Positions 1-55,282 of a stretch of DNA of 55,282 nt are shown here, in pieces; the first letter of the stretch is position 1; every line of letters starts with the position of its first letter. Source of the DNA: Methanobacteriota archaeon (lineage in GTDB: Archaea > Thermoplasmatota > Poseidoniia > Poseidoniales > Thalassarchaeaceae); contig JAAZXW010000019.1 of NCBI GenBank assembly GCA_014239955.1, positions 117,298 through 172,579 on the forward strand, given 5' to 3'. A program made the translations under genes and the position numbers. The notes below the pieces were generated by a model. The model did not search any database and was not told the DNA's origin. It worked only from the letters and a program-made list of their open reading frames with translations.

Positions 1-107
1 GCAGTTCTAATGGCATCGGCGAGACTAACGAACTTCTTCGAATCCCCAACATGCCCCTTCAAATCCTCGACGATTTCATTTGGCATGTCGAGGCTAATTT
101 TTGGCAT
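1..107 (-). CDS. Ribbon-helix-helix (CopG/MetJ-like) regulator, N-terminal part
   Basis: This is the start of a gene that runs off the left edge; about 35 residues are visible. It begins MPKISLDMPNEIVEDL and continues to SLADAIRTA. A short beta strand of alternating residues (KISLDMP) followed by a helix and then an S-x-x-D/E-A-I-R segment is the classic ribbon-helix-helix layout, in which the strand pairs in a dimer and enters the DNA major groove. It is therefore probably a DNA-binding repressor or an antitoxin. The ATG at 107 is preceded by an AT-rich stretch (about 125-140) that may be its promoter, and by the inverted repeats at 137-162 that could be its own operator. The C-terminal half is not available, so target and partner cannot be judged. 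Confidence 0.6.
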   Translation of the reverse strand, partial: MPKISLDMPNEIVEDLKGHVGDSKKFVSLADAIRT

Positions 108-136
108 GTTCCTGCCGAAATAGATATGGATATAAT

Positions 137-162
137 ATTACTGGGGTAATACTAGAGTATTA
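137..162. promoter_or_regulatory. Overlapping inverted repeats, possible operator or terminator
   Basis: Two inverted repeats abut: ATTAC-TGGG-GTAAT (137-150) and TAATACT-AG-AGTATTA (147-162). They lie between the ribbon-helix-helix gene start (107) and the stop codon of the upstream gene, which is inside the second repeat. Ribbon-helix-helix proteins bind short palindromes near their own promoters, so an operator is plausible; a weak terminator for the preceding minus-strand gene is the alternative. Confidence 0.3.
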
Positions 163-462
163 TTTTCGCATATTCTCTACTTTTTTATCAAGACCTGGAT
201 AAGTCTCATTGAGGACTTCGGCCCTAGCCTTGAGGTTTCTTAGTTGTTCGAAGGCCTCTTTCTCTGAGATTCCCTGGGATAACAAGTTGAGAAGTAGAGA
301 TAAACCTCCTTGAATCGTTCCTGCATCCAGAAAAGCGTCATTAGAAATTTCCCCAGTTGCCCTAAGCACCTCAAGTGTGTCCCTAATGAAATTCCTTTCA
401 GATTCAATTTCGCCCATGCAAGTTGGGTCTAGTTTCACAAATGTCTCCAATGATGTAATCAT
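160..462 (-). CDS. Hypothetical small helical protein downstream of the mutase genes
   Basis: A 100-residue protein beginning MITSLETFVKLD. I do not recognise the family. It looks largely alpha-helical, with a leucine-rich stretch (GGLSLLLNLLSQG) near residue 60 and charged helices afterwards; there is no signal peptide, membrane helix or metal motif. The ATG at 462 was chosen because a longer reading would overlap the epimerase gene, whose stop codon is at 497. It lies 34 bases downstream of that gene on the same strand, so it is probably the last gene of the mutase-epimerase transcript. A role with methylmalonyl-CoA metabolism is only suggested by position. Confidence 0.55.
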   Translation of the reverse strand: MITSLETFVKLDPTCMGEIESERNFIRDTLEVLRATGEISNDAFLDAGTIQGGLSLLLNLLSQGISEKEAFEQLRNLKARAEVLNETYPGLDKKVENMRK

Positions 463-496
463 AGTAATCCGAGTTAGAGGCCCTTTTTGATGATTC

Positions 497-904
497 TCAC
501 TTAGACGATTCAACGAGTTCGATGAGGACGCCACCAGCAGATGAGGGGTGGACGAAGGCAATTCTGTGACCATCGGAACCAATAACTGGTTCGTCTGATA
601 CCATTCTAACCCCGATTTCTGTCAATTCGGAAATTGTTGACATAATATCTGCTACGTTTACAGCAATCTGCTGAACACCCGGGCCACTACTTTCAATGAA
701 ACGACCTACTGGTGACTCCTCACCTATTGGTTCTAGAAGTTCTATGCGAGTACGCCCGATTCCCTCCATGTACCTAATCTTGACTCCTTGCTCTTGGTTA
801 ATCAGGTCATCCGACGGTGAGAATCCCAATTTAGACCACAATTCTTCCGATTTATCTAGTGAAAGTGTCGCTATTCCAATGTGATTAACGGTGCCATCGG
901 CCAT
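497..904 (-). CDS. mce: Methylmalonyl-CoA epimerase (VOC superfamily)
   Basis: A 135-residue vicinal-oxygen-chelate protein that interconverts the 2S and 2R forms of methylmalonyl-CoA, linking propionyl-CoA carboxylase to the mutase. The two beta-alpha-beta-beta-beta modules are visible: NHIGIATLSLD at the N-terminus and GVQQIAVNVADI at about residues 76-87, with the closing acidic residue in VLIELVES near the end. The length fits the family (about 130-150). It directly follows the mutase large subunit with no intergenic base, which supports the assignment strongly. Odd point: the usual GxHHIA segment reads GVQQIA, so the expected histidine metal ligand is replaced by glutamine. H8 and the C-terminal glutamate are retained, and Gln is a metal ligand in some relatives such as glyoxalase I, so activity is still plausible. 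Confidence 0.85.
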   Translation of the reverse strand: MADGTVNHIGIATLSLDKSEELWSKLGFSPSDDLINQEQGVKIRYMEGIGRTRIELLEPIGEESPVGRFIESSGPGVQQIAVNVADIMSTISELTEIGVRMVSDEPVIGSDGHRIAFVHPSSAGGVLIELVESSK

Positions 905-2353
905 TCAAACACCACTTGGAGCGATCCATGTTCCGAACTCTTCCCTCAAAACTGTATTTACTTCGCCGACTGTTACCTCTGCCTTTACCGCAGAAATAAT
1001 CGGATACATTACATTCGAGCCGTTTCTACAGCACTTCCTTAATTCGATAAGTGAGTCGTTGACGGAATCGTTGTTCCTATTTGCCTTCATTTCAATTAAA
1101 TGGGATATTTTGGCATTTGCCTCACTCGAGTCTAGAATTAATCCCTCGATATCTGGCTCATCCTCATCGACATGAGTGTTCACCCCTACAACTAGTTCCT
1201 GGCCATTCTCTACCCTACTCAGTTGGCCCCATGCACTTTCATGGATCATTCTCTGCTGAAGGCCCGCTTTCACGCACTCCATTGCACCGCCCATGGCTTC
1301 AATATCATGGATAATCGAACGGGCTTGGAGAATCAAATCGTCGGTGGTTTGCTCAACGGTTTGTGAGCCCCCTAGTGGATCTACATGCTCGATGATGCCT
1401 AATTCCTCTGCGATTATTTGTTGGGTCCTAAGTGCAAGTCTTACAGAGTTCTCCGTTGGCAGGCCCAAAGCTTCATCGAAACTGTTCGTGTGTAGCGACT
1501 GCGTCCCCCCGAGGACTGCAGAAAGTGCTTGGTATGCAACTCTAATCGCATTGTTCAATGGTTGTTGAGCTGTGAGAGTAACGCCAGAAGTCTGAGTATG
1601 AAATCTTAGCTGTGACGATTTTGGATTCTTTGGGGAGAACTCTTCCTCTACCAATTCGTACCATAATTGTCTTGCTGCACGGAACTTGCTTACCTCTTCG
1701 ATGAAGTTGTTGTGGCATGCGAAGAAAAATGACATCCTAGGGGCAAAATCATCAATCTGCATACCAATATCAATAGCCTTACGGGCATAGAAAATTGCAT
1801 TTGCAATAGTAAGAGCGATTTCCTGAGGAGCTGTGCATCCGGCTTCCCTCATGTGATATCCACTAATTGAAATCGTATTCCATCGTGGAGCTTTGTCATT
1901 GCACCAAGACATCAGATCAGTAGTTAGCCGAATTGAGGGATCTGGTGGGAAGATGTAAAGGCCTCTTGAGATGTACTCTTTCAGAATGTCATTCTGGACT
2001 GTGCCGGAAATCTTGTTGTTCTCGACACCTTGCTCCTCTGCCACAGCAGCATACAATGCCAGGAGGGTAGTTGCTGGCGCGTTGATTGTCATTGAAGTCG
2101 AAATTGAACCCATATCGATATCTGCGAAAAGCTCCCTCATATCATGAATAGAATCTATTGGCACACCCACCTTCCCAACCTCTCCAGATGATAGTTCGTC
2201 ATCGGAGTCAAGACCTAGTTGGGTTGGCAAATCAAATGCTATTGATAGTCCAGTCTGTCCACTGTCCAGTAATTTCCTGAATCTATTGTTTGTATTAGTT
2301 GGCGAAGAGAAACCGGCATACTGCCTCATTGTCCAAAGTCTATCCCTATACAT
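905..2353 (-). CDS. mcmA1: Methylmalonyl-CoA mutase, large (catalytic) subunit
   Basis: This is the TIM-barrel subunit of B12-dependent methylmalonyl-CoA mutase, which rearranges R-methylmalonyl-CoA to succinyl-CoA. Family motifs include LWTMRQYAGF, GLSIAFDLPTQLG, SISTSMTINAPA, FHTQTSGVTLTAQQP and GGTQSLHTNSFDEA. The B12-binding domain is absent and is encoded separately at 50957-51394, the usual archaeal split. The ATG at 2353 gives 482 residues, but the same frame upstream encodes PPYRSGIHPG directly before MYRDRLW, matching the conserved CoA-contacting N-terminus of the family. Coding therefore very probably extends to about 2386-2452. No ATG, GTG or TTG exists in that extension before an in-frame TAA at 2453-2455. 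Either the gene starts on a rare ATA/ATC codon (2428/2425) or it carries a frameshift from an ATG at 2483. Confidence 0.9.
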   Translation of the reverse strand: MYRDRLWTMRQYAGFSSPTNTNNRFRKLLDSGQTGLSIAFDLPTQLGLDSDDELSSGEVGKVGVPIDSIHDMRELFADIDMGSISTSMTINAPATTLLALYAAVAEEQGVENNKISGTVQNDILKEYISRGLYIFPPDPSIRLTTDLMSWCNDKAPRWNTISISGYHMREAGCTAPQEIALTIANAIFYARKAIDIGMQIDDFAPRMSFFFACHNNFIEEVSKFRAARQLWYELVEEEFSPKNPKSSQLRFHTQTSGVTLTAQQPLNNAIRVAYQALSAVLGGTQSLHTNSFDEALGLPTENSVRLALRTQQIIAEELGIIEHVDPLGGSQTVEQTTDDLILQARSIIHDIEAMGGAMECVKAGLQQRMIHESAWGQLSRVENGQELVVGVNTHVDEDEPDIEGLILDSSEANAKISHLIEMKANRNNDSVNDSLIELRKCCRNGSNVMYPIISAVKAEVTVGEVNTVLREEFGTWIAPSGV

Positions 2354-2479
2354 TCCTGGATGGATGCCACTCCGATATGGGGGATTGCCGGCGGAACCCG
2401 GATTGGCATCTTCCTTGCTGTCGATTATTTTCCCCTCAAATTGTCGAGACGGTTACAACCCATGAACCATTCTCAACTT

Positions 2480-3292
2480 TCATCTTCGAACTGTGTATGA
2501 TTGGACGATCTTTTCCAAGGAAGACATTTGTTCTTCATCGATAATGCCCTCACTAAGTTTCTCATCGAGGAATTCCTTGGCCTCCTTGGTTGTCTGCCTC
2601 TCACCCCTGGCCCATATTATTGCTAGAAGGTTTGAGCGGTGCTCTTCTGCGATGCCGATATCTACGAGGAGTCCTCGCATTTCGTACTTGTATTCCATAT
2701 GTCTGCTCCTATCCAGTCTTCGTGCCCTATTTGCTGGTTGGTAAGAGGGTTTTTTCCGGAATTTCCTCAGTGGTTTCTTAGGAGCCTCTTTAGTGACTGC
2801 TGGTTTTTTTGCATCGATTAACTTCTGTGATCTTGCTGCTTCTGCTGCCAGTGATGCTTTGAGCATGCTGTCTTGAATTATTTGCCTAGCTTTCAGGCTC
2901 TTTCCCGAATCCATAGGTGTTTGTTTCGGTTGGACTTGTTTTGTTTTCTCATCAAGGCCGATATCTTTCCTGTTCTTCCCGTCCTGTAATGGTTCCTCAA
3001 GGATCTCTTCTTCGTGATTCTCCTCATCGGCAGAGTCGTCTTCGATAGGAATTATTGAAGGTTCTACGATCGGTTCCACAATGGGTTCTACGACCACCTC
3101 AATAGGGGTCTCTACAGGGCTAACTTTCGGCTTTGGTTTGGCTCCTGGTACGGATGGTGGAGGTGCTATCTGAGTGCGGCTTCGTGGAGTCGGGGCCCTG
3201 GTCGTTTTGTTGAGTTGGGATTTCTGAGAAGATTGGGATGATGATCCGAAAACGTTCTTCGGGGCTGCCTTCTTCTTACGCCTCCTCTGCAC
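2480..3292 (-). CDS. Hypothetical protein with long disordered basic/acidic N-terminus
   Basis: A 270-residue protein with a GTG start at 3292; no other start codon is near. I do not recognise the family. Residues 1-60 are basic and Ser/Thr/Pro-rich, residues 60-120 are acidic with a short VEPI repeat, and residues 120-190 are Lys/Ala-rich, all typical of disorder. The last 70 residues (from MEYKYEMRGLLVDIG) look like a compact helical domain. The highly basic N-terminus suggests nucleic-acid or ribosome contact, but that is inference. Its stop codon overlaps an ATG (2483-2481, ATGA) that may once have been the coupled start of the mutase gene. It lies 58 bases downstream of Kae1 on the same strand. 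Confidence 0.6.
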   Translation of the reverse strand: MQRRRKKKAAPKNVFGSSSQSSQKSQLNKTTRAPTPRSRTQIAPPPSVPGAKPKPKVSPVETPIEVVVEPIVEPIVEPSIIPIEDDSADEENHEEEILEEPLQDGKNRKDIGLDEKTKQVQPKQTPMDSGKSLKARQIIQDSMLKASLAAEAARSQKLIDAKKPAVTKEAPKKPLRKFRKKPSYQPANRARRLDRSRHMEYKYEMRGLLVDIGIAEEHRSNLLAIIWARGERQTTKEAKEFLDEKLSEGIIDEEQMSSLEKIVQSYTVRR

Positions 3293-3350
3293 TTTCTAAT
3301 CAATCCTCAAACCGGCGGTCGGACTGACTCTCATAAGAGTTCGTGACTTA

Positions 3351-4358
3351 TCAGTCCCACAGGACCTCGGTATTGTCTGTTCTCAATGTTGGGTCAATGG
3401 CGCTATCCATGATTTCAGTCTCTATGCCACATTCAAGCATACGTCTCCCAAGCTCTGCTATCATTGTGCCATTATCGACGCAATATGACTTGTCGGGCCA
3501 GTGACATTTGGCACCTCTTTCTTCGCACATCAAGTTACTCATCTCTCTAAGTCTTTCATTACAAGCAACACCCCCGCCAAGCAGTAATTCTGACTTTCCA
3601 GTATGTGCCAAAGCCCTCTCAGCAACTTCTACACAAGTAGCAAATGAATGCTCCTGAAGTGACCAGCATAATTGTTCTAGTGAATGGCCCTCTGACAGTT
3701 TCTGAGTCGCCGAAGTCAGCATACCGGAGAATGCCATATCCATTCCGTGAACACCGTATGGCAAAGACACCGAATCGAGGCATTTTATACCCATACTAGG
3801 GTGTGCCAATGCTAGTCTCTCTATCTCGGGACCACCGGGAAATGGTATTCCCTGAGATCTGGCAAACTTGTCGAGCATATTTCCAATGCCAATATCCAAA
3901 GTTTCGCCTAGAACTCGATACCTGCCATCGGATCTTGCAATTACCTGTGTATTTCCCCCACTTACGTAGAGCAGGACTGGGTCAATACATCCAGTCTGAT
4001 TTCTGCCAACTTCTATGTGCGCAACACAATGATTCACCCCGAGAAGTGGTACTGAAAGCCTAGTTGCAAGGGTTCTTGCTACTGATGCGCCCACGCGCAG
4101 GCATGGGCCCAGACCTGGGCCCTGACTGAAGGCGATTGCAACAATTGAATCCCAAGTGAAGTTTTCACTGCTTGATAGTCTGTCGAGAAGTTGAGACGTT
4201 GTTTCAGAGTGATGATCCGCAGCTTCACGAGGATGGATACCCCCCTCTTCGGGACGGAAAAGAGATGAAAAGGAAGGGAACAGTTCGCCATCAGTGCTGA
4301 CTCTCCCGAATGAGAATGTGTGCGCCGTGCTTTCGATGCCTAGAATTATGCCTCCCAT
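3351..4358 (-). CDS. kae1: Kae1/TsaD-family tRNA threonylcarbamoyltransferase subunit (KEOPS)
   Basis: A 335-residue ASKHA-fold protein, the catalytic subunit of KEOPS that transfers threonylcarbamoyl to A37 of ANN-decoding tRNAs. It opens MGGIILGIESTAHTFSFG, the usual Kae1 start, so the ATG at 4358 is preferred over an upstream TTG at 4403. The metal-binding pair is in VNHCVAHIE (H110 and H114). The nucleotide loop LLYVSGGNTQV, the GGGVACNERLR segment and VDNGTMIAELG near the C-terminus complete the set. The protein stops right after the Kae1 domain; the Bud32 kinase that many euryarchaea fuse here is absent and not elsewhere in this window. The gene is divergent from hutI with about 50 bases between start codons. 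Confidence 0.93.
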   Translation of the reverse strand: MGGIILGIESTAHTFSFGRVSTDGELFPSFSSLFRPEEGGIHPREAADHHSETTSQLLDRLSSSENFTWDSIVAIAFSQGPGLGPCLRVGASVARTLATRLSVPLLGVNHCVAHIEVGRNQTGCIDPVLLYVSGGNTQVIARSDGRYRVLGETLDIGIGNMLDKFARSQGIPFPGGPEIERLALAHPSMGIKCLDSVSLPYGVHGMDMAFSGMLTSATQKLSEGHSLEQLCWSLQEHSFATCVEVAERALAHTGKSELLLGGGVACNERLREMSNLMCEERGAKCHWPDKSYCVDNGTMIAELGRRMLECGIETEIMDSAIDPTLRTDNTEVLWD

Positions 4359-4408
4359 GGGCCACCCATGAGCGCGAGTTCTTTCAACTATCGGAATCTC
4401 CAAACATC

Positions 4409-5704
4409 ATGAAGACGCTCTTGTACAACTGTGGGGAAGTAGCTCATCTCTCAACAGGTGATGATGAATACCCCCTATCAGGAAATAGACTATTGGATAG
4501 GAGCTCACTGGTTTATCCACCTGGAATTGGCATAATTATTGATTCAGGAGTGATTGTGAGGATTGAACCTATGGAAGAACTGGTTACAGAATTTGCTCCA
4601 TGGTACCCGACAAAGAAAGAGGACGGTGGAATCAAGGTAATTGACATCGGGGGGATGTCTGTCGTCCCTGGATTCGTCGATAGTCACACGCATCTAGTTT
4701 GGTCTGGTGATAGGTCAAATGAGTTATCCATGAGGATCTCAGGCAAGTCCTACAAAGAAATTGCGAAATCTGGTGGAGGGATTATGAAGACCGTCAATAG
4801 TACTCGAAGTGCTCCACAAAAACAACTAGTGAATAGCGGCATCAGGCGTTTGGAAACGGCATTGAGAAGTGGAACCACATCATTGGAAGCAAAAAGTGGA
4901 TATGGTTTGGATTTGAATTCAGAAGTAAAACTGTTGGAGGCAATTTCAGATATTGGCAGGTCGTCACCCTGTGATGTCCGCTCTACCTGGCTAGGAGCTC
5001 ACGACTTCCCCCCCGAGATGACTCGGGATCAGTACGTAGAACATCTCATCTCCGAACAGTTGCCAGTAATTTCTGAGTTGTCCTTAGCAAAATGGGTAGA
5101 TGTATTCTGCGAGGAAGGTTGGTTCACAAATGAGCAAACTGAAGACATTGTGACAGCTGCAAAGTCATTTGGACTTGGTTCCAGACTTCATGTAGACGAG
5201 TTCGTAGACAGTGGAGGTTTACAGTTAGCCTCTGAACTTGGTTCGGTTAGTGCTGACCATGTATCCTGCTCGAATGATGATTCGAGAATTAGCGCTGCTG
5301 AGTCTGGAACTGTACAGACATTCCTCCCGGGAACTCCTTATGTCTTAGGGAAGGATCTTGATTTACCAATTAAGAAATGTATTGAAGAGGATTGGCCATT
5401 TTCATTGGCCACTGATTTCAATCCCAATTGTCCAATCACATCCCTACCCCTGATAGGCAGCATGGTTTCTCACAGAATTGGGGTTGACCCAATTGCTGCG
5501 CTTGCCGCAGTGACTAGGAACCCGGCATCAACAATGTTCCAGGAAAGTGATGAGATAAGAGGAGTAATCGCAGAAGGGAGGGTTGCAGACTTGAATGTAC
5601 TTTGGACCTCATCCGCTGATTCATGGTGTCAGACTCCTGGATCATCGCCAGTGAAATTCACTTTCAAAAATGGTGATATTGTAAATTCTAATAATGTGTA
5701 TTGA
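4409..5704 (+). CDS. hutI: Imidazolonepropionase
   Basis: A 431-residue amidohydrolase that opens 4-imidazolone-5-propionate to N-formimino-glutamate, the third step of histidine degradation. The metal-binding motif VDSHTHLVWSGDR follows a short N-terminal beta domain (IDIGGMSVVPGFVDSHTH). Family landmarks SGGGIMKTV, LEAKSGYGLD, HVDEFVDSGG and ATDFNPNCP are all present. The ATG at 4409 (MKTLLYNCGEV) is chosen because the upstream extension to 4310 lies inside the divergent kae1 gene and has no family resemblance. It is separated from, and opposite in strand to, the rest of the hut genes at 7-12 kb, so the pathway is split over two transcripts a few kilobases apart. Confidence 0.93.
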   Translation: MKTLLYNCGEVAHLSTGDDEYPLSGNRLLDRSSLVYPPGIGIIIDSGVIVRIEPMEELVTEFAPWYPTKKEDGGIKVIDIGGMSVVPGFVDSHTHLVWSGDRSNELSMRISGKSYKEIAKSGGGIMKTVNSTRSAPQKQLVNSGIRRLETALRSGTTSLEAKSGYGLDLNSEVKLLEAISDIGRSSPCDVRSTWLGAHDFPPEMTRDQYVEHLISEQLPVISELSLAKWVDVFCEEGWFTNEQTEDIVTAAKSFGLGSRLHVDEFVDSGGLQLASELGSVSADHVSCSNDDSRISAAESGTVQTFLPGTPYVLGKDLDLPIKKCIEEDWPFSLATDFNPNCPITSLPLIGSMVSHRIGVDPIAALAAVTRNPASTMFQESDEIRGVIAEGRVADLNVLWTSSADSWCQTPGSSPVKFTFKNGDIVNSNNVY

Positions 5705-5981
5705 AACTATTAGTAATGACTAATGATTTATATTCAATAAATTATAAAATTCAATATTAATTGATTATTGGCTTGTATTTTCAGAGATGATGCCGGGACA
5801 TATTGAATACTAGATAAATTTCGTGATGTTTCTTACCGATAACCTACGTTATCAGAAATTTGATTTACACTGTATGGATAATCAGCCCCTCAGTATAGCG
5901 ATTATCGAAAAATACTAGGAAAACGCGTAAACCCCCCTACATTGAGTGAAATATTGAAGGCTAGAATCCAAACGTAATAGC
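5705..5981. other. AT-rich intergenic region with a small palindrome
   Basis: This is the largest gene-free gap in the window. It is clearly more AT-rich than its surroundings and contains no convincing reading frame. A perfect hairpin GATAAC-CTAC-GTTATC lies at 5838-5853. The right part probably carries the promoter of the small zinc protein at 5982. I see no tRNA or known structured RNA here. Confidence 0.4.
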
Positions 5982-6137
5982 ATGGCCTCTGAATTCAACG
6001 GGTACTGCATGAAGTGCAAAACATACGTTGCAATCAATAGGCCTGAGAAGATCGTGATGAGCAATGGTAGAACAAGAGTCGCCGGTGAATGCTCAAACCG
6101 GGGATGTGGTGGACGCATCTCGAAGATTGTTTCATAG
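5982..6137 (+). CDS. Small DUF5679-like zinc-ribbon protein
   Basis: A 51-residue protein starting MASEFNGYCMKCKTYV. Two cysteine knuckles, C-x2-C at residues 9-12 and a C-x5-C pair at residues 37 and 42 (GECSNRGCGG), are separated by a beta-rich core containing NGRTRVAGEC. This matches the short archaeal DUF5679 zinc-ribbon pattern, in which the middle reads roughly NGR-x-A-x-x-G-x-C. Function is unknown; such small zinc proteins often bind nucleic acid or associate with ribosomes. It is followed 45 bases downstream by tRNA-Val on the same strand. Confidence 0.75.
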   Translation: MASEFNGYCMKCKTYVAINRPEKIVMSNGRTRVAGECSNRGCGGRISKIVS

Positions 6138-6182
6138 CTGTTCAGAATGATTCTTGAGTGATTGGCAATTCGAAGGAGGGCC

Positions 6183-6258
6183 GGGCTCGTGGTCTAGGGG
6201 TTATGACGTCGCCTTGACATGGCGAAGATCGCAGGTTCAATTCCTGCCGAGCCCACCA
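6183..6258 (+). tRNA. tRNA-Val (GAC anticodon), CCA encoded
   Basis: A complete cloverleaf. The acceptor stem GGGCTCG (6183-6189) pairs with CGAGCCC (6248-6254), followed by discriminator A and an encoded CCA (6256-6258). The anticodon stem TCGCC/GGCGA encloses the loop TTGACAT, giving anticodon GAC for valine. The T arm GCAGG-TTCAATT-CCTGC is canonical. No intron is visible. The encoded CCA contrasts with the tRNA-Lys gene in this window, which lacks it. Confidence 0.95.
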
Positions 6259-6282
6259 ATAGAATCTATTCTATTTAGTATA

Positions 6283-6987
6283 TTATTCAAATTCGTAAGA
6301 GACCCTTAGACGTCCCTTGCCCTTGTTCTTCTTTCCGATATATTTGACCTTGGGGATTTGAGAGGTGTTTGAAACATGGGTGCCGGCACACGGGCATAGA
6401 TCGACACCCTCAACTTCAACTACACGTAGGTGTGTAATGGACTGCGGAATTCGGTGCATGAACTTGGTGTGCCTCATTTGCTCATGGCCCAATATCTTCT
6501 CCCTGTCCCATTCGTGAACGTTCACTGGGATGTTGGCAGAAAGTACTGAATTTACGGATTCAATGAGTTGATCTGGGTTGAATACCTCCTTGTCTTCGAA
6601 AAGAAGGTCGACCCTAGAATATTCAGCTCCGATTTGATTTCCGACCGTCTCTGAACCCCACAAGTCTTCGGCTAGTGCTGAGAAAATGTGCTGTGCCGAA
6701 TGCATCATTGTATGCCCATTCCTACGAGCCGAATCGATCTCGCAAGTTACTTCTTGACCTTGTCTGAAGATCTCAGTATTGCCTACTGGGTGGATTATCA
6801 TTTCACCTGGTAGAACCTCATTTAGAGGTGTTGATTTTCCATCGTTAGTGTAAATTGTCCCAGCATCACCAGGTTGGCCGCCGCCCCTTGGATAGCAATG
6901 TGTTTCCTCAAGAAGCAGTGAGTCTTGCTGGGTTGCAACTACCTTGGTCGTAAATGATGGTGGATTTGTGCCAGGATGTCTGCTCAT
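6283..6987 (-). CDS. AlaX-type alanyl-tRNA editing protein
   Basis: A 234-residue free-standing homologue of the alanyl-tRNA synthetase editing domain. It deacylates Ser-tRNA(Ala) or Gly-tRNA(Ala). The N-terminal barrel carries YPRGGGQPGDAG, as in larger AlaX proteins. The zinc site is formed by HSAQH (about residues 97-101) and CPCAGTHVSN (about 199-208), the typical H-x3-H and C-x3-H pairs. The ATG at 6987 (MSRHPG) is preferred to a TTG two codons upstream. It sits 22 bases after hutH on the same strand and may be co-transcribed with the hut operon, although it has no metabolic link to it. Confidence 0.88.
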   Translation of the reverse strand: MSRHPGTNPPSFTTKVVATQQDSLLLEETHCYPRGGGQPGDAGTIYTNDGKSTPLNEVLPGEMIIHPVGNTEIFRQGQEVTCEIDSARRNGHTMMHSAQHIFSALAEDLWGSETVGNQIGAEYSRVDLLFEDKEVFNPDQLIESVNSVLSANIPVNVHEWDREKILGHEQMRHTKFMHRIPQSITHLRVVEVEGVDLCPCAGTHVSNTSQIPKVKYIGKKNKGKGRLRVSYEFE

Positions 6988-7009
6988 ATGCAATTTTTCT
7001 TGAATAAAA

Positions 7010-8572
7010 TCACCCGAAAATATTCGTCATATCGCCATTCAGGATTGCTTCGGACAGTTTCTCACACTCCACGGTCAATGACCTGTCGCCATCCAGCTTT
7101 CCTACATGGCTTCTAACCCATGCTGATACTTTACTCACGCCACCACCTGGAGCTTCGTCAATACCATCTAGTGCCTCAGTAGAGCAAATCAACTCATTTG
7201 CCAGGACCTGCGAGAGCAATAGAGAGGATTGCATCGCCCTGTAAGTCCCAGTTGCCCCCATGGAAACGTGATCCTCCTTCCCCATACTGACTGGGATGTT
7301 ACTGGTTGTTGCAGGGTTTGCTAGAAGATGAAGTTCTGCGATTACGGCGGCAGCAACATACTGAACAATCATCAGACCACTCTCGAGTCCCTCATTTTCT
7401 GCTAGGAACGCCTTTTGACCACTCCAATTTGGGTCTAATATCTGATTGATTCGCCTTTCTGAGATACTAGCTAGCTCGTGACAGGCTATGGCAATTGAGT
7501 CGCTTGCTAGGGCAAGATTCTGACCATGGAAATTTCCTCCACTGATAATTTCGGCACTACCGTTTGAATCCACGAATACCAGAGGATTATCAGTAGCACT
7601 GTTTATCTCAATTTCCAACATCCTACGGACCTCTCGTAAAAGTTCGATTACTGGGCCGTGAACTTGTGGAGAGCATCTGAAGCAGTATGCATCCTGAACC
7701 CTGTCGCAATCTACGTGAGACAACACTATCTGAGAGTTTGAGAGTAACCCAGAAATTCTGGCTGCAGAGATTGACTGTCCAAATTGTGGTCTTGATTCGT
7801 GGATTCTCTTGTCGAAAGGCTTGTGAGATCCCCTAATTGCCTCCAAAGAACAAGCGATTGATACATCGGCCGCTAGAGTAAGTGTTTCCATATTGAGTAC
7901 AGTTCTAATGAGGTAAGCACACATCTGGCTTGTTCCATTAATCAGGGAAAGGCCCTCCTTAGCCTGGAGTTTTATCGGAGTCAAGTCTGCTTCTTCCAAT
8001 GCTGTCAAACTATCTATGCCACACCATTCTCCTTCCACTAATCTTAGGCAATCGCCCTCTCCCATCATCCCCATAGCCATGTGGGAAAGTGGGGCTAAAT
8101 CTCCGGAAGCCCCCAATGATCCTATTCGAGGGACTACAGGAGAAATTCTTGAGTTGGCCATCGAAAGCATAAGTTCAACTAATTCCGGTCTTGCTCCAGA
8201 TACCCCCTTGGCAAGTGAATTTGCCCTAATTATCATCATCAAAAGAACACTTTCTGGGTCCATCCTTTTACCGATCCCACATGCATGGCTTCGGACCAGA
8301 TTTGTTTGGAGTATCTCTAGTTCGTCTTTGTCTATGCTTACTGAGGAAAGAGCCCCGAATCCCGTGTTTATCCCATAAACCACCTCGTCCGAAGATACCA
8401 CTTTGTCTACAACCTCACGTGATCGTTGCATTTTTTCTCTTGAATATGCTGAAAGTATGGCAGTAGCTGAGCCTTTTGCTATTGCCAAAGCCTGCTCCAA
8501 AGTTAGAGACTCTCCGTCAATCACTATCTCTCCCATTGGGACTGGCGAACCTAGTCGGCCAAATAGAGTCAT
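7010..8572 (-). CDS. hutH: Histidine ammonia-lyase
   Basis: A 520-residue enzyme that removes ammonia from histidine to give urocanate, the first step of the pathway. The self-cyclising MIO tripeptide Ala-Ser-Gly is at residues 155-157 inside GSLGASGDLAPLSH. Other conserved parts are YGINTGFG, LINGTSQM, the QDAYCFRCSPQVHG-like segment and SGGNFHGQNLALASD. The length is normal for the family. The ATG at 8572 overlaps the hutU stop in an ATGA, indicating translational coupling; a second ATG at 8536 (MGEIVIDGES) fits the usual family start and is the alternative. Confidence 0.95.
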   Translation of the reverse strand: MTLFGRLGSPVPMGEIVIDGESLTLEQALAIAKGSATAILSAYSREKMQRSREVVDKVVSSDEVVYGINTGFGALSSVSIDKDELEILQTNLVRSHACGIGKRMDPESVLLMMIIRANSLAKGVSGARPELVELMLSMANSRISPVVPRIGSLGASGDLAPLSHMAMGMMGEGDCLRLVEGEWCGIDSLTALEEADLTPIKLQAKEGLSLINGTSQMCAYLIRTVLNMETLTLAADVSIACSLEAIRGSHKPFDKRIHESRPQFGQSISAARISGLLSNSQIVLSHVDCDRVQDAYCFRCSPQVHGPVIELLREVRRMLEIEINSATDNPLVFVDSNGSAEIISGGNFHGQNLALASDSIAIACHELASISERRINQILDPNWSGQKAFLAENEGLESGLMIVQYVAAAVIAELHLLANPATTSNIPVSMGKEDHVSMGATGTYRAMQSSLLLSQVLANELICSTEALDGIDEAPGGGVSKVSAWVRSHVGKLDGDRSLTVECEKLSEAILNGDMTNIFG

Positions 8573-10584
8573 CGAGAGTCATCAAACATGCCATCTAAGA
8601 CGCTATTGTCCACAATATTGGGAATGGTTACTTCCAATCTATCATCGGATTCCATGGCACGGTTTATTGCCGAAATGGCGCCACTGTTCCTAGCCCATGA
8701 TCTGCGGGCTATGCCATTGTTCACATCCCAAGAAATCATTGATTCGATATTTCTCTGTGCCTGATCCGAACCGTCGATTACCAGTCCAAAACCGCCGTTT
8801 ATGACTTCCCCCCATCCAACGCCACCCCCATTGTGAAGGCTGATCCAAGTCGCACCTCGAAAAGAGTCTCCTACGAAATTATGAACAGCCATGTCTGCAG
8901 TGAACATCGAACCGTCGCGTATGTTCGCAGTCTCTCGGAAAGGGCTGTCTGTCCCACCCACATCATGGTGATCTCGCCCCAATACTATAGGGGCACTCAC
9001 CAGCCCATGGGAAATTGCCTTGTTAAATTCGCTAGCAATGGTTCTCCTGCCGATTTCATCGGCGTATAGAATCCGTGCTTTACTACCGACCACTAGTTCA
9101 TGTTTATCCGCTTCGGAAATCCATTTGATATTGTCCATGTACTGAGTCCTGACATCTTCAGTGCAGACAGAGGATAGGCCCTCGAGAACTTGTTTGGCGA
9201 TACGGTCCGTAGTACGAAGATCATCATCACTGCCTGAAGTGCAAACCCATCGGAATGGCCCGAATCCGTAGTCGAAGCACATTGGACCCATAATGTCCTC
9301 CACGTAAGAGGGATATCTGAAGGAGCCATCAGCAGAAAGCACATTGGCACCGGCCCTGCTTGATTCAAGGAGGAATGCATTGCCATAGTCCCAGAATCTA
9401 GTACCCCTTCCAGTTAGGGTGTTGATTGCATCAACGTGCCTTCTAAGGGAGTTCTGCACGGATAATCGGAATTCATCGGGGTCTGAATGTATCAGAGCCA
9501 AACTCTCGTCGAAAGATAAGTCAGCAGGCATATAACCGCCTAACCATGGATTGTGTAGGCTTGTCTGATCGCTTGCGAGTTCAGGAGTAATGCCCCTCTC
9601 GGCCAGGTACTCCAGTAAGTCGACGATGTTTCCCAGAAACCCTAGTGAAACTGCTTCTTTGTTGGACACGGCCTCCTCAGCACGGTTGCACAGTTCATCC
9701 AGATCCTCGTACAGCTCTGTCAACCATCCCTGTGAATGCCTCTTGTGTGCTGGAACCGGGTCTATCTCTGCGATAATGCAAACCGCTCCTGCAATAACTG
9801 CGGCTTTCGCTTGGGCACCTGACATCCCCCCTAAGCCCGAAGTGACATACATGACTCCGCCCAAACCCTGTTCCGAAGTCCTACCCAGATATTTCCGCGC
9901 TGCATTCAGAATGGTAATTGTTGTCCCGTGTACAATTCCCTGGGGACCGATATACATGTACGAACCAGCAGTCATCTGACCATACTGAGAGACTCCCAAG
10001 GCATTCATTCTCTCGTAGTCATTCTGAGTAGAATAATTTGGTATCACCATCCCATTTGTGACCACAACCATTGGGGATTCTGTGTTAGAAGGGAACAGTC
10101 CTAGAGGATGCCCAGAATACATCACTAAAGTCTGGTCATCCCTCATTTTTCTTAGATAGTCCATTGTAATCAGGTACTGGGCCCAATTCTGGAATACCCC
10201 CCCATTACCCCCATACGTGATTAGCTCATGCGGGAACTGTGCAACGTGAGGGTCGAGATTATTTTGAATCATTAGCATAATCGCTGCGGCTTTCTCACTA
10301 GTGCATTGATAATCCCCTATAGGCCTTGCATGGATCTCATAATCCGGCCTGAATCTATGCATGTATATGTGCCCGAGACGGTCTAGTTCGTCGAGGAACT
10401 CAGGAGCCAACACATGATGCCAGTCCTTTGGGAAGTATCTCAATGAGTTCTCAATTGCTAGTCTTCTCTCTTTGTCAGATAGGACTTGGGGCCTTATTGG
10501 GGCGTGTGGGATGGATTTGTCTATTTCTTTGCTTGGCGGGAGGCCACTAGGGATCCCTCCCTTACAAGAATCATTGGAATTCAT
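8569..10584 (-). CDS. hutU: Urocanate hydratase, long eukaryote-like form
   Basis: A 671-residue NAD-dependent urocanase converting urocanate to imidazolonepropionate. NAD-binding and active-site segments are recognisable: YSGHPLGLFPS, TSGLGGMSGAQAKAA, GFGPFRWVCTSGS and LHNGGGVGWGEVINGG. Bacterial HutU is usually about 550 residues; this length and the HNGGGVGWGEVINGG wording are closer to the animal enzyme than to the HHGGGVG bacterial form. The ATG at 10584 is preferred over the GTG immediately before it. It overlaps hutH by four bases and follows the cyclodeaminase gene after an 83-base gap that may hold an internal promoter. Confidence 0.94.
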   Translation of the reverse strand: MNSNDSCKGGIPSGLPPSKEIDKSIPHAPIRPQVLSDKERRLAIENSLRYFPKDWHHVLAPEFLDELDRLGHIYMHRFRPDYEIHARPIGDYQCTSEKAAAIMLMIQNNLDPHVAQFPHELITYGGNGGVFQNWAQYLITMDYLRKMRDDQTLVMYSGHPLGLFPSNTESPMVVVTNGMVIPNYSTQNDYERMNALGVSQYGQMTAGSYMYIGPQGIVHGTTITILNAARKYLGRTSEQGLGGVMYVTSGLGGMSGAQAKAAVIAGAVCIIAEIDPVPAHKRHSQGWLTELYEDLDELCNRAEEAVSNKEAVSLGFLGNIVDLLEYLAERGITPELASDQTSLHNPWLGGYMPADLSFDESLALIHSDPDEFRLSVQNSLRRHVDAINTLTGRGTRFWDYGNAFLLESSRAGANVLSADGSFRYPSYVEDIMGPMCFDYGFGPFRWVCTSGSDDDLRTTDRIAKQVLEGLSSVCTEDVRTQYMDNIKWISEADKHELVVGSKARILYADEIGRRTIASEFNKAISHGLVSAPIVLGRDHHDVGGTDSPFRETANIRDGSMFTADMAVHNFVGDSFRGATWISLHNGGGVGWGEVINGGFGLVIDGSDQAQRNIESMISWDVNNGIARRSWARNSGAISAINRAMESDDRLEVTIPNIVDNSVLDGMFDDSR

Positions 10585-10667
10585 CACCAGCCCAGCCTCT
10601 CATTCACATTGAGTCTTATTGCATGCGCCGAAGTAGTTGATTTGAGTACAACTTCATCGATTTGAGA

Positions 10668-11204
10668 TTACAATCCCTCTACATCCTTGCCTTTGATAAA
10701 ATCTAAGTTGATTCGCACGTTCATTGCAGCCATATTTACTGCAGAAAGGGCAAGCTCTGATGCGGATGCTAAATCAGTAAGGGCATTAGAATTACAGGAA
10801 GCACACATTATCTCCAGGCTACTAAGGAGTTCGCTTGCACTGGAGGCAGTTGCAAGGGGAGCTTCGGCAGCACCAATTGTTGCTTCGCGAATGGTCGATT
10901 TCCTCGTTTCTTTCTGTCCCTCAGACTCTCGTGGAAGTCGATAAGCAGCCATGACTGCGTCAAATGCCTCGGCATCTATTTCCGCTAGTCGTATGGCCTC
11001 CTCCACACCTACTTGAGACGTGGAAATCACAGATTGAGCTGCTTCGTGGCCTTCCTCCCACTTCTCTTTTCCGATAGTTAATCGTGCGACCATCATAGCA
11101 AGAGAGTGAGCGTGAGCAAGAGATAGTGCGGCAACTGATCCGCCGCCAGGAGTCGGCTTAGAGGAGCCGATCGAACGGAGTATCTCCCTGTATCCTTCGT
11201 TCAT
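10668..11204 (-). CDS. Formimidoyltetrahydrofolate cyclodeaminase / methenyl-THF cyclohydrolase family
   Basis: A 178-residue helical protein of the FTCD C-terminal domain family. The signature near the N-terminus is KPTPGGGSVAALSLAHAHSL, and the rest is Ala-rich helix as expected. It would release ammonia from 5-formimino-tetrahydrofolate to give 5,10-methenyl-THF. The ATG at 11204 (MNEGYREIL) overlaps the stop of the formiminotransferase gene in an ATGA, so the two halves that are one polypeptide in animals are here two coupled genes. The residues upstream of this ATG do not resemble the family. Confidence 0.88.
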   Translation of the reverse strand: MNEGYREILRSIGSSKPTPGGGSVAALSLAHAHSLAMMVARLTIGKEKWEEGHEAAQSVISTSQVGVEEAIRLAEIDAEAFDAVMAAYRLPRESEGQKETRKSTIREATIGAAEAPLATASSASELLSSLEIMCASCNSNALTDLASASELALSAVNMAAMNVRINLDFIKGKDVEGL

Positions 11205-12250
11205 GATTCGACCCCCTCGGCAATGGCCCACTCAATAATGCAAGATCGTGGTTCAAAGTCACTCAACCGGTCAAGCATAAGACCTGAAATTGCCTTTTCG
11301 ACAAGAATATTCTCATCTGATTCGTCCTCCCCATCATGGTAGTAGTGACCGGCCGATAGCATGGCACCCAATGGTACCAGCCCAACTAATTCGCCCGCAG
11401 TAGCGTTGAGTCCTATCGCATTAGCCTCTTGACGGATTGCTTCAGTGACGTCGTGGAGTCCAGTTTTTTCGAAATTTAGTAAGTTCATCGAGACCTGGGC
11501 GGTAGACGAATCGTACATCCATCCAGCAGCCTGCAGTGACTGGAATATGCCGGGCTTTCTCAGAGCCTTACCATCCTCGCCAATGATCTTCTCTCCATTT
11601 TCATCCTTTACTAGTGAGCCACTGGTCCGAATCTTCGCCGCAATAGAATTTGCCTTTGACTTGTCATCGGTATCCAAATTTACATTATACGCAATCAGAA
11701 TCGAACGTGCTCCAGTAGCGGTTGCCCCCATATTTGGCTTGAATTCAGCAGGCCCGAAGTCAGGTGACCATTCAGGTGAGGTAATCTTGTCTTCCAAGCC
11801 CTCGTACTCGCCTCTTCTAATATCAGGTAATCTGACCCTCTGAGGCATTCTTGCTGATTCGGCATATAGGAATGTTGGCAATCCGAATTCTTCGGACACG
11901 GCACTTGCGTATCTTTCTGAGAGTTTGACGCAATCGTCAATAGTCACACCCTTAATCGGTATGAAGGGGACGACGTCCACTGCCCCCATTCTAGCATGCT
12001 CGCCGGAGTGATTCCTCATGTCTATGAGTTCGAGGGCGATTCTTGTACAGTCGATCACAGTTTTGAGGACTTCTTCGGGTTCACCGACCATTGTCACTAC
12101 CGTCCTATTGAAGTCAGCACCCATATCTACATCGAGCAGGGAAACCCCATTTGCATCCCTAACTGGCCTTGTGATTTGCTCGATAATATCTTTGTCATTA
12201 CCCTCACTAAAATTTGGTACGCACTCGACGAGCGATGTCGGCATGGACAT
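11201..12250 (-). CDS. Glutamate formimidoyltransferase
   Basis: A 349-residue protein matching the N-terminal transferase half of FTCD. It moves the formimino group from formiminoglutamate to tetrahydrofolate, releasing glutamate. It starts with VECVPNFSEGND, the hallmark of the family. NHSGEHARMGAVDVVPFIP carries the catalytic histidine region. PNMGATATGARSILIAYNVNL and TAQVSMNLLNFE are also typical. It is the first gene of the hut run after PAN (30 bases) and is translationally coupled to the cyclodeaminase downstream. Its presence means histidine nitrogen and one carbon go to glutamate and folate rather than to free formamide. Confidence 0.93.
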   Translation of the reverse strand: MSMPTSLVECVPNFSEGNDKDIIEQITRPVRDANGVSLLDVDMGADFNRTVVTMVGEPEEVLKTVIDCTRIALELIDMRNHSGEHARMGAVDVVPFIPIKGVTIDDCVKLSERYASAVSEEFGLPTFLYAESARMPQRVRLPDIRRGEYEGLEDKITSPEWSPDFGPAEFKPNMGATATGARSILIAYNVNLDTDDKSKANSIAAKIRTSGSLVKDENGEKIIGEDGKALRKPGIFQSLQAAGWMYDSSTAQVSMNLLNFEKTGLHDVTEAIRQEANAIGLNATAGELVGLVPLGAMLSAGHYYHDGEDESDENILVEKAISGLMLDRLSDFEPRSCIIEWAIAEGVES

Positions 12251-12280
12251 TGGAAGGGTCTGCTCGTCAAGATATTTTGC

Positions 12281-13513
12281 TTATGCGTAGATTCCCTCAG
12301 AATTAGTATCGCCAGAGCTCTTTCGATTCTCCTCGATCTTCTTTATTGCCTTGATGAAATCGATCTTCTGAACTGACTTACGGTCACTCGAGATAGCGGA
12401 AATGCCGGCCTCAACAACGGAGGCTTTAATTTCAGCTCCACTGAATCCCTCTGACAAGGATGCCAATGTTCTGTTGCTCACTCCCTTACCCAGAGGCATT
12501 GAACCTGTGTGAACGGAGAATATTGCCTCTCTAGCACTCAAGTCGGGAATTGGGATGTCAATTATTCTGTCAAATCTTCCTGGACGCAGGAGAGCTGCAT
12601 CGAGTAGTTCCGGACGATTGGTAGCAGCGATGACCTTGACATTGTCGAGACTCTCGAAGCCATCTAGCTCGGAAAGAAGTTGCATTAGCGTCCTCTGAAC
12701 CTCACGATCCCCTGAAGTGGCGACGTCGAGTCTCTTGGATCCTATGGAGTCGATTTCGTCAATGAAGATGATAGATGGTGACTTCTGCCTAGCCATCTCA
12801 AACAGCTCTCTGACCATCCTGCCACCTTCACCGATGTACTTCTGAGCTAGTTCCGCTCCTACGAGCCCTAGGAATGTGGCATTGGTTGAGTTTGCTACTG
12901 CCTTAGCCAACATAGTCTTACCAGTACCTGGGGGGCCTGTCAGAAGCACCCCTTTCGGTGGATCTATGCCAAAATCAGAGAAAGCCTTGGGGTTCTCGAA
13001 GGGTAGCTCAATGGCCTCCTTTAGTTCCCTGATTTGTTCCTCTAGCCCGCCAATGGAAGAGTAATCGACATCTGGTGAGTCGATTATCTCTGCGTTGCTA
13101 ACCAATGGATCCCAAGAGTCAGAGAGGATTTCGACTACTGATAGGGTATCCTGATTTAGTGCCACTCTGGTTCCCGGCTTGATTTTTGTACTATCGAGAC
13201 GGCGATTGATCGACACTAGGAAGACAGTGCCGTTGGAGCTCCTCACGATAGCCTGTTCATTGACCATATCCTGAATGTATCCTATGATCAGTGGTGGGGT
13301 TCGAATGTTGCTTAGTTCCTCTTCAAGCCTGTTGGAGCGCTTCTTCAGCTGAGTGATCTCATTCTCCAAGAATAGCTTCTCCGTCAGTAGTTGCTGAGCC
13401 CTGTCTGATAGATCCTGGTAGTCCTTTGAAAGACGGTCTAGAGACTCTTTGTGAGGGTCTTTGTTATCGAGAAGATCGACCCCGCTTGGTGTTTCGTTGG
13501 CCTCGGACGCCAT
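12281..13513 (-). CDS. pan: Proteasome-activating nucleotidase (AAA ATPase)
   Basis: A 410-residue regulatory ATPase that unfolds substrates for the 20S proteasome. An N-terminal coiled coil (about residues 20-70) is followed by an OB domain and the AAA module: Walker A GPPGTGKT at about 193-200, Walker B IIFIDEID, and sensor/arginine-finger segments AATNRPELLD and RPGRFDR. The protein ends Ile-Tyr-Ala, a correct hydrophobic-Tyr-X tail for docking into the alpha ring. The ATG at 13513 (MASEAN) is preferred over a GTG at 13522. It is divergent from the aMBF1 gene with 70 bases between start codons. No proteasome core subunit lies in the window. Confidence 0.95.
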   Translation of the reverse strand: MASEANETPSGVDLLDNKDPHKESLDRLSKDYQDLSDRAQQLLTEKLFLENEITQLKKRSNRLEEELSNIRTPPLIIGYIQDMVNEQAIVRSSNGTVFLVSINRRLDSTKIKPGTRVALNQDTLSVVEILSDSWDPLVSNAEIIDSPDVDYSSIGGLEEQIRELKEAIELPFENPKAFSDFGIDPPKGVLLTGPPGTGKTMLAKAVANSTNATFLGLVGAELAQKYIGEGGRMVRELFEMARQKSPSIIFIDEIDSIGSKRLDVATSGDREVQRTLMQLLSELDGFESLDNVKVIAATNRPELLDAALLRPGRFDRIIDIPIPDLSAREAIFSVHTGSMPLGKGVSNRTLASLSEGFSGAEIKASVVEAGISAISSDRKSVQKIDFIKAIKKIEENRKSSGDTNSEGIYA

Positions 13514-13583
13514 GTTGTCCACACTGAACCGATACTTATGACCCCTACGAAGGACTCATGATGCTCAATCGTGTGGGCAATGC

Positions 13584-14150
13584 ATGGGTGCATGCGAACT
13601 TTGTGGAGCTGAGGGAGTCAGCACAAAGATGGCCAGAGCATCACAATCATTGCTTGAATGCTGCAATGGATGCATAGGCTCCATGGGGCTCATTGTTCAG
13701 CAAGTGGTGAGGACGACGGTCAGTGCACCCGCTGAGCCGCGAAGCCATGTCTCAGGGAAAGGGATCACTGGAGTAGACATCATGACGAAGGATGAGGTGG
13801 AGCTAGCAAACGACTTTCATTCGAGAATCAGAAATGCTAGGGAGCATAGGGGCCTTTCCCAGGAAGACCTCGCCAGAGAGATGAACGAGAAGATTGGGGT
13901 CATTCAGAAGGCAGAGAACGGCATCAGGCCAACTGACTCGTTGCTGAACAAGTTTGCAAAGACGCTTGACGTACGTCTTTTCATGGAAGCGGTGCCTCAC
14001 AGCCACACCATGGTTGCATCGGAGTCTGATAGGCAGATGACCATCTCAGATGCTAAGAATCAAATCGAAGAAAACCCCAAGAAGAATACATCCAAGAAGA
14101 AGGGGAGGAAAATTGGAGTCTCAAGATCCGGTGCACGCTCAAGGAGATAG
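13584..14150 (+). CDS. aMBF1, archaeal multiprotein bridging factor homologue
   Basis: A 188-residue transcription-associated protein. The N-terminus has a zinc ribbon (MGACELCG with LECCNGC about 20 residues on). The central helix-turn-helix reads IRNAREHRGLSQEDLA through IGVIQKAENGIRP (residues about 80-115), the canonical MBF1 pattern. The C-terminus is a lysine/arginine-rich tail ending RKIGVSRSGARSRR. A very similar tail occurs on two coiled-coil proteins in this window. Four bases separate its stop from the GTG start proposed for tsr3, so the two are likely co-transcribed, fitting a shared association with the translation apparatus. Confidence 0.9.
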   Translation: MGACELCGAEGVSTKMARASQSLLECCNGCIGSMGLIVQQVVRTTVSAPAEPRSHVSGKGITGVDIMTKDEVELANDFHSRIRNAREHRGLSQEDLAREMNEKIGVIQKAENGIRPTDSLLNKFAKTLDVRLFMEAVPHSHTMVASESDRQMTISDAKNQIEENPKKNTSKKKGRKIGVSRSGARSRR

Positions 14151-14154
14151 GGAC

Positions 14155-14697
14155 GTGGAAGAAGCATCCCTGCACGTTATCCATCTCGATCAGGACGACC
14201 CCAAGAAGTGCACTGCAAGAAAGATGCATGCAAATGGTCTAGTAAGGTTGCACGAGAACGTATCAGGCTCCCCAAGAAGGGGGTATCTGCTTGATCCGCA
14301 ATCCACAACAATACTTGGCCCGGAGGACAGGGAGTTGATTTCAATGGGGGGATCCATTGTCGTTCTAGACTGCTCTTGGAAGAGGATTGGGGAGTCCCTT
14401 GAGGAAATCGCCGGGAGAACCCGGCTAGAGGGGCGAATCTTACCGGCATTGCTAGCTGCAAATCCGGTTTCATGGGGAAGACTTGGGAGGCTGTCGTCCG
14501 TGGAGGCACTTGGTGCAACTTTAGCGATCCTCGGCTATTCGGAGCAAGCCTCCAAGATTCTGGGGGCATTCCAATTCGGGGAACAATTTCTAGACCTAAA
14601 CAAGGAGCCTCTCCAGGCATATGCAAGTGCTATGTCAAGGGAAGAGATTGCAGAAATACAATCAGATTTCTTTGAAATTGAAAAGAGTGATGAGTGA
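14155..14697 (+). CDS. tsr3: Tsr3-like rRNA aminocarboxypropyltransferase
   Basis: A 180-residue SPOUT-class-like enzyme that adds the acp group to the hypermodified uridine of small-subunit rRNA (m1acp3-Psi in eukaryotes). Conserved wording includes LDQDDPKKCTARKMHANG, VVLDCSWKR, LPALLAANPVSWG and LSSVEALGATLAILG. The GTG at 14155 is chosen because the sequence upstream of it is inside aMBF1 and unlike the family, whereas a start here leaves the usual short N-terminus (MEEASLHVIHLDQDD). Followed by a strong bidirectional hairpin terminator. Confidence 0.88.
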   Translation: MEEASLHVIHLDQDDPKKCTARKMHANGLVRLHENVSGSPRRGYLLDPQSTTILGPEDRELISMGGSIVVLDCSWKRIGESLEEIAGRTRLEGRILPALLAANPVSWGRLGRLSSVEALGATLAILGYSEQASKILGAFQFGEQFLDLNKEPLQAYASAMSREEIAEIQSDFFEIEKSDE

Positions 14698-14723
14698 GAA
14701 TACTCTAGGTAAAGGTTCGTGTA

Positions 14724-14751
14724 CAGGCTAGGGAGTTTCCCCCCTAGCCTG
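14724..14751. terminator. Bidirectional hairpin between convergent genes
   Basis: A perfect 10-bp stem, CAGGCTAGGG (14724-14733) with CCCTAGCCTG (14742-14751), encloses an 8-base loop. It lies between the stops of tsr3 (14697, plus) and the aquaporin-like gene (14777, minus), the expected place for a shared terminator. Archaeal termination usually depends on T-runs, which are short here, so RNA stabilisation is an alternative role. Confidence 0.6.
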
Positions 14752-14776
14752 CTTTCGTAGCAACCTTATCCAGCGT

Positions 14777-15436
14777 TTATTCTGGGAGGTTGTCGGCAAT
14801 CATGCCAGCGACAAATGCTCCAATACCCACGGTAGCACCGTCAACGATCCATGGGATGACTACTGCCATCATATCCGATGTTTCGTTCATCAGCATGGAT
14901 GCCATGTCACCTGCGGAAGCGTAGTTCACGATCCCTGCGGTTGCCATGACAGCCACGGGCATTGCCCAGCTGTTGTCCACATTGGTGTTGATGTGGCCCA
15001 AGACAGCGCCAGCAGCGACCAGACTCAGCGTAGTCATTATTTCAAATTTATACGCATCCTGGCCACCATTGTGAGCTATGGTGTACTCGACATAGTCGGC
15101 TGTTGTCTCTGCCATTAGGAAGATAGCTAATGCGGCTCCGATTATCTGTGCTACAAGCTTCATCCCGTTGGCCATCCAGTTGCCTTCGACATCACTTACG
15201 TCGCCAGTGATCATGTGCATCCATGTCACTGGTGGCAGTATGTGTGCCCCGGCGAAGGCCATCCACGCTACAGCAAGTGCCAGCATTCCACCGAGCGATG
15301 CCAATTCTAACCCGACTACATTTGTACCTGCAGTCATGTCAGCAGCATCGTTCCAGACGGTTATGCCAAACACTAGCCAGGTAACCGCAAATGCGCCTCC
15401 TAGTTCGTTCATCAGTCCTTTCCAATTTACATTCAT
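14777..15436 (-). CDS. Degenerate aquaporin/MIP-like membrane protein
   Basis: A 219-residue protein with about six membrane helices in the MIP arrangement. TM1 ELGGAFAVTWLVFG resembles the aquaporin AEFLGTF helix; TM2 runs into FAGAHILPPVTWM, which aligns with the SGAHFNPAVT half-helix; TM6 VIPWIVDGATVGIGAFVAG resembles the WVAPIVGAxLGALV helix. The first NPA is replaced by LPP, and no second NPA is seen in VNYASAGD. Transport of water or glycerol is therefore not assured. An SD-like GAGGAG lies 8 bases before the ATG at 15436, and a clear TATA box stands at 15484-15493. The call rests on helix-by-helix resemblance and could be wrong. Confidence 0.55.
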   Translation of the reverse strand: MNVNWKGLMNELGGAFAVTWLVFGITVWNDAADMTAGTNVVGLELASLGGMLALAVAWMAFAGAHILPPVTWMHMITGDVSDVEGNWMANGMKLVAQIIGAALAIFLMAETTADYVEYTIAHNGGQDAYKFEIMTTLSLVAAGAVLGHINTNVDNSWAMPVAVMATAGIVNYASAGDMASMLMNETSDMMAVVIPWIVDGATVGIGAFVAGMIADNLPE

Positions 15437-15483
15437 TTTTTCATCTCCTCGTATAACGAGTGACTTCGCCTCGCTTCTCTGGA

Positions 15484-15493
15484 CTATATAATG
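15484..15493 (-). promoter_or_regulatory. TATA box of the aquaporin-like gene
   Basis: Minus-strand CATTATATAG is a close match to an archaeal TATA box. It lies about 50 bases upstream of the ATG at 15436, which predicts transcription start near 15460 and a leader of about 25 bases carrying the GAGGAG ribosome-binding site. Confidence 0.6.
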
Positions 15494-15552
15494 GAGAAGG
15501 TAATGAACATGCGAAAAATGCCCAAAAACGTACTTTTTCTGAAAAGCCGGTG

Positions 15553-15571
15553 TACTAATTTACACTTAGTA
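15553..15571. repeat. Inverted repeat upstream of the TATA box
   Basis: TACTAA (15553-15558) and TTAGTA (15566-15571) form an inverted repeat with a 7-base spacer, about 60 bases upstream of the TATA box and just downstream of the MazG-like gene. It could be an activator site for the membrane-protein gene; there is no direct evidence. Confidence 0.25.
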
Positions 15572-15620
15572 ATAATTGTTAAATCGAGTGAGAATATTGA
15601 CATCGATATGCCGTTGATTT

Positions 15621-16010
15621 CTACTCACCGGAGTACTCTGTGACTCGAATACCAAGCTTTCCTGTACGTGCCTTACGAGTCATGACGAGGTTCATCTTCT
15701 TGTGGAATTCCTCTTCGAGATCGACATTCATCGCGAGAGCGTGACCGAGGATCAGTATCAGGAGGTCAGCCAGTTCCTCGGCCGCCTCCTCATCGGGCTT
15801 GCCCTTCGTTATGGCGGCGGAGAGCTCTCCAAGCTCCTCAACGGTGAGGGCGATTCGGAAACCCATATCGTGGCCATGGTTCTCCTCGGCGGCAAACTTG
15901 TGCTTGTGGTGGAAAGATGCCACCCTTGACATCATCGTCAACCAAGAGCCATCAGGCTCCCCACTATGCTCCACCTGCAACCAATCATCGACGCTCAGCC
16001 TTCCTGTCAT
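15621..16010 (-). CDS. MazG-like nucleotide pyrophosphohydrolase
   Basis: A 129-residue all-alpha NTP pyrophosphatase. Magnesium-binding acidic residues appear in the expected helices: VEELGELSAAI (EExxE) and EEAAEELADLLILILG (ExxxELAD), about residues 57-90. The family hydrolyses non-canonical or excess dNTPs to monophosphates, a house-cleaning role. The length suits a single-domain MazG/dCTPase-like member. It follows the nucleoside phosphorylase by about 39 bases on the same strand, so the pair may form a nucleotide-salvage unit. The true substrate cannot be told from the sequence. Confidence 0.8.
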   Translation of the reverse strand: MTGRLSVDDWLQVEHSGEPDGSWLTMMSRVASFHHKHKFAAEENHGHDMGFRIALTVEELGELSAAITKGKPDEEAAEELADLLILILGHALAMNVDLEEEFHKKMNLVMTRKARTGKLGIRVTEYSGE

Positions 16011-16049
16011 GCCCCTACTCAGACGAGAGACTCCATCAAGGTAGTTGCT

Positions 16050-16811
16050 CTAAGTGATGTCTTCCAGCAGAGATAGTATGCAGGAGGCCACTAGATCCCT
16101 CATTTCCGAGGCCATCTCGTCCACCTCTCCATGGTCAATTTGGGCCTCGGGTTCACCAGGGGTCCGTCCTGCGGCCCAGTTAGACGAGCATAGTAGCGAG
16201 ATATGCGCAATACCCGCCTCGGAAACTAGTCGTTGCTCTGGACCAAGGGTCATTCCCACGACATGAGCGCCTAGCTTCTCCAGGGCATCGATTTCCGAGG
16301 GGCTCTCGAACTGTGGGCCGACGCATTGAGCCACCACTACCCTGGATGGGTTCGGGCCCTGCTTCTCCGCGAGTACCTTCTCGCAGACAGATGAGGCCCT
16401 CGGGTCGAATGGCAAAGTTCGATCTGCGTGGATTGCATCGTCGTCGTGGAAGGTCCATGGCTTGATCGATAGGTCCAGTACCCCTTCGGCAACGCCTACG
16501 GTCCCCGGAGGCATTGATTCCAGCATCGAGCCTACGGAATTCACGCTAACCACTAGATCGGGTTCGCAACTCGCAGCAGCATGCACGTTTGCTCGGTGCT
16601 CGATTGCGTGAGGAGGGGTTCTTGCGCCTCCAGTAGAGTGGTGCCTGTCTATCACGAAGACCACTCCTGAATCGTGATTCACGACATTAAGAGGAACATC
16701 GCCCCATTGCGACTCAGCGATCATGGAATTCGAACGAGAACTATCCTCTGAAGCTAGAGTGGAGGCGAATGCACTCATCCCAGTTCCGCAAATCACCGCG
16801 ATGCGGGGCAT
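16050..16811 (-). CDS. Purine nucleoside / methylthioadenosine phosphorylase family
   Basis: A 253-residue PNP/MTAP-family phosphorylase that cleaves purine nucleosides or 5'-methylthioadenosine with phosphate. Landmarks are MPRIAVICGTGM at the start (family GIIGGSG/GTG loop), ARTPPHAIEHRANV (family phosphate-site R-x-x-P-H-x-x-x-x-R), VGPQFESPSEI and LGAHVVGMTLGPE. The last two correspond to the family GPRFETPAEI and GADVVGMT signatures. The start ATG is at 16811, four bases downstream of the S3Ae stop, so it is probably in the same transcript. Specificity (MTA versus inosine/guanosine) is not decidable here. Confidence 0.85.
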   Translation of the reverse strand: MPRIAVICGTGMSAFASTLASEDSSRSNSMIAESQWGDVPLNVVNHDSGVVFVIDRHHSTGGARTPPHAIEHRANVHAAASCEPDLVVSVNSVGSMLESMPPGTVGVAEGVLDLSIKPWTFHDDDAIHADRTLPFDPRASSVCEKVLAEKQGPNPSRVVVAQCVGPQFESPSEIDALEKLGAHVVGMTLGPEQRLVSEAGIAHISLLCSSNWAAGRTPGEPEAQIDHGEVDEMASEMRDLVASCILSLLEDIT

Positions 16812-16815
16812 CTCC

Positions 16816-17712
16816 TCACTCCGATAGTCTGGAGATTAGGTCGGCCTTCTTCCCTGATACTGGCTTACCTGCCTCCTTCAGAAGTTCCTTGAGCTGCGCG
16901 ACGGTCAACGATTCGTAGTCAACATCCGCCGATGTTTCTTCCTCCTGTGCTTCTTCGGCAGAATCTGCTACTGTTTCTTCTTCGGTGACTTCCTCTGTTG
17001 GGGTGCCGTCTCTGTCATCCCCCTCGTCCTCGGAACTTTCTCCTTCCTGCTCCTTGGCTACCTTCTCCTCGGCCTTGATCTCCTCTAGGGTCGGGCCATC
17101 GTCCAGTACAACACCGGCCTGAATCAGCTGACTGCGCCTGAAGAACACCGCCCTGACTGGCTGAATCTTGGAAATTGCCTTGGAAACGCTCTCCTCAAGG
17201 GAGCCGTCCATGAGCGCCTTCTGGACGTTTATCCAAGTCGATTTTGCGCAGAATTTGACTACCTCATTCCTAGCGATGCTGCGCGACTCCTGCTTCTGGC
17301 TTCCCTTGACACTGGACCTCGTGACGATGAATGGCTTAATTCTGATGAAGAACCCATCCTCAGTGACGACATCGATTGTGTCGTCAATTTTTCCTCGGTC
17401 CCTCCTTATCTGCCTCCTGACGAAGTCCTTCATGACATCATGGCCGACGAACTCTGTGATTGCATCGTTTCCGACGACTTCCTTGATTCTGAACTTGATT
17501 TTGACATGCATCTTCGTGAAGTCGCCGTCCAACTCGTTCTGCATTATCTCAAATTGCCTCCCTACGAGTAGCTCTTCTTCCTCGGCAATGGTCTCGCCGA
17601 TCATCTTGAACGACCATGGGTTTCGAGGAGCTCTGATAGAGTACCAACGCTTGGACTTCCACTTGTCCTTCTGCCTACGAGCAGCTGCTCTCGCTGATGC
17701 GCCTTTGGCCAT
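16816..17712 (-). CDS. rps3ae: Ribosomal protein S3Ae (eS1) with C-terminal SAP domain
   Basis: A 298-residue protein. Residues 1 to about 210 are ribosomal protein eS1, with DKWKSKRWYSIRAPR, VKIKFRIKEV and RRQIRRDRGKIDD as landmarks. Residues about 215-262 form a Glu/Asp-rich linker. Residues about 263-298 (YESLTVAQLKELLKEAG then KPVSGKKADLISRLSE) match a SAP helix-extended-helix motif, a nucleic-acid-binding module. Typical archaeal eS1 is about 200 residues with no such tail, so this is a ribosomal protein fused to a SAP module. It is divergent from the RNA-binding protein gene at 17805. Confidence 0.92.
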   Translation of the reverse strand: MAKGASARAAARRQKDKWKSKRWYSIRAPRNPWSFKMIGETIAEEEELLVGRQFEIMQNELDGDFTKMHVKIKFRIKEVVGNDAITEFVGHDVMKDFVRRQIRRDRGKIDDTIDVVTEDGFFIRIKPFIVTRSSVKGSQKQESRSIARNEVVKFCAKSTWINVQKALMDGSLEESVSKAISKIQPVRAVFFRRSQLIQAGVVLDDGPTLEEIKAEEKVAKEQEGESSEDEGDDRDGTPTEEVTEEETVADSAEEAQEEETSADVDYESLTVAQLKELLKEAGKPVSGKKADLISRLSE

Positions 17713-17804
17713 TGAAACATCTCCATATTCCGGGGGCTACCCCGTTTGCGAGCCGTGCGACCTGCAACCAGTATTTGAACGGAATGCTACTGATAACGTC
17801 AGCA

Positions 17805-18275
17805 ATGGGACGCATTCAAGTTAGTTCGTCATCTGGGATTGGCATGGGTCTGCATGGCGGGGAATGGAGAATACACGCGAGTGCTGTTGATGAAAGCAAA
17901 GTTATTGCAGACGCACTAAGTTGGTTGAGTGGGGCTGGGTCAGAGATAATTATCCATAAAGAAAACTCAACATTGGGGGCGCCAATGCAGACAATTAGTG
18001 TGAAGATGAAGGGCAAACAGGCACGGCTGTCATTGGGCATGCTGGAGAAAGAATCTTTGAAGGAAATCCTTGAAAATGACCTAGATAAGCGAATAGACGA
18101 TGACAAGTTCCTACACATCAGACTGAGCCTCGGCCGGCTAGTCCAAGGAATAGGCGCCCTATCAAGGAATATGGATGAACCCGTTGCAAAGGGGAAGTTC
18201 AAGTTAGAGGTTTACCCTGGTCAAGAGCCAATAGATGTCGCGGAGAAGATTCTAGGTCTATTACTCGGCGAATAA
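17805..18275 (+). CDS. RNA-binding protein of the COG1325 / PF01877 type
   Basis: A 156-residue protein. The order [18 protein letters not shown], then SWLSGAG, then a beta-strand/helix region with [21 protein letters not shown] resembles the archaeal predicted RNA-binding (exosome-linked) family, where an N-terminal IH-x-S/A strand and an RLD/RLS-x-x-x-L segment are conserved. The ATG at 17805 ([11 protein letters not shown]) is chosen since earlier codons lie in the promoter region shared with S3Ae; an ATG at 17844 (MGLHGGEW) is a reasonable alternative. Its position next to a ribosomal gene fits an RNA role. Exact function is unknown. Confidence 0.65.
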
Positions 18276-18316
18276 TACAAGAATTCATATGCCTAATACT
18301 GAGGCAATTACTTGTT

Positions 18317-18595
18317 ATGACCCATGTAGTAACCAGTGCTTGCGTGCAATGCAAATACCAAGATTGCGTCCATGTCTGCCCGGTAGAAGCCTTTAGGGAA
18401 GCCGAAGAATATCTTGTAATAGATCCCGATGAATGCATAGACTGTGCGGCATGTATCCCTGAGTGCCCAGAAGAGGCGATCTATGCAGATAGCGACTTAC
18501 CGGATGAGGAAATGGACTGGTTGGAGAAAAACGAGCGAGAATCGCCAGAACTACCCCTCGCAGAGGGAGATTCCCCTGTTCTGGCTGACAGTTGA
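18317..18595 (+). CDS. 7Fe-type ferredoxin (3Fe-4S plus 4Fe-4S)
   Basis: A 92-residue soluble electron carrier. The N-terminus [22 protein letters not shown] and the second motif [17 protein letters not shown] are the FdxA/Azotobacter FdI pattern: C9, C17 and a C-terminal-motif Cys for the 3Fe cluster, and C21 with the C-x2-C-x2-C set for the 4Fe cluster. The C-terminal 35 residues are acidic, as usual. It lies 41 bases after the RNA-binding protein gene and about 50 bases before pdxS on the same strand. The redox partner is not evident; the 2-oxoacid oxidoreductases that often use it are not in the window. Confidence 0.9.
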
Positions 18596-18646
18596 GGCAA
18601 TTGTTCTCTGAAATAGGTTCTTCAATACAAGCCGAGAGGATTGGGT

Positions 18647-19636
18647 ATGCCGCATAGGGTTGAGCTTAGCAGTATGAGGCATGGCACAGAGCTACTCAAG
18701 CGCGGCTTTGCGAAGATGCAGGAGGGTGGCGTAGTGATGGATGTGGTCACACCAGAGCAAGCCCATGTTGCAGAGGATTCAGGTGCCGTATCCGTGATGG
18801 CCCTGGAGAGGGTCCCGGCAGACATCCGTTCTTCTGGTGGAGTTGCAAGGATGAGCCATCCCAAACTGATTAAAGAGATCATAGAGACCACTAGCATTCC
18901 AGTCATGGCCAAGGCCAGGATAGGTCACGACGAAGAGGCAAGAGTCCTTGAGTCGCTTGGCGTAGACATGGTCGACGAGTCTGAGGTACTAACTCCAGCC
19001 GACCCATTCTACCACATTGCCAAGGGTGACTTCACCATACCATTCGTTTGCGGGTGCACCAGTCTCGGAGAGGCGGTAAGAAGAGTGGCGGAGGGGGCTG
19101 CGATGATTAGGACAAAAGGGGAGGCTGGTACTGGAAACGTTGTAAGTGCAGTCAAGCATGCTCGCCTCCTATCAACTGAGATTGAAACTACAATGAATGC
19201 AGACTCAGATGCGAGATCTGAAATTGTGGATACCATTCTTGATGGATATAAAAGGCTAGAGAATTTATCCGAAATAGGGGCCAAGGTTAACACAACCCCC
19301 TTCGGAGACCTAGAAACAATCAGAAAAGAGGTTGCATTGGTTCTAGATGAAGTCTCAGAATTTGGTCGCCTACCAGTGGTAACTTTCTCGGCGGGAGGGA
19401 TTGCCACACCTGCTGACGCGGCTCTGATGATGAAGCATGGAATGGACGGGATTTTCGTTGGCTCGGGGATATTCAAGAGTTCGGATCCAACTCGTACAGC
19501 TGAGGCGATTGTCCTCGCAACACATCACTTCGAAGATCCCAAGGTGGTTGGGGAGGCATGCGAGATGGTTGGGGAGGCGATGCCTGGGCTCGAAATTGAC
19601 ACTCTTGAGGTTAGGCTCGACGAAAGAGGCTGGTGA
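18647..19636 (+). CDS. pdxS: Pyridoxal 5'-phosphate synthase subunit PdxS
   Basis: A 329-residue TIM-barrel synthase making PLP from ribose 5-phosphate, glyceraldehyde 3-phosphate and ammonia. Motifs include [61 protein letters not shown] and [16 protein letters not shown]. The two catalytic lysines are in MAKAR and RTKGEAG. The ATG at 18647, with an SD-like GAGAGGA six bases upstream, is preferred to the TTG at 18641. PdxS takes ammonia from the glutaminase PdxT, which is not in this window and must be encoded elsewhere. Confidence 0.95.
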
Positions 19637-20623
19637 CTACCTCTTCCTGCCACGAGAGGTTCCGAGTTTCCTGGGTGCTCTTTTGGCCTTCGGTTTTTGT
19701 TGGTCGTCGGCATCGACTCCACTGGAGACAATGCCTCCGAATGTGACTGATCCACCCCCAAGTAGCTTCTCTGTAAGCGAATCTGCCAGCTCTTCATTTT
19801 GATCGGGACCTCTGAGGGCATGCCTGACTGATTTATTATGGTCCTTGACAAGCCTCTCCCTCTCCTCGTGCTGTGATCGGATCTCTCCGCGAATCTCGTT
19901 TACCTTGGAGAGGAGTTCGACCACTCCCTGGTGTGCTTGGTCCGCCTTGCCCCTCTCCTCCAAGAAAAGTGCGTGAAGCCTATCTCCCTCGCCCCTAAGG
20001 AAGTCCCTCTCTTCGAACAGTGGCTTGATTTCACTCCAAATCTCATCTGCTAGACTATTCTGTTCGAGCATTAACTTGTGTTCGTTGTCTGCTTCGGCCC
20101 TCAATCTCTGAATCGACTCGTCCATGTTGTTCAAATCAATTGAGACGATTCGCTGCTGCTCGACATGAGGGATTAGTTCGTCTCTTCGAGAAATTAATGA
20201 GCGGAGTTTCTTGATTAGGGAATTCTCCTTCTCAAGTGTTAACGAGCCATCGGTCATTATTCGGTCTTCGATCCTCTCTATCTCCCCAACCGTCTCCGAG
20301 AGTTGAATCACGACAGACTTGCTTGGGCCATGGTCCCTTTTTCCTTTCTTGCGGGATGAAATCTCCCTAATACTCTGCTGGATTTCATCGCGACTGGCCT
20401 GGTGAATCTTTGCCTGTACACGGACTTTCTTCTGTTCATCCATCCTAGATGTGATCGTTTCTTGGACCTCGTTTCTTTTGTTTTGGGCAGAGTTGCGTTG
20501 GTCTGCTGCCCTCTTGGCAGAATCGCTGTGAGAATCCCTCTGCCCTCGGACCCTACTGAGCTTTGACTCCATGGCGTGTAGCCTTGTCCGAAGGTCGTCA
20601 GCCTCCCCATCGCCATTATCCAT
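19637..20623 (-). CDS. Coiled-coil protein with basic C-terminal tail (COG1340-like), copy 1
   Basis: A 328-residue, almost wholly coiled-coil protein (residues about 8-260). It has the charged repeats RDELIPHVEQQR and ERDFLRGEGDRL seen in archaeal COG1340 proteins, often misannotated as phosphoserine phosphatase. There is a glycine-rich break (LLGGGSVTFGGIVSSG) near residue 290, and the last residues are basic (RKLGTSRGRKR). No ATPase or membrane segment is present. It is the last gene of a four-gene minus-strand run with a membrane protein, a DtxR regulator and a zinc-ribbon surface protein. Three relatives lie on the plus strand at 24.5-27.3 kb. Function unknown. Confidence 0.7.
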   Translation of the reverse strand: MDNGDGEADDLRTRLHAMESKLSRVRGQRDSHSDSAKRAADQRNSAQNKRNEVQETITSRMDEQKKVRVQAKIHQASRDEIQQSIREISSRKKGKRDHGPSKSVVIQLSETVGEIERIEDRIMTDGSLTLEKENSLIKKLRSLISRRDELIPHVEQQRIVSIDLNNMDESIQRLRAEADNEHKLMLEQNSLADEIWSEIKPLFEERDFLRGEGDRLHALFLEERGKADQAHQGVVELLSKVNEIRGEIRSQHEERERLVKDHNKSVRHALRGPDQNEELADSLTEKLLGGGSVTFGGIVSSGVDADDQQKPKAKRAPRKLGTSRGRKR

Positions 20624-20657
20624 GCAATCGGGAATAGTGCCCCCTTATTGAAGAGAC

Positions 20658-22235
20658 CTAGAGGCCGAGTAACCTTGCTGCAAACGGCAGAATCGGGGAA
20701 ATTATGGCCAGAGCGGCTCCGAACATGAATACGGCACCGGTAGTCATCCTAAGACGGGTAAAGAGGTCTGAGCGAACTTGTGAGGTCAGCACCTTGCCTG
20801 AAATCAGATTCCCGGATGAGTCCTCTAGCCTTACCGTCACAGTGGCGTCCCCCATTGATGAAGGGATCAGGGTCTGCCAGACGATCCTCGATTTGGCGAT
20901 TGAAGATGACATCCTCTCGTAAGTGGCCTTTCCAGATAGCGAGTCGTCGAAATGAGGTTCTGCCCTTAGGCGGTACACGCACTCATTGGGGCGGAAGTCA
21001 GGTGTCTGAACCCTTAGGATTAGATCCTGGCTCTCTTCGGTCTGATTTAGTACGTAGGCAAATAAGTTTGCCTGACCTAAGGTGAGGTTCTCCATGTCTA
21101 CATCGAACCAGATGCCATTATCGGCTTGGGACGAGAGGTGCATCCTCATCCTGTCGTTGAGACGGAAGAAGGGTGCGCACCTATCCCTTGCATGCATCAG
21201 TAGACGATCCAAGGTCTCTTCACCGAGCTCTGGATGGTTGATTATCTGGTCAATAGTTCGTGAATCTACCAGTTTCCCTAGTGCTTGGTGGAATTCCTCC
21301 TCTTCTATCAAGCCCGAACGGAACATGTCGAGCACCTGCAGAAGGTACTCCTGTAAATCTGAAAGTTTCACACCTTTCTGAAGATCTGCATTGAACGAGG
21401 AGACGTACTTTGAGAAGCGAACCGCCAGCATTGGATCGACATGGGACCTGATCACATCGGTGAATGGCATGTTGAGCAGGGCTGGGTGCATGGGGGGTGA
21501 GAAAGCCTCCAGAAGGCCCCATGGCTCGACGGTGTTGAACCTTGGACGGTTGGAAACCATGTATACGCTATGTCCGGACAATAGGGCTCCGGTGGATAAC
21601 GCAATGAGGACCGGGATACCGTCTGTGTCCGAGTCAAAAATCAATGCTAAGCCAAGCAAGCCTGTGGAGAATATCATCAAGCTTGTAGTCAGATTGAGCT
21701 GATTCGCTGCACCGTCTATTACAGCCCTCATCTCACTGTATCCATGGGAACTGCGGAATGGGATTCCAGTCGAAACGATTTCTTCCGTTTCGATTTGAAA
21801 TATCCTCTTTGTCATCCACATTAGATAGTGCAGAACAAACAATAGCAAAAGATCAGCCACCATCAGAACGAGTGCCAACAAGTAGATCGACTTTGAGAAT
21901 GTGAAGTCGAAGAATAGTTCCTGCACCCCACCCTGCCACCAATCTGGCTCTGATGACCGGTACGATTGTGCTAGGCCGAATAGTAGAACAACGACAATGG
22001 GGAGAAATAGTATCAGACGTGCCCCTCTGCTAATTAGCAGGTCATCCACACCGGCTAGAATAGCCTCCCTGGCCTTCAATGTTGACTTGATTGATGGTCC
22101 CTTGGGTTTGGCGTCTTCCTTCACCATTCCTTTGATGTCCGGGGCGGCAGGGGTTTCAGCCTCTAATGCGGATATCATCGAGTCTATCTCTTTCTCCAAC
22201 CCTAAGATGTTTCTAGAGTCCTCGCTTGTAGACAT
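20658..22235 (-). CDS. Large multi-pass membrane protein of unknown function
   Basis: A 525-residue protein I do not recognise. Residues 1-70 are soluble and charged. Hydrophobic segments occur at about 73-91 (LILFLPIVVVLLFGLA), 113-137 (IYLLALVLMVADLLLLFVLHYLMW), 180-200, 207-225 and at the C-terminus (about 497-520, TGAVFMFGAALAIISPILPF). A soluble stretch of about 250 residues (240-490) lies before the last helix and includes a beta-rich part. It starts four bases after the DtxR gene stop and is presumably co-regulated with it. A role in envelope function or transport is only a guess. Confidence 0.6.
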   Translation of the reverse strand: MSTSEDSRNILGLEKEIDSMISALEAETPAAPDIKGMVKEDAKPKGPSIKSTLKAREAILAGVDDLLISRGARLILFLPIVVVLLFGLAQSYRSSEPDWWQGGVQELFFDFTFSKSIYLLALVLMVADLLLLFVLHYLMWMTKRIFQIETEEIVSTGIPFRSSHGYSEMRAVIDGAANQLNLTTSLMIFSTGLLGLALIFDSDTDGIPVLIALSTGALLSGHSVYMVSNRPRFNTVEPWGLLEAFSPPMHPALLNMPFTDVIRSHVDPMLAVRFSKYVSSFNADLQKGVKLSDLQEYLLQVLDMFRSGLIEEEEFHQALGKLVDSRTIDQIINHPELGEETLDRLLMHARDRCAPFFRLNDRMRMHLSSQADNGIWFDVDMENLTLGQANLFAYVLNQTEESQDLILRVQTPDFRPNECVYRLRAEPHFDDSLSGKATYERMSSSIAKSRIVWQTLIPSSMGDATVTVRLEDSSGNLISGKVLTSQVRSDLFTRLRMTTGAVFMFGAALAIISPILPFAARLLGL

Positions 22236-22239
22236 ATAA

Positions 22240-22899
22240 TCAATCTCCAGTTGTCCTTATTCGAGCCAGGATCTTCATTGAAATACTATCGGATAAATCA
22301 AATTTGTTTCCATTACTAGTTATCTCGCCACCAGTGAGAAAGACAACGGAGCCTACTCCGAGTCCGCAATCTCGAATGGTGATGGATTCGACATCATTTG
22401 CCACAATCAACTCAACCACGGCAGATGCCCCCTCTGGCAGACGTGCCAGAGGCAATAGAGTCCCGACGCCCATTGTTTCAAAGTCGCGCTCTATACTGGG
22501 TATTCGAGCGCCTTCGGCTGTAGTCTCTGGGTACCCCAGTAAACGATCCAACGTAGCCTCTAGATCCGAGCCTACTGCATGCTCCATTTTGCATGCCACC
22601 TCTTTCACATCCCCCTTGAAACCAATAACATCGGTAAGAAGCACCTCCAAAAGGCCCTCTCTTCTTTTTATCCTGGCAGCTAGCTGGAATCCTGCAGTAG
22701 TTAGACGGCATCCTCGATAGGGGATGTGAGTGATCATTTCTCTGTGGGAAAGGCGTTGAACCATTTCGGTTACTGAAGCGGCACTGACACCCATCAATTC
22801 GGCAATCTGTGTTGTCTTAACTATCGCACCTGGGGTATCGGCGTGGACCTCGAAAATAGTTTTCAGATACATTTCCTCAATATCGCTGAACTCTGGCAT
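22240..22899 (-). CDS. DtxR/MntR-family metal-dependent regulator
   Basis: A 219-residue repressor-type protein. The winged helix-turn-helix is at the N-terminus: EEMYLKTIFEV, then TTQIAELMGVSAASVTEMVQRL, then the wing and LTTAGFQLA. The metal-binding/dimerisation domain follows, with the typical CKMEHAVGSDLEATLDRLLGYP segment (C/M-x-x-E-H, with E, H and later residues as metal ligands). The C-terminal part reads like an FeoA-type SH3 domain. The family controls iron or manganese uptake. The ATG at 22899 lies one base after the upstream stop; a GTG at 22908 is possible. No recognisable metal transporter is adjacent, only unknown membrane proteins, so its regulon may be these. Confidence 0.88.
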   Translation of the reverse strand: MPEFSDIEEMYLKTIFEVHADTPGAIVKTTQIAELMGVSAASVTEMVQRLSHREMITHIPYRGCRLTTAGFQLAARIKRREGLLEVLLTDVIGFKGDVKEVACKMEHAVGSDLEATLDRLLGYPETTAEGARIPSIERDFETMGVGTLLPLARLPEGASAVVELIVANDVESITIRDCGLGVGSVVFLTGGEITSNGNKFDLSDSISMKILARIRTTGD

Positions 22900-22900
22900 C

Positions 22901-24478
22901 TTAGTCACCTGCAGCCTCTGCCATGAAGTGAGTCTTGCACACTGGGCATCTAGACATTACCGGTCTTCTCTCCATCTTTACTCTCAATGCCTGTTCGCAT
23001 TCTGGACAATTGAGGGTGTCCTCCGAGGAGCGGACGATTTGATGAGAGGGTTTTTCACTCCCTCCAACGACGTTTTCATCCCCTCCAACGACGAATTCCA
23101 TAGAGCATGCAGGACATCTTACACCACCAGAATGATTGCTGGGGACCATCAATCTCTGATCGCAAAACGTGCATTGGATCTCCTTCTTCTCCTTTCTCGA
23201 TGTGGCCTCTGCTGATTCCTTGGTTTCACGTAGGCTGGAGTCGGATGTGGAGGGAGTTCTAGTGGATACTGCGCGCCAAACTAATGTCCCAATAAGAATG
23301 GTAATTACACCTGCAAGAGTCCCATAACCAGCTGCGAGTATGTCAAATGGGAGCTCCAGCCCTTCATCGCCCAGATTTGTCTCTACTGAGTAATATTTCG
23401 AGGCTCTAACCCCACTGGTAGACCACTGAACCTCCAAATCAACTCGATCTCTGTCTGGCCAATTTGGCAAGGAAATGTCAGTTGTTATTTTTGAACCTGG
23501 CATTACGGACTGGACTTCAGTTTCTGCAAGTATTGTATTGTCGGGGGACATTAGCACTCTAACATTGCCCGAGTCGGTCTGGTAGTTACCTATGTTTTCT
23601 AGAGATATTGAGGCCAATGCTTTGCTACCGGGGATGGGTTTTTCGGGATTGAAGATGACCTCTAGGGCAATTGAAGACTCGGTCACAAGCGGTTCTTGAA
23701 CACTCTCTTGGGAGAAATTCTCTGAATCGGGAGAAGGTTGCCAGCCGATTGGAATGGCCTCAACGATAATCTGCTCTGCATGGGGGTGTCCGAGATCTAA
23801 TTGGATTGTCCGTCGGCCAGGATCGGATTCCAATTCTATTCTCTGCAGAAGTTGTAATGCGCCCTGATTTTCAGCGGACGCTTCGAGAATGATGCCCCTG
23901 GATCGGCCATTAGAGAGATATACCGAGGCCTCGATACTCAGTCCCTCGGTGTCTGTCCAGTAAATTGAGTTCATGGAAAGATTGAGGGTTTGACTCGGCA
24001 TTACCACAACAGAAATATTTCCTTCCAATGGAAAATAGTCAGGGGCACCGTCTACAGAGATCCACCAATAGAAATGATTTGTTCCGGGAGAATTGACCGA
24101 AAAGGGGGCTGGGACCTCGCGAGTTGAGCCCGGTGAAATCTGAACATTGGCACCGTGGAAAATCTCCTCACCGGTTGAGGGGGAGATATGGAGTGAAACA
24201 TTGCCGCTATCATTACCAGAATTAGTCACCATCACAGAAGATACTAGGGTGTCCCCCACATAGGATGGCTCTCCAGAGATAGCCAAACCGGACCCACCCG
24301 AAGAAGTGAAGTCGGCAGACGAGGGAGTATCTCCAGAGTACTCAACTACCAGATTAGTATCGTCGAGATACTGGGTTGAGAGGACGGGTTGTCCTAGGCA
24401 AGAGAGGAATATTATCACCAGTGATATGCAAACAATATTGCCAGACAAGCCCCTCATGAAGTCGGCTTGAATGGACAT
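22901..24478 (-). CDS. Anchored surface protein with beta domains and cytoplasmic zinc ribbons
   Basis: About 525 residues. A signal-like hydrophobic segment (NIVCISLVIIFLSCLG) near the N-terminus precedes about 340 residues of beta-rich sequence with CARDB-like wording (SSVMVTNSGNDSGNVSLHI and ASISLENIGNYQTDSGNVRV). One membrane helix follows (ILAAGYGTLAGVITILIGTLVW), then a charged linker and two zinc-ribbon units with C-x2-C pairs (CTFCDQ with CPACS; CPECEQ with CPVCK). The zinc ribbons are therefore cytoplasmic. The ATG at 24478 gives a normal signal peptide and lies about 40 bases from the shared TATA element; an ATG at 24511 is the longer alternative. The architecture suggests coupling an external domain to an internal binding site. 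Confidence 0.65.
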   Translation of the reverse strand: MSIQADFMRGLSGNIVCISLVIIFLSCLGQPVLSTQYLDDTNLVVEYSGDTPSSADFTSSGGSGLAISGEPSYVGDTLVSSVMVTNSGNDSGNVSLHISPSTGEEIFHGANVQISPGSTREVPAPFSVNSPGTNHFYWWISVDGAPDYFPLEGNISVVVMPSQTLNLSMNSIYWTDTEGLSIEASVYLSNGRSRGIILEASAENQGALQLLQRIELESDPGRRTIQLDLGHPHAEQIIVEAIPIGWQPSPDSENFSQESVQEPLVTESSIALEVIFNPEKPIPGSKALASISLENIGNYQTDSGNVRVLMSPDNTILAETEVQSVMPGSKITTDISLPNWPDRDRVDLEVQWSTSGVRASKYYSVETNLGDEGLELPFDILAAGYGTLAGVITILIGTLVWRAVSTRTPSTSDSSLRETKESAEATSRKEKKEIQCTFCDQRLMVPSNHSGGVRCPACSMEFVVGGDENVVGGSEKPSHQIVRSSEDTLNCPECEQALRVKMERRPVMSRCPVCKTHFMAEAAGD

Positions 24479-24515
24479 CGTATCAATCAAACCCAGAAAA
24501 ATGTCCAGCATAGGC

Positions 24516-24522
24516 CTATAAT
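24516..24522. promoter_or_regulatory. TATA element between divergent arms
   Basis: CTATAAT on the plus strand reads ATTATAG on the minus strand. It sits 28-34 bases before the plus-strand ATG at 24550, predicting a nearly leaderless transcript. It could also serve the minus-strand gene if that begins at 24478. Confidence 0.4.
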
Positions 24523-24549
24523 GGATGTATTTCCTCGGACGGAACCGAA

Positions 24550-25380
24550 ATGGACACTAAAGCACTGTTGCGAGTAGGGCCGAGTGAGCTAGCCGCTAAA
24601 CTCCTGGAAAGAAGGATTATTCTGAAGGAGAGTCTGCCCGGGGTGATAAGAAATCTAGAGGCGGAAGAAGACACCTTGACACCTAAGGTTGAACGAATGA
24701 AGAAATCATTCGAAGGTGCCAATATCAAGGTTGCAAAATTCAAGGAAGAGAGGGATCTCTGTCAGAAGAGTACCAGAGTATTGATTCCAGAGGTTAAAGA
24801 AATTAGAGAGGAACTGATAAAATCCGGAGGGATGATCAGCCTAGATCCTAAGTGGAAGAAGAAGAAGTTGCTTGAGCAGATTGAGGAAATAGAGGACAAG
24901 ATTCAGACATCGGCCCTTGATCAGAAATCAGAAAGGAAACTTCTGGACAAGAGGAGGGCTTTAATTTCAGAGAATGATAAATGGGTCAGAGATAGAAAGG
25001 ACTCGAATCCGGAGATGTCAATCTACCTGGAAAAAAACAGAAAAATGTCTGAACTCTTCAAGAAAGCGGATAAGTCCCACGCCAAGATGATCGAGTCCGT
25101 ATCAAAGGCACAACCATTGTATCAGAAGTTGTCTGAAGCGTCTCAAGAATTGAAGGAAGTGAAGAGTCAACTAGACCGTGCGAAAGAGTTACTCTCTCAG
25201 AGTGATAAGGCGATTGCGCACTGGGAAAAAAGATTAGAGAGTGGTTTTGGAGAAATTGGACCTGGTTTCCGAGACCTCCTAAAGGCCAAAAAGACAGTAG
25301 ATGGGGGCGGTCTTTCTTCATTTGCAAAGAAGTCTCGTAAAACATCCAAAAAGGAAAAATCGGCGGGTGAAAAGGAATGA
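24550..25380 (+). CDS. Coiled-coil protein (COG1340-like), copy 2
   Basis: A 276-residue protein, mostly long helices with charged heptads (KVERMKKSFEGANIKVAKFK, EVKEIREELIKSGG, ELKEVKSQLDRAKELL). A glycine break (TVDGGGLSSFAKK) precedes a lysine-rich C-terminal tail. There is no enzymatic motif, signal peptide or membrane helix. The ATG at 24550 follows a TATA element by about 28 bases. The stop overlaps the next coiled-coil gene in an ATGA, so the two are translated together. It shares its overall plan (long coil, glycine-containing segment, basic tail) with the proteins at 19637 and 25377, though pairwise identity looks low. Function unknown. Confidence 0.68.
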   Translation: MDTKALLRVGPSELAAKLLERRIILKESLPGVIRNLEAEEDTLTPKVERMKKSFEGANIKVAKFKEERDLCQKSTRVLIPEVKEIREELIKSGGMISLDPKWKKKKLLEQIEEIEDKIQTSALDQKSERKLLDKRRALISENDKWVRDRKDSNPEMSIYLEKNRKMSELFKKADKSHAKMIESVSKAQPLYQKLSEASQELKEVKSQLDRAKELLSQSDKAIAHWEKRLESGFGEIGPGFRDLLKAKKTVDGGGLSSFAKKSRKTSKKEKSAGEKE

Positions 25381-26342
25381 GTGAAGCTCCTAGTGAAAAC
25401 AAGTGGAGTGATCTTGAGAAAATTGATGCTGATGGAATTAGCAGGATTATCAACGAAAAGAAGGTTTTGTTTCGTTCTTTCGAGGGGCAAATTAGGGAAT
25501 TGCAATCTGAGCGAAAGGAGCAGATTCACATTGTGAAGTCATTGAGATCAGCAATTGTTGGTTTTGAAAACTCTGGTTCGGGAAGGAAAAAGTTACTCGG
25601 AGAATTTCATGTTTCGAGAAAGGCGGCGCAACGACATAGAGAAATGAGGGATGCAATCAACAAATGCGTGCCGCCACCGTCAAAAATACTTGAAGAATGG
25701 TTGAATGAGACATACAGCTCTCTGACAATTATCGATAATGATTTGACTTCGGTTCCAATGCTCAATCCAGAGCTATCCGCATTCAGTCGGTTCTTTGAGA
25801 TTCAATCATCAATTAAGAAAAAGAGGGAAGCAGAGAATGCCCATTCTGGTTACATTTCCAAAGTTAGTGAAATGAGGAAGATTTCCACTAAATTAGATCA
25901 GAATAAGGAAGAGGCAGACAAGGTCGTATCGGAACTCAAAGACAGTGCAGAGATTGGAGGGGACAGAGTTAGCAGGAAAGAGATCAGTAGGGTTAGTAAA
26001 AGAATTTCTTCCATCGATATAAAAATTGAAACCCTGAAGGTTGATATAAAGAAAGAACGAAAGGAACTGAAGAGAATAGAGAAATTCTCTCGGATTTCAT
26101 CAGGTAGGGGGGGCGTTTCAAGCATAGAAGATATTCGAGGAATAGCCGCCAAGGGTGGATCTCTGAGCACTGAGGAGTTGGGCGCGTTGTTGGAGTCTGG
26201 TGGTTTTTCATCGATTTCCGAAACAAATAAGGATGTCAAGGAAAAGGCAACTGTTGGAGTCAACACTAGAAAGAAGATGAGAAGAATAGGCGTTTCTAGA
26301 AAAGGAAGTAGACAAGGAAGAGTTGCCAGCAGAAGAGAGTAA
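25377..26342 (+). CDS. Coiled-coil protein with basic C-terminal tail (COG1340-like), copy 3
   Basis: A 321-residue coiled-coil protein coupled by an ATGA overlap to copy 2. Heptad regions include FEGQIRELQSERKEQIH and IDIKIETLKVDIKKERKELK. Near residue 255 a segment EDIRGIAAKGGSLSTEELGA resembles the short C-terminal motif of COG1340 proteins (a helix, G-G/E-x-L-[ST]-x-x-E-L). The protein ends with a strongly basic tail, RRIGVSRKGSRQGRVASRR, nearly the same wording as the aMBF1 tail. No catalytic motif is visible. Binding to nucleic acid or ribosomes through the tail is an inference. Confidence 0.68.
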   Translation: MSEAPSENKWSDLEKIDADGISRIINEKKVLFRSFEGQIRELQSERKEQIHIVKSLRSAIVGFENSGSGRKKLLGEFHVSRKAAQRHREMRDAINKCVPPPSKILEEWLNETYSSLTIIDNDLTSVPMLNPELSAFSRFFEIQSSIKKKREAENAHSGYISKVSEMRKISTKLDQNKEEADKVVSELKDSAEIGGDRVSRKEISRVSKRISSIDIKIETLKVDIKKERKELKRIEKFSRISSGRGGVSSIEDIRGIAAKGGSLSTEELGALLESGGFSSISETNKDVKEKATVGVNTRKKMRRIGVSRKGSRQGRVASRRE

Positions 26343-26368
26343 CTACTTGGAAATTCGGTATCCCTTAA

Positions 26369-27265
26369 ATGGAAGCCCAAATTGGAAATGCCAGAGGGAC
26401 GTCGTTGGAGCTCAATCAATCGAATATTGGATCAGTTTTCGGGGCCAAAACTGAGTCAGTAAGCGATAAGCTAAATGATTTCAAAAACCGGCGTGACGAT
26501 CTCAACGTGAAAGTAAGGGGCCAGTTGGACAAGCGCAATGAAATCAACCGCCAGGTTAAGGAATTAATTGCCGAAGTTCAGAAACAGAAAATATTGCGGA
26601 ATGAGGCGAATAGCAAAGTAGCAGAATTAAGGAAGATCAGGCTCGAGAAGACGATCGAACTCAAAGAAATTAGAGCTAAGCTAAGAAGCTCTGCTGAGAA
26701 TAATGATCGTGACTCAGGTAAGAAGAGAAATGGAGGTAGCTCTCGGACAATCAGAGAGCAAATGAATAAACTAGAATGGCGCCATCAAACAGGTCAGATT
26801 GGCCCTAGCAAAGAGAAGGATTTCTTTTCAACGATGAAGAGATTGCAGGCCGAGTTCAAAAAACTAAAACAGGAAGAGGAAGCAAGTAGCTCCTCGGTTT
26901 TGAAGGAAGTTAAGCAGGCAGAGAAGAGGCAACAAAGAGCACATGACGCAGTTACCGATGCGTCGGAGAAATCAGAAGAGGCGCATTCCCTGATGATGGA
27001 GCTATCGAACGAAGTGGACAAACTCAGAGGGCTGGCAAATTCAGAACACCTTGGGCTAACAACGACAAAAGGCGATGCAGATAATTTACATAACAAATAC
27101 ATCATCTCCATCAGGTGTATCCATTCTATGCAAGATATTCTGAAGTTAACTGGGGCAAATAAGGAGCGAGAATCGGAGAGGGTGGATGTATCTGATCTAA
27201 TGTCGAGGTTGATGGAAGGGCAGACCCTCTCTGATGAGGACATGATGCTTCTTCAGAGGAATTAG
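26369..27265 (+). CDS. Coiled-coil protein, COG1340 type, copy 4
   Basis: A 298-residue protein that fits COG1340 best of the four: FKNRRDDLNVKVRGQLDKRN then EINRQVKELIAEVQKQK and ANSKVAELRKIR repeat the R-D-E-L-N-x-K-V-x-E-L rhythm of that family. A break (RTIREQMNKLEWRHQTG) precedes a second coil. The C-terminus VSDLMSRLMEGQTLSDEDMM matches the family's closing helix; there is no basic tail. The gene starts 26 bases after copy 3 on the same strand. Its last four bases overlap the convergent gene at 27262. The family is widespread in archaea but uncharacterised. Confidence 0.75.
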   Translation: MEAQIGNARGTSLELNQSNIGSVFGAKTESVSDKLNDFKNRRDDLNVKVRGQLDKRNEINRQVKELIAEVQKQKILRNEANSKVAELRKIRLEKTIELKEIRAKLRSSAENNDRDSGKKRNGGSSRTIREQMNKLEWRHQTGQIGPSKEKDFFSTMKRLQAEFKKLKQEEEASSSSVLKEVKQAEKRQQRAHDAVTDASEKSEEAHSLMMELSNEVDKLRGLANSEHLGLTTTKGDADNLHNKYIISIRCIHSMQDILKLTGANKERESERVDVSDLMSRLMEGQTLSDEDMMLLQRN

Positions 27266-28185
27266 TAATCGTAAAGACGGCCGTTCCTTCCATGCAAGAT
27301 CTTTTCGGTTTCTAAGTGGATAGCCCACCCTGGAATTAGTATCATGGCATGGCTGATATTTGCCCTATCGGAATTCAACGGCCATTTCTGGAGAAGCATG
27401 CTTCGAACAGAGCCCGAGAGTGTTGTCTCTCCGGATTTTCCCCTTCTCCTTTGCCCGATGACCTTAGCTAATTCTTCGTTGAGTCTGTCCTCAGTTAGCC
27501 AATTGTCACTCTGTGGCTCTATTGTTCTTAGAATCGGGGCCCTCTGAAGTTTCTGAACATCCTCCAATAATGCGATAGTTTGTGACCAAGGGTCCTCGAG
27601 AATCGTCCATTTACCCGATTCGCTTTCTCCATTAGGCCCTTGTAAATCCCCCAATACGGTCCATAGACGAGCGACCAGAAGTAGCGGTGAGAATGAAAAT
27701 CCATCCATACCTCGCTGAGTTGTCCAAGATTTGATCTCAATCAGTGGTTTCAACACTAGTGTTCCATCATTGTCTGGGCTGTGGCTAATCTGTTCGAAAT
27801 TACCTTGGATCTCTTCCTCCCTAGCAGTAGCAATCAAGTCACCGGAGAGTACAGCCCTCCCAATCCACAATGAAATCTCCTCAGGACCAAGTATCTGAAA
27901 ATAAAAAGAGTCTACGGAGTGGCAATCTGATTGAACTGGGCGCTCACTGAGAATGAGGTTTAATCCACTGGGGGCATCCATTCCAAACCTAATTATCTCG
28001 CTCCTAGTGATCGGTAAAATCCCAGCAGGAGCATGCCAAATGGAAACGCCATTGGAATGAATTTCTAAGTCTGGGATGGAAGCTGCCACCCCCATGGAAG
28101 TGAAACCGTGAGTGTCGTTTGCTAATTCATGATTTCTGAGGTTGACTGCTTTCGCCCTTAGGAGGTCTCGCAGCGCCCCTTCCAT
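27262..28185 (-). CDS. Hypothetical protein, about 307 residues
   Basis: I do not recognise this protein. With the ATG at 28185 (MEGALRDLLRAKAVN) it has 307 residues; a TTG at 28224 would add 13. It appears soluble and mixed alpha/beta with many short hydrophobic strands (SFYFQILGPEEISLWIG, SPLLLVARLWTVLGD) and a C-terminal part with EELAKVIGQRRRGKSG and HAMILIPGWAIHLE. There is no signal peptide or clear metal motif. An AT-rich element at about 28236-28248 may be its promoter. It lies directly downstream of the RNA polymerase operon on the same strand, after L30e, and converges on the coiled-coil operon. Confidence 0.55.
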   Translation of the reverse strand: MEGALRDLLRAKAVNLRNHELANDTHGFTSMGVAASIPDLEIHSNGVSIWHAPAGILPITRSEIIRFGMDAPSGLNLILSERPVQSDCHSVDSFYFQILGPEEISLWIGRAVLSGDLIATAREEEIQGNFEQISHSPDNDGTLVLKPLIEIKSWTTQRGMDGFSFSPLLLVARLWTVLGDLQGPNGESESGKWTILEDPWSQTIALLEDVQKLQRAPILRTIEPQSDNWLTEDRLNEELAKVIGQRRRGKSGETTLSGSVRSMLLQKWPLNSDRANISHAMILIPGWAIHLETEKILHGRNGRLYDY

Positions 28186-28253
28186 GGGTGCAGACCGAAG
28201 GACCTGTCTTTGAAGAGAACCCAAGATTTGGTTTCTCGGGCCTTATTATTGCG

Positions 28254-28550
28254 TCAAAGGTTCGGGGCGATTTGAAGCAAATCGCTCTGCCCTGGATCTA
28301 AAATGCAAAGTGAGCTTACTGGGAATGGTTTTCCGCAGGCTGCACCGAGTTGTCTGTTAACCATTGTAACTTGGTGAACTGGTACTGATGGGTGTGAATT
28401 CCTTAATTCATCGATGAAGGATTCCGGGCAATTAGCTGCAACGAGAACCATCTTCGCGCTCCCCTTGAAACATTCGGATGATGTCTGACGTTGTCCGAAA
28501 ACAATGTCTCCAGTATTTATTCCCTGCTTTAATTGTCTAGCAATGTCCAT
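28254..28550 (-). CDS. rpl30e: Ribosomal protein L30e
   Basis: A 98-residue protein of the L7Ae/L30e family, which binds kink-turn RNA. DIARQLKQGINTGDIVFGQR, the MVLVAANCPESFIDEL segment and VPVHQV are the conserved parts, followed by LGAACGKPFPVSSLCILD. It sits nine bases after rpoA'' and ends the RNA polymerase operon, the standard archaeal neighbourhood. The nusA, S12 and S7 genes that usually follow in other euryarchaea are not here, so the operon is shortened. Confidence 0.9.
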   Translation of the reverse strand: MDIARQLKQGINTGDIVFGQRQTSSECFKGSAKMVLVAANCPESFIDELRNSHPSVPVHQVTMVNRQLGAACGKPFPVSSLCILDPGQSDLLQIAPNL

Positions 28551-28559
28551 TCTCTCCCC

Positions 28560-30140
28560 TCAATTATTTTCATCGGGAATGTAGAACAACTCTACGCTCC
28601 CAGTTCCCAAAGCGACTGGTTGACCGACGATAATGTTCTCAGTTACGCCAGATAGCGAGTCCCTCTCGCCGATTACTCCGGCCTTCAAAAGATGGGTCAC
28701 AGTAACCTCGAATGCTGAACGGGCAAGGATTGAGTGCTTGGTTCCACTGACCCCATGCCGACCTATGGCTCTAACTTCGCCACCGGTTGTCATAACATCC
28801 GATACCATGATGAGGTGGCGAACATCTACATCCAGACCGGCCCCTTCCAGAGTGTCCCACGCTTCGTTAATTATGGCTTGACGGGCAGCTTCAATTCCCA
28901 AGTAGTCATGAATCTCGTTGATATTGTTAGTATATGTTCGTGACCGATCCACGCCATCGAACTCACTTACCTTTGCAAGGTTAGATCCTATAGTAGAGAT
29001 GTAGTACTCGCCGGTTTCCGACATTGGACCCTGCACGGTTGCCCTACTGATTCCAGGGAGGCCCTTCAAACGTAGTTTCTTGATCTTGTCTTCTAACTGA
29101 AGAAGCGCAGTGTAGGTAGGTGGGTCTGATGATAGATCTGCCAGATCTTCTTCCTTTGAAACGCCAGGGATAATTCTGAGCGACTTGGGGCGAACCTCGT
29201 TATCGGCTTGAACATAGAGTCTGAGTGCACGGGATAGTTTGTCTCTCACCTCGGCTCCGGTCATCTTCTTCAGACGCATATTGCTATTGTTCAATTGCAG
29301 GACAATGTTCCTCTGAGCCACATCAACATCAATCGTAGCAATGTCTATGGCCGTTGTTGTCTCGATTGAGGCTGCTAAATTCCTGACTAGTTTTTCATTG
29401 GTCCTTAGTGGCTTACCCTTGGAAGTATTCTCATCCATGTAAATTATCATAGTTGGTGTCTTGGGAACCTTTCTGGCGTCCACTATCTCGATAATCCTAG
29501 GAAGACCTTGGGTGACGTTGACAGTTGCTACACCTGCATAGTGGAAAGTACGCATTGTCATCTGTGTACCGGGTTCGCCAATTGATTGCGCTGTTGTTAT
29601 GCCAACGGCTTCGTGAGGTACTACCTTTGAATCGAGGTAGAACTTGTTTGCAGATTGAACGATCTTCTTTGCCTTTGCATTAGTCAGTTTCTTCTCGCCC
29701 CTGCTATGGAGGCCCTTGACTAGTTGGTCAATCATTTTTGGAGCCATGTTTGAGTCAATTTTTTCTGCAGCGTTATTTAGCTGAATGAACATCTCATCCT
29801 CGTAGTCTATGTCTCGGATAAGTTGCTCCATCTTGGTATCGTAGTCATAATCCTGCAAAGGAAGTGATCGAGTGGTTCTTCGCCGCCTAGAAACAGCTCT
29901 CCTTCTGACTATTGTCTTCTCTGAACCAGCAGAAGAGGCCCTGGAAGATTTGACAGAGCTGGCCATGACATCATAAATCCTCTGAGATGTCCCTGAGTCT
30001 ATACCGCAAATCTGGGCAATCTGGCCCGGTGAAAGTCCCTTTACGTCATCCCACTTACGATCGTCGGCAAGCTTGTGGGCGTACTCTTCCTCTATTCCGA
30101 GGTCCATCAATTTCTTCTTTGTTGCACTCTTAACGACCAT
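28560..30140 (-). CDS. rpoA2: RNA polymerase subunit A'' (Rpo1C) with N-terminal helix-hairpin-helix-like module
   Basis: A 526-residue C-terminal half of the largest RNAP subunit. Residues from about 100 are the normal A'' core: [32 protein letters not shown] and [13 protein letters not shown] (bridge-helix/trigger-loop region and clamp), then [17 protein letters not shown] near the C-terminus. Residues 1 to about 60 are extra: [20 protein letters not shown] through [13 protein letters not shown], the rhythm of a helix-hairpin-helix (HHH_5-like) domain. They are followed by an Arg-rich linker. The same module starts RNAP subunit H in this window. The ATG at 30140 overlaps the A' stop by one base (TGATG); a GTG one codon earlier is possible. 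Confidence 0.95.
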
Positions 30141-33100
30141 CACTTAGCACCCCCTAAAGCGTCGTTGAGAACCTGATTTACATCGAACGGATCGCCTTTC
30201 CGGCTCCTAGCTGGATCAGTCCCATCTTCACCATATTCGAATTGGATGATACGGTTCGCAGTGTTCCTTACAGAGGCCATTTTGTCCTTTGAGACCTTTA
30301 GATCGTCCATTGCATTAATCAGTCTTCTTTGCATATAGCCAGACTTGCTTGTTCTTACCGCCGTATCGACTAGAGACTCCCTGCCCGAGACGGACAGCAT
30401 GAAGAACTCGGTTGGCTCTAGGCCTCTCTTGAAAGATGAAGAAACGAAGCCCTTCTCCTTGGACCCCTTGACCTTCCTTGGGAAGTGAGAGAGTACACGG
30501 TCTTGATATCCCCTCTCGAGCCTCTTTCCCCTGACCTTAGGCTGGCCAATTGATCCAGCCATCATGGCTAGATTGTCCATTGACCCACGGGCACCGGAAG
30601 TGGCCATCAAAACGGCTGAGTTATCTCCACCCAAATGTGCCTTCGCAACGTTGCCTGTTTCGCCCTTTGCAGTATCCAAAATTGTGAGAATGTTCTCCTC
30701 GAGAGTTTCATGAGGGGTTCTACCAGGCCTAGCCTCGTATTTCCTACCATCCTTGCCGAATTTCTCTAACTCGGAATCTACGTCGATGCTTGCCTTGGTG
30801 TTAATTTGCTCTATCTCTACCTTTGCCTCGGGGGGTAGGTCCTCATCATCGATTCCAGTTGTGAAACCCATGGATGTGCAAATAGCAATTGTCATCTTTG
30901 TCATCTTATTGATGAAATCTGCTCCCACATCAGTCCCGTGTGTCTGAACTACTGCATCCAGTAGACGTCCGTCTTCGGCCCCAATTCCTCTCTTGTCTAT
31001 TGATCCAGAAACGTCACCCGTAGAGTGAGCTACTTCGACGTCTTCTCCTGCACGATTCTTGAAGTTAAGACTGAATCCTCCGCTTACTAAAAGACTGAAG
31101 ATCTGATTACCAAGGAATCCCGCCTGCCCGTTCCTTTCAACGATTTCTGGAAGATCACCCTCCCATCCAATTGAACTCAGGACATCCATTGCTACATGCA
31201 TTGGAAGGAACGCCTCGCCATGGGTAAGAAGGTAGGCACCAGTGATGTGGTCGTGAATTCCACCGATTACGCTACCACCGTACCTAGGGGAAATGATATG
31301 CTCTTGGACCCTCATCAGAATTCTAGCCTCGGCTCTGGCTTCCTCGCTCTGTATTACGTGGAGATTCATCTCGTCTCCATCGAAATCTGCGTTATAGGGA
31401 GTACAATCTGCGAGATTGAATCTGAATGTTTTCCCTTCCATGACTCTGATTTCGTGCACAAGCATGGACATCCGATGGAGGGATGGTTGACGATTGAAGA
31501 TAGTCACATCTCCATCTATTAGGTGACGCTCCACTACAACTCCAGGACGGGGGTTTCCTTCCCTGTCATATGTGCTTAGCCTGTCTTCTGTTTCAGTGGG
31601 GTAGATGTTGCCGTGCTCGTCCTCGACCTCTGGGCTGCCACAGTGAGGGCATTTGACCTCTAGATGTTCTGGGAGGTACTCTTCCGGGTTATTTACCTCC
31701 CACTTCCACCGATAGTGTATAGCCGCACTAGGGTCATCTTCGGCCAATGGCTTACCATCTTCACCCTCTCCCCTAAGGTTCGAGAGTGTTCGCTCCAGAT
31801 GAACGCTCCATTCGGGAACCAATTCGTCTGTCATTGGATCTCTCCGCATTTGCTCTTTTAACACAAGTCCGGGAAGGAAATTTGGTGCAGGGAGGACGCC
31901 ATTCAAATCTGGCCTGTAACCCATGTATGGTTCCTCTTCACTACCTGAATGACAATCTGGGTTCAAGCATCTGAAACCCGCCCAGATGTACTTGGTTCGG
32001 TCAGTTATTCTTACTCTGAATCTGTCGCCCCTGATTATATAGTTCACACCTGGGTGAACGTCGGGACCCCGAAGTATCATCTGCCTCAGTTGTTCTCGGT
32101 TTCTGCTTGTAGCCCTGATGGGCACAGTTAGTTCCTTAGCAGTCTTTACGGGGACTCCCACTTCGTTGATTCCGAGATTTGGGTCGGGGCTGATTACTGT
32201 TCTGGCACAGAAGTTCACCCTCTTACCGGACAGGTTGCTCCTGAACCTGCCTTCTTTTCCCTTTAGCCTCTGGGAGAGAGTCTTGAGTGGCCGGCCAGAT
32301 CGGTGCCTTGCTGGTGGAATTCCGCTTGTCTGATTGTCGAAGTATGTTGTGCAGTGATACTGGAGAAGTTCCCAAAGATCTTCCACGATCAGTTGGGGTG
32401 CACCAGAGTCACGATTCTCACGAAGTCTCTGATTAATTCTGAGGACGTCTACCAGCTTGTGCGTCAAATCGTCTTCTGATCTGTCCCCACTCTCTAGTGT
32501 GATAGACGGGCGTACAGTTATTGGGGGGACTGGTAGGACCTTCATTATGGTCCATTCTGGCCTGCTGACATCCTTCTCCATCCCAACGAAGATAAGATGT
32601 TCGTCGGGTATCTTCTCAAGCCATTCTCTGATGTCTCTCGCATTCAACTTGTGCTCGCCCTTGTCGGTCTTCTTCTCTTTGAAGGTCGTAGGCTTATCCA
32701 GTACAATCTTGCCCTGTTCTGCTCCACAGTGCATGCATATTGCCCTCTTGGGCCCAGCGCAAAGATTCTCAACGTCCTTGATAATCTTCTTGAACTCTCT
32801 GCCGCCAACACCGTGCTTCAGAATAATATCGTTAACACGGTCCCTGTAGTAATCTTGTTCAGACTTCTCTGGGTCTATCGGGTGAGACTCAGGTGCATCC
32901 AGCAATAACGCCTTGCTGCATGAGTTGCAAGTAGTTTTCAAGCAAGTCTTGATCAGGCCGGTAAAGCCGATATGCATAACTGGAAGTTCAAGAGCTATGT
33001 GGCCAAAGTGACTGGGGCACTCCTCGTGCTTGTTGCCACAGGTTTCACACCTGATTCCGGGGTCTATGACGCCCATCTTTGGATCCATTAGGCCCTGTTT

Positions 33101-33241
33101 GAATGCGTGACCATCATCCTTGTAGGTATCAGCGGTCTTGACCTCGACGGAAGACATCTTCCGAATCTCATTAGGATCCATCAATGTGAATCTAATCGAG
33201 TCGATCCTCTTTGGTATCTTGGCTGCATCGCGGGCACTCAT
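30140..33241 (-). CDS. rpoA1: RNA polymerase subunit A' (Rpo1N)
   Basis: A 1033-residue N-terminal half of the largest RNAP subunit. The catalytic Mg-binding [12 protein letters not shown] is at about residues 618-629. The clamp zinc site [17 protein letters not shown] is at about 65-81, with further Cys pairs at about 105-108 and 169-172. [10 protein letters not shown] and [16 protein letters not shown] are canonical. Archaeal A' is usually about 870-910 residues. The excess lies mainly at about residues 416-567, between [12 protein letters not shown] and [10 protein letters not shown], where an insertion contains C-x4-C and C-x2-C (CPHCG) pairs that could bind zinc. The start overlaps the rpoB stop in an ATGA. 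Confidence 0.96.
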
Positions 33242-36200
33242 CTTCTATCCTCCAGTTCTAGTCTCATAGCCACTCCAAGACTCTTCATCTCATCCAAAAG
33301 CAACTTGAAGGCGTAAGATGTTTGGACCGAGTGGACATCGGATCTATCGCCGCACACGGGGCAGATAGTTGTCCTCCTCTTCCAGTCGTAATATGCAATA
33401 TGGCCACACCGAGGGGTGTTGCAGACCATGAGATTCCAACCATCCGACTCATCGAGTAGTCTGTCTTTGATTACCATCGATGCCCCATGGGAAATGAGGC
33501 AGTCCCTCTCCATTTCACCGAATCTGAGTCCGCCTTGTCGGGCCCTACCTTCAGTTGGCTGTCTAGTGAGGATCTGCACCCTACCCCTGCTTCGTGCGTG
33601 AAGTTTGCTGCTAACCAGGTGGTGCAGCCTCTGGTAGTAAATTACTCCGACGAATGTTTCGACTGGGAAGCTCTCGCCTGTTTCTCCGTTAATCATTGAC
33701 TCCCTGCCAGTGTGCCTGAGGCCGTTCCTAAGTAGGCCTGAACGAAGTGACTCCTCCTTCTCACCGGTGAATGCGGTGCCGTCAATCCGCCTTCCATCCA
33801 TTGCGCCGACCTTGCCACCTATCATCTCCAATACGTGAGCTACTGTCATCCTAGACGGGATGGCGTGAGGATTGATTAGGAGGTCTGGAATTACGCCGTC
33901 TTCCGTGAAAGGCATATCCTCCTGCTCCACTAGTCTTCCGATGATTCCCTTCTGGCCGTGGCGGCTAGCAAACTTGTCTCCAAGTTCGGGTATCTTGTTA
34001 GTTCGCAGCGTGATTCGCACTAGTCTGCCTGAATCTAGAGACTCAGTGACGAAGACATTGTCCACCCATCCCTGCTCCCCATGTCTGACCATCATCGATG
34101 ATTCTCTCCTCTCTTGGGCCTGTAGGAATGCGCCATGCGACTCCTCGAGGAATCTTGGTGGACTTGTCTTGCCGACAAGTATCCCCCTCCCTCCCTCTTG
34201 GCTGGTTAACTCTACTTCAGGGACAGGTAGTCCGTCTCTTTCTAAGTGGGAATATGAGTCCCACGATTTGAGTCCTTTTATCTCATCTAGGCCGGTTCCG
34301 GGTATCTCTATCTTCTCCTCTTGGCCTCCGGGGAATCTCTTGTTTTCTGCATTATATGTCCTGATGAATGCTGATCTACCGAGGGCCCTTTCCACTGAAG
34401 CCCTGTTCATTATCACGGCATCCTGCATGTTGTAACCGTGATGACTGACTATTGCTACGACGTAATTCTGCCCGCCTGGCCTCTGGTCGAATTTGGTTGA
34501 TGTCATTGCCCTAGTACCAACAATTGAACGCTGGGGATAATGCATCACGTGAGCACGTGTATCTGGCCTGAGGCGGAAGTTTGCACTGGCCACGCCGAGG
34601 CTCTGCTTTACCATCGCAGTTCCGCCCGTTACCCTGGGAGTTGAATTGTGCTCTGGATAGGGCACCAACGATGCGCAGACTCCCATTATCAACTGGGGGT
34701 CAATCTCTACGTGGGTGTAAACAAGGACGGTGTGGGCCTTCTTTTCCTTTCTCTTCAGAGCATCTATGTTTTCTTGGTAGTAGTTAAGTGGAACCTTGAA
34801 CTTCTCAATCTTCGTTCCACCATTAGGCATCTTGACTTCTGCGGAAATATGGGCATGGGAAATCCCATGCTCGCCCAAGTTGGTCCAATCCACCATTGCA
34901 GGATTAATTGGACGATTGTTCTTCGGGGAAAAGGATGGCAGGTCGAATGGCCGTGGGGCAATGAGAAGGTCTTCTTCCTCCTCTGCATCTACCCACTCAA
35001 CTACGCCTCCAGAAACTAGGTCGGAGAATGATATTTCTCCGGAACTTAGACCCTCGAGGTGCATCTTAGTAATCTGAAGGCTTCCGTGATCAATTATCAG
35101 AAGTGGCCGGAGCATTCTGCCCCTATCCGTATTGATGTAAACATCACGGTTCTCGAGATCGTGCCTGATGCTTACCTCTGGTCTAATCCTGCCAGAACGC
35201 CTCCTCCTCTTGAACTGGCTGACGAGCTTATGGGGCCTCTTGTGGAGGCCAAAAATATCTCCATTGACGTGAATACGCGAACCATCGGCCCAACCATCTG
35301 GGTTATCGTTGACTCCGGCTTCCTTGAGCAGTGCCTTGACATCGTTTTCGGGGACTTCCTCGGAGACGTCAATCATTTGTGCTGCATTCTTAACGAGTCC
35401 ACAGTTCTGACCTTCCGGAGTTTCGTTGGGGCAGAGTCTGCCCCATTGAGTCGGGTGTAAGTCTCTTGCCTCGAAGTGAGGTTGGCTCCTAACAAGTGGG
35501 CTTGTCACCCTCCTCATGTGCGAGAGTGCAGAAAGATATGTCGTCCTGTCAAGAAGCTGGCTCACTCCTGATCTCCCCCCAACCCAATTTCCTGTTGCTA
35601 GTGCGTGCATAATCTTAGTTGTCAAGACGTCTGGCCGCAGGCAAGAAGAGATTCTGAGCTCTCTCTTTCGATTATGGTGCCTCTCTAACTGATACTTCAG
35701 GTCCCTGGCAAGCTGCTGAAGGCTCACTCTGAAAAGGTCCTCAATGAGATCACCTGCCAGTCTAACACGCTTGTTTGCATAGTGGTCCTTATCGTTCGGA
35801 TCCTTGTTCTTTATTGCCATTTCAAGAACCTGTCTGGCGATACGCCCAAGGAAAATTGCTTTCTTCTCCCTGTTATCCGTGTTTTGTCCAAGGTGAGGGA
35901 GTAGTTCGTTGTCGAGCAGATTCTGTATTCTAGATTCTCGATACTCCTTCTGCTGGCCGGCTGCGAACTTCTTCTCAAGCCAAGCCAAAGCCTCTTCGGA
36001 CGTGTCAACGCCGTATTCCTCGTTATCTCTGACATCGTTTAGATTAGCTACTGTGTACTTCATTGCCTCTGGGGGTCCAGCAATAGATGCAAATATCTCT
36101 CTGTCGTTTTCCACCCCGAGAGCCCTCATAAGCAGAACCAGCGGAATAGGTGTCGTTCCAGCGCTTGGAATCTTGACCATCAGCATTCCATCCCTTCTCT

Positions 36201-36930
36201 TTTCTACATTGAGCGGTTTTCTAACACCGTCCTTTTGAGAGAAGATCTTCGCAACCTGAGTCTCGTGAGCGTACTTCTTGTTCTTCTCGACGGTGACCCT
36301 GTTAGGGGCAAGATCTTCCATAGAGATTAGCACCCTTTCAGTGCCGTTGATGATGAAGTATCCACCGGGGTCCAGTGGATCCTCGCCGGACTTCCTCAGT
36401 AGTTGGGTGTATCTCTCAGAATCTTCTCCAGAGGTCTCTGGGGACAGTCGTCTATTCTCGTCTACATGGTTATGGTTCAAATTGCATCTCGCCGATCTGA
36501 CCATAATAGGGAGGTTTCCGATGTGTACACCTGTCTCTTCTTGGAAGCCCATCTCAGTACCTGGAGAAGGTGGCAAATCATCGCGGAAAATCTTGAAGTC
36601 GAGATATACAGGCGAGAAATATGTCAGCTTCCGCAGTCTGCATTCCATTGGAGTTGCATGGTGCTCGGCCCCATTTGCTTCCTTTATCGTAGGCTTCCCT
36701 AATCGAAGGTTTTTCAGACGAACGATAATCTCCTTGTCAAGAAGATCTAGTTTTACTAGGCCCCCCTCATCATCTTCTACCGCCTCATCACTTCCTATCG
36801 TGATATTTCTGACGATCCTCTCCATCCGGCTTTCCTTTCCGTCGCCGACCGGGATACAGTCATTGTACGAAGCAAGCTGATGGTTGACTAGGCTTCTCTG
36901 TTTGAAATAACTCTCAACAATCTCTTTCAC
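33238..36930 (-). CDS. rpoB: RNA polymerase subunit B (Rpo2), unsplit
   Basis: A 1230-residue second-largest RNAP subunit in one piece, unlike the B'/B'' split of methanogens and halophiles. Landmarks include [17 protein letters not shown], the [21 protein letters not shown]-like fork region, THWGR/[53 protein letters not shown] and the C-terminal zinc ribbon [13 protein letters not shown] with CPVCG. The GTG at 36930 is preferred to a TTG at 36963 because a perfect SD GGAGGT lies six bases upstream (36937-36942) and [11 protein letters not shown] is the usual family start. It lies 16 bases after rpoH and overlaps A' by four bases. Confidence 0.96.
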   Translation of the reverse strand: [1230 protein letters not shown]

Positions 36931-36936
36931 TTTTAC

Positions 36937-36942
36937 ACCTCC
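36937..36942 (-). promoter_or_regulatory. Shine-Dalgarno site fixing the rpoB GTG start
   Basis: Minus-strand GGAGGT, six bases before the GTG at 36930, sits just beyond the rpoH stop. It decides between the GTG and the earlier TTG start of rpoB. Confidence 0.75.
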
Positions 36943-36946
36943 AAAT

Positions 36947-37534
36947 TTATGCACTTTCCACAATTAAGCGAAATGCTACTGAATTTCCAGCAGAACGGCT
37001 GTAACGAATGACCTTGACCACCCTATTTGCAAGCCAACCGGCTGGTAATTCATCGTTCTCTGATTCTTCAATCTCCTTAATCACTTGAATTGCGGGATCG
37101 GTAATCAAAATCTTGGGAAGCAGTTCCTTAGCAAGTCTGCCAGTCCCAAAGGCATCATCAGTTGTAAGATCCCATGGCTCCAATACTTCTGCCTCAGATT
37201 CGATGGGGACCAATTCATGGTGAGGGACTAGGAAGTGGTTGAGGACATTAAATCGGTAATCACCCATAGGTATGTCTTCGTCCAAAAGAGCCTTCCTTGA
37301 GATTGTGATTCGGTTACTCTTGCTCCTCTTTCTAGATCCGACGTGCTCACTAATTACGCCCATTATGTGATCTAGTTCGGAAACACCCTCTTCCAAGTCA
37401 ACTTTCTTCGCGACTTGTTCCCTAGACATTCTCTTGATCGTATCCAGGTTTGCGTCATCAGCCAACTTGTGTGCCTGATCCTCTGGAATTCCTAGCTCTA
37501 TCAGTCTCTTTTTTGTTGAGCTCTTTACTGCCAT
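36947..37534 (-). CDS. rpoH: RNA polymerase subunit H (Rpo5) with N-terminal helix-hairpin-helix-like module
   Basis: A 195-residue protein. The C-terminal 95 residues are subunit H: FNVLNHFLVPHHELVP, then LLPKILITDPAIQVI and VVKVIRYSRSAGNSVAFRLIV, matching Rpo5/RPB5 C-terminal domain. Archaeal Rpo5 is usually only about 75-85 residues. The added N-terminus (residues 1 to about 60, STKKRLIELGIPEDQAHKLA then MSREQVAKKVDLEEG) is closely related to the N-terminus of subunit A'' in this window. A basic linker (SRKRSKSNRITISRK) joins the two. It is the first gene of the polymerase operon, 48 bases downstream of tRNA-Lys, which is on the same strand. Confidence 0.93.
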   Translation of the reverse strand: MAVKSSTKKRLIELGIPEDQAHKLADDANLDTIKRMSREQVAKKVDLEEGVSELDHIMGVISEHVGSRKRSKSNRITISRKALLDEDIPMGDYRFNVLNHFLVPHHELVPIESEAEVLEPWDLTTDDAFGTGRLAKELLPKILITDPAIQVIKEIEESENDELPAGWLANRVVKVIRYSRSAGNSVAFRLIVESA

Positions 37535-37581
37535 GTTTCTTCCCCCGGCCCAGAAAAGCGTGGGCCTGAGAAGCTATCAGG

Positions 37582-37655
37582 CGGGCCTGAGGGGATTCGA
37601 ACCCCCGGCCACCGGGTTAAAAGCCCGGCGCTCTACCTGACTAAGCTACAGGCCC
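37582..37655 (-). tRNA. tRNA-Lys (TTT anticodon)
   Basis: On the minus strand the acceptor stem GGGCCTG (from 37655) pairs with CAGGCCC (ending 37583), with discriminator G at 37582. The anticodon loop CTTTTAA gives TTT for lysine in a CCGGG/CCCGG stem. The T arm GGGGG-TTCGAAT-CCCCT is canonical. No CCA is encoded and no intron is visible. Directly 3' of it, TCAGGC (37577-37582) and GCCTGA (37564-37569) form a small hairpin that includes the last tRNA base. Confidence 0.95.
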
Positions 37656-37721
37656 ATGGCTGATGCTGGGCCATCCTGCGACCCTAGGACCCTTCTAAAG
37701 GCTTACGCATAGCGTCACTCC

Positions 37722-37758
37722 CGCAAAGTTGCGAGAGGTACCGGGGGAAGCCGGTACT
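37722..37758. repeat. Tandem small hairpins between tRNA-Lys and the methyltransferase-ligase gene
   Basis: Two perfect inverted repeats follow each other: CGCAA-AG-TTGCG (37722-37733) and GTACCGG-GGGAAG-CCGGTAC (37738-37757). They lie in a 197-base gap without a reading frame, upstream of the likely promoter region of the gene at 37853. They may be a structured RNA, an end of a transcript, or regulatory sites; nothing in the sequence decides this. Confidence 0.35.
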
Positions 37759-37852
37759 GGCGCCCCTTCAATGACTTACGACATAAAGGTTGTCAAATTG
37801 TAATGAAGGGAGAATCGCAACAATTTTGTCTCGGTTCCGATTGAAAATATCG

Positions 37853-39196
37853 ATGGGGCGTGTGAACTTCACTCTTGATGGGGTAGGCGAGTGGGAGGTA
37901 TTTTCCTCACAAACCGTTTACCCGCCCAAGGAAGACACTGAGATGCTTTGCCGTGCTGTTTCAGAGATGCCTGCCAAGACTGGTGGCAAGGCTCTAGAGA
38001 TCGGATGTGGGTCGGGATTGGTTACGATTGTTCTTACGAGCCTAGGTTGGGAAGTTACCGCTTGCGATGTTAATCCATTCGCAGTCGCTTGTACAAGGGG
38101 GAACCTGGAGGCGAATGGCCTTTCGAGCAAAGTCTGCGTTATGGAATCCGGTATCGGGGAAGAAATACCAATCTCAGAAAGCACTGACTTGATAGTTTGG
38201 AATCTTCCTTACTTAGATGAGGAAGAGGAACATCCCGGATTACTCGAAAAAATGGAAGAGGCGGCATTGTCTGACATCCCCCAAGGCGGTTGGGGGGGTG
38301 CGCTCCTACAAACCCTGGAGAATAATAGCACTACTTTGTGCGATAGAGTCATGGTAGTCCTAGTAATGAGGACTGATCCGAAAGGGAGCAGCAGAGTTCT
38401 TGACTGGGAAAAAATGGGTTGGTCTTGGCGCTCGCTGAAGGCCGAACGATATGGTGCTGAGAAAATCGAAGTTATCGCTTTCTGGCGAACGGGGTCAGGA
38501 GTTGGAGCTACTGTATTGGATTCGTGCACCTCTACAATGGCAGAGGCTGAGAGACTGCCCCGAGATGGATGGCAGAGAGTATCCTCAAAGAGTCAAACCA
38601 ATGGCAGAGGAAGGAGGAAATCTGAGTGGATTTCAGAAGAAGGAGGGGTCTTTGCAACTTGGAATCTTGACATGGATTTACTCGAAAATTTCGCACCTGG
38701 GCTCATTCAGACGAGTATTGGTGCTGTGGTATCGGACGCATTGGGTGCGAATATGAAATGGCCAAATGACATTGTCGATGGACATGGTAAGAAGATGGGT
38801 GGCGTTCTTCTGGAATCATCGAATAGTGATAGGATTAGAGCGGGCGTCGGGGCCAATAGGAATAGTTTTGTGAAAGGTGATGTGTCAGCTTCGGGTTGGG
38901 AAGAGACCATCGGTTCCATTGATGCTTCCGAAGTGTTTCTCAGAATTGACAGAGGAATTTCATCTATCTTCGAGAACAATGGAAAGATTGCGGTGCCAAC
39001 TCAGGAGAGTCTTGCCCGAATATCTTGGGAAGCGATTTCTAGGTCTCTTTCCAAAGGAGTTCAGGCAACCCTGAATGGCGAGTTGCTTAGGCCTACTGGA
39101 TTGAACATAAACGGGGAGTTAGAGGCGGTTGGAATCGAGGAATCAGTAGTACTCAGGGAATTAGACGGAATTGGATGGATCATTCCCCAGCAATGA
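37853..39196 (+). CDS. HemK2/Mtq2-like methyltransferase fused to biotin-protein ligase
   Basis: A 447-residue two-domain protein. Residues 1 to about 210 are a class I methyltransferase: VYPPKEDTEML (HemK2-type YxPxEDT), SAM loop LEIGCGSG at 48-55, and WNLPYL at about 116-121 where release-factor methyltransferases have NPPY. Residues about 220-447 are a BirA ligase: the LDSCTSTMAEA start, QTNGRGRR at about 248-255 for biotinyl-AMP, and KWPNDIVDG at about 302-310. The ligase presumably biotinylates the BCCP encoded at 53255. The ATG at 37853 (MGRVNFTLDG) is preferred to a TTG at 37790. The tail overlaps the convergent Pop5 gene by 36 bases. The one continuous frame makes a real fusion likely. 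Confidence 0.85.
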   Translation: MGRVNFTLDGVGEWEVFSSQTVYPPKEDTEMLCRAVSEMPAKTGGKALEIGCGSGLVTIVLTSLGWEVTACDVNPFAVACTRGNLEANGLSSKVCVMESGIGEEIPISESTDLIVWNLPYLDEEEEHPGLLEKMEEAALSDIPQGGWGGALLQTLENNSTTLCDRVMVVLVMRTDPKGSSRVLDWEKMGWSWRSLKAERYGAEKIEVIAFWRTGSGVGATVLDSCTSTMAEAERLPRDGWQRVSSKSQTNGRGRRKSEWISEEGGVFATWNLDMDLLENFAPGLIQTSIGAVVSDALGANMKWPNDIVDGHGKKMGGVLLESSNSDRIRAGVGANRNSFVKGDVSASGWEETIGSIDASEVFLRIDRGISSIFENNGKIAVPTQESLARISWEAISRSLSKGVQATLNGELLRPTGLNINGELEAVGIEESVVLRELDGIGWIIPQQ

Positions 39197-39478
39197 GTTT
39201 AGGCGTTGCCTAACCAGCCTTATCTTTCCGGAACTGGTTAAGGTCTCCATTTCCTCACTATTGTTGATCAGGGAAAGGACTTGTTGGTAATCCCCTAGTT
39301 GAATCTTGAGAATTGCAAGGGTAGCTACCTCGGCCTCAAAAACATCGAATAGCCTCCATACATAACCATCAAAACAGGGCATTAGGAACTGTTTCAATTT
39401 GGTTCTATTCATTTTTTTTTCAACTCTAAAGGCGACCCACCGGTGTTTTCCTCGAGCAGCCTTTTTCGGCTTCGGCAT
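39161..39478 (-). CDS. rnp2: RNase P protein subunit Pop5 (Rnp2)
   Basis: A 105-residue protein. The start MPKPKKAARGKHRWVAFRVE resembles the archaeal Pop5 pattern (basic residues then KKRYIAFEI), and the remainder has the alpha-beta order of the Pop5/Rpp14 fold with VATLAILKIQLGDYQQV as a central strand and RQRLNSLLG near the end. It would be part of the archaeal RNase P that trims tRNA 5' leaders. The assignment relies on the N-terminal motif and size, and is less certain than most here. The gene overlaps the end of the convergent methyltransferase-ligase gene and is divergent from the membrane protein at 39507. Confidence 0.65.
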   Translation of the reverse strand: MPKPKKAARGKHRWVAFRVEKKMNRTKLKQFLMPCFDGYVWRLFDVFEAEVATLAILKIQLGDYQQVLSLINNSEEMETLTSSGKIRLVRQRLNSLLGNDPSNSV

Positions 39479-39506
39479 GCTACTCCGAGGGGGTTTACCT
39501 TAACCA

Positions 39507-40748
39507 ATGGTGGGTTTACGGGGACTTATGGGAGATGTGCCCTCAAGTGACTCATCTGATTCTAGCACTATGATAAGAGTTTTCTCAAATCCCTCTACCC
39601 TGCCACACCTAATTTCCCTAGTGGTATTTTCTGGGTTTCTTTACATTGCTATGAAAATAGACTTATTTGGTTCCGGGGCTCAGGGTGGCGTCATATTTCT
39701 GTCACTTTCAATATCTTACTTCTTTGCTGCATTGATTGCCCCTAGTCGTTTTGGAGAATGGATATTTAATTCGGGACACAACGAAACAGGTATACTAAAC
39801 AGAAAATTCTGGATATTTGGATTTGCAAGAATATTGCCAGTTTTGGTGGTTGCCGGCGTAGTTTGGATTCTGTCGAACTTTGCTTTAGGGAACGATAACC
39901 TGGACAAAGTGAAGCTATTTCTAGCGATGTTGTTTATTGCGATGTCTGTTTTCCAAGGAATTTCGTTGACATTCGGTTGGGTCGTTTATGCTAGGAAGGT
40001 GCAGAAGGCCCCGAGAAATAGCAAGACTGGCGGATTAATTTCTCTCGTCCGATCGGGAATAGCGGTTATTGTTTTCACGCCTCTCGTTTGGTGGTTCGGA
40101 TACGGAACAGAAGACCCCCGTAACGCAAAGTTGTCTGTAAATATTGTTTGGCTTCTTTTCCTCGTCATTATCGCATTATTGGGCACTGCATTAGACCGTT
40201 ATACGAAGAGAGCGAGGGAGAGGCAAGGTGCCGATGGGGTTGCTTTGGATATGGCATTTTTCCTCATATTCATTACAGCGTGTTGGCACCTTCTTGGTGC
40301 ATTGAGAAGGAGCCCACTTACGACTGAGCAATCCACCGGAGGGATGCTTATTGAAGAGGGGTGTCTTATGTCAATCTCGATTCTTCTGGCCGTATGGTCA
40401 ATGTCCAACAAGGGAAAAAAGAGTGGTTGGCGAATCTTCCAGGGGCAATCGGCAATCTTCTGGGGGATTGGTTTCGGGTTCACTTATGCCGGTAGTATTG
40501 CCTCACTGACTGCACTATCTGAGGGTAGCCTTCTGACGACCACTGCTATCGGACATGCAATTACTGCTTTGGTCATGATGGCAATATTGCCAGTATCGAT
40601 TTCATGGGTCGGAATACCAGATACTGAGGAAGAAATACCCCCCCAAGTGCTCCAATCCACCACAGTTGAAGCTCAGAACATAGGAAATCAAATTGATACC
40701 GAAAGGCGACTCAATGAGGATGAAGATGTAGTCGAACTATTGGATTAG
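39507..40748 (+). CDS. Multi-pass membrane protein of unknown function
   Basis: A 413-residue protein I do not recognise, with roughly eight to ten hydrophobic segments, for example LISLVVFSGFLYIAMKI (about 36-52), VIFLSLSISYFFAALIA, ILPVLVVAGVVWILSNFAL, LFLAMLFIAMSVFQGISLTFG, SGIAVIVFTPLVWWFG, IVWLLFLVIIALLGTAL and two or three more. The N-terminal 30 residues and the C-terminal 45 residues are polar and acidic (ending DEDVVELLD). There are no conserved transporter motifs I can name. Its stop overlaps the convergent FtsZ-like gene by four bases. Confidence 0.6.
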   Translation: MVGLRGLMGDVPSSDSSDSSTMIRVFSNPSTLPHLISLVVFSGFLYIAMKIDLFGSGAQGGVIFLSLSISYFFAALIAPSRFGEWIFNSGHNETGILNRKFWIFGFARILPVLVVAGVVWILSNFALGNDNLDKVKLFLAMLFIAMSVFQGISLTFGWVVYARKVQKAPRNSKTGGLISLVRSGIAVIVFTPLVWWFGYGTEDPRNAKLSVNIVWLLFLVIIALLGTALDRYTKRARERQGADGVALDMAFFLIFITACWHLLGALRRSPLTTEQSTGGMLIEEGCLMSISILLAVWSMSNKGKKSGWRIFQGQSAIFWGIGFGFTYAGSIASLTALSEGSLLTTTAIGHAITALVMMAILPVSISWVGIPDTEEEIPPQVLQSTTVEAQNIGNQIDTERRLNEDEDVVELLD

Positions 40749-41650
40749 AGACCACTCACTACAGCCACTAAACGAAGTCTTCCAGCCATATCTTCACTCG
40801 CTCTGGCGCCGAGGATTACCTGGCAATCATTGTCTAGAGTCGAAACAAATGCCTCAGAGACCCTGTTGAGAGTTCCAAGAGTCATGTCTGGCCCCCCCTC
40901 AACTTGGATCAGGCAACCCTTGGCGCCGTCAACTGAAATCTCGGACAAGGGAGAGTTTCGAGCCATTCTTACGACCTCGTCAGGATCATCTGTAGTGCCG
41001 TTTCCAACAATTAGGGTCGCATTTCCCGGCCTTCCCACGACAGTCCTGAGATCCATCAGATCAAGATTCATCTTTCCAACTCTGGCTAGAGTCGTAACAA
41101 GCCCCTCAATTAGCTCCCCAATCCATTCTGATCCTAGTTTCCAGTCAGAGTCACGATGACGGGCCTGCCATGCAAGTCTCTCGAGGCTAACGCGGATGCA
41201 CAAGTCAGAGTTATTCTCTATAGGGGGGAGTGCTTTCTCTGCAATAGCGCATCTGAGTGGTTGTTCTACAAACGGCATTCCGACTATGCTAATTACCAAG
41301 CTTCCCGCCTCTCTCGATCTAGCGGCGATTTCTGCAGAGGCGCCAGATCCTGTGCCTCCGCCCAATGCAGTGAGGAGAATCACAAGTTCGGATTTCTTTA
41401 GTAGTCCCGAGATGTTTGCAATACCTTCGTTTAGCCGGTGAGCAGCGAGGTTTGGCAAAGCGGCAGCACCCCTCGCACTGCCACTTGCATCCAAGTGGAG
41501 GCAGTGGGCTTCGTGATCGGAAGTAAAGGACGACTCGTCGGCATCGACCATCAGTAGTTCAGAGAGTTGCTGACATTTGTCGTGGGCCCCTCCGGACCAC
41601 TGGCAACCTATTCCTCCGACTCCGACTATCAGAATCGAGCCTTGCTCCAT
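40745..41650 (-). CDS. Divergent FtsZ/tubulin-family GTPase
   Basis: A 301-residue tubulin-superfamily protein. The N-terminal strand-loop ILIVGVGGIGCQW corresponds to the FtsZ VIGVGGGG start. The tubulin signature GGGTGSG is at about residues 97-103. The T7 catalytic loop NLDLMD is at about 195-200 followed by LRTVVG, matching FtsZ NxDxxD. So GTP binding and hydrolysis residues appear intact. It is shorter than canonical FtsZ (about 350-400), ends soon after the C-terminal beta domain and lacks the conserved C-terminal peptide that binds partners. The overall sequence is far from FtsZ1, FtsZ2 or CetZ. The ATG at 41650 (MEQGSILIVG) is preferred over a TTG at 41662. A cytoskeletal role other than division is possible. 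Confidence 0.82.
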   Translation of the reverse strand: MEQGSILIVGVGGIGCQWSGGAHDKCQQLSELLMVDADESSFTSDHEAHCLHLDASGSARGAAALPNLAAHRLNEGIANISGLLKKSELVILLTALGGGTGSGASAEIAARSREAGSLVISIVGMPFVEQPLRCAIAEKALPPIENNSDLCIRVSLERLAWQARHRDSDWKLGSEWIGELIEGLVTTLARVGKMNLDLMDLRTVVGRPGNATLIVGNGTTDDPDEVVRMARNSPLSEISVDGAKGCLIQVEGGPDMTLGTLNRVSEAFVSTLDNDCQVILGARASEDMAGRLRLVAVVSGL

Positions 41651-41685
41651 GTTGCCCCGCAAACGACTGACTAGATTATTCTGTT

Positions 41686-41991
41686 CTAGTCATAGGTAAC
41701 ATAACGCCTGTATCTCCGCCTCTCGTCTCGGGCCCATGAGTTGTCTGGCTCGAGTTGTAGGACCTTGTCATAGTACTCAATTGATGTTTCGAAGTCAGAT
41801 AGATATCGGCCATGAAGGTGACCCAGAATATTCAACACAGGGATACAGTTCTTATCTTTGTCAAGCAAACCCAAAAGTATACTCTCAGCCTCATTGATCT
41901 CCATAGATTCCATTTTGTCCTCCGCTTCCCCTAGTTTGTTAATTTGGTCGGAACTGAGTTCGTATATGTTCTTCCACTGTGGCGCTCCCAT
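41686..41991 (-). CDS. Small TPR-like protein
   Basis: A 101-residue helical protein. Pairs of helices with TPR spacing are visible, clearest in NILGHLHGRYLSDFETSIEYYDKVLQLEPDN in the second half (shown here only as its helix A/B pattern: GHLHGRYLSDFETSI, then YYDKVLQLEPDN). The typical closing L-x-L-x-P-D-N is present. TPR proteins mediate protein-protein contacts. The ATG at 41991 (MGAPQWKNIYEL) is preferred to a TTG at 42012. It lies 35 bases upstream of the FtsZ-like gene on the same strand, so it may supply a partner for that GTPase; this is inference from position. Confidence 0.65.
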   Translation of the reverse strand: MGAPQWKNIYELSSDQINKLGEAEDKMESMEINEAESILLGLLDKDKNCIPVLNILGHLHGRYLSDFETSIEYYDKVLQLEPDNSWARDERRRYRRYVTYD

Positions 41992-42047
41992 GTGTCCCCA
42001 CTCAAAGAACAAGTGTTTGGTTTTTTTTCCTAATGGGCTCTGTTATG

Positions 42048-42068
42048 TTCGGCCCCTTAGGGGCCGAG
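42048..42068. promoter_or_regulatory. GC-rich palindrome between divergent genes
   Basis: CGGCCCC-TTA-GGGGCCG (42050-42066), extended by T/A on each side, is a near-perfect palindrome. It lies between the TPR gene (minus) and the respiratory cluster (plus), upstream of the AT-rich TTAATAT at about 42077-42083 that could be the cluster's TATA box. A second GC stem with a T8 loop, CCCG-T8-CGGG, lies at 42085-42100. Position suggests an operator for the respiratory operon; a transcript-end structure is the alternative. Confidence 0.4.
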
Positions 42069-42132
42069 GTGGAACGTTAATATCCCCGTTTTTTTTCGGG
42101 TGCAATATTAGCAGATGCTAGGTGAACGAAAG

Positions 42133-42936
42133 ATGGCATCTCGACAAAAGATATTGGCCCTAATACTGGTCACGGTTTTCGTTGCTGGGTCGGGTGAGGC
42201 ATTGCACTCAGGAATCGGTGGAAACGCTAACGGACAGGGGGATGTTTCCCTGGCTGGTTGCACTTGTCACGCCGAAGAGCCAGACAATTCCGTAACCGTA
42301 ATCTTGGATGGCATGCCTTTCCACTATGCCCCGGATACGGCATATGAAATGAAATTACAGCTAATAGGTGGCCCAGATGCAAATCTGGAATCATATACTG
42401 GAGGGTTCTCAATGAGAGTGAGTTTGGGATCTTTGGGCCCGTCCGAGGGTTTCGAGTCCCTAGTCCAGAATTGGGAAGATGATGCGTCGACCCTCACTCA
42501 CACCGATACCGGTTCAAGTACCGCGGACAGGTCGTGGATGTTCAAATGGACTAGCCCGGCTGAGGGTTCGGGTACGGTAGACTTCACAATTGCTGGAAAT
42601 TCAGTAAATGGAGATATGGCTCCCTCCAGCCTAGACCGCTGGAACCGCCTTACGACCAGTGTTGACGAGGGCGAGGACAATGGCCGAACAAAGACGGTTT
42701 TCTCGGGCAATGGGGACATCACCCCCCCAGCTCCTATGGAAGGTCACACAGACCTCCACCACATGGGGGCAAAGCTTCTGGCCCACTGGCTAGGACTTCT
42801 GGGATTCGGAGCAGTTATGCTAGTCATCTTGTTCTGCGGCCTCTTCCTAAGATATGGATTCTCCACGCATTACAAGGGAAGAAGTAATCTGCTTAGGCTA
42901 AGAATAAAGCATCTAAGGAGGGGTGATCAACTATGA
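42133..42936 (+). CDS. Exported membrane-anchored CxCH protein (Reeler/anchor-V-like)
   Basis: A 267-residue protein. A signal peptide (KILALILVTVFVAGSG) is followed by a beta-rich domain and a C-terminal helix (LGLLGFGAVMLVILFCGLFL) with a basic cytoplasmic end. Just after the signal lies AGCTCHAEEPDNSVTV. Related exported domains carry C-x2-C-H heme motifs at this point, but here the spacing is C-x-C-H, so heme c attachment is uncertain; the cysteines might bind metal or form a disulfide. The ATG at 42133 has AGGTGA seven bases upstream and is preferred to the ATG at 42115. It is the first gene of the Rieske/cytochrome b run and overlaps the next gene by four bases, so a role in electron transfer outside the membrane is likely. 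Confidence 0.7.
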   Translation: MASRQKILALILVTVFVAGSGEALHSGIGGNANGQGDVSLAGCTCHAEEPDNSVTVILDGMPFHYAPDTAYEMKLQLIGGPDANLESYTGGFSMRVSLGSLGPSEGFESLVQNWEDDASTLTHTDTGSSTADRSWMFKWTSPAEGSGTVDFTIAGNSVNGDMAPSSLDRWNRLTTSVDEGEDNGRTKTVFSGNGDITPPAPMEGHTDLHHMGAKLLAHWLGLLGFGAVMLVILFCGLFLRYGFSTHYKGRSNLLRLRIKHLRRGDQL

Positions 42937-43382
42937 AAGACGACATCGTGATGAGGCTTCTTCGACAAGTAAAGTCTGGAGAAGTGAGCGTCGAAGACGC
43001 TAGGGTGGCTCTAGAAGATGTTTCACTGACCGAAGAGTCATTTGCTGCAGCTGTTGATCACGGAGTTTTCAATGAGGTTAATCCCGGTACTATCGTCAGA
43101 GCCAGTCTCGCTCCTTCTGGAGATTCATGGCTAATCATTCTAGTTGGGCTATGGGGGATAATGTGGACTCTCTATTGGGCTGGTGCCTTGGCTTACGGCC
43201 TGTTCAACAACTGGGATCAGCAGTTGCTCTCATTCAACCTTGCAATGACTATGTTAACTCTCATCATCATGGGTATAGTGTACTTGAAATATGTTCTACC
43301 TGATGTGGTAATTGTCAAGCATCGCAGGAACAAGTACATCACAAGCCATGATACAAACTCTTGGAAAAAATACGAGGTATGA
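42933..43382 (+). CDS. Small two-helix membrane protein of the Rieske/cytochrome b cluster
   Basis: A 149-residue protein coupled to both neighbours by ATGA overlaps. The first 65 residues are soluble and helical (VMRLLRQVKSGEVSVEDARVAL then a second helix), resembling a short regulatory or assembly domain. Two membrane helices follow: WLIILVGLWGIMWTLYWAGALAYGL (about 70-92; the first half is WLIILVGLWGIMWTLY) and LAMTMLTLIIMGIVYLKYVL (about 102-121), with a basic C-terminal end on the cytoplasmic side. There is no heme or Fe-S motif. Tight coupling suggests an accessory subunit of the complex. I do not know the family. Confidence 0.65.
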   Translation: MKDDIVMRLLRQVKSGEVSVEDARVALEDVSLTEESFAAAVDHGVFNEVNPGTIVRASLAPSGDSWLIILVGLWGIMWTLYWAGALAYGLFNNWDQQLLSFNLAMTMLTLIIMGIVYLKYVLPDVVIVKHRRNKYITSHDTNSWKKYEV

Positions 43383-44233
43383 GTATGGCAAGGAAATTCA
43401 AATTGCGTCCAGTTGGCTCACAGAAGGATGGGGAGCATGAGAGGAGCGGTGCCATAGATAGGAGGGAGTTCATGAGGCTGTCATTCAACACGGCTGCTGG
43501 CTTGATCACAACGGCTTCCTTGGGGAGCGTTGGGTTTGCCTCATTCCTAATGGGGCAGGAAGGAAGTAGCACTTCGGACTCATCTATCAAGTTCTACGTC
43601 CCGAAGGGGTCAGACGTCTGGTACAACAACATGGACAAACAACCAATGACGATTCAGGCATTCATGGACGAATCTGCGAATTCCAACACAGGAATGGCGG
43701 GAGCTGCCGGACTATGGTCTGGATTACCGATCATTGCAACCTACGTCCCTCACGAGGAGAATAAGAACAAGCCATTAGAAGCCGACTCCCCGCGATTCCA
43801 GATGATGGACGGATACACTTCAGGGGGCGCTTATGTTGGATCGGGATACGAGATTGAGGAAAAGGAAGAGTACGCGTCGCTTAACATTCATGACAACATG
43901 ATCATCGTGTTTGCAAGATGCCCGCACCTCTGCTGCATCCCCGGTTGGCAACTCGTCAACAATGACTTCACGGCTGATAGTTGGCTACCCGGAGGGACTG
44001 ACTCAAGCGGAAACAAATCTTTCTGCATTTGCCACTCTAGCAGGTACGACCACACGGTGATAGAGAAGAACACGGCGAGGAACAGGTCCAATGGGAAAGA
44101 GTTTGATTTCATTGGGGTCAAGAAGACTGGTGGGCCGGCACCCTATGGGATGCCATTGATTCCATTCTCGGTGAATGGCGGAACCATCGAGGCGCTTCCG
44201 GACTTCATGGACTGGTACACATTCTGCGGGTAG
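43379..44233 (+). CDS. Rieske 2Fe-2S protein with Tat signal
   Basis: A 284-residue Rieske subunit of a cytochrome bc-type complex. The twin-arginine signal-anchor DRREFMRLSF leads into a hydrophobic helix (about residues 40-58). The cluster motifs are CPHLCC (about 181-186) and CICHSSRYD (about 216-224). These are equivalent to the CTHLGC and CPCHGSxYD boxes, with two Cys and two His ligands plus the two disulfide cysteines. The spacing between boxes (about 30 residues) and the N-terminal region (about 110 residues before the cluster domain) are larger than in bacterial Rieske proteins. The start at 43379 is set by an ATGA overlap with the preceding gene. It would take electrons from quinol at the cytochrome b Qo site. 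Confidence 0.93.
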   Translation: MSMARKFKLRPVGSQKDGEHERSGAIDRREFMRLSFNTAAGLITTASLGSVGFASFLMGQEGSSTSDSSIKFYVPKGSDVWYNNMDKQPMTIQAFMDESANSNTGMAGAAGLWSGLPIIATYVPHEENKNKPLEADSPRFQMMDGYTSGGAYVGSGYEIEEKEEYASLNIHDNMIIVFARCPHLCCIPGWQLVNNDFTADSWLPGGTDSSGNKSFCICHSSRYDHTVIEKNTARNRSNGKEFDFIGVKKTGGPAPYGMPLIPFSVNGGTIEALPDFMDWYTFCG

Positions 44234-44242
44234 GTGAAAATA

Positions 44243-45115
44243 ATGATACAATTCTGGTTCCTATGGATTTTCATCGCGGTCGTCGTTGTTATCGTCGCAT
44301 TCACCCTGAGGAGAGAGCGTGACGACCTCCCAAGGAAAGACATCCTGAGAGCGGTGGAGACGAATGCGGGCAGCATGGGCCTAGCTGAGAAGCTGTTCCT
44401 CTGGGCTTTCTCATGGCTAGACACCAGATTCAGAATCCAGGACTACTGGGGGATGAGCAGGGACTCTTACTACAGCATGCACAGGCAAATGCCACTCACT
44501 CATGCCGAGAAGTACAAGCTCAGGATAATCTGGTACTGGTACCCACTCTACTGCCTGGGTGGAATTTCTTTCATCGCATTCATAATCCTCGTCATCACTG
44601 GTACGATTCTAGGATTCTACTACGTTCCGGGCGGGGACCTGAATTCGGACCCGACGCCTGCCTATGCATCGATGGAGTTCATTATGCTAGAGTTGCCTTT
44701 CGGGTATATCATCAGATCGATACATCACTGGGGAACACACTTCTTCGTTGCTGCTGTCTTCCTCCACATGTGTAGGGTCTACTTCACAGGGGCTTACAGG
44801 AACCCGAGAGAGCTTAACTGGCTTATTGGGGTGGCATTGATGTTCTTCTCGATTTTCTTCGGTTACTCAGGATACCTGCTCCCTTGGGACAGCCTAGCGT
44901 TCGGTGCCGCAACCATTGGGATAAACATGGCAATGGCTACCCCGCTGGTTGGGGAGTGGGTCGCAAGTGCAATGTTCGGTGGGACCACACTTACTGGACA
45001 GACTGTGGTGAGGATGTACTTCCTCCACGTATTCGTGCTGCCGCTAATCGTGACGGTACTCATACTGACTCATCTCTTCATCGTCTGGGTACAGGGGATT
45101 GCGGAGCCGCACTGA
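44243..45115 (+). CDS. Cytochrome b, N-terminal (b6-type) subunit
   Basis: A 290-residue diheme cytochrome b6-like protein. The heme histidines are in SIHHW (H161) and VFLHMCR (H175), 14 apart, and in YFLHVFV (H262) and LILTHLF (H277), 15 apart; the 15-residue second spacing is the b6-type arrangement. The GYSGYLLPWD segment lies in the conserved Qo region. An extra N-terminal membrane helix (FWFLWIFIAVVVVIVAF) and about 65 soluble residues precede the normal core, which is unusual. The ATG at 44243 with GGTGA just upstream is preferred to the GTG at 44234. The C-terminal half of cytochrome b is encoded by the next gene, nine bases on. Confidence 0.93.
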   Translation: MIQFWFLWIFIAVVVVIVAFTLRRERDDLPRKDILRAVETNAGSMGLAEKLFLWAFSWLDTRFRIQDYWGMSRDSYYSMHRQMPLTHAEKYKLRIIWYWYPLYCLGGISFIAFIILVITGTILGFYYVPGGDLNSDPTPAYASMEFIMLELPFGYIIRSIHHWGTHFFVAAVFLHMCRVYFTGAYRNPRELNWLIGVALMFFSIFFGYSGYLLPWDSLAFGAATIGINMAMATPLVGEWVASAMFGGTTLTGQTVVRMYFLHVFVLPLIVTVLILTHLFIVWVQGIAEPH

Positions 45116-45124
45116 GGTGAATCA

Positions 45125-47938
45125 ATGGGGATGATGGAGAGATTTGGCAGGATCGCTGACACATATATCAGCGAGAAGGAGCAGTTGCTCGGAGCGGAAG
45201 AAGAGAGGAAGAGAGTTTTCACTGGGCATGCATTCTGGCCCACTGAAGTCCTCAGAGACACCATTATCTTCGCAGCCATAGTAATGGTAATCGCATTCTA
45301 CTCGTGGATCATCCCGCCTCCATTGCACAATGCCGCAGACCCCTACGCACAGGCTGGTTTCGTTTTCCCGGACTGGTACGTCCTGTTCTCATACGGATAC
45401 CTGAGATGGGGGGAATACCTACCTCAATTCGCCATTCCCGCTGGACCAATAGGTGCATTCTTCGGACAGCCAGTTATCTCCTGGAATGCGGGCGTCTGGG
45501 GAGCGATGATCACAGGATTACCTGTCGGGATCCTAGCGCTGCCACCATTCATCATTGGGAAGAGAGAGAAGAGGGGTGTCGAGGACCCGTGGTTCGCTAC
45601 GGCAGGAGCCGTGTATCTGGCACATGTCTGGTTCATCTCAGTCTTCTCGATCAATATCTTCCTCGAGATGTATGCGAAGAATCGTACCGACCATTGTTGG
45701 TCGAGCGCTCATGGTGGGTTCAATTGCGGCACTCAAGCGCCGTGGACTGCTGACGTCTTCAATGCGGTCCCTTGGGTTCTCACTGGAGTCTTCGTCTTCA
45801 CGCTACTCTATTTCTCCATTAGGAAATTCATGGTCGGACCCATGGGGTCACGACTAACGCCAATTCTCGGTAGGCAGGTGGCTGTTGGGTCCTTGGTCAC
45901 CACCTTACTTCTGTGTACTGTGACGTGGCCGGTATACGAGAATGGTTTCTGGAACCAGCGAGGACTGGGGACGATGGGTTTCTGGGAGTACCAGTATGAC
46001 GCAAAGCTAGTCGAGCTGGACGGGATTAGAGGGCAACCCGGAGATACCCTGATCCACACTGAAAAGGGCCCGATGTGGGAGGAGTGGGAGGATGATTGTC
46101 TGCCATACGAACAGACTAGCTCTCTGGCCATCTGGGAATCCATGGAAGAGGGCACTGAACATACTGACTGGTGCGTCCTCCCGACAATGCATTGGGTAAA
46201 ATGGGGTAATTTCCAACCGACTCGGGGCAAGATTCTGGACTTCAGTGGGGCCAATGGGCATGCTGATACACAGACCTCTAGGAATATAGGCGCCAATGAC
46301 GTCATCTACCAAGGACTCCAAGACGGCTCCCCGGTCGAGATCTCCGAGTCAATACACTTCGAAGTCGAGGATCTGGGAGTCCCCAGCGTGCCAACTGACG
46401 TCGGCTGCAACTTCAGGACTACCGTGCGTGGTGCAGGAATACACACCCAGAGCCTAGTGCTGACCGATGAAGCAGGAGAGACCCTCTGGATGACCAGCGG
46501 TTCGTCCTGTGACTCAGGGACCATATATCTCGACTCTGCTGCTTCATACACAGTGACGTTCACCACCACCTCCGAGGGGGTGAACGATAGCGTCACGATG
46601 ATCTCTGACTTCTCTGCCGTCGCATACCAGCCACTTCTGCTCGCCGAAGACGGTACTGCCTTAATCAGGTCCGAAGTAAGCCACAGTGACGAGGAATTGT
46701 CTGCCATGTCAATGGCGAATCCAACGTTCAAAAAGAACCCCAAGAGCCTAGATGCGAAGTTAATCTACTCCATGTTCATTCCTTGCTTAGGAGTGGGTGC
46801 ACTCGTTTTCGTGATGCTAAGGAGCATGGCTCGCGGCTACGAGTGGGAGATGAACAAGTGCTACGGATGCGACCTATGCGATGATGCATGCCCTGTCAGG
46901 CTTTTCAATGCAGGTGACAAGCTCAACATAATCTACAACACTTGGAACAACGAAGACGACGGAGTGCCGCTCTACTCCTGCCTGACGTGCACAGCCTGCA
47001 CGAATGCCTGCCCACAGCTGGTGGACTATGACTCATACATCGACATCAGGAGGAACCTCGTAGTGGGAGGGCCTCCCGCGACGGAGATCCCCCATACCGT
47101 CCTGCAAGCAGTACTTGCTGCAGAGGCCGAGGAGGATGCGGATGACTCATTCATCCCAGTGGAGGACTACCCTCTAGACTCCAGCATTGGCTACTATCCA
47201 GGCTGCGTCGACTACATCGACCAGGAGATGGTGTTCAGCCATGTGAACAAGGGGAGCATGGACCTGGGTGATACAACGACATCGGCATTCACGATTTTCG
47301 AGGAGATGGGAGAGGAAGTCACCTACCTCGGCAGGGACTTCCTGAAGTGCTGCGGTCACGATCAAAAGTGGCAGGGGATGAATGAGGTGTTCGAGAAGCT
47401 CAAGACGTACAACCAGAAGAAGCTGGGGGAGAGTGGCATCGAGACACTCGTGACATCGTGCGCAGAGTGCTTCAGGACATTCGCCCTAGACTACGAGCTA
47501 GACGACATGAAGGTCATGCACACCACTGAGTTCCTAATCGAGAAGGGCTTCGACATGGATCTCAAGACCAATGACGAGGTCACCGTGACCTACCACGACC
47601 CATGCCGGCTCGGGAGGCAGATGAACATCTACGACGAGCCCCGTGACCTCGTTGGCTCCGTAGATGGAGTCAAACTCGTTGAAATGGAACACACGGGCGA
47701 GGACGCGCTATGCTGTGGCGTCTCCAGCATGATGTCCTGTAACGAGAACAGCAGGTCACTCAGGGTCCAGAGGTTCGACGAGGTTAGAGCGACGGGGGCG
47801 GACATAATGCTCACGTCGTGCCCGAAGTGCGTGGCTCACTTCGAGTGCCTGAAGTTCGAGGGGGACCCACGTCACGACTTCGAGATTCTAGACGTAGTCA
47901 GCTTCCTTGCCAGGCAGATAGAAGAGTCGCGGAACTAG
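45125..47938 (+). CDS. Fusion: cytochrome b C-terminal half, exported domain and HdrD-like Fe-S module
   Basis: A 937-residue fusion. Residues about 43-270 are the subunit IV-like half of cytochrome b, with several membrane helices and the Qo motif PDWY at 82-85 (FPDWYVLFSYGYLRW). Residues about 270-545 form an exported, Cys- and Trp-containing, beta-rich domain I do not recognise. One helix (about 546-566) returns to the cytoplasm. Two 4Fe-4S motifs follow (C579/582/585/589 and C619/622/625/629), then two CCG domains: C694, CC742-743, C779/782 and C827, CC863-864, C899/902. This last module matches HdrD/GlpC-type oxidoreductases acting on disulfides or small acids. Positive residues in SIRKFMVGPMGSR and RSMARGYEW agree with a cytoplasmic Fe-S module. 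An SD-like GAGGTGA precedes the ATG. Confidence 0.92.
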   Translation: MGMMERFGRIADTYISEKEQLLGAEEERKRVFTGHAFWPTEVLRDTIIFAAIVMVIAFYSWIIPPPLHNAADPYAQAGFVFPDWYVLFSYGYLRWGEYLPQFAIPAGPIGAFFGQPVISWNAGVWGAMITGLPVGILALPPFIIGKREKRGVEDPWFATAGAVYLAHVWFISVFSINIFLEMYAKNRTDHCWSSAHGGFNCGTQAPWTADVFNAVPWVLTGVFVFTLLYFSIRKFMVGPMGSRLTPILGRQVAVGSLVTTLLLCTVTWPVYENGFWNQRGLGTMGFWEYQYDAKLVELDGIRGQPGDTLIHTEKGPMWEEWEDDCLPYEQTSSLAIWESMEEGTEHTDWCVLPTMHWVKWGNFQPTRGKILDFSGANGHADTQTSRNIGANDVIYQGLQDGSPVEISESIHFEVEDLGVPSVPTDVGCNFRTTVRGAGIHTQSLVLTDEAGETLWMTSGSSCDSGTIYLDSAASYTVTFTTTSEGVNDSVTMISDFSAVAYQPLLLAEDGTALIRSEVSHSDEELSAMSMANPTFKKNPKSLDAKLIYSMFIPCLGVGALVFVMLRSMARGYEWEMNKCYGCDLCDDACPVRLFNAGDKLNIIYNTWNNEDDGVPLYSCLTCTACTNACPQLVDYDSYIDIRRNLVVGGPPATEIPHTVLQAVLAAEAEEDADDSFIPVEDYPLDSSIGYYPGCVDYIDQEMVFSHVNKGSMDLGDTTTSAFTIFEEMGEEVTYLGRDFLKCCGHDQKWQGMNEVFEKLKTYNQKKLGESGIETLVTSCAECFRTFALDYELDDMKVMHTTEFLIEKGFDMDLKTNDEVTVTYHDPCRLGRQMNIYDEPRDLVGSVDGVKLVEMEHTGEDALCCGVSSMMSCNENSRSLRVQRFDEVRATGADIMLTSCPKCVAHFECLKFEGDPRHDFEILDVVSFLARQIEESRN

Positions 47939-47979
47939 GGAAAGCAATACCAATTACGAGGGCGACGAGACAGAGAAAG

Positions 47980-48246
47980 TCACCGTATGAATGCGAACAA
48001 TGCTGAGAACGATGACAGGGCCGTATTTATCACCACGCCCCATACGGTTGCCTTGGCGAACCTGTAGTCCTCGTAACCCAGTGCCACCAAGTAGAGGAAG
48101 AATCCGATTAGACCACCACATGCCAGTGAAATCCAAGCTGCTGGAACGCTCAGGTAGATTGCCATCACGAGCCATATGGAACCCCCTTGCAGGAGTCCCA
48201 GCCACACCATGGGATCTGCCCACCAGTTTGATTCGGGCACGCCCAT
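47980..48246 (-). CDS. Small three-helix membrane protein
   Basis: An 88-residue protein, MGVPESNWWADPMVW at the start, with about three hydrophobic segments (WLGLLQGGSIWLVMAIYLS, AAWISLACGGLIGFFLYLVAL and VWGVVINTALSSFSALFAF). It is encoded on the opposite strand to the respiratory cluster, between the fusion gene and the dicluster ferredoxin. The ATG at 48246 is preferred over an upstream start at 48384 because the extra residues lie across the start of the ferredoxin gene. I do not know the family; it could be an unrelated membrane protein. Confidence 0.55.
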   Translation of the reverse strand: MGVPESNWWADPMVWLGLLQGGSIWLVMAIYLSVPAAWISLACGGLIGFFLYLVALGYEDYRFAKATVWGVVINTALSSFSALFAFIR

Positions 48247-48321
48247 GAAACACGGGAAGGGAGAACACCAATCAAACTCACTATGATAAGGGTCGGCTCT
48301 ATGGATTAGAAAGGAGATATC

Positions 48322-48654
48322 ATGACCAAGGTTGGTGACGTCCTGAAGAGGAGGGCTGTGGAGCAGTCCAGAATCAGGGTGCAACTGAACTCCGTGAGGG
48401 CTGAGGAGGAGGTCTTGCTGAAGGGCGGAGAGGACACGGTTGCTTGGGTCAAGGAGGAGCTATGCATTGGATGTGACCAATGCACCATAGTGTGCGAAGA
48501 CGATGCAATTGAGCTCTATGACACCCCTCTAGCCAGCCCCATCATGGATGTGGAGGTCAACAGGAAGGCAAGGATACTGAGAGACCCATGCACGGGTTGC
48601 AAAATTTGCGTCCTCGCTTGCCCGACCAATGCCATCATCATGATCGACAGGTGA
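48322..48654 (+). CDS. Dicluster 4Fe-4S ferredoxin-like protein
   Basis: A 110-residue protein. The first 40 residues are a charged helical extension (VGDVLKRRAVEQSRIRVQL). Two 4Fe-4S motifs follow: CIGCDQCTIVCEDDAI and CTGCKICVLACPTNAI, about 30 residues apart. In the first, the usual Pro after the fourth Cys is Glu. An SD AAGGAG lies five bases before the ATG at 48322. It is downstream of the fusion gene on the same strand and is a reasonable electron partner for its cytoplasmic HdrD-like module, although the intervening opposite-strand gene means it may have its own promoter. Confidence 0.85.
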   Translation: MTKVGDVLKRRAVEQSRIRVQLNSVRAEEEVLLKGGEDTVAWVKEELCIGCDQCTIVCEDDAIELYDTPLASPIMDVEVNRKARILRDPCTGCKICVLACPTNAIIMIDR

Positions 48655-48658
48655 GAAA

Positions 48659-48937
48659 ATGAAGGATGACGATCCAGTGAGATTCGGGGCGGAGTTCGGG
48701 CCTCATAGAACCAAGAGGGCAAGTGGAGTTTCTCTTTCTACGTTCAAGACGCTAGTGTGGGTTTCCAACCTAGGTGGACTAATCCTATTCGCAATAGGAA
48801 TGGAGTTGATGATCAGAGGATCTTTCTGGTTTGGCATCGCTTGTATAGTGACTGGAGTCGCAATAGCCCTATTCCCATCAAACTACGAAATCGTTGGCAT
48901 GGAAGAAACGGAAATAGAGGAATGGGCGAAGAAATAA
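48659..48937 (+). CDS. Small two-helix membrane protein
   Basis: A 92-residue protein with a soluble, basic N-terminus (about 30 residues), two hydrophobic helices (WVSNLGGLILFAIGMELMI and FWFGIACIVTGVAIALF) and an acidic C-terminus. It starts four bases after the ferredoxin stop and its end overlaps the methyltransferase gene by 16 bases, so the three are probably one transcript. There is no metal or catalytic motif. It may anchor or regulate the ferredoxin or the bc-type complex; this is inference from position. Confidence 0.6.
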   Translation: MKDDDPVRFGAEFGPHRTKRASGVSLSTFKTLVWVSNLGGLILFAIGMELMIRGSFWFGIACIVTGVAIALFPSNYEIVGMEETEIEEWAKK

Positions 48938-49230
48938 CTCCTGACTTTCAAGGAACCTCCTTCCAGAGAATGGTCTGGGATGAGATCAGAAAGATCCCAT
49001 CGGGAGAGACTAGGACGTACAAGGACATAGCCGAGTCGATTGGGAATCCTAGATCTTCTAGGGCTGTGGCGAATGCCTGTGCTGCCAACCCTCAGCCAAT
49101 CTCCGTACCCTGTCACAGAGTCATTCGTTCAGATGGGACGATTGGCGGGTACAGTGGGCCTGGGGGGACTTCGAGGAAGTCAGCACTCCTAGCCGTAGAG
49201 AAGGGGCTCGTTGGCTCTAGAAATACTTGA
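48922..49230 (+). CDS. ogt: Methylated-DNA-protein cysteine methyltransferase (single domain)
   Basis: A 102-residue protein equal to the C-terminal domain of O6-alkylguanine-DNA alkyltransferase, which repairs DNA by moving alkyl groups to its own cysteine. The helix-turn-helix FQRMVWDEIRKIPSGETRTY and SSRAVANACAANP are followed by the active-site PCHRVIRSDG and GGYSGPGG. The cysteine is present, so this is not an alkyltransferase-like (PWHR) protein. It lacks the N-terminal domain of the full-length enzymes. The ATG at 48922 (MGEEITPDFQGT) fits the domain boundary; it overlaps the previous gene by 16 bases. Confidence 0.9.
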   Translation: MGEEITPDFQGTSFQRMVWDEIRKIPSGETRTYKDIAESIGNPRSSRAVANACAANPQPISVPCHRVIRSDGTIGGYSGPGGTSRKSALLAVEKGLVGSRNT

Positions 49231-49378
49231 AGAAAATTGCGAATGAAGCCAACGAGGCGAGGGCCCATATGAACATGTATGTGCTCTGCCCCAAAGGAGA
49301 ATCCCACAACTCGGGAGAAGGTGGTTCTACTGCATTGTCAGCAGTAGTCTCTGGCGTGTTTGACTCGTGTTCCCCCAT
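49217..49378 (-). CDS. Small single-pass membrane protein (53 residues)
   Basis: A short open frame starting at the ATG at 49378: MGEHESNTPETTADN, an acidic Pro/Thr-rich stretch to LWDSPLGQS, then one hydrophobic helix (YMFIWALASLASFAIFF) and KYF at the end. The clean division into a polar N-terminus and a C-terminal membrane anchor suggests a real tail-anchored protein. It is 51 bases downstream of the polyprenol-kinase-like gene on the same strand and its end overlaps the convergent methyltransferase gene by 14 bases. No family is recognised. Small subunits of secretion or respiratory complexes have this look. Confidence 0.5.
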   Translation of the reverse strand: MGEHESNTPETTADNAVEPPSPELWDSPLGQSTYMFIWALASLASFAIFFKYF

Positions 49379-49429
49379 ATTCTCATCTGTGGGGTCGGAA
49401 ATTAGGATGTAAACATGACGGGAGTGGAA

Positions 49430-50074
49430 TCACAAGAATGGCAGAAGTAAGACTAGCCCGCCAAGCGGGAGAAGAACCATAGTTGCATTATCATCTATCA
49501 ATTTGGTTGAAGGAATCTCACCCAACACAGTTAGTGGGGCCAACAACACTGCAGCAATGATATCAGTACCAAGCCAGAAATGACAACCAAGCCAGACTGA
49601 ATAAGAAATAATAATTCCAGCAATGACGGCTGCTCTGATATCTTGCTTTACCCTCTTGACTTCGCCCATGACAGGATCGACTAGAGTCATCCCAAGTATA
49701 ATTGGAGCCCCATATATCCCGGCTTGCATCCCCTCCTTACTCCCGTCTGGGGCAATCAGTAGTGCAAGCGCTACTGCCAATGCACCCCATGCTAGAGCGG
49801 AAATCTGTCTAGATTCGTATTCCCTTTGACCTACTACCACAATTCCGGTCCTGAGTCGAACAGCCTCGATAACGAGAATTAGTATGCAGATGGCACTGAC
49901 GAACTCTCTGGATTGCAGTGAGAAGTATGACGAGATACTCTCTCCGTGTACATAGTAGAGATACGGGATCGAGGCCATGGAAACATGAGTCAAGCGCCTG
50001 AAAGCATGCCCTCCCATGCCGCCTATTGAATGCTCGACATGATCAACGAAGAGGTCACTTGCTTGGTCAGCCAT
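49430..50074 (-). CDS. Dolichol/phytol-kinase-like membrane protein
   Basis: A 214-residue protein with about six membrane helices. The N-terminal AFRRLTHVSMASIPYLYY resembles the family's RKxxHI start; VDPVMGEVKR and the closing GEIPSTKLIDDNATMVLLPL match the DDNxTVPL motif of CTP-dependent polyprenol kinases (SEC59/DGK1/VTE5 type). The likely reaction is phosphorylation of a polyprenol, phytol or archaeal lipid alcohol, which feeds glycosylation or lipid salvage. It begins one base after meaB, so it shares that transcript even though no metabolic link is apparent. Confidence 0.75.
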   Translation of the reverse strand: MADQASDLFVDHVEHSIGGMGGHAFRRLTHVSMASIPYLYYVHGESISSYFSLQSREFVSAICILILVIEAVRLRTGIVVVGQREYESRQISALAWGALAVALALLIAPDGSKEGMQAGIYGAPIILGMTLVDPVMGEVKRVKQDIRAAVIAGIIISYSVWLGCHFWLGTDIIAAVLLAPLTVLGEIPSTKLIDDNATMVLLPLGGLVLLLPFL

Positions 50075-50075
50075 A

Positions 50076-50948
50076 TCATTCCCTACTTTGGACTATAGAT
50101 GAACTCAGGATGTGAATCGCCTCATTCACAGTTATAGAACCGATACATAGTTTGGCGATTATTTCATCTATTTCTGGGTGAGTAACTAACAGCGAGTCCC
50201 ATTCAGATATCAGCCTCTCCCTCATTATCATCTCATTTCTTTCAGACCTTGGTTCACAAGACTCAATGGTTGAAATCAATTTCTCGATACCCTCTCCCTC
50301 TAGGGCTGAGACAAGCAGAACCTCTCGGCTGTCATCTCCAGAAAGAGCTAGTGATGTTCGGATGCTCTGAGCCGACGAAACGGCTCCGGGCAAATCTGAT
50401 TTGTTTACTGCAATCACATCAGCCAGTTCTAGAATACCTGCCTTCTCTGCCTGAATGATGTCCCCCCTGTCTGGGCCGTCCACTAGAAGAATCCGATCGG
50501 CCAATGCGGCAATTCGAAACTCGGATTGGCCTGAGCCAACAGTCTCGATCACGATTCGAGTCCAGCCACAGAGGGATAGGGCCTGGCACATCGGCCAAAT
50601 ACGTGGAGAAATCCCCCCGGGGCTATTTCCAGAGGCTATTGATCTGACGAACACGGTTTCCCCTAAGTCGTCGCCCCCCATTCTAATTCTATCAGCGAGA
50701 AACGAGCCACCCGTGATTGGCGAGGTTGGGTCAAGGGCCAGTACTGCTACACTCTCCCCCACGGAAACCCAATGCTTCACCATCTGCCCTATGAGTGTTG
50801 ATTTGCCAGCCCCAGGGGGGCCTGTGACGCCCAAGGTCCAACTTGATTCAGACTGAAATTGAGGAATCTGTGGAGACTCGGCGATCTTCGTCATAAGTCT
50901 GGACAGGCTTCTTCTATCTCCTGATATTGCTAATTCTAAGAGTTGCAT
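50076..50948 (-). CDS. meaB: MeaB/ArgK-type G-protein chaperone of methylmalonyl-CoA mutase
   Basis: A 290-residue P-loop GTPase that loads and protects the B12 cofactor of the mutase. The N-terminal helix MQLLELAISGDRRSLSRL matches the family, followed by Walker A GVTGPPGAGKSTLIGQ, VAVLALDPTSPITGG, the switch-like IETVGSGQSE and the base-specificity loop AVNKSD. The family's usual ETVGVGQSE reads ETVGSGQSE here. The ATG at 50948 fits the family and leaves an eight-base gap to the upstream gene; a GTG at 50972 is an alternative that would overlap. It lies directly after the B12-binding mutase subunit, confirming function. Confidence 0.93.
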   Translation of the reverse strand: MQLLELAISGDRRSLSRLMTKIAESPQIPQFQSESSWTLGVTGPPGAGKSTLIGQMVKHWVSVGESVAVLALDPTSPITGGSFLADRIRMGGDDLGETVFVRSIASGNSPGGISPRIWPMCQALSLCGWTRIVIETVGSGQSEFRIAALADRILLVDGPDRGDIIQAEKAGILELADVIAVNKSDLPGAVSSAQSIRTSLALSGDDSREVLLVSALEGEGIEKLISTIESCEPRSERNEMIMRERLISEWDSLLVTHPEIDEIIAKLCIGSITVNEAIHILSSSIVQSRE

Positions 50949-50956
50949 GATGTTGC

Positions 50957-51394
50957 TCAATTCCAGTGCCACCCCAAATCGTCTCCGACTCCGATTGGAT
51001 GTTTGTTTTGTTTTCTGAGCAGGGCTTCATCCAAGAAACTCAAAACATCTGAAGTTGTGGTTCCTGGTCCAAAAACAGCCTTCACGCCCGATTTGTAAAG
51101 AAGTTCGAGATCACGCCCAGGGATGATCCCTCCTGCGAAAACGATGACGTTTCCTAGCCCGTCGGCCCGGAGGCCATCGCAAATCTTCGGAATCAGTGTG
51201 TCATGGGCCCCGGAAAGAGTGGACAGTCCGAGAACTTCTGCGTCTTCGTCATTTACAATCCTAACAATATCAGACGGGGTTTTTCTGAGTCCAGTATAGA
51301 TTACGTCGTGGCCACCATCTCTGAGTGCTCTAGCAATGACCTTAGCCCCTCGGTCGTGTCCATCTAGACCTGGTTTAGCAATTACAACTCGCAT
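50957..51394 (-). CDS. mcmA2: Methylmalonyl-CoA mutase, B12-binding subunit
   Basis: A 145-residue Rossmann-like cobalamin-binding domain. The base-off/His-on motif DGHDRG is at residues 11-16, with the conserved [11 protein letters not shown] (family S-x-L) and the FAGGIIP (GG) segments that line the nucleotide tail. It pairs with the large subunit encoded at 905. Encoding the two subunits 50 kb apart, with meaB beside the small one, is a frequent archaeal arrangement. The ATG at 51394 is about 100 bases from the divergent carboxyltransferase start, so this intergenic region holds promoters in both directions for successive steps of the same pathway. Confidence 0.95.
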
Positions 51395-51496
51395 GTTTCA
51401 ATAAGTTGCAAATGGCAATATGACTTCAAGCAACCGGACAAGAAATTCTTTCTCTCTTTAGGAATGCTCATGGGCGGCCTATTCCCATCGCGCACC

Positions 51497-53050
51497 ATGA
51501 GTGGAAACTCCGACAAGATTGACGACCTAAGACGCCGAAAGGCTAAGTCGCAATCTGGTGGGGGGCAGAAACGGATTTCAGCACAGCATGCCAAAGGAAA
51601 GATGACTGCTAGGGAGCGGATAGAGGGATTACTTGATTCCAACTCATTCACCGAAGTTGATGCATTGGTTGAACATCGGTGTAGAGACTTCGACATGGAT
51701 AGAAACGTGATTCCGGGGGATGGTGTGGTTTGTGGCCATGGCACTATCGATGGTAGGCTTGTTTACTGCTTTGCTCAGGACTTCACCGTTTACGGTGGTT
51801 CTCTTGGTGAAATGCATGGCTTGAAGATCTGCAAGATTCTAGATATGGCTGTAAAGACAGGAGCCCCAGTAATCGGATTGAATGACAGCGGTGGGGCAAG
51901 GATACAGGAAGGGGTTGCAAGCCTAGGTTCGTATGCAGAGATTTTCTTTAGAAATGTAAGGTCTAGCGGAGTCATCCCCCAGATCTCTGTAATCATGGGA
52001 CCGTGTGCTGGTGGTGCAGTGTACTCCCCTGCAATCACTGATTTCGTGGTTATGGTAGAGGGCACGTCGCACATGTTCATTACTGGACCAGAAGTAATCA
52101 AGACAGTAACGAATGAGGAAGTTGGTTTTGAAGACCTTGGGGGGGCATCCACCCATGCCACGAAGTCAGGCGTAACCCACTTTACAGCAAAGGACGACAA
52201 TGGCGCATTGGAGATAGTCAGGGAATTGGTTGGACTCATCCCTTCAAACAACCTACAAAAGGCGCCTATCGTGAAATGCAAAGACCCACTAGGACGAAAA
52301 TGCGAAACACTCGACTCTCTAGTCCCGGAAGACCCGAGTCGGCCCTATGACATGTCGGATGTAATCGAAGATGTCCTGGACTCTGGAAGTTTCTTGGAGA
52401 TTCAAGATGGTTTTGCTCCAAATATCATTATTGGCCTAGGTAGACTTGGCGGCCAATCAATTGGAATCGTGGCGAATCAACCAATGCATTTAGCAGGCTG
52501 TCTGGATATAGACGCGTCTGTTAAGGCTGCAAGGTTTGTTCGTTTTTGCGATGCCTTTAACATCCCCCTGCTGACATTTGTTGATGTCCCTGGTTTTCTT
52601 CCGGGAGCCAGTCAAGAGTGGGGTGGAATCATCAGGCACGGGGCCAAACTTCTCTATGCCTTTGCCGAGGCAACCGTCCCGAAACTTACTGTCATTACGA
52701 GAAAGGCATATGGCGGGGCATATGATGTGATGTCTTCCAAACATATTCGCGGCGATTACAACATCGCTTGGCCATCTGCAGAGCTTGCCGTAATGGGAGC
52801 CAGGGGTGCTGTACACATCATCCATAGAAGGAGAATTGAGAATTCAAGAAATCCCGAACAAGAACGAGAGAGGCTCGAAGATGACTACGAGGAGACCTTT
52901 GCGAATCCATACAAGGCAGCTGCCCTAGGATATCTGGATGATGTAATCAGGCCATCGGAAACACGAGCCGTTCTTGTGAAGGCATTAGGGGCGATTCTGG
53001 AAAAGGAAGAGCCACGCCCGGAAAAGAAGCATGGGAATATTCCGTTGTGA
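51497..53050 (+). CDS. pccB: Propionyl-CoA (acyl-CoA) carboxylase, carboxyltransferase beta subunit
   Basis: A 517-residue carboxyltransferase that moves CO2 from biotin to propionyl-CoA (or acetyl-CoA). Two crotonase-type halves are visible: [52 protein letters not shown] in the first; [25 protein letters not shown] and [10 protein letters not shown] in the second. An aspartate (D) follows in [13 protein letters not shown] at the position that tunes acyl specificity in PccB, supporting but not proving propionyl-CoA as substrate. The ATG at 51497 ([15 protein letters not shown]) fits the family start; an ATG at 51464 is longer. The mutase genes in the same window point to propionyl-CoA. Confidence 0.93.
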
Positions 53051-53055
53051 GATCT

Positions 53056-53250
53056 ATGGGTGAAGAAAAAGAGATGAGGATTATTGCAGCCGTAATTTCA
53101 TCGGTTCTACTCGAGAACGAGTTTGGCGAATCGATCGAGCCCTCGATAGGGAGGGATGAGGGGAATTCTTGGTCTATTTCCCATAGGAGAATGGCCTTGG
53201 GCAAGGCCCCTTTGATGAAGGCAAGAACTGTTAGGAGCACAAAGAGGTGA
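53056..53250 (+). CDS. Small acyl-CoA carboxylase epsilon-like subunit
   Basis: A 64-residue protein between the carboxyltransferase and BCCP genes. It has a helical start (MRIIAAVISSVLLENEFG) and an SWSISHRRMALGKA segment near the C-terminus. This layout, a short helix followed by a W-x-x-x-x-R-R sequence, recalls the epsilon subunits of actinobacterial acyl-CoA carboxylases and small oxaloacetate-decarboxylase-type subunits. The similarity is weak and the call rests largely on position. A GTG at 53047 overlapping the pccB stop (GTGA) is an alternative start. Confidence 0.5.
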   Translation: MGEEKEMRIIAAVISSVLLENEFGESIEPSIGRDEGNSWSISHRRMALGKAPLMKARTVRSTKR

Positions 53251-53254
53251 TAAT

Positions 53255-53665
53255 TTGTCTGAAAAGAGGAAGATCACTGTCGATGGAGAAGAGTTCGAAG
53301 TAGAAATTGAGTTCGGAGAAGGCAACTGGGAGGTTTCGATTGGAGGCAAAACCTACACTGTCGAGGTAGAAGGGAGTTCAAGGAAACCCACTAAGGAAAG
53401 ACGAGTGGCAAAGAGTAGCGGAACCTCGGGTTCGGGGATTGTTGCTTCTGCAATTCCGGGCAAAATTGTCGCAATATTAGCATCGGAGGGGGAAGAAGTT
53501 GAGGCTGGAAGTGTCGTGATTGTCCTAGAGGCAATGAAGATGCAAAATGAGATTAAGGCCGCCATTGACGGACGTGTCAAGAAGATTATGTGTAAGCCTG
53601 GAGAGAGGGTCGAGGCAAATATGCCATTGTTGGAAATATCAAATATATTGGAAGGTGAGAATTGA
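53255..53665 (+). CDS. Biotin carboxyl carrier protein
   Basis: A 136-residue biotin carrier. The C-terminal domain (about residues 60-132) has the biotinylation motif EAMKM, with flanking SAIPGKIVAILASEGEEVEAG and GRVKKIMCKPGERVEANMPL, the standard biotinyl barrel. The N-terminal 55 residues (ITVDGEEFEVEIEFGEGNW) form a short beta domain as in decarboxylase-type carriers. The start is a TTG at 53255 with GAGGTGA four bases upstream; there is no ATG before EAMKM. The lysine would be modified by the ligase domain at 37853-39196. The biotin carboxylase subunit is not in this cluster or window. Confidence 0.93.
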   Translation: MSEKRKITVDGEEFEVEIEFGEGNWEVSIGGKTYTVEVEGSSRKPTKERRVAKSSGTSGSGIVASAIPGKIVAILASEGEEVEAGSVVIVLEAMKMQNEIKAAIDGRVKKIMCKPGERVEANMPLLEISNILEGEN

Positions 53666-53895
53666 TGCCAATTTGTGATTTCGAAGATTGTGGTGATAAG
53701 TCGTCTCTTGTTAGCAGACTATCGCCCAAGGGATACCTTGTTTCGAGTGGAAAGAAGGCCTACTCATTCAGGGAAGCGTATAAGAGGTACAATTATTGCA
53801 AAGGGTGTCATGACCGATTAATGGAAGAGGTGTGGTCCAGAGTGAGGAGTTCTGGAACAAAAAATGATGATCACGTAGCTCCCACCGCAGTTTAG
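53665..53895 (+). CDS. Small putative zinc-binding protein downstream of BCCP
   Basis: A 76-residue protein starting MPICDFEDCGDKSS. Two Cys pairs, C-x4-C at residues 4 and 9 and C-x2-CH in YCKGCHDRL at about 45-51, could hold one zinc ion. The rest is basic and helical with a polar end. The ATG at 53665 overlaps the BCCP stop (TGATG), so it is translationally coupled to the carboxylase operon. I do not know the family, and whether it acts with the carboxylase is undecided. A T-rich stretch at 53914-53920 after it may terminate the operon. Confidence 0.6.
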   Translation: MPICDFEDCGDKSSLVSRLSPKGYLVSSGKKAYSFREAYKRYNYCKGCHDRLMEEVWSRVRSSGTKNDDHVAPTAV

Positions 53896-53962
53896 AGGTG
53901 GAGTGCCCCCTGGTTTTTTTCCAGCATAGACAAAAATATTGTGGATTACTCTTACTTCGGAG

Positions 53963-54625
53963 TTAAATAATCCCAAGTGCGTCTTCTATCCTATTCAACT
54001 CGGGACCGGTAGAGCCTGAGCCAACAAGTGCATGGCTGTCACTAGCACAGCAACCTGCTCCAACGAAAGGAGAACCGAATGTCACGGTACCCACCATCAC
54101 AGGGACGCCCAAGGCGGATTCGATTGCCTCTACTTCTGAAGTCTTCACATCAGGATGTGTCAGTACACCCTTGTTATTTGCCACGATCATGCTTCCAACG
54201 GTCCTGTGGCCGGCAACTTCGGACCGGATGGTCTTCACCCCCAATACATCAGAAATAATCTCGGCTCCTGCTTCTGGAATGGTAGGGCTTACGACAGCAC
54301 CGTTGTCATTGCACTCGATGAGGTTCCCTGCAGCATTAACTCCGCTCTCCATTATGACTACGTCACCAAAGCTAGACAGTTCGTCCAAGTCTCCCTGAGT
54401 TGCTATGTCGGCTACAGCAATGCCCTTCCTATTCCCGCGCACCAGGCTCCCCAGTAATGCCGAACCTCCTATCGAAAGCCTATGTGCCTCCATGTCAAAA
54501 GCCGACTCAACCTCCTCTGCGATTTCTTCTTCCAGAGTTCTTGGGATGAAAAGGACATCTCCGATTACACTGAGGTAAACCCCGACTTGGGAGTGGCCGA
54601 GAATGTCACCTGTGGAAATTGGCAT
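53963..54625 (-). CDS. eif6: Translation initiation factor aIF6
   Basis: A 220-residue anti-association factor that binds the large ribosomal subunit and prevents premature joining. The pentein repeats show clearly: GSALLGSLVRGNRKGIAV, the ECNDNGAVVSPTIPEAG and VAGHRTVGSMIVANNKGVL segments, and TVTFGSPFVGAGCCASD. The start at 54625 is fixed by a strong SD AAGGAGGT five bases upstream. It lies directly downstream of the 5S rRNA gene on the same strand, an apt neighbour for a factor acting on the 50S subunit. Confidence 0.94.
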   Translation of the reverse strand: MPISTGDILGHSQVGVYLSVIGDVLFIPRTLEEEIAEEVESAFDMEAHRLSIGGSALLGSLVRGNRKGIAVADIATQGDLDELSSFGDVVIMESGVNAAGNLIECNDNGAVVSPTIPEAGAEIISDVLGVKTIRSEVAGHRTVGSMIVANNKGVLTHPDVKTSEVEAIESALGVPVMVGTVTFGSPFVGAGCCASDSHALVGSGSTGPELNRIEDALGII

Positions 54626-54630
54626 GCACT

Positions 54631-54638
54631 ACCTCCTT
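54631..54638 (-). promoter_or_regulatory. Strong Shine-Dalgarno site of aIF6
   Basis: Minus-strand AAGGAGGT, five bases before the ATG at 54625, is complementary to the expected 16S rRNA 3' end. It shows that this organism uses SD-led initiation at least for some genes, together with rpoB. Confidence 0.75.
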
Positions 54639-54692
54639 GCATTGACTAACGTCTGTGGTTAATTTGTGTTGCGGGGATATGTGAAAGAAGAG

Positions 54693-54812
54693 TGGCACAG
54701 CGACGATCTTTCCCGTGGGCTTGCGCACCACAGTACCGGAATCGACGCAGGAGGGCTTGACTTCCGGGTTCGATATGGGACCGGGTAGGGCCCCTCCGCT
54801 ATGGCCGTGCAC
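54693..54812 (-). rRNA. 5S ribosomal RNA
   Basis: On the minus strand the sequence runs GCACGGCCATAGCGG, then GGTCCCATATCGAACCCGGA and AAGTCAAGCCC, which are the conserved loops B and C of 5S rRNA. Helix I is formed by GCACGGC (from 54810) and GCTGTGC (ending 54695); the ends given are approximate. Outside it a second stem, GAAGAGT (54820-54814) with ACTCTTC (54693-54687), probably belongs to the precursor. Confidence 0.92.
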
Positions 54813-54894
54813 AACTCTTCCTTCGAATGCGAATTGATATGCTCTTTTGGACAGAGACTCACACTAATGTGTACCTCGAAATTGAAATTTAGAT

Positions 54895-55282
<388 letters not shown>

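Follow-up and report, generated by a model that had tools for sequence, protein, structure and literature searches.

The window, that is, the whole stretch of 55,282 nucleotides that was analyzed, comes from a Poseidoniales (Marine Group II, MGII) MAG and contains genes for a Rieske/cytochrome b complex (P1-P5) in which subunit IV continues into an Fe-S module, followed by genes for a ferredoxin (P6) and a small membrane protein (P7). A sequence-only reading had listed an exported CxCH protein, a two-helix protein, a Rieske protein, a b6-type cytochrome and a fusion protein, and every one of these genes was found where that reading had placed it. The features are:

42115..42936, + strand: P1, exported membrane-anchored protein with a choice-of-anchor V domain (NF041895, 83.7 bits) and a C-terminal TM helix (residues 226-244)
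42933..43382, + strand: P2, two-TM subunit, DUF7318-like (PF24002, 26.2 bits, just under the cut-off of 27)
43361..44233, + strand: P3, Tat-exported Rieske [2Fe-2S] protein (TIGR01416, E 2e-8)
44234..45115, + strand: P4, b6-type diheme cytochrome (PF00033, 141.8 bits)
44552..44554, + strand: P4 Cys107 in YCLGG, at the position of the heme ci/cn cysteine (alignment with YCLGG of solved b6)
45125..47938, + strand: P5, 937 aa, subunit IV, exported domain, two [4Fe-4S] motifs and two CCG domains (profile matches, motifs)
45260..45934, + strand: P5 subunit-IV-like membrane part, TM helices 46-64, 124-144, 160-180, 214-236 and 247-270 (hydropathy)
45368..45379, + strand: P5 PDWY, Qo-site motif, residues 82-85 (alignment)
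45935..46759, + strand: P5 exported domain, ~275 residues, mostly beta-sandwich, fast-evolving (AF2 pLDDT 87.5)
46760..46816, + strand: P5 last TM helix, residues 546-564, which returns the chain to the cytoplasm (hydropathy)
46859..47017, + strand: P5 two cubane [4Fe-4S] motifs, C579/582/585/589 and C620/623/626/630 (PF13187/PF13183)
47204..47470, + strand: P5 CCG domain 1, C694, C742-C743, C779/C782 (CAEC) (PF02754)
47603..47830, + strand: P5 CCG domain 2, C827, C863-C864, C899/C902 (CPKC) (PF02754)
48322..48654, + strand: P6, 2x[4Fe-4S] ferredoxin, candidate redox partner (PF14697, 44 bits)
48659..48937, + strand: P7, small membrane protein travelling with P6 (present with P6 in nearly all loci)

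Gene order and motifs were the same in all 80 loci fetched from named genomes. P1 has a CTCH motif, a possible, unusual heme-c site, which reads C[LT]CH in 59/59 homologous loci, and P2 is retained in the operon across all classes. P3 combines the twin-arginine motif RREF with the cluster motifs CPHLCC and CICH, and the Rieske motifs C.H..C and C.CH were present in 63/63 loci. P4 has four ligand histidines in two pairs, and its closest PDB relatives are the b6 chains of 7R0W and 1VF5. P4 also has an additional N-terminal TM helix. The heme-ci position was Cys in 69/69 fetched fused loci; this assignment is based on alignment with 7R0W and 1VF5 and not on the spinach b6 row in our alignment of stand-alone complexes, which served as a ruler only. 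With a diheme cytochrome b, a separate subunit IV with a PxWY motif, a Rieske gene in the operon and the ci cysteine, the complex has the features of a b6-type Rieske/cytochrome b complex, and we assume from its sequence that it oxidizes quinol in a Q-cycle. It resembles cytochrome b6f (1VF5, 7R0W) in the split into b6 and subunit IV, the heme-cn cysteine in YCLGG and the Rieske protein; in contrast, b6f lacks an Fe-S module on its subunit IV, and the window operon encodes no cytochrome f and has PDWY where b6f has PEWY.

The membrane part of P5 is homologous to the stand-alone subunit IV of other Thermoplasmatota, and PDWY was invariant in 15/15 aligned chains, whether fused, split or stand-alone. 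The exported domain has a median identity of 32%, and its best matches were weak and partial, to GOLD-domain-like beta-sandwiches; a cupredoxin or cytochrome identity was unsupported. By hydropathy, P5 has six hydrophobic segments with Arg/Lys on the inner side, and the first [4Fe-4S] motif starts 15 residues past the last TM helix. The Fe-S module is therefore predicted to lie in the cytoplasm, as the sequence-only reading had it, and to follow immediately on the last helix of subunit IV. Both cubane motifs are invariant among fused and split relatives, PF02754 matched P5 with 79.9 bits (cut-off 20.6), and the CCG domains, aligned to HdrB and EtfD, follow one constant spacing pattern in 80/80 loci and each keep the complete five-Cys HdrB-type set. 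All Fe-S ligands of the module were kept in the same 80 loci and, with a median identity of 80%, the module is the best-conserved part of the operon. A joint AF2 model of b6 and P5 (b6 stop TGA read as W, 64 rows) reached a mean pLDDT of 60, with ~50 in the cytochrome part, too low for distances; a Foldseek search with this low-confidence model returned likeness to QcrB/b6 and LutA.

The fusion is genuine and not, as the sequence-only reading had considered, a potential misassembly: the chain was found in all 79 fetched Poseidoniales loci from named genomes. An assembly artefact or chance joining of genes, in favor of which we found nothing and which is raised only by the window being from a MAG, is refuted by the fused reading frame, which is open in dozens of independent assemblies from two families and another class, including some contigs not labelled MAG, and we consider it next to impossible. 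The best 80 of at least 493 matches in an all-genome scan for the fusion were from Poseidoniales and one other Thermoplasmata genome, and none of the 86 records from a plasmid search covered 80% of the query. In families f22 and f25, which belong to another class, the fusion lacks the exported domain, and Cytochrom_B_C, Fer4 and CCG all scored above the Pfam cut-off in one protein; in the sister family f3, the fusion is split in two genes with the CCG part separate. In a tree with 13 Thermoplasmatota CCG paralogs, all modules formed one clade (99/97) and, on this sequence evidence, the module arose once.

In eight other families of the Thermoplasmatota, the operon is the same but subunit IV stands alone and stops exactly where the Fe-S module would start, the C-terminal junction being GYExxLN-x-x-Y in stand-alone chains and GYExxMNKCYxC, continuing, in fused chains. 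The stand-alone Thermoplasmatota operons L132-L140 share the order P1-P2-Rieske-b6-IV with the window, and their subunit IV is 26-30% identical, but they have no Fe-S module, no P6 ferredoxin and mostly no heme-ci cysteine. Specifically, the ci position is Ala, Ser or Thr in 7/8 stand-alone complexes; one, L132, retains the Cys, and those without it form one clade. In f3, genus g15 kept the module but lost two cysteines together, the one at the ci position and the second one of CCG domain 1; genus g14 keeps both.

A P6-like ferredoxin was found nearby in all three testable module-bearing groups and in no stand-alone operon. P6 lies close to the fusion in 73 loci and is missing in only 2 loci with >3.5 kb of downstream sequence. 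Because a real minus-strand gene (47983-48384) intervenes between the fusion and P6 in the window's subgroup, P6 is probably not co-transcribed with P5 in the window genome. Against the rnfB model, P6 scored 41.2 bits, under the cut-off of 68.7; among the genomes checked it ranks with the top rnfB matches, being the best in one (G014) and not in another (G000). It may plausibly be the orphan "RnfB" that was left without explanation in MGII genomes (PMC6336850).

Papers on MGII genomes list a Rieske protein and a cytochrome b without a canonical complex III, and complex III has been called "MGII specific" (PMC6336850). P1-P5 apparently make up the sole complex III of Poseidoniales, with an HdrD-like module on the cytoplasmic end of subunit IV. 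The sequence-only reading had suggested a bifurcating or confurcating enzyme that exchanges the low-potential electron with a cytoplasmic Fe-S reductase instead of recycling it at Qi. The conservation and single origin of the fusion, the predicted cytoplasmic location of the module and its full HdrB-type cysteines are in line with this suggestion; "instead" was an overstatement because nearly every Poseidoniales genome searched has just one Rieske-type cytochrome b, and the complex must, therefore, also act as an ordinary complex III.

Our working hypothesis is that menaquinol, the assumed quinone, would be oxidized at Qo, the first electron passing via the Rieske protein to a copper protein and oxidase and the second from heme bL to bH and from there to heme ci and the quinone at Qi. 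The first [4Fe-4S] motif directly follows the last subunit-IV helix at its cytoplasmic end, and we therefore propose that the module is a wire of two cubanes and then two CCG clusters that would link bH/ci/Qi with a cytoplasmic partner, most likely the neighboring 8Fe ferredoxin P6. We consider it likely that the module serves as such a Qi-side electron conduit, in either direction, because the fusion recurs, no part of the operon is more conserved than the module, the modules group in a single clade and the subunit-IV junction is sharp, and because the ferredoxin and the ci Cys co-occur with the module and the ci Cys and a CCG1 Cys were lost jointly in g15. As for direction, ferredoxin reduced by 2-oxoacid:ferredoxin oxidoreductase would give low-potential electrons to Qi, where Qo and ferredoxin would each supply the quinone with one electron, i.e. 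confurcation. NuoF (the NADH module) was missing in 9/9 Poseidoniia tested, complex I 49K and 2-oxoacid:ferredoxin oxidoreductase were present in 13/13, and heme cn is the proposed entry point of ferredoxin electrons in b6f (PMC9342900). Because of the missing NuoF, the presence of the oxidoreductase and the b6f precedent, inward flow is slightly favored over outward flow, although net donation by ferredoxin is a tentative reading to which we give somewhat less than an even chance. Several points speak against this hypothesis: complex I without NuoEFG may already oxidize ferredoxin, the link between ci Cys and module stems from few evolutionary events (one Cys-less clade, with L132 and g15 as exceptions), a simple wire does not need a complete HdrB-type cysteine set, P6 is cut off from P5 by the minus-strand gene in the window, and the joint model gives no cluster-heme distances.

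The operon identifies the MGII complex III and shows its cytoplasmic Fe-S module and ferredoxin neighbor, suggesting that in these abundant surface-ocean archaea complex III, unlike an ordinary one, also trades electrons with a partner in the cytoplasm, for example ferredoxin. Ferredoxin reoxidation has been stated to be unresolved for haloarchaea (PMC8305020), and the operon makes a testable question of how aerobic archaea with a complex I lacking NuoEFG reoxidize the ferredoxin from 2-oxoacid oxidation. It does the same for Qi-side electron exchange between a Rieske/cytochrome b complex and a cytoplasmic partner, long debated for b6f cyclic flow and anammox.

The closest precedent comes from anammox bacteria, whose Rieske/cytochrome b complexes Kuste4569-4574 and Kustd1480-1485 have an NAD(P) reductase on the cytoplasmic side (PMC12954380). 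A literature search for a cytochrome b-HdrD fusion found no paper, but this precedent covers the general idea of joining such a complex to a cytoplasmic reductase. Shared are a b6-like cytochrome b of four helices that carries heme cN, a subunit IV with extra helices, and a cytoplasmic reductase reached via Fe-S clusters with proposed bifurcation. However, the anammox complexes have a separate FAD-bearing NAD(P) reductase, whereas the Poseidoniales complex has an HdrD/CCG module covalently on subunit IV, and the p-side has a multiheme cytochrome c in anammox and Rieske/CxCH in these aerobic archaea; no NAD(P) reductase subunit gene was found within 42-49 kb of the window. Outward bifurcation, as proposed for the anammox complexes, would send the low-potential Qo electron via bL-bH-ci to the Fe-S/CCG module to reduce a disulfide, NAD(P) or a moderate-potential ferredoxin, driven by the high-potential electron passing via the Rieske protein to O2. 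It is conceivable but unlikely: a COX1 oxidase is found in near-complete relatives, and each CCG domain is complete in its five HdrB-type Cys, while neither contains an equivalent of EtfD Thr539 or His583, which align with P5 Cys743 and Glu781 and are said to render the EtfD clusters non-catalytic (PMC13083937); yet, the operon encodes no candidate acceptor enzyme, the organisms, which are no methanogens, are not known to make CoM/CoB, and outward flow would drain the only complex III of electrons, lowering the proton yield. Like P5, HdrD/HdrBC (5ODC, 8RVU) have two five-Cys CCG domains after a 4Fe-4S pair, but the partner of HdrD is HdrE, a different cytochrome b, and its substrate CoM-S-S-CoB, whereas P5 is paired with cytochrome b6. 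None of the Hdr models scored above cut-off on P5 (HdrC, 18.5 bits vs 160), and the nearest family model was TfrB (107.9 bits vs a cut-off of 385). We give only a slim chance to a quinol:disulfide (thiol) oxidoreductase that is aerobic, O2-driven and bifurcating and in which the Qo reaction would send electrons via bL, bH and ci to Hdr-type noncubane clusters that carry out cytoplasmic disulfide or thiol chemistry; if true, quinone bifurcation and heterodisulfide-reductase chemistry would be united in one enzyme of abundant marine archaea.

CCG modules of LutA, GlpC and LdhH serve flavoprotein dehydrogenases, and a soluble flavoprotein dehydrogenase of the ETF, lactate or glycolate type might reduce the module of P5, which would hand the electrons on to the Qi quinone. 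The best solved relative is mycobacterial EtfD/FadF (9OJN), a membrane protein whose two 4Fe-4S and two CCG domains form a wire between cytosol and menaquinone and whose CCG module serves a flavoprotein dehydrogenase (PMC13083937), and the Foldseek match to LutA points the same way. We nevertheless hold this entry route to be improbable because the genome encodes an EtfD-type protein besides P5 (668 aa, L028, CPHC signature), P5 has CAEC and complete CCG domains rather than CPHC, and no flavoprotein gene adjoins. Membership of P5 in EtfD/FadF itself was rejected: P5 has CC and CAEC where EtfD has CT and CPHC, and its membrane part is subunit IV of a Rieske-type cytochrome b complex and not a five-helix b-heme domain.

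Lastly, and a little more doubtful still, the module may be regulatory or structural (redox sensing, assembly or docking) and transfer no electrons to the b hemes. In f3 the CCG part is a separate gene, so that the covalent link is not essential, and one genus is without a CCG1 Cys; however, the retention of the Fe-S ligands across all 80 loci and a conservation of the module at least equal to that of the cytochrome speak for a redox function.

The window (G000:C4:117298-172579) comes from a MAG of 1.28 Mb; the relatives of this MAG carry the names Candidatus Poseidoniales / Thalassarchaeaceae. The fusion protein P5 is encoded there by an operon of five genes, P1 to P5, listed here with two genes that follow it:

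42115-42936, +, P1, choice-of-anchor V protein with CTCH and an anchor at the C-terminus
42933-43382, +, P2, DUF7318-like
43361-44233, +, P3, Tat Rieske protein
44234-45115, +, P4, b6-type cytochrome with two His pairs
45125-47938, +, P5, fusion protein
47983-48384, -, small membrane protein, between P5 and P6, convergent, only in the window's subgroup
48322-48654, +, P6, 8Fe ferredoxin

P7 is a small membrane protein encoded with P6; the minus-strand gene at 47983-48384 is conserved at 54-82% among the closest relatives. Directly upstream of the operon (40745-41662, -) lies a gene for a divergent FtsZ/tubulin-family protein.

P5 contains six hydrophobic segments. With the N-terminus set inside, the topology based on the sequence places PDWY and residues 271-545 outside, and the Arg/Lys-rich loops and the Fe-S part inside, with the first [4Fe-4S] cysteine (C579) 15 residues past the last helix. 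Segment count and loops thus agree with the sequence-only reading that the Fe-S module is cytoplasmic. A misassembly absent from relatives, which that reading had considered, is not borne out: of the 21 nearest genomes, 18 carry the fusion, and those lacking it are three MAGs that are 53-80% complete; it is also present in 79 Poseidoniales loci from named genomes and in both Poseidoniales families. We conclude that the fusion is genuine and old. Among Poseidoniales loci of named genomes plus the locus of f22, a related Thermoplasmatota family, the Fe-S motifs are all unbroken with constant spacing (80/80), the Rieske motifs are unbroken (63/63), and the heme-ci residue is Cys (69/69); in an alignment with solved b6 chains, P4 Cys107 (in YCLGG) falls on their heme-cn cysteine. 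Compared with the window, median identity is 80% for the Fe-S module, 78% for b6, 63% for the subunit-IV part and 32% for the exported domain. Because nearly every Poseidoniales genome has only one b6-type cytochrome match, we infer that the P1-P5 complex is the complex III of Poseidoniales. Most of these archaea (MGII) were described as having cytochrome b and a Rieske protein without canonical bc1, and an orphan RnfB was listed (PMC6336850).

In f22 and f25, which belong to another class, subunit IV is joined straight to the Fe-S module without the exported domain; cytochrome b C-terminal, 4Fe-4S and CCG domains in one chain, as had been read from the window, recur there (Pfam Cytochrom_B_C, Fer4 and CCG above cut-off). 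In f3, of the window's class, one gene encodes subunit IV plus two 4Fe-4S motifs, a second the CCG pair, and downstream lies a four-cluster polyferredoxin with a P6-like end. The order P1-P2-Rieske-b6-IV with stand-alone IV occurs in eight further families or genomes. Because the stand-alone IV end (GYExxLN, two residues, Tyr) aligns with GYExxMNKCYxC of the fused chains, the module was attached at, or lost from, a single exact site. In the CCG phylogeny that had been proposed, the modules form one clade versus 13 CCG paralogs (99/97).

The three groups with enough sequence (Poseidoniales, f3 and f22) all encode a P6-like ferredoxin close to the module; no stand-alone operon has one. In seven of eight stand-alone complexes, Ala/Ser/Thr takes the place of the heme-ci Cys; the f3 genus g15 has Ser at this position together with CS for CC in CCG1, and genus g14 retains both Cys. 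These patterns are suggestive of a link of the module with ferredoxin and the heme-ci Cys, behind which stand few evolutionary changes, because the Cys-less stand-alone complexes form one clade.

2-oxoacid:ferredoxin oxidoreductase was found in 13/13 genomes tested, complex I 49K in 13/13 genomes, NuoF in 0/9 Poseidoniia genomes tested, and COX1 in 14/15, the sole absence being the window's incomplete genome. NuoEFG is also missing in haloarchaea, whose route of ferredoxin reoxidation is stated as unresolved (PMC8305020); halocyanin transcription is high in Thalassarchaeaceae (PMC9723583). We suggest that a Qi-side conduit would connect bH, ci and menaquinone (the assumed quinone) with the module and P6. 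Inward electron flow into the Qi side would be downhill; it would accord with a supply of ferredoxin, with the ci cysteine, and with heme cn as a proposed entry for ferredoxin electrons in b6f (PMC9342900). Outward bifurcation through the module would also fit, given the complete Hdr cysteine set in P5 and the bifurcation proposal for anammox (PMC12954380), for which the linking of a cytoplasmic reductase to Rieske/cytochrome b complexes has already been put forward, though not proven. Among the papers searched, none was found to describe an HdrD-type module covalently joined to subunit IV. What gives the fusion high interest is its universal presence, in our survey within Thermoplasmatota, across a very abundant marine lineage.

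The best solved relative of the P5 CCG part is EtfD. It is described as an electron wire that links ETF with menaquinone; two of its clusters, a linear [3Fe-4S] one in which Thr539 replaces Cys and a noncubane one with a His583 cap, are called non-catalytic (PMC13083937). In place of this Thr and His, P5 carries Cys and Glu, respectively, and thereby retains the full HdrB cysteine set. Poseidoniales have a second CCG protein, in the window's genome a 668-aa EtfD/FadF-type ETF dehydrogenase candidate with CPHC (L028:4871-6874, -). Because of the full HdrB set and this separate protein, P5 is not the obvious candidate for the ETF dehydrogenase; the P5 clusters could act as a wire or take part in catalysis.

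The CxCH of P1 is C[LT]CH in 59/59 window homologs, CSCH/CNCH in f3, CTCH/CSCH in stand-alone families and CTSCH in the stand-alone locus L132; this conserved motif may bind a heme covalently in a non-standard way, or a metal, and would then serve as the cytochrome f/c1 analogue. The b6 genes of f22 (L021:10089-11975, -) and f25 (L022:413-3610) encode N-terminal exported Big_5 Ig-like domains, and exported beta-domains seem to be placed on differing subunits of the complex, lineage by lineage. In stand-alone families (L133-L139, e.g. L135:5749-6663) the Rieske domain seems circularly permuted: GPAPxGxPxxP precedes the cluster motifs there and comes after them in the window.
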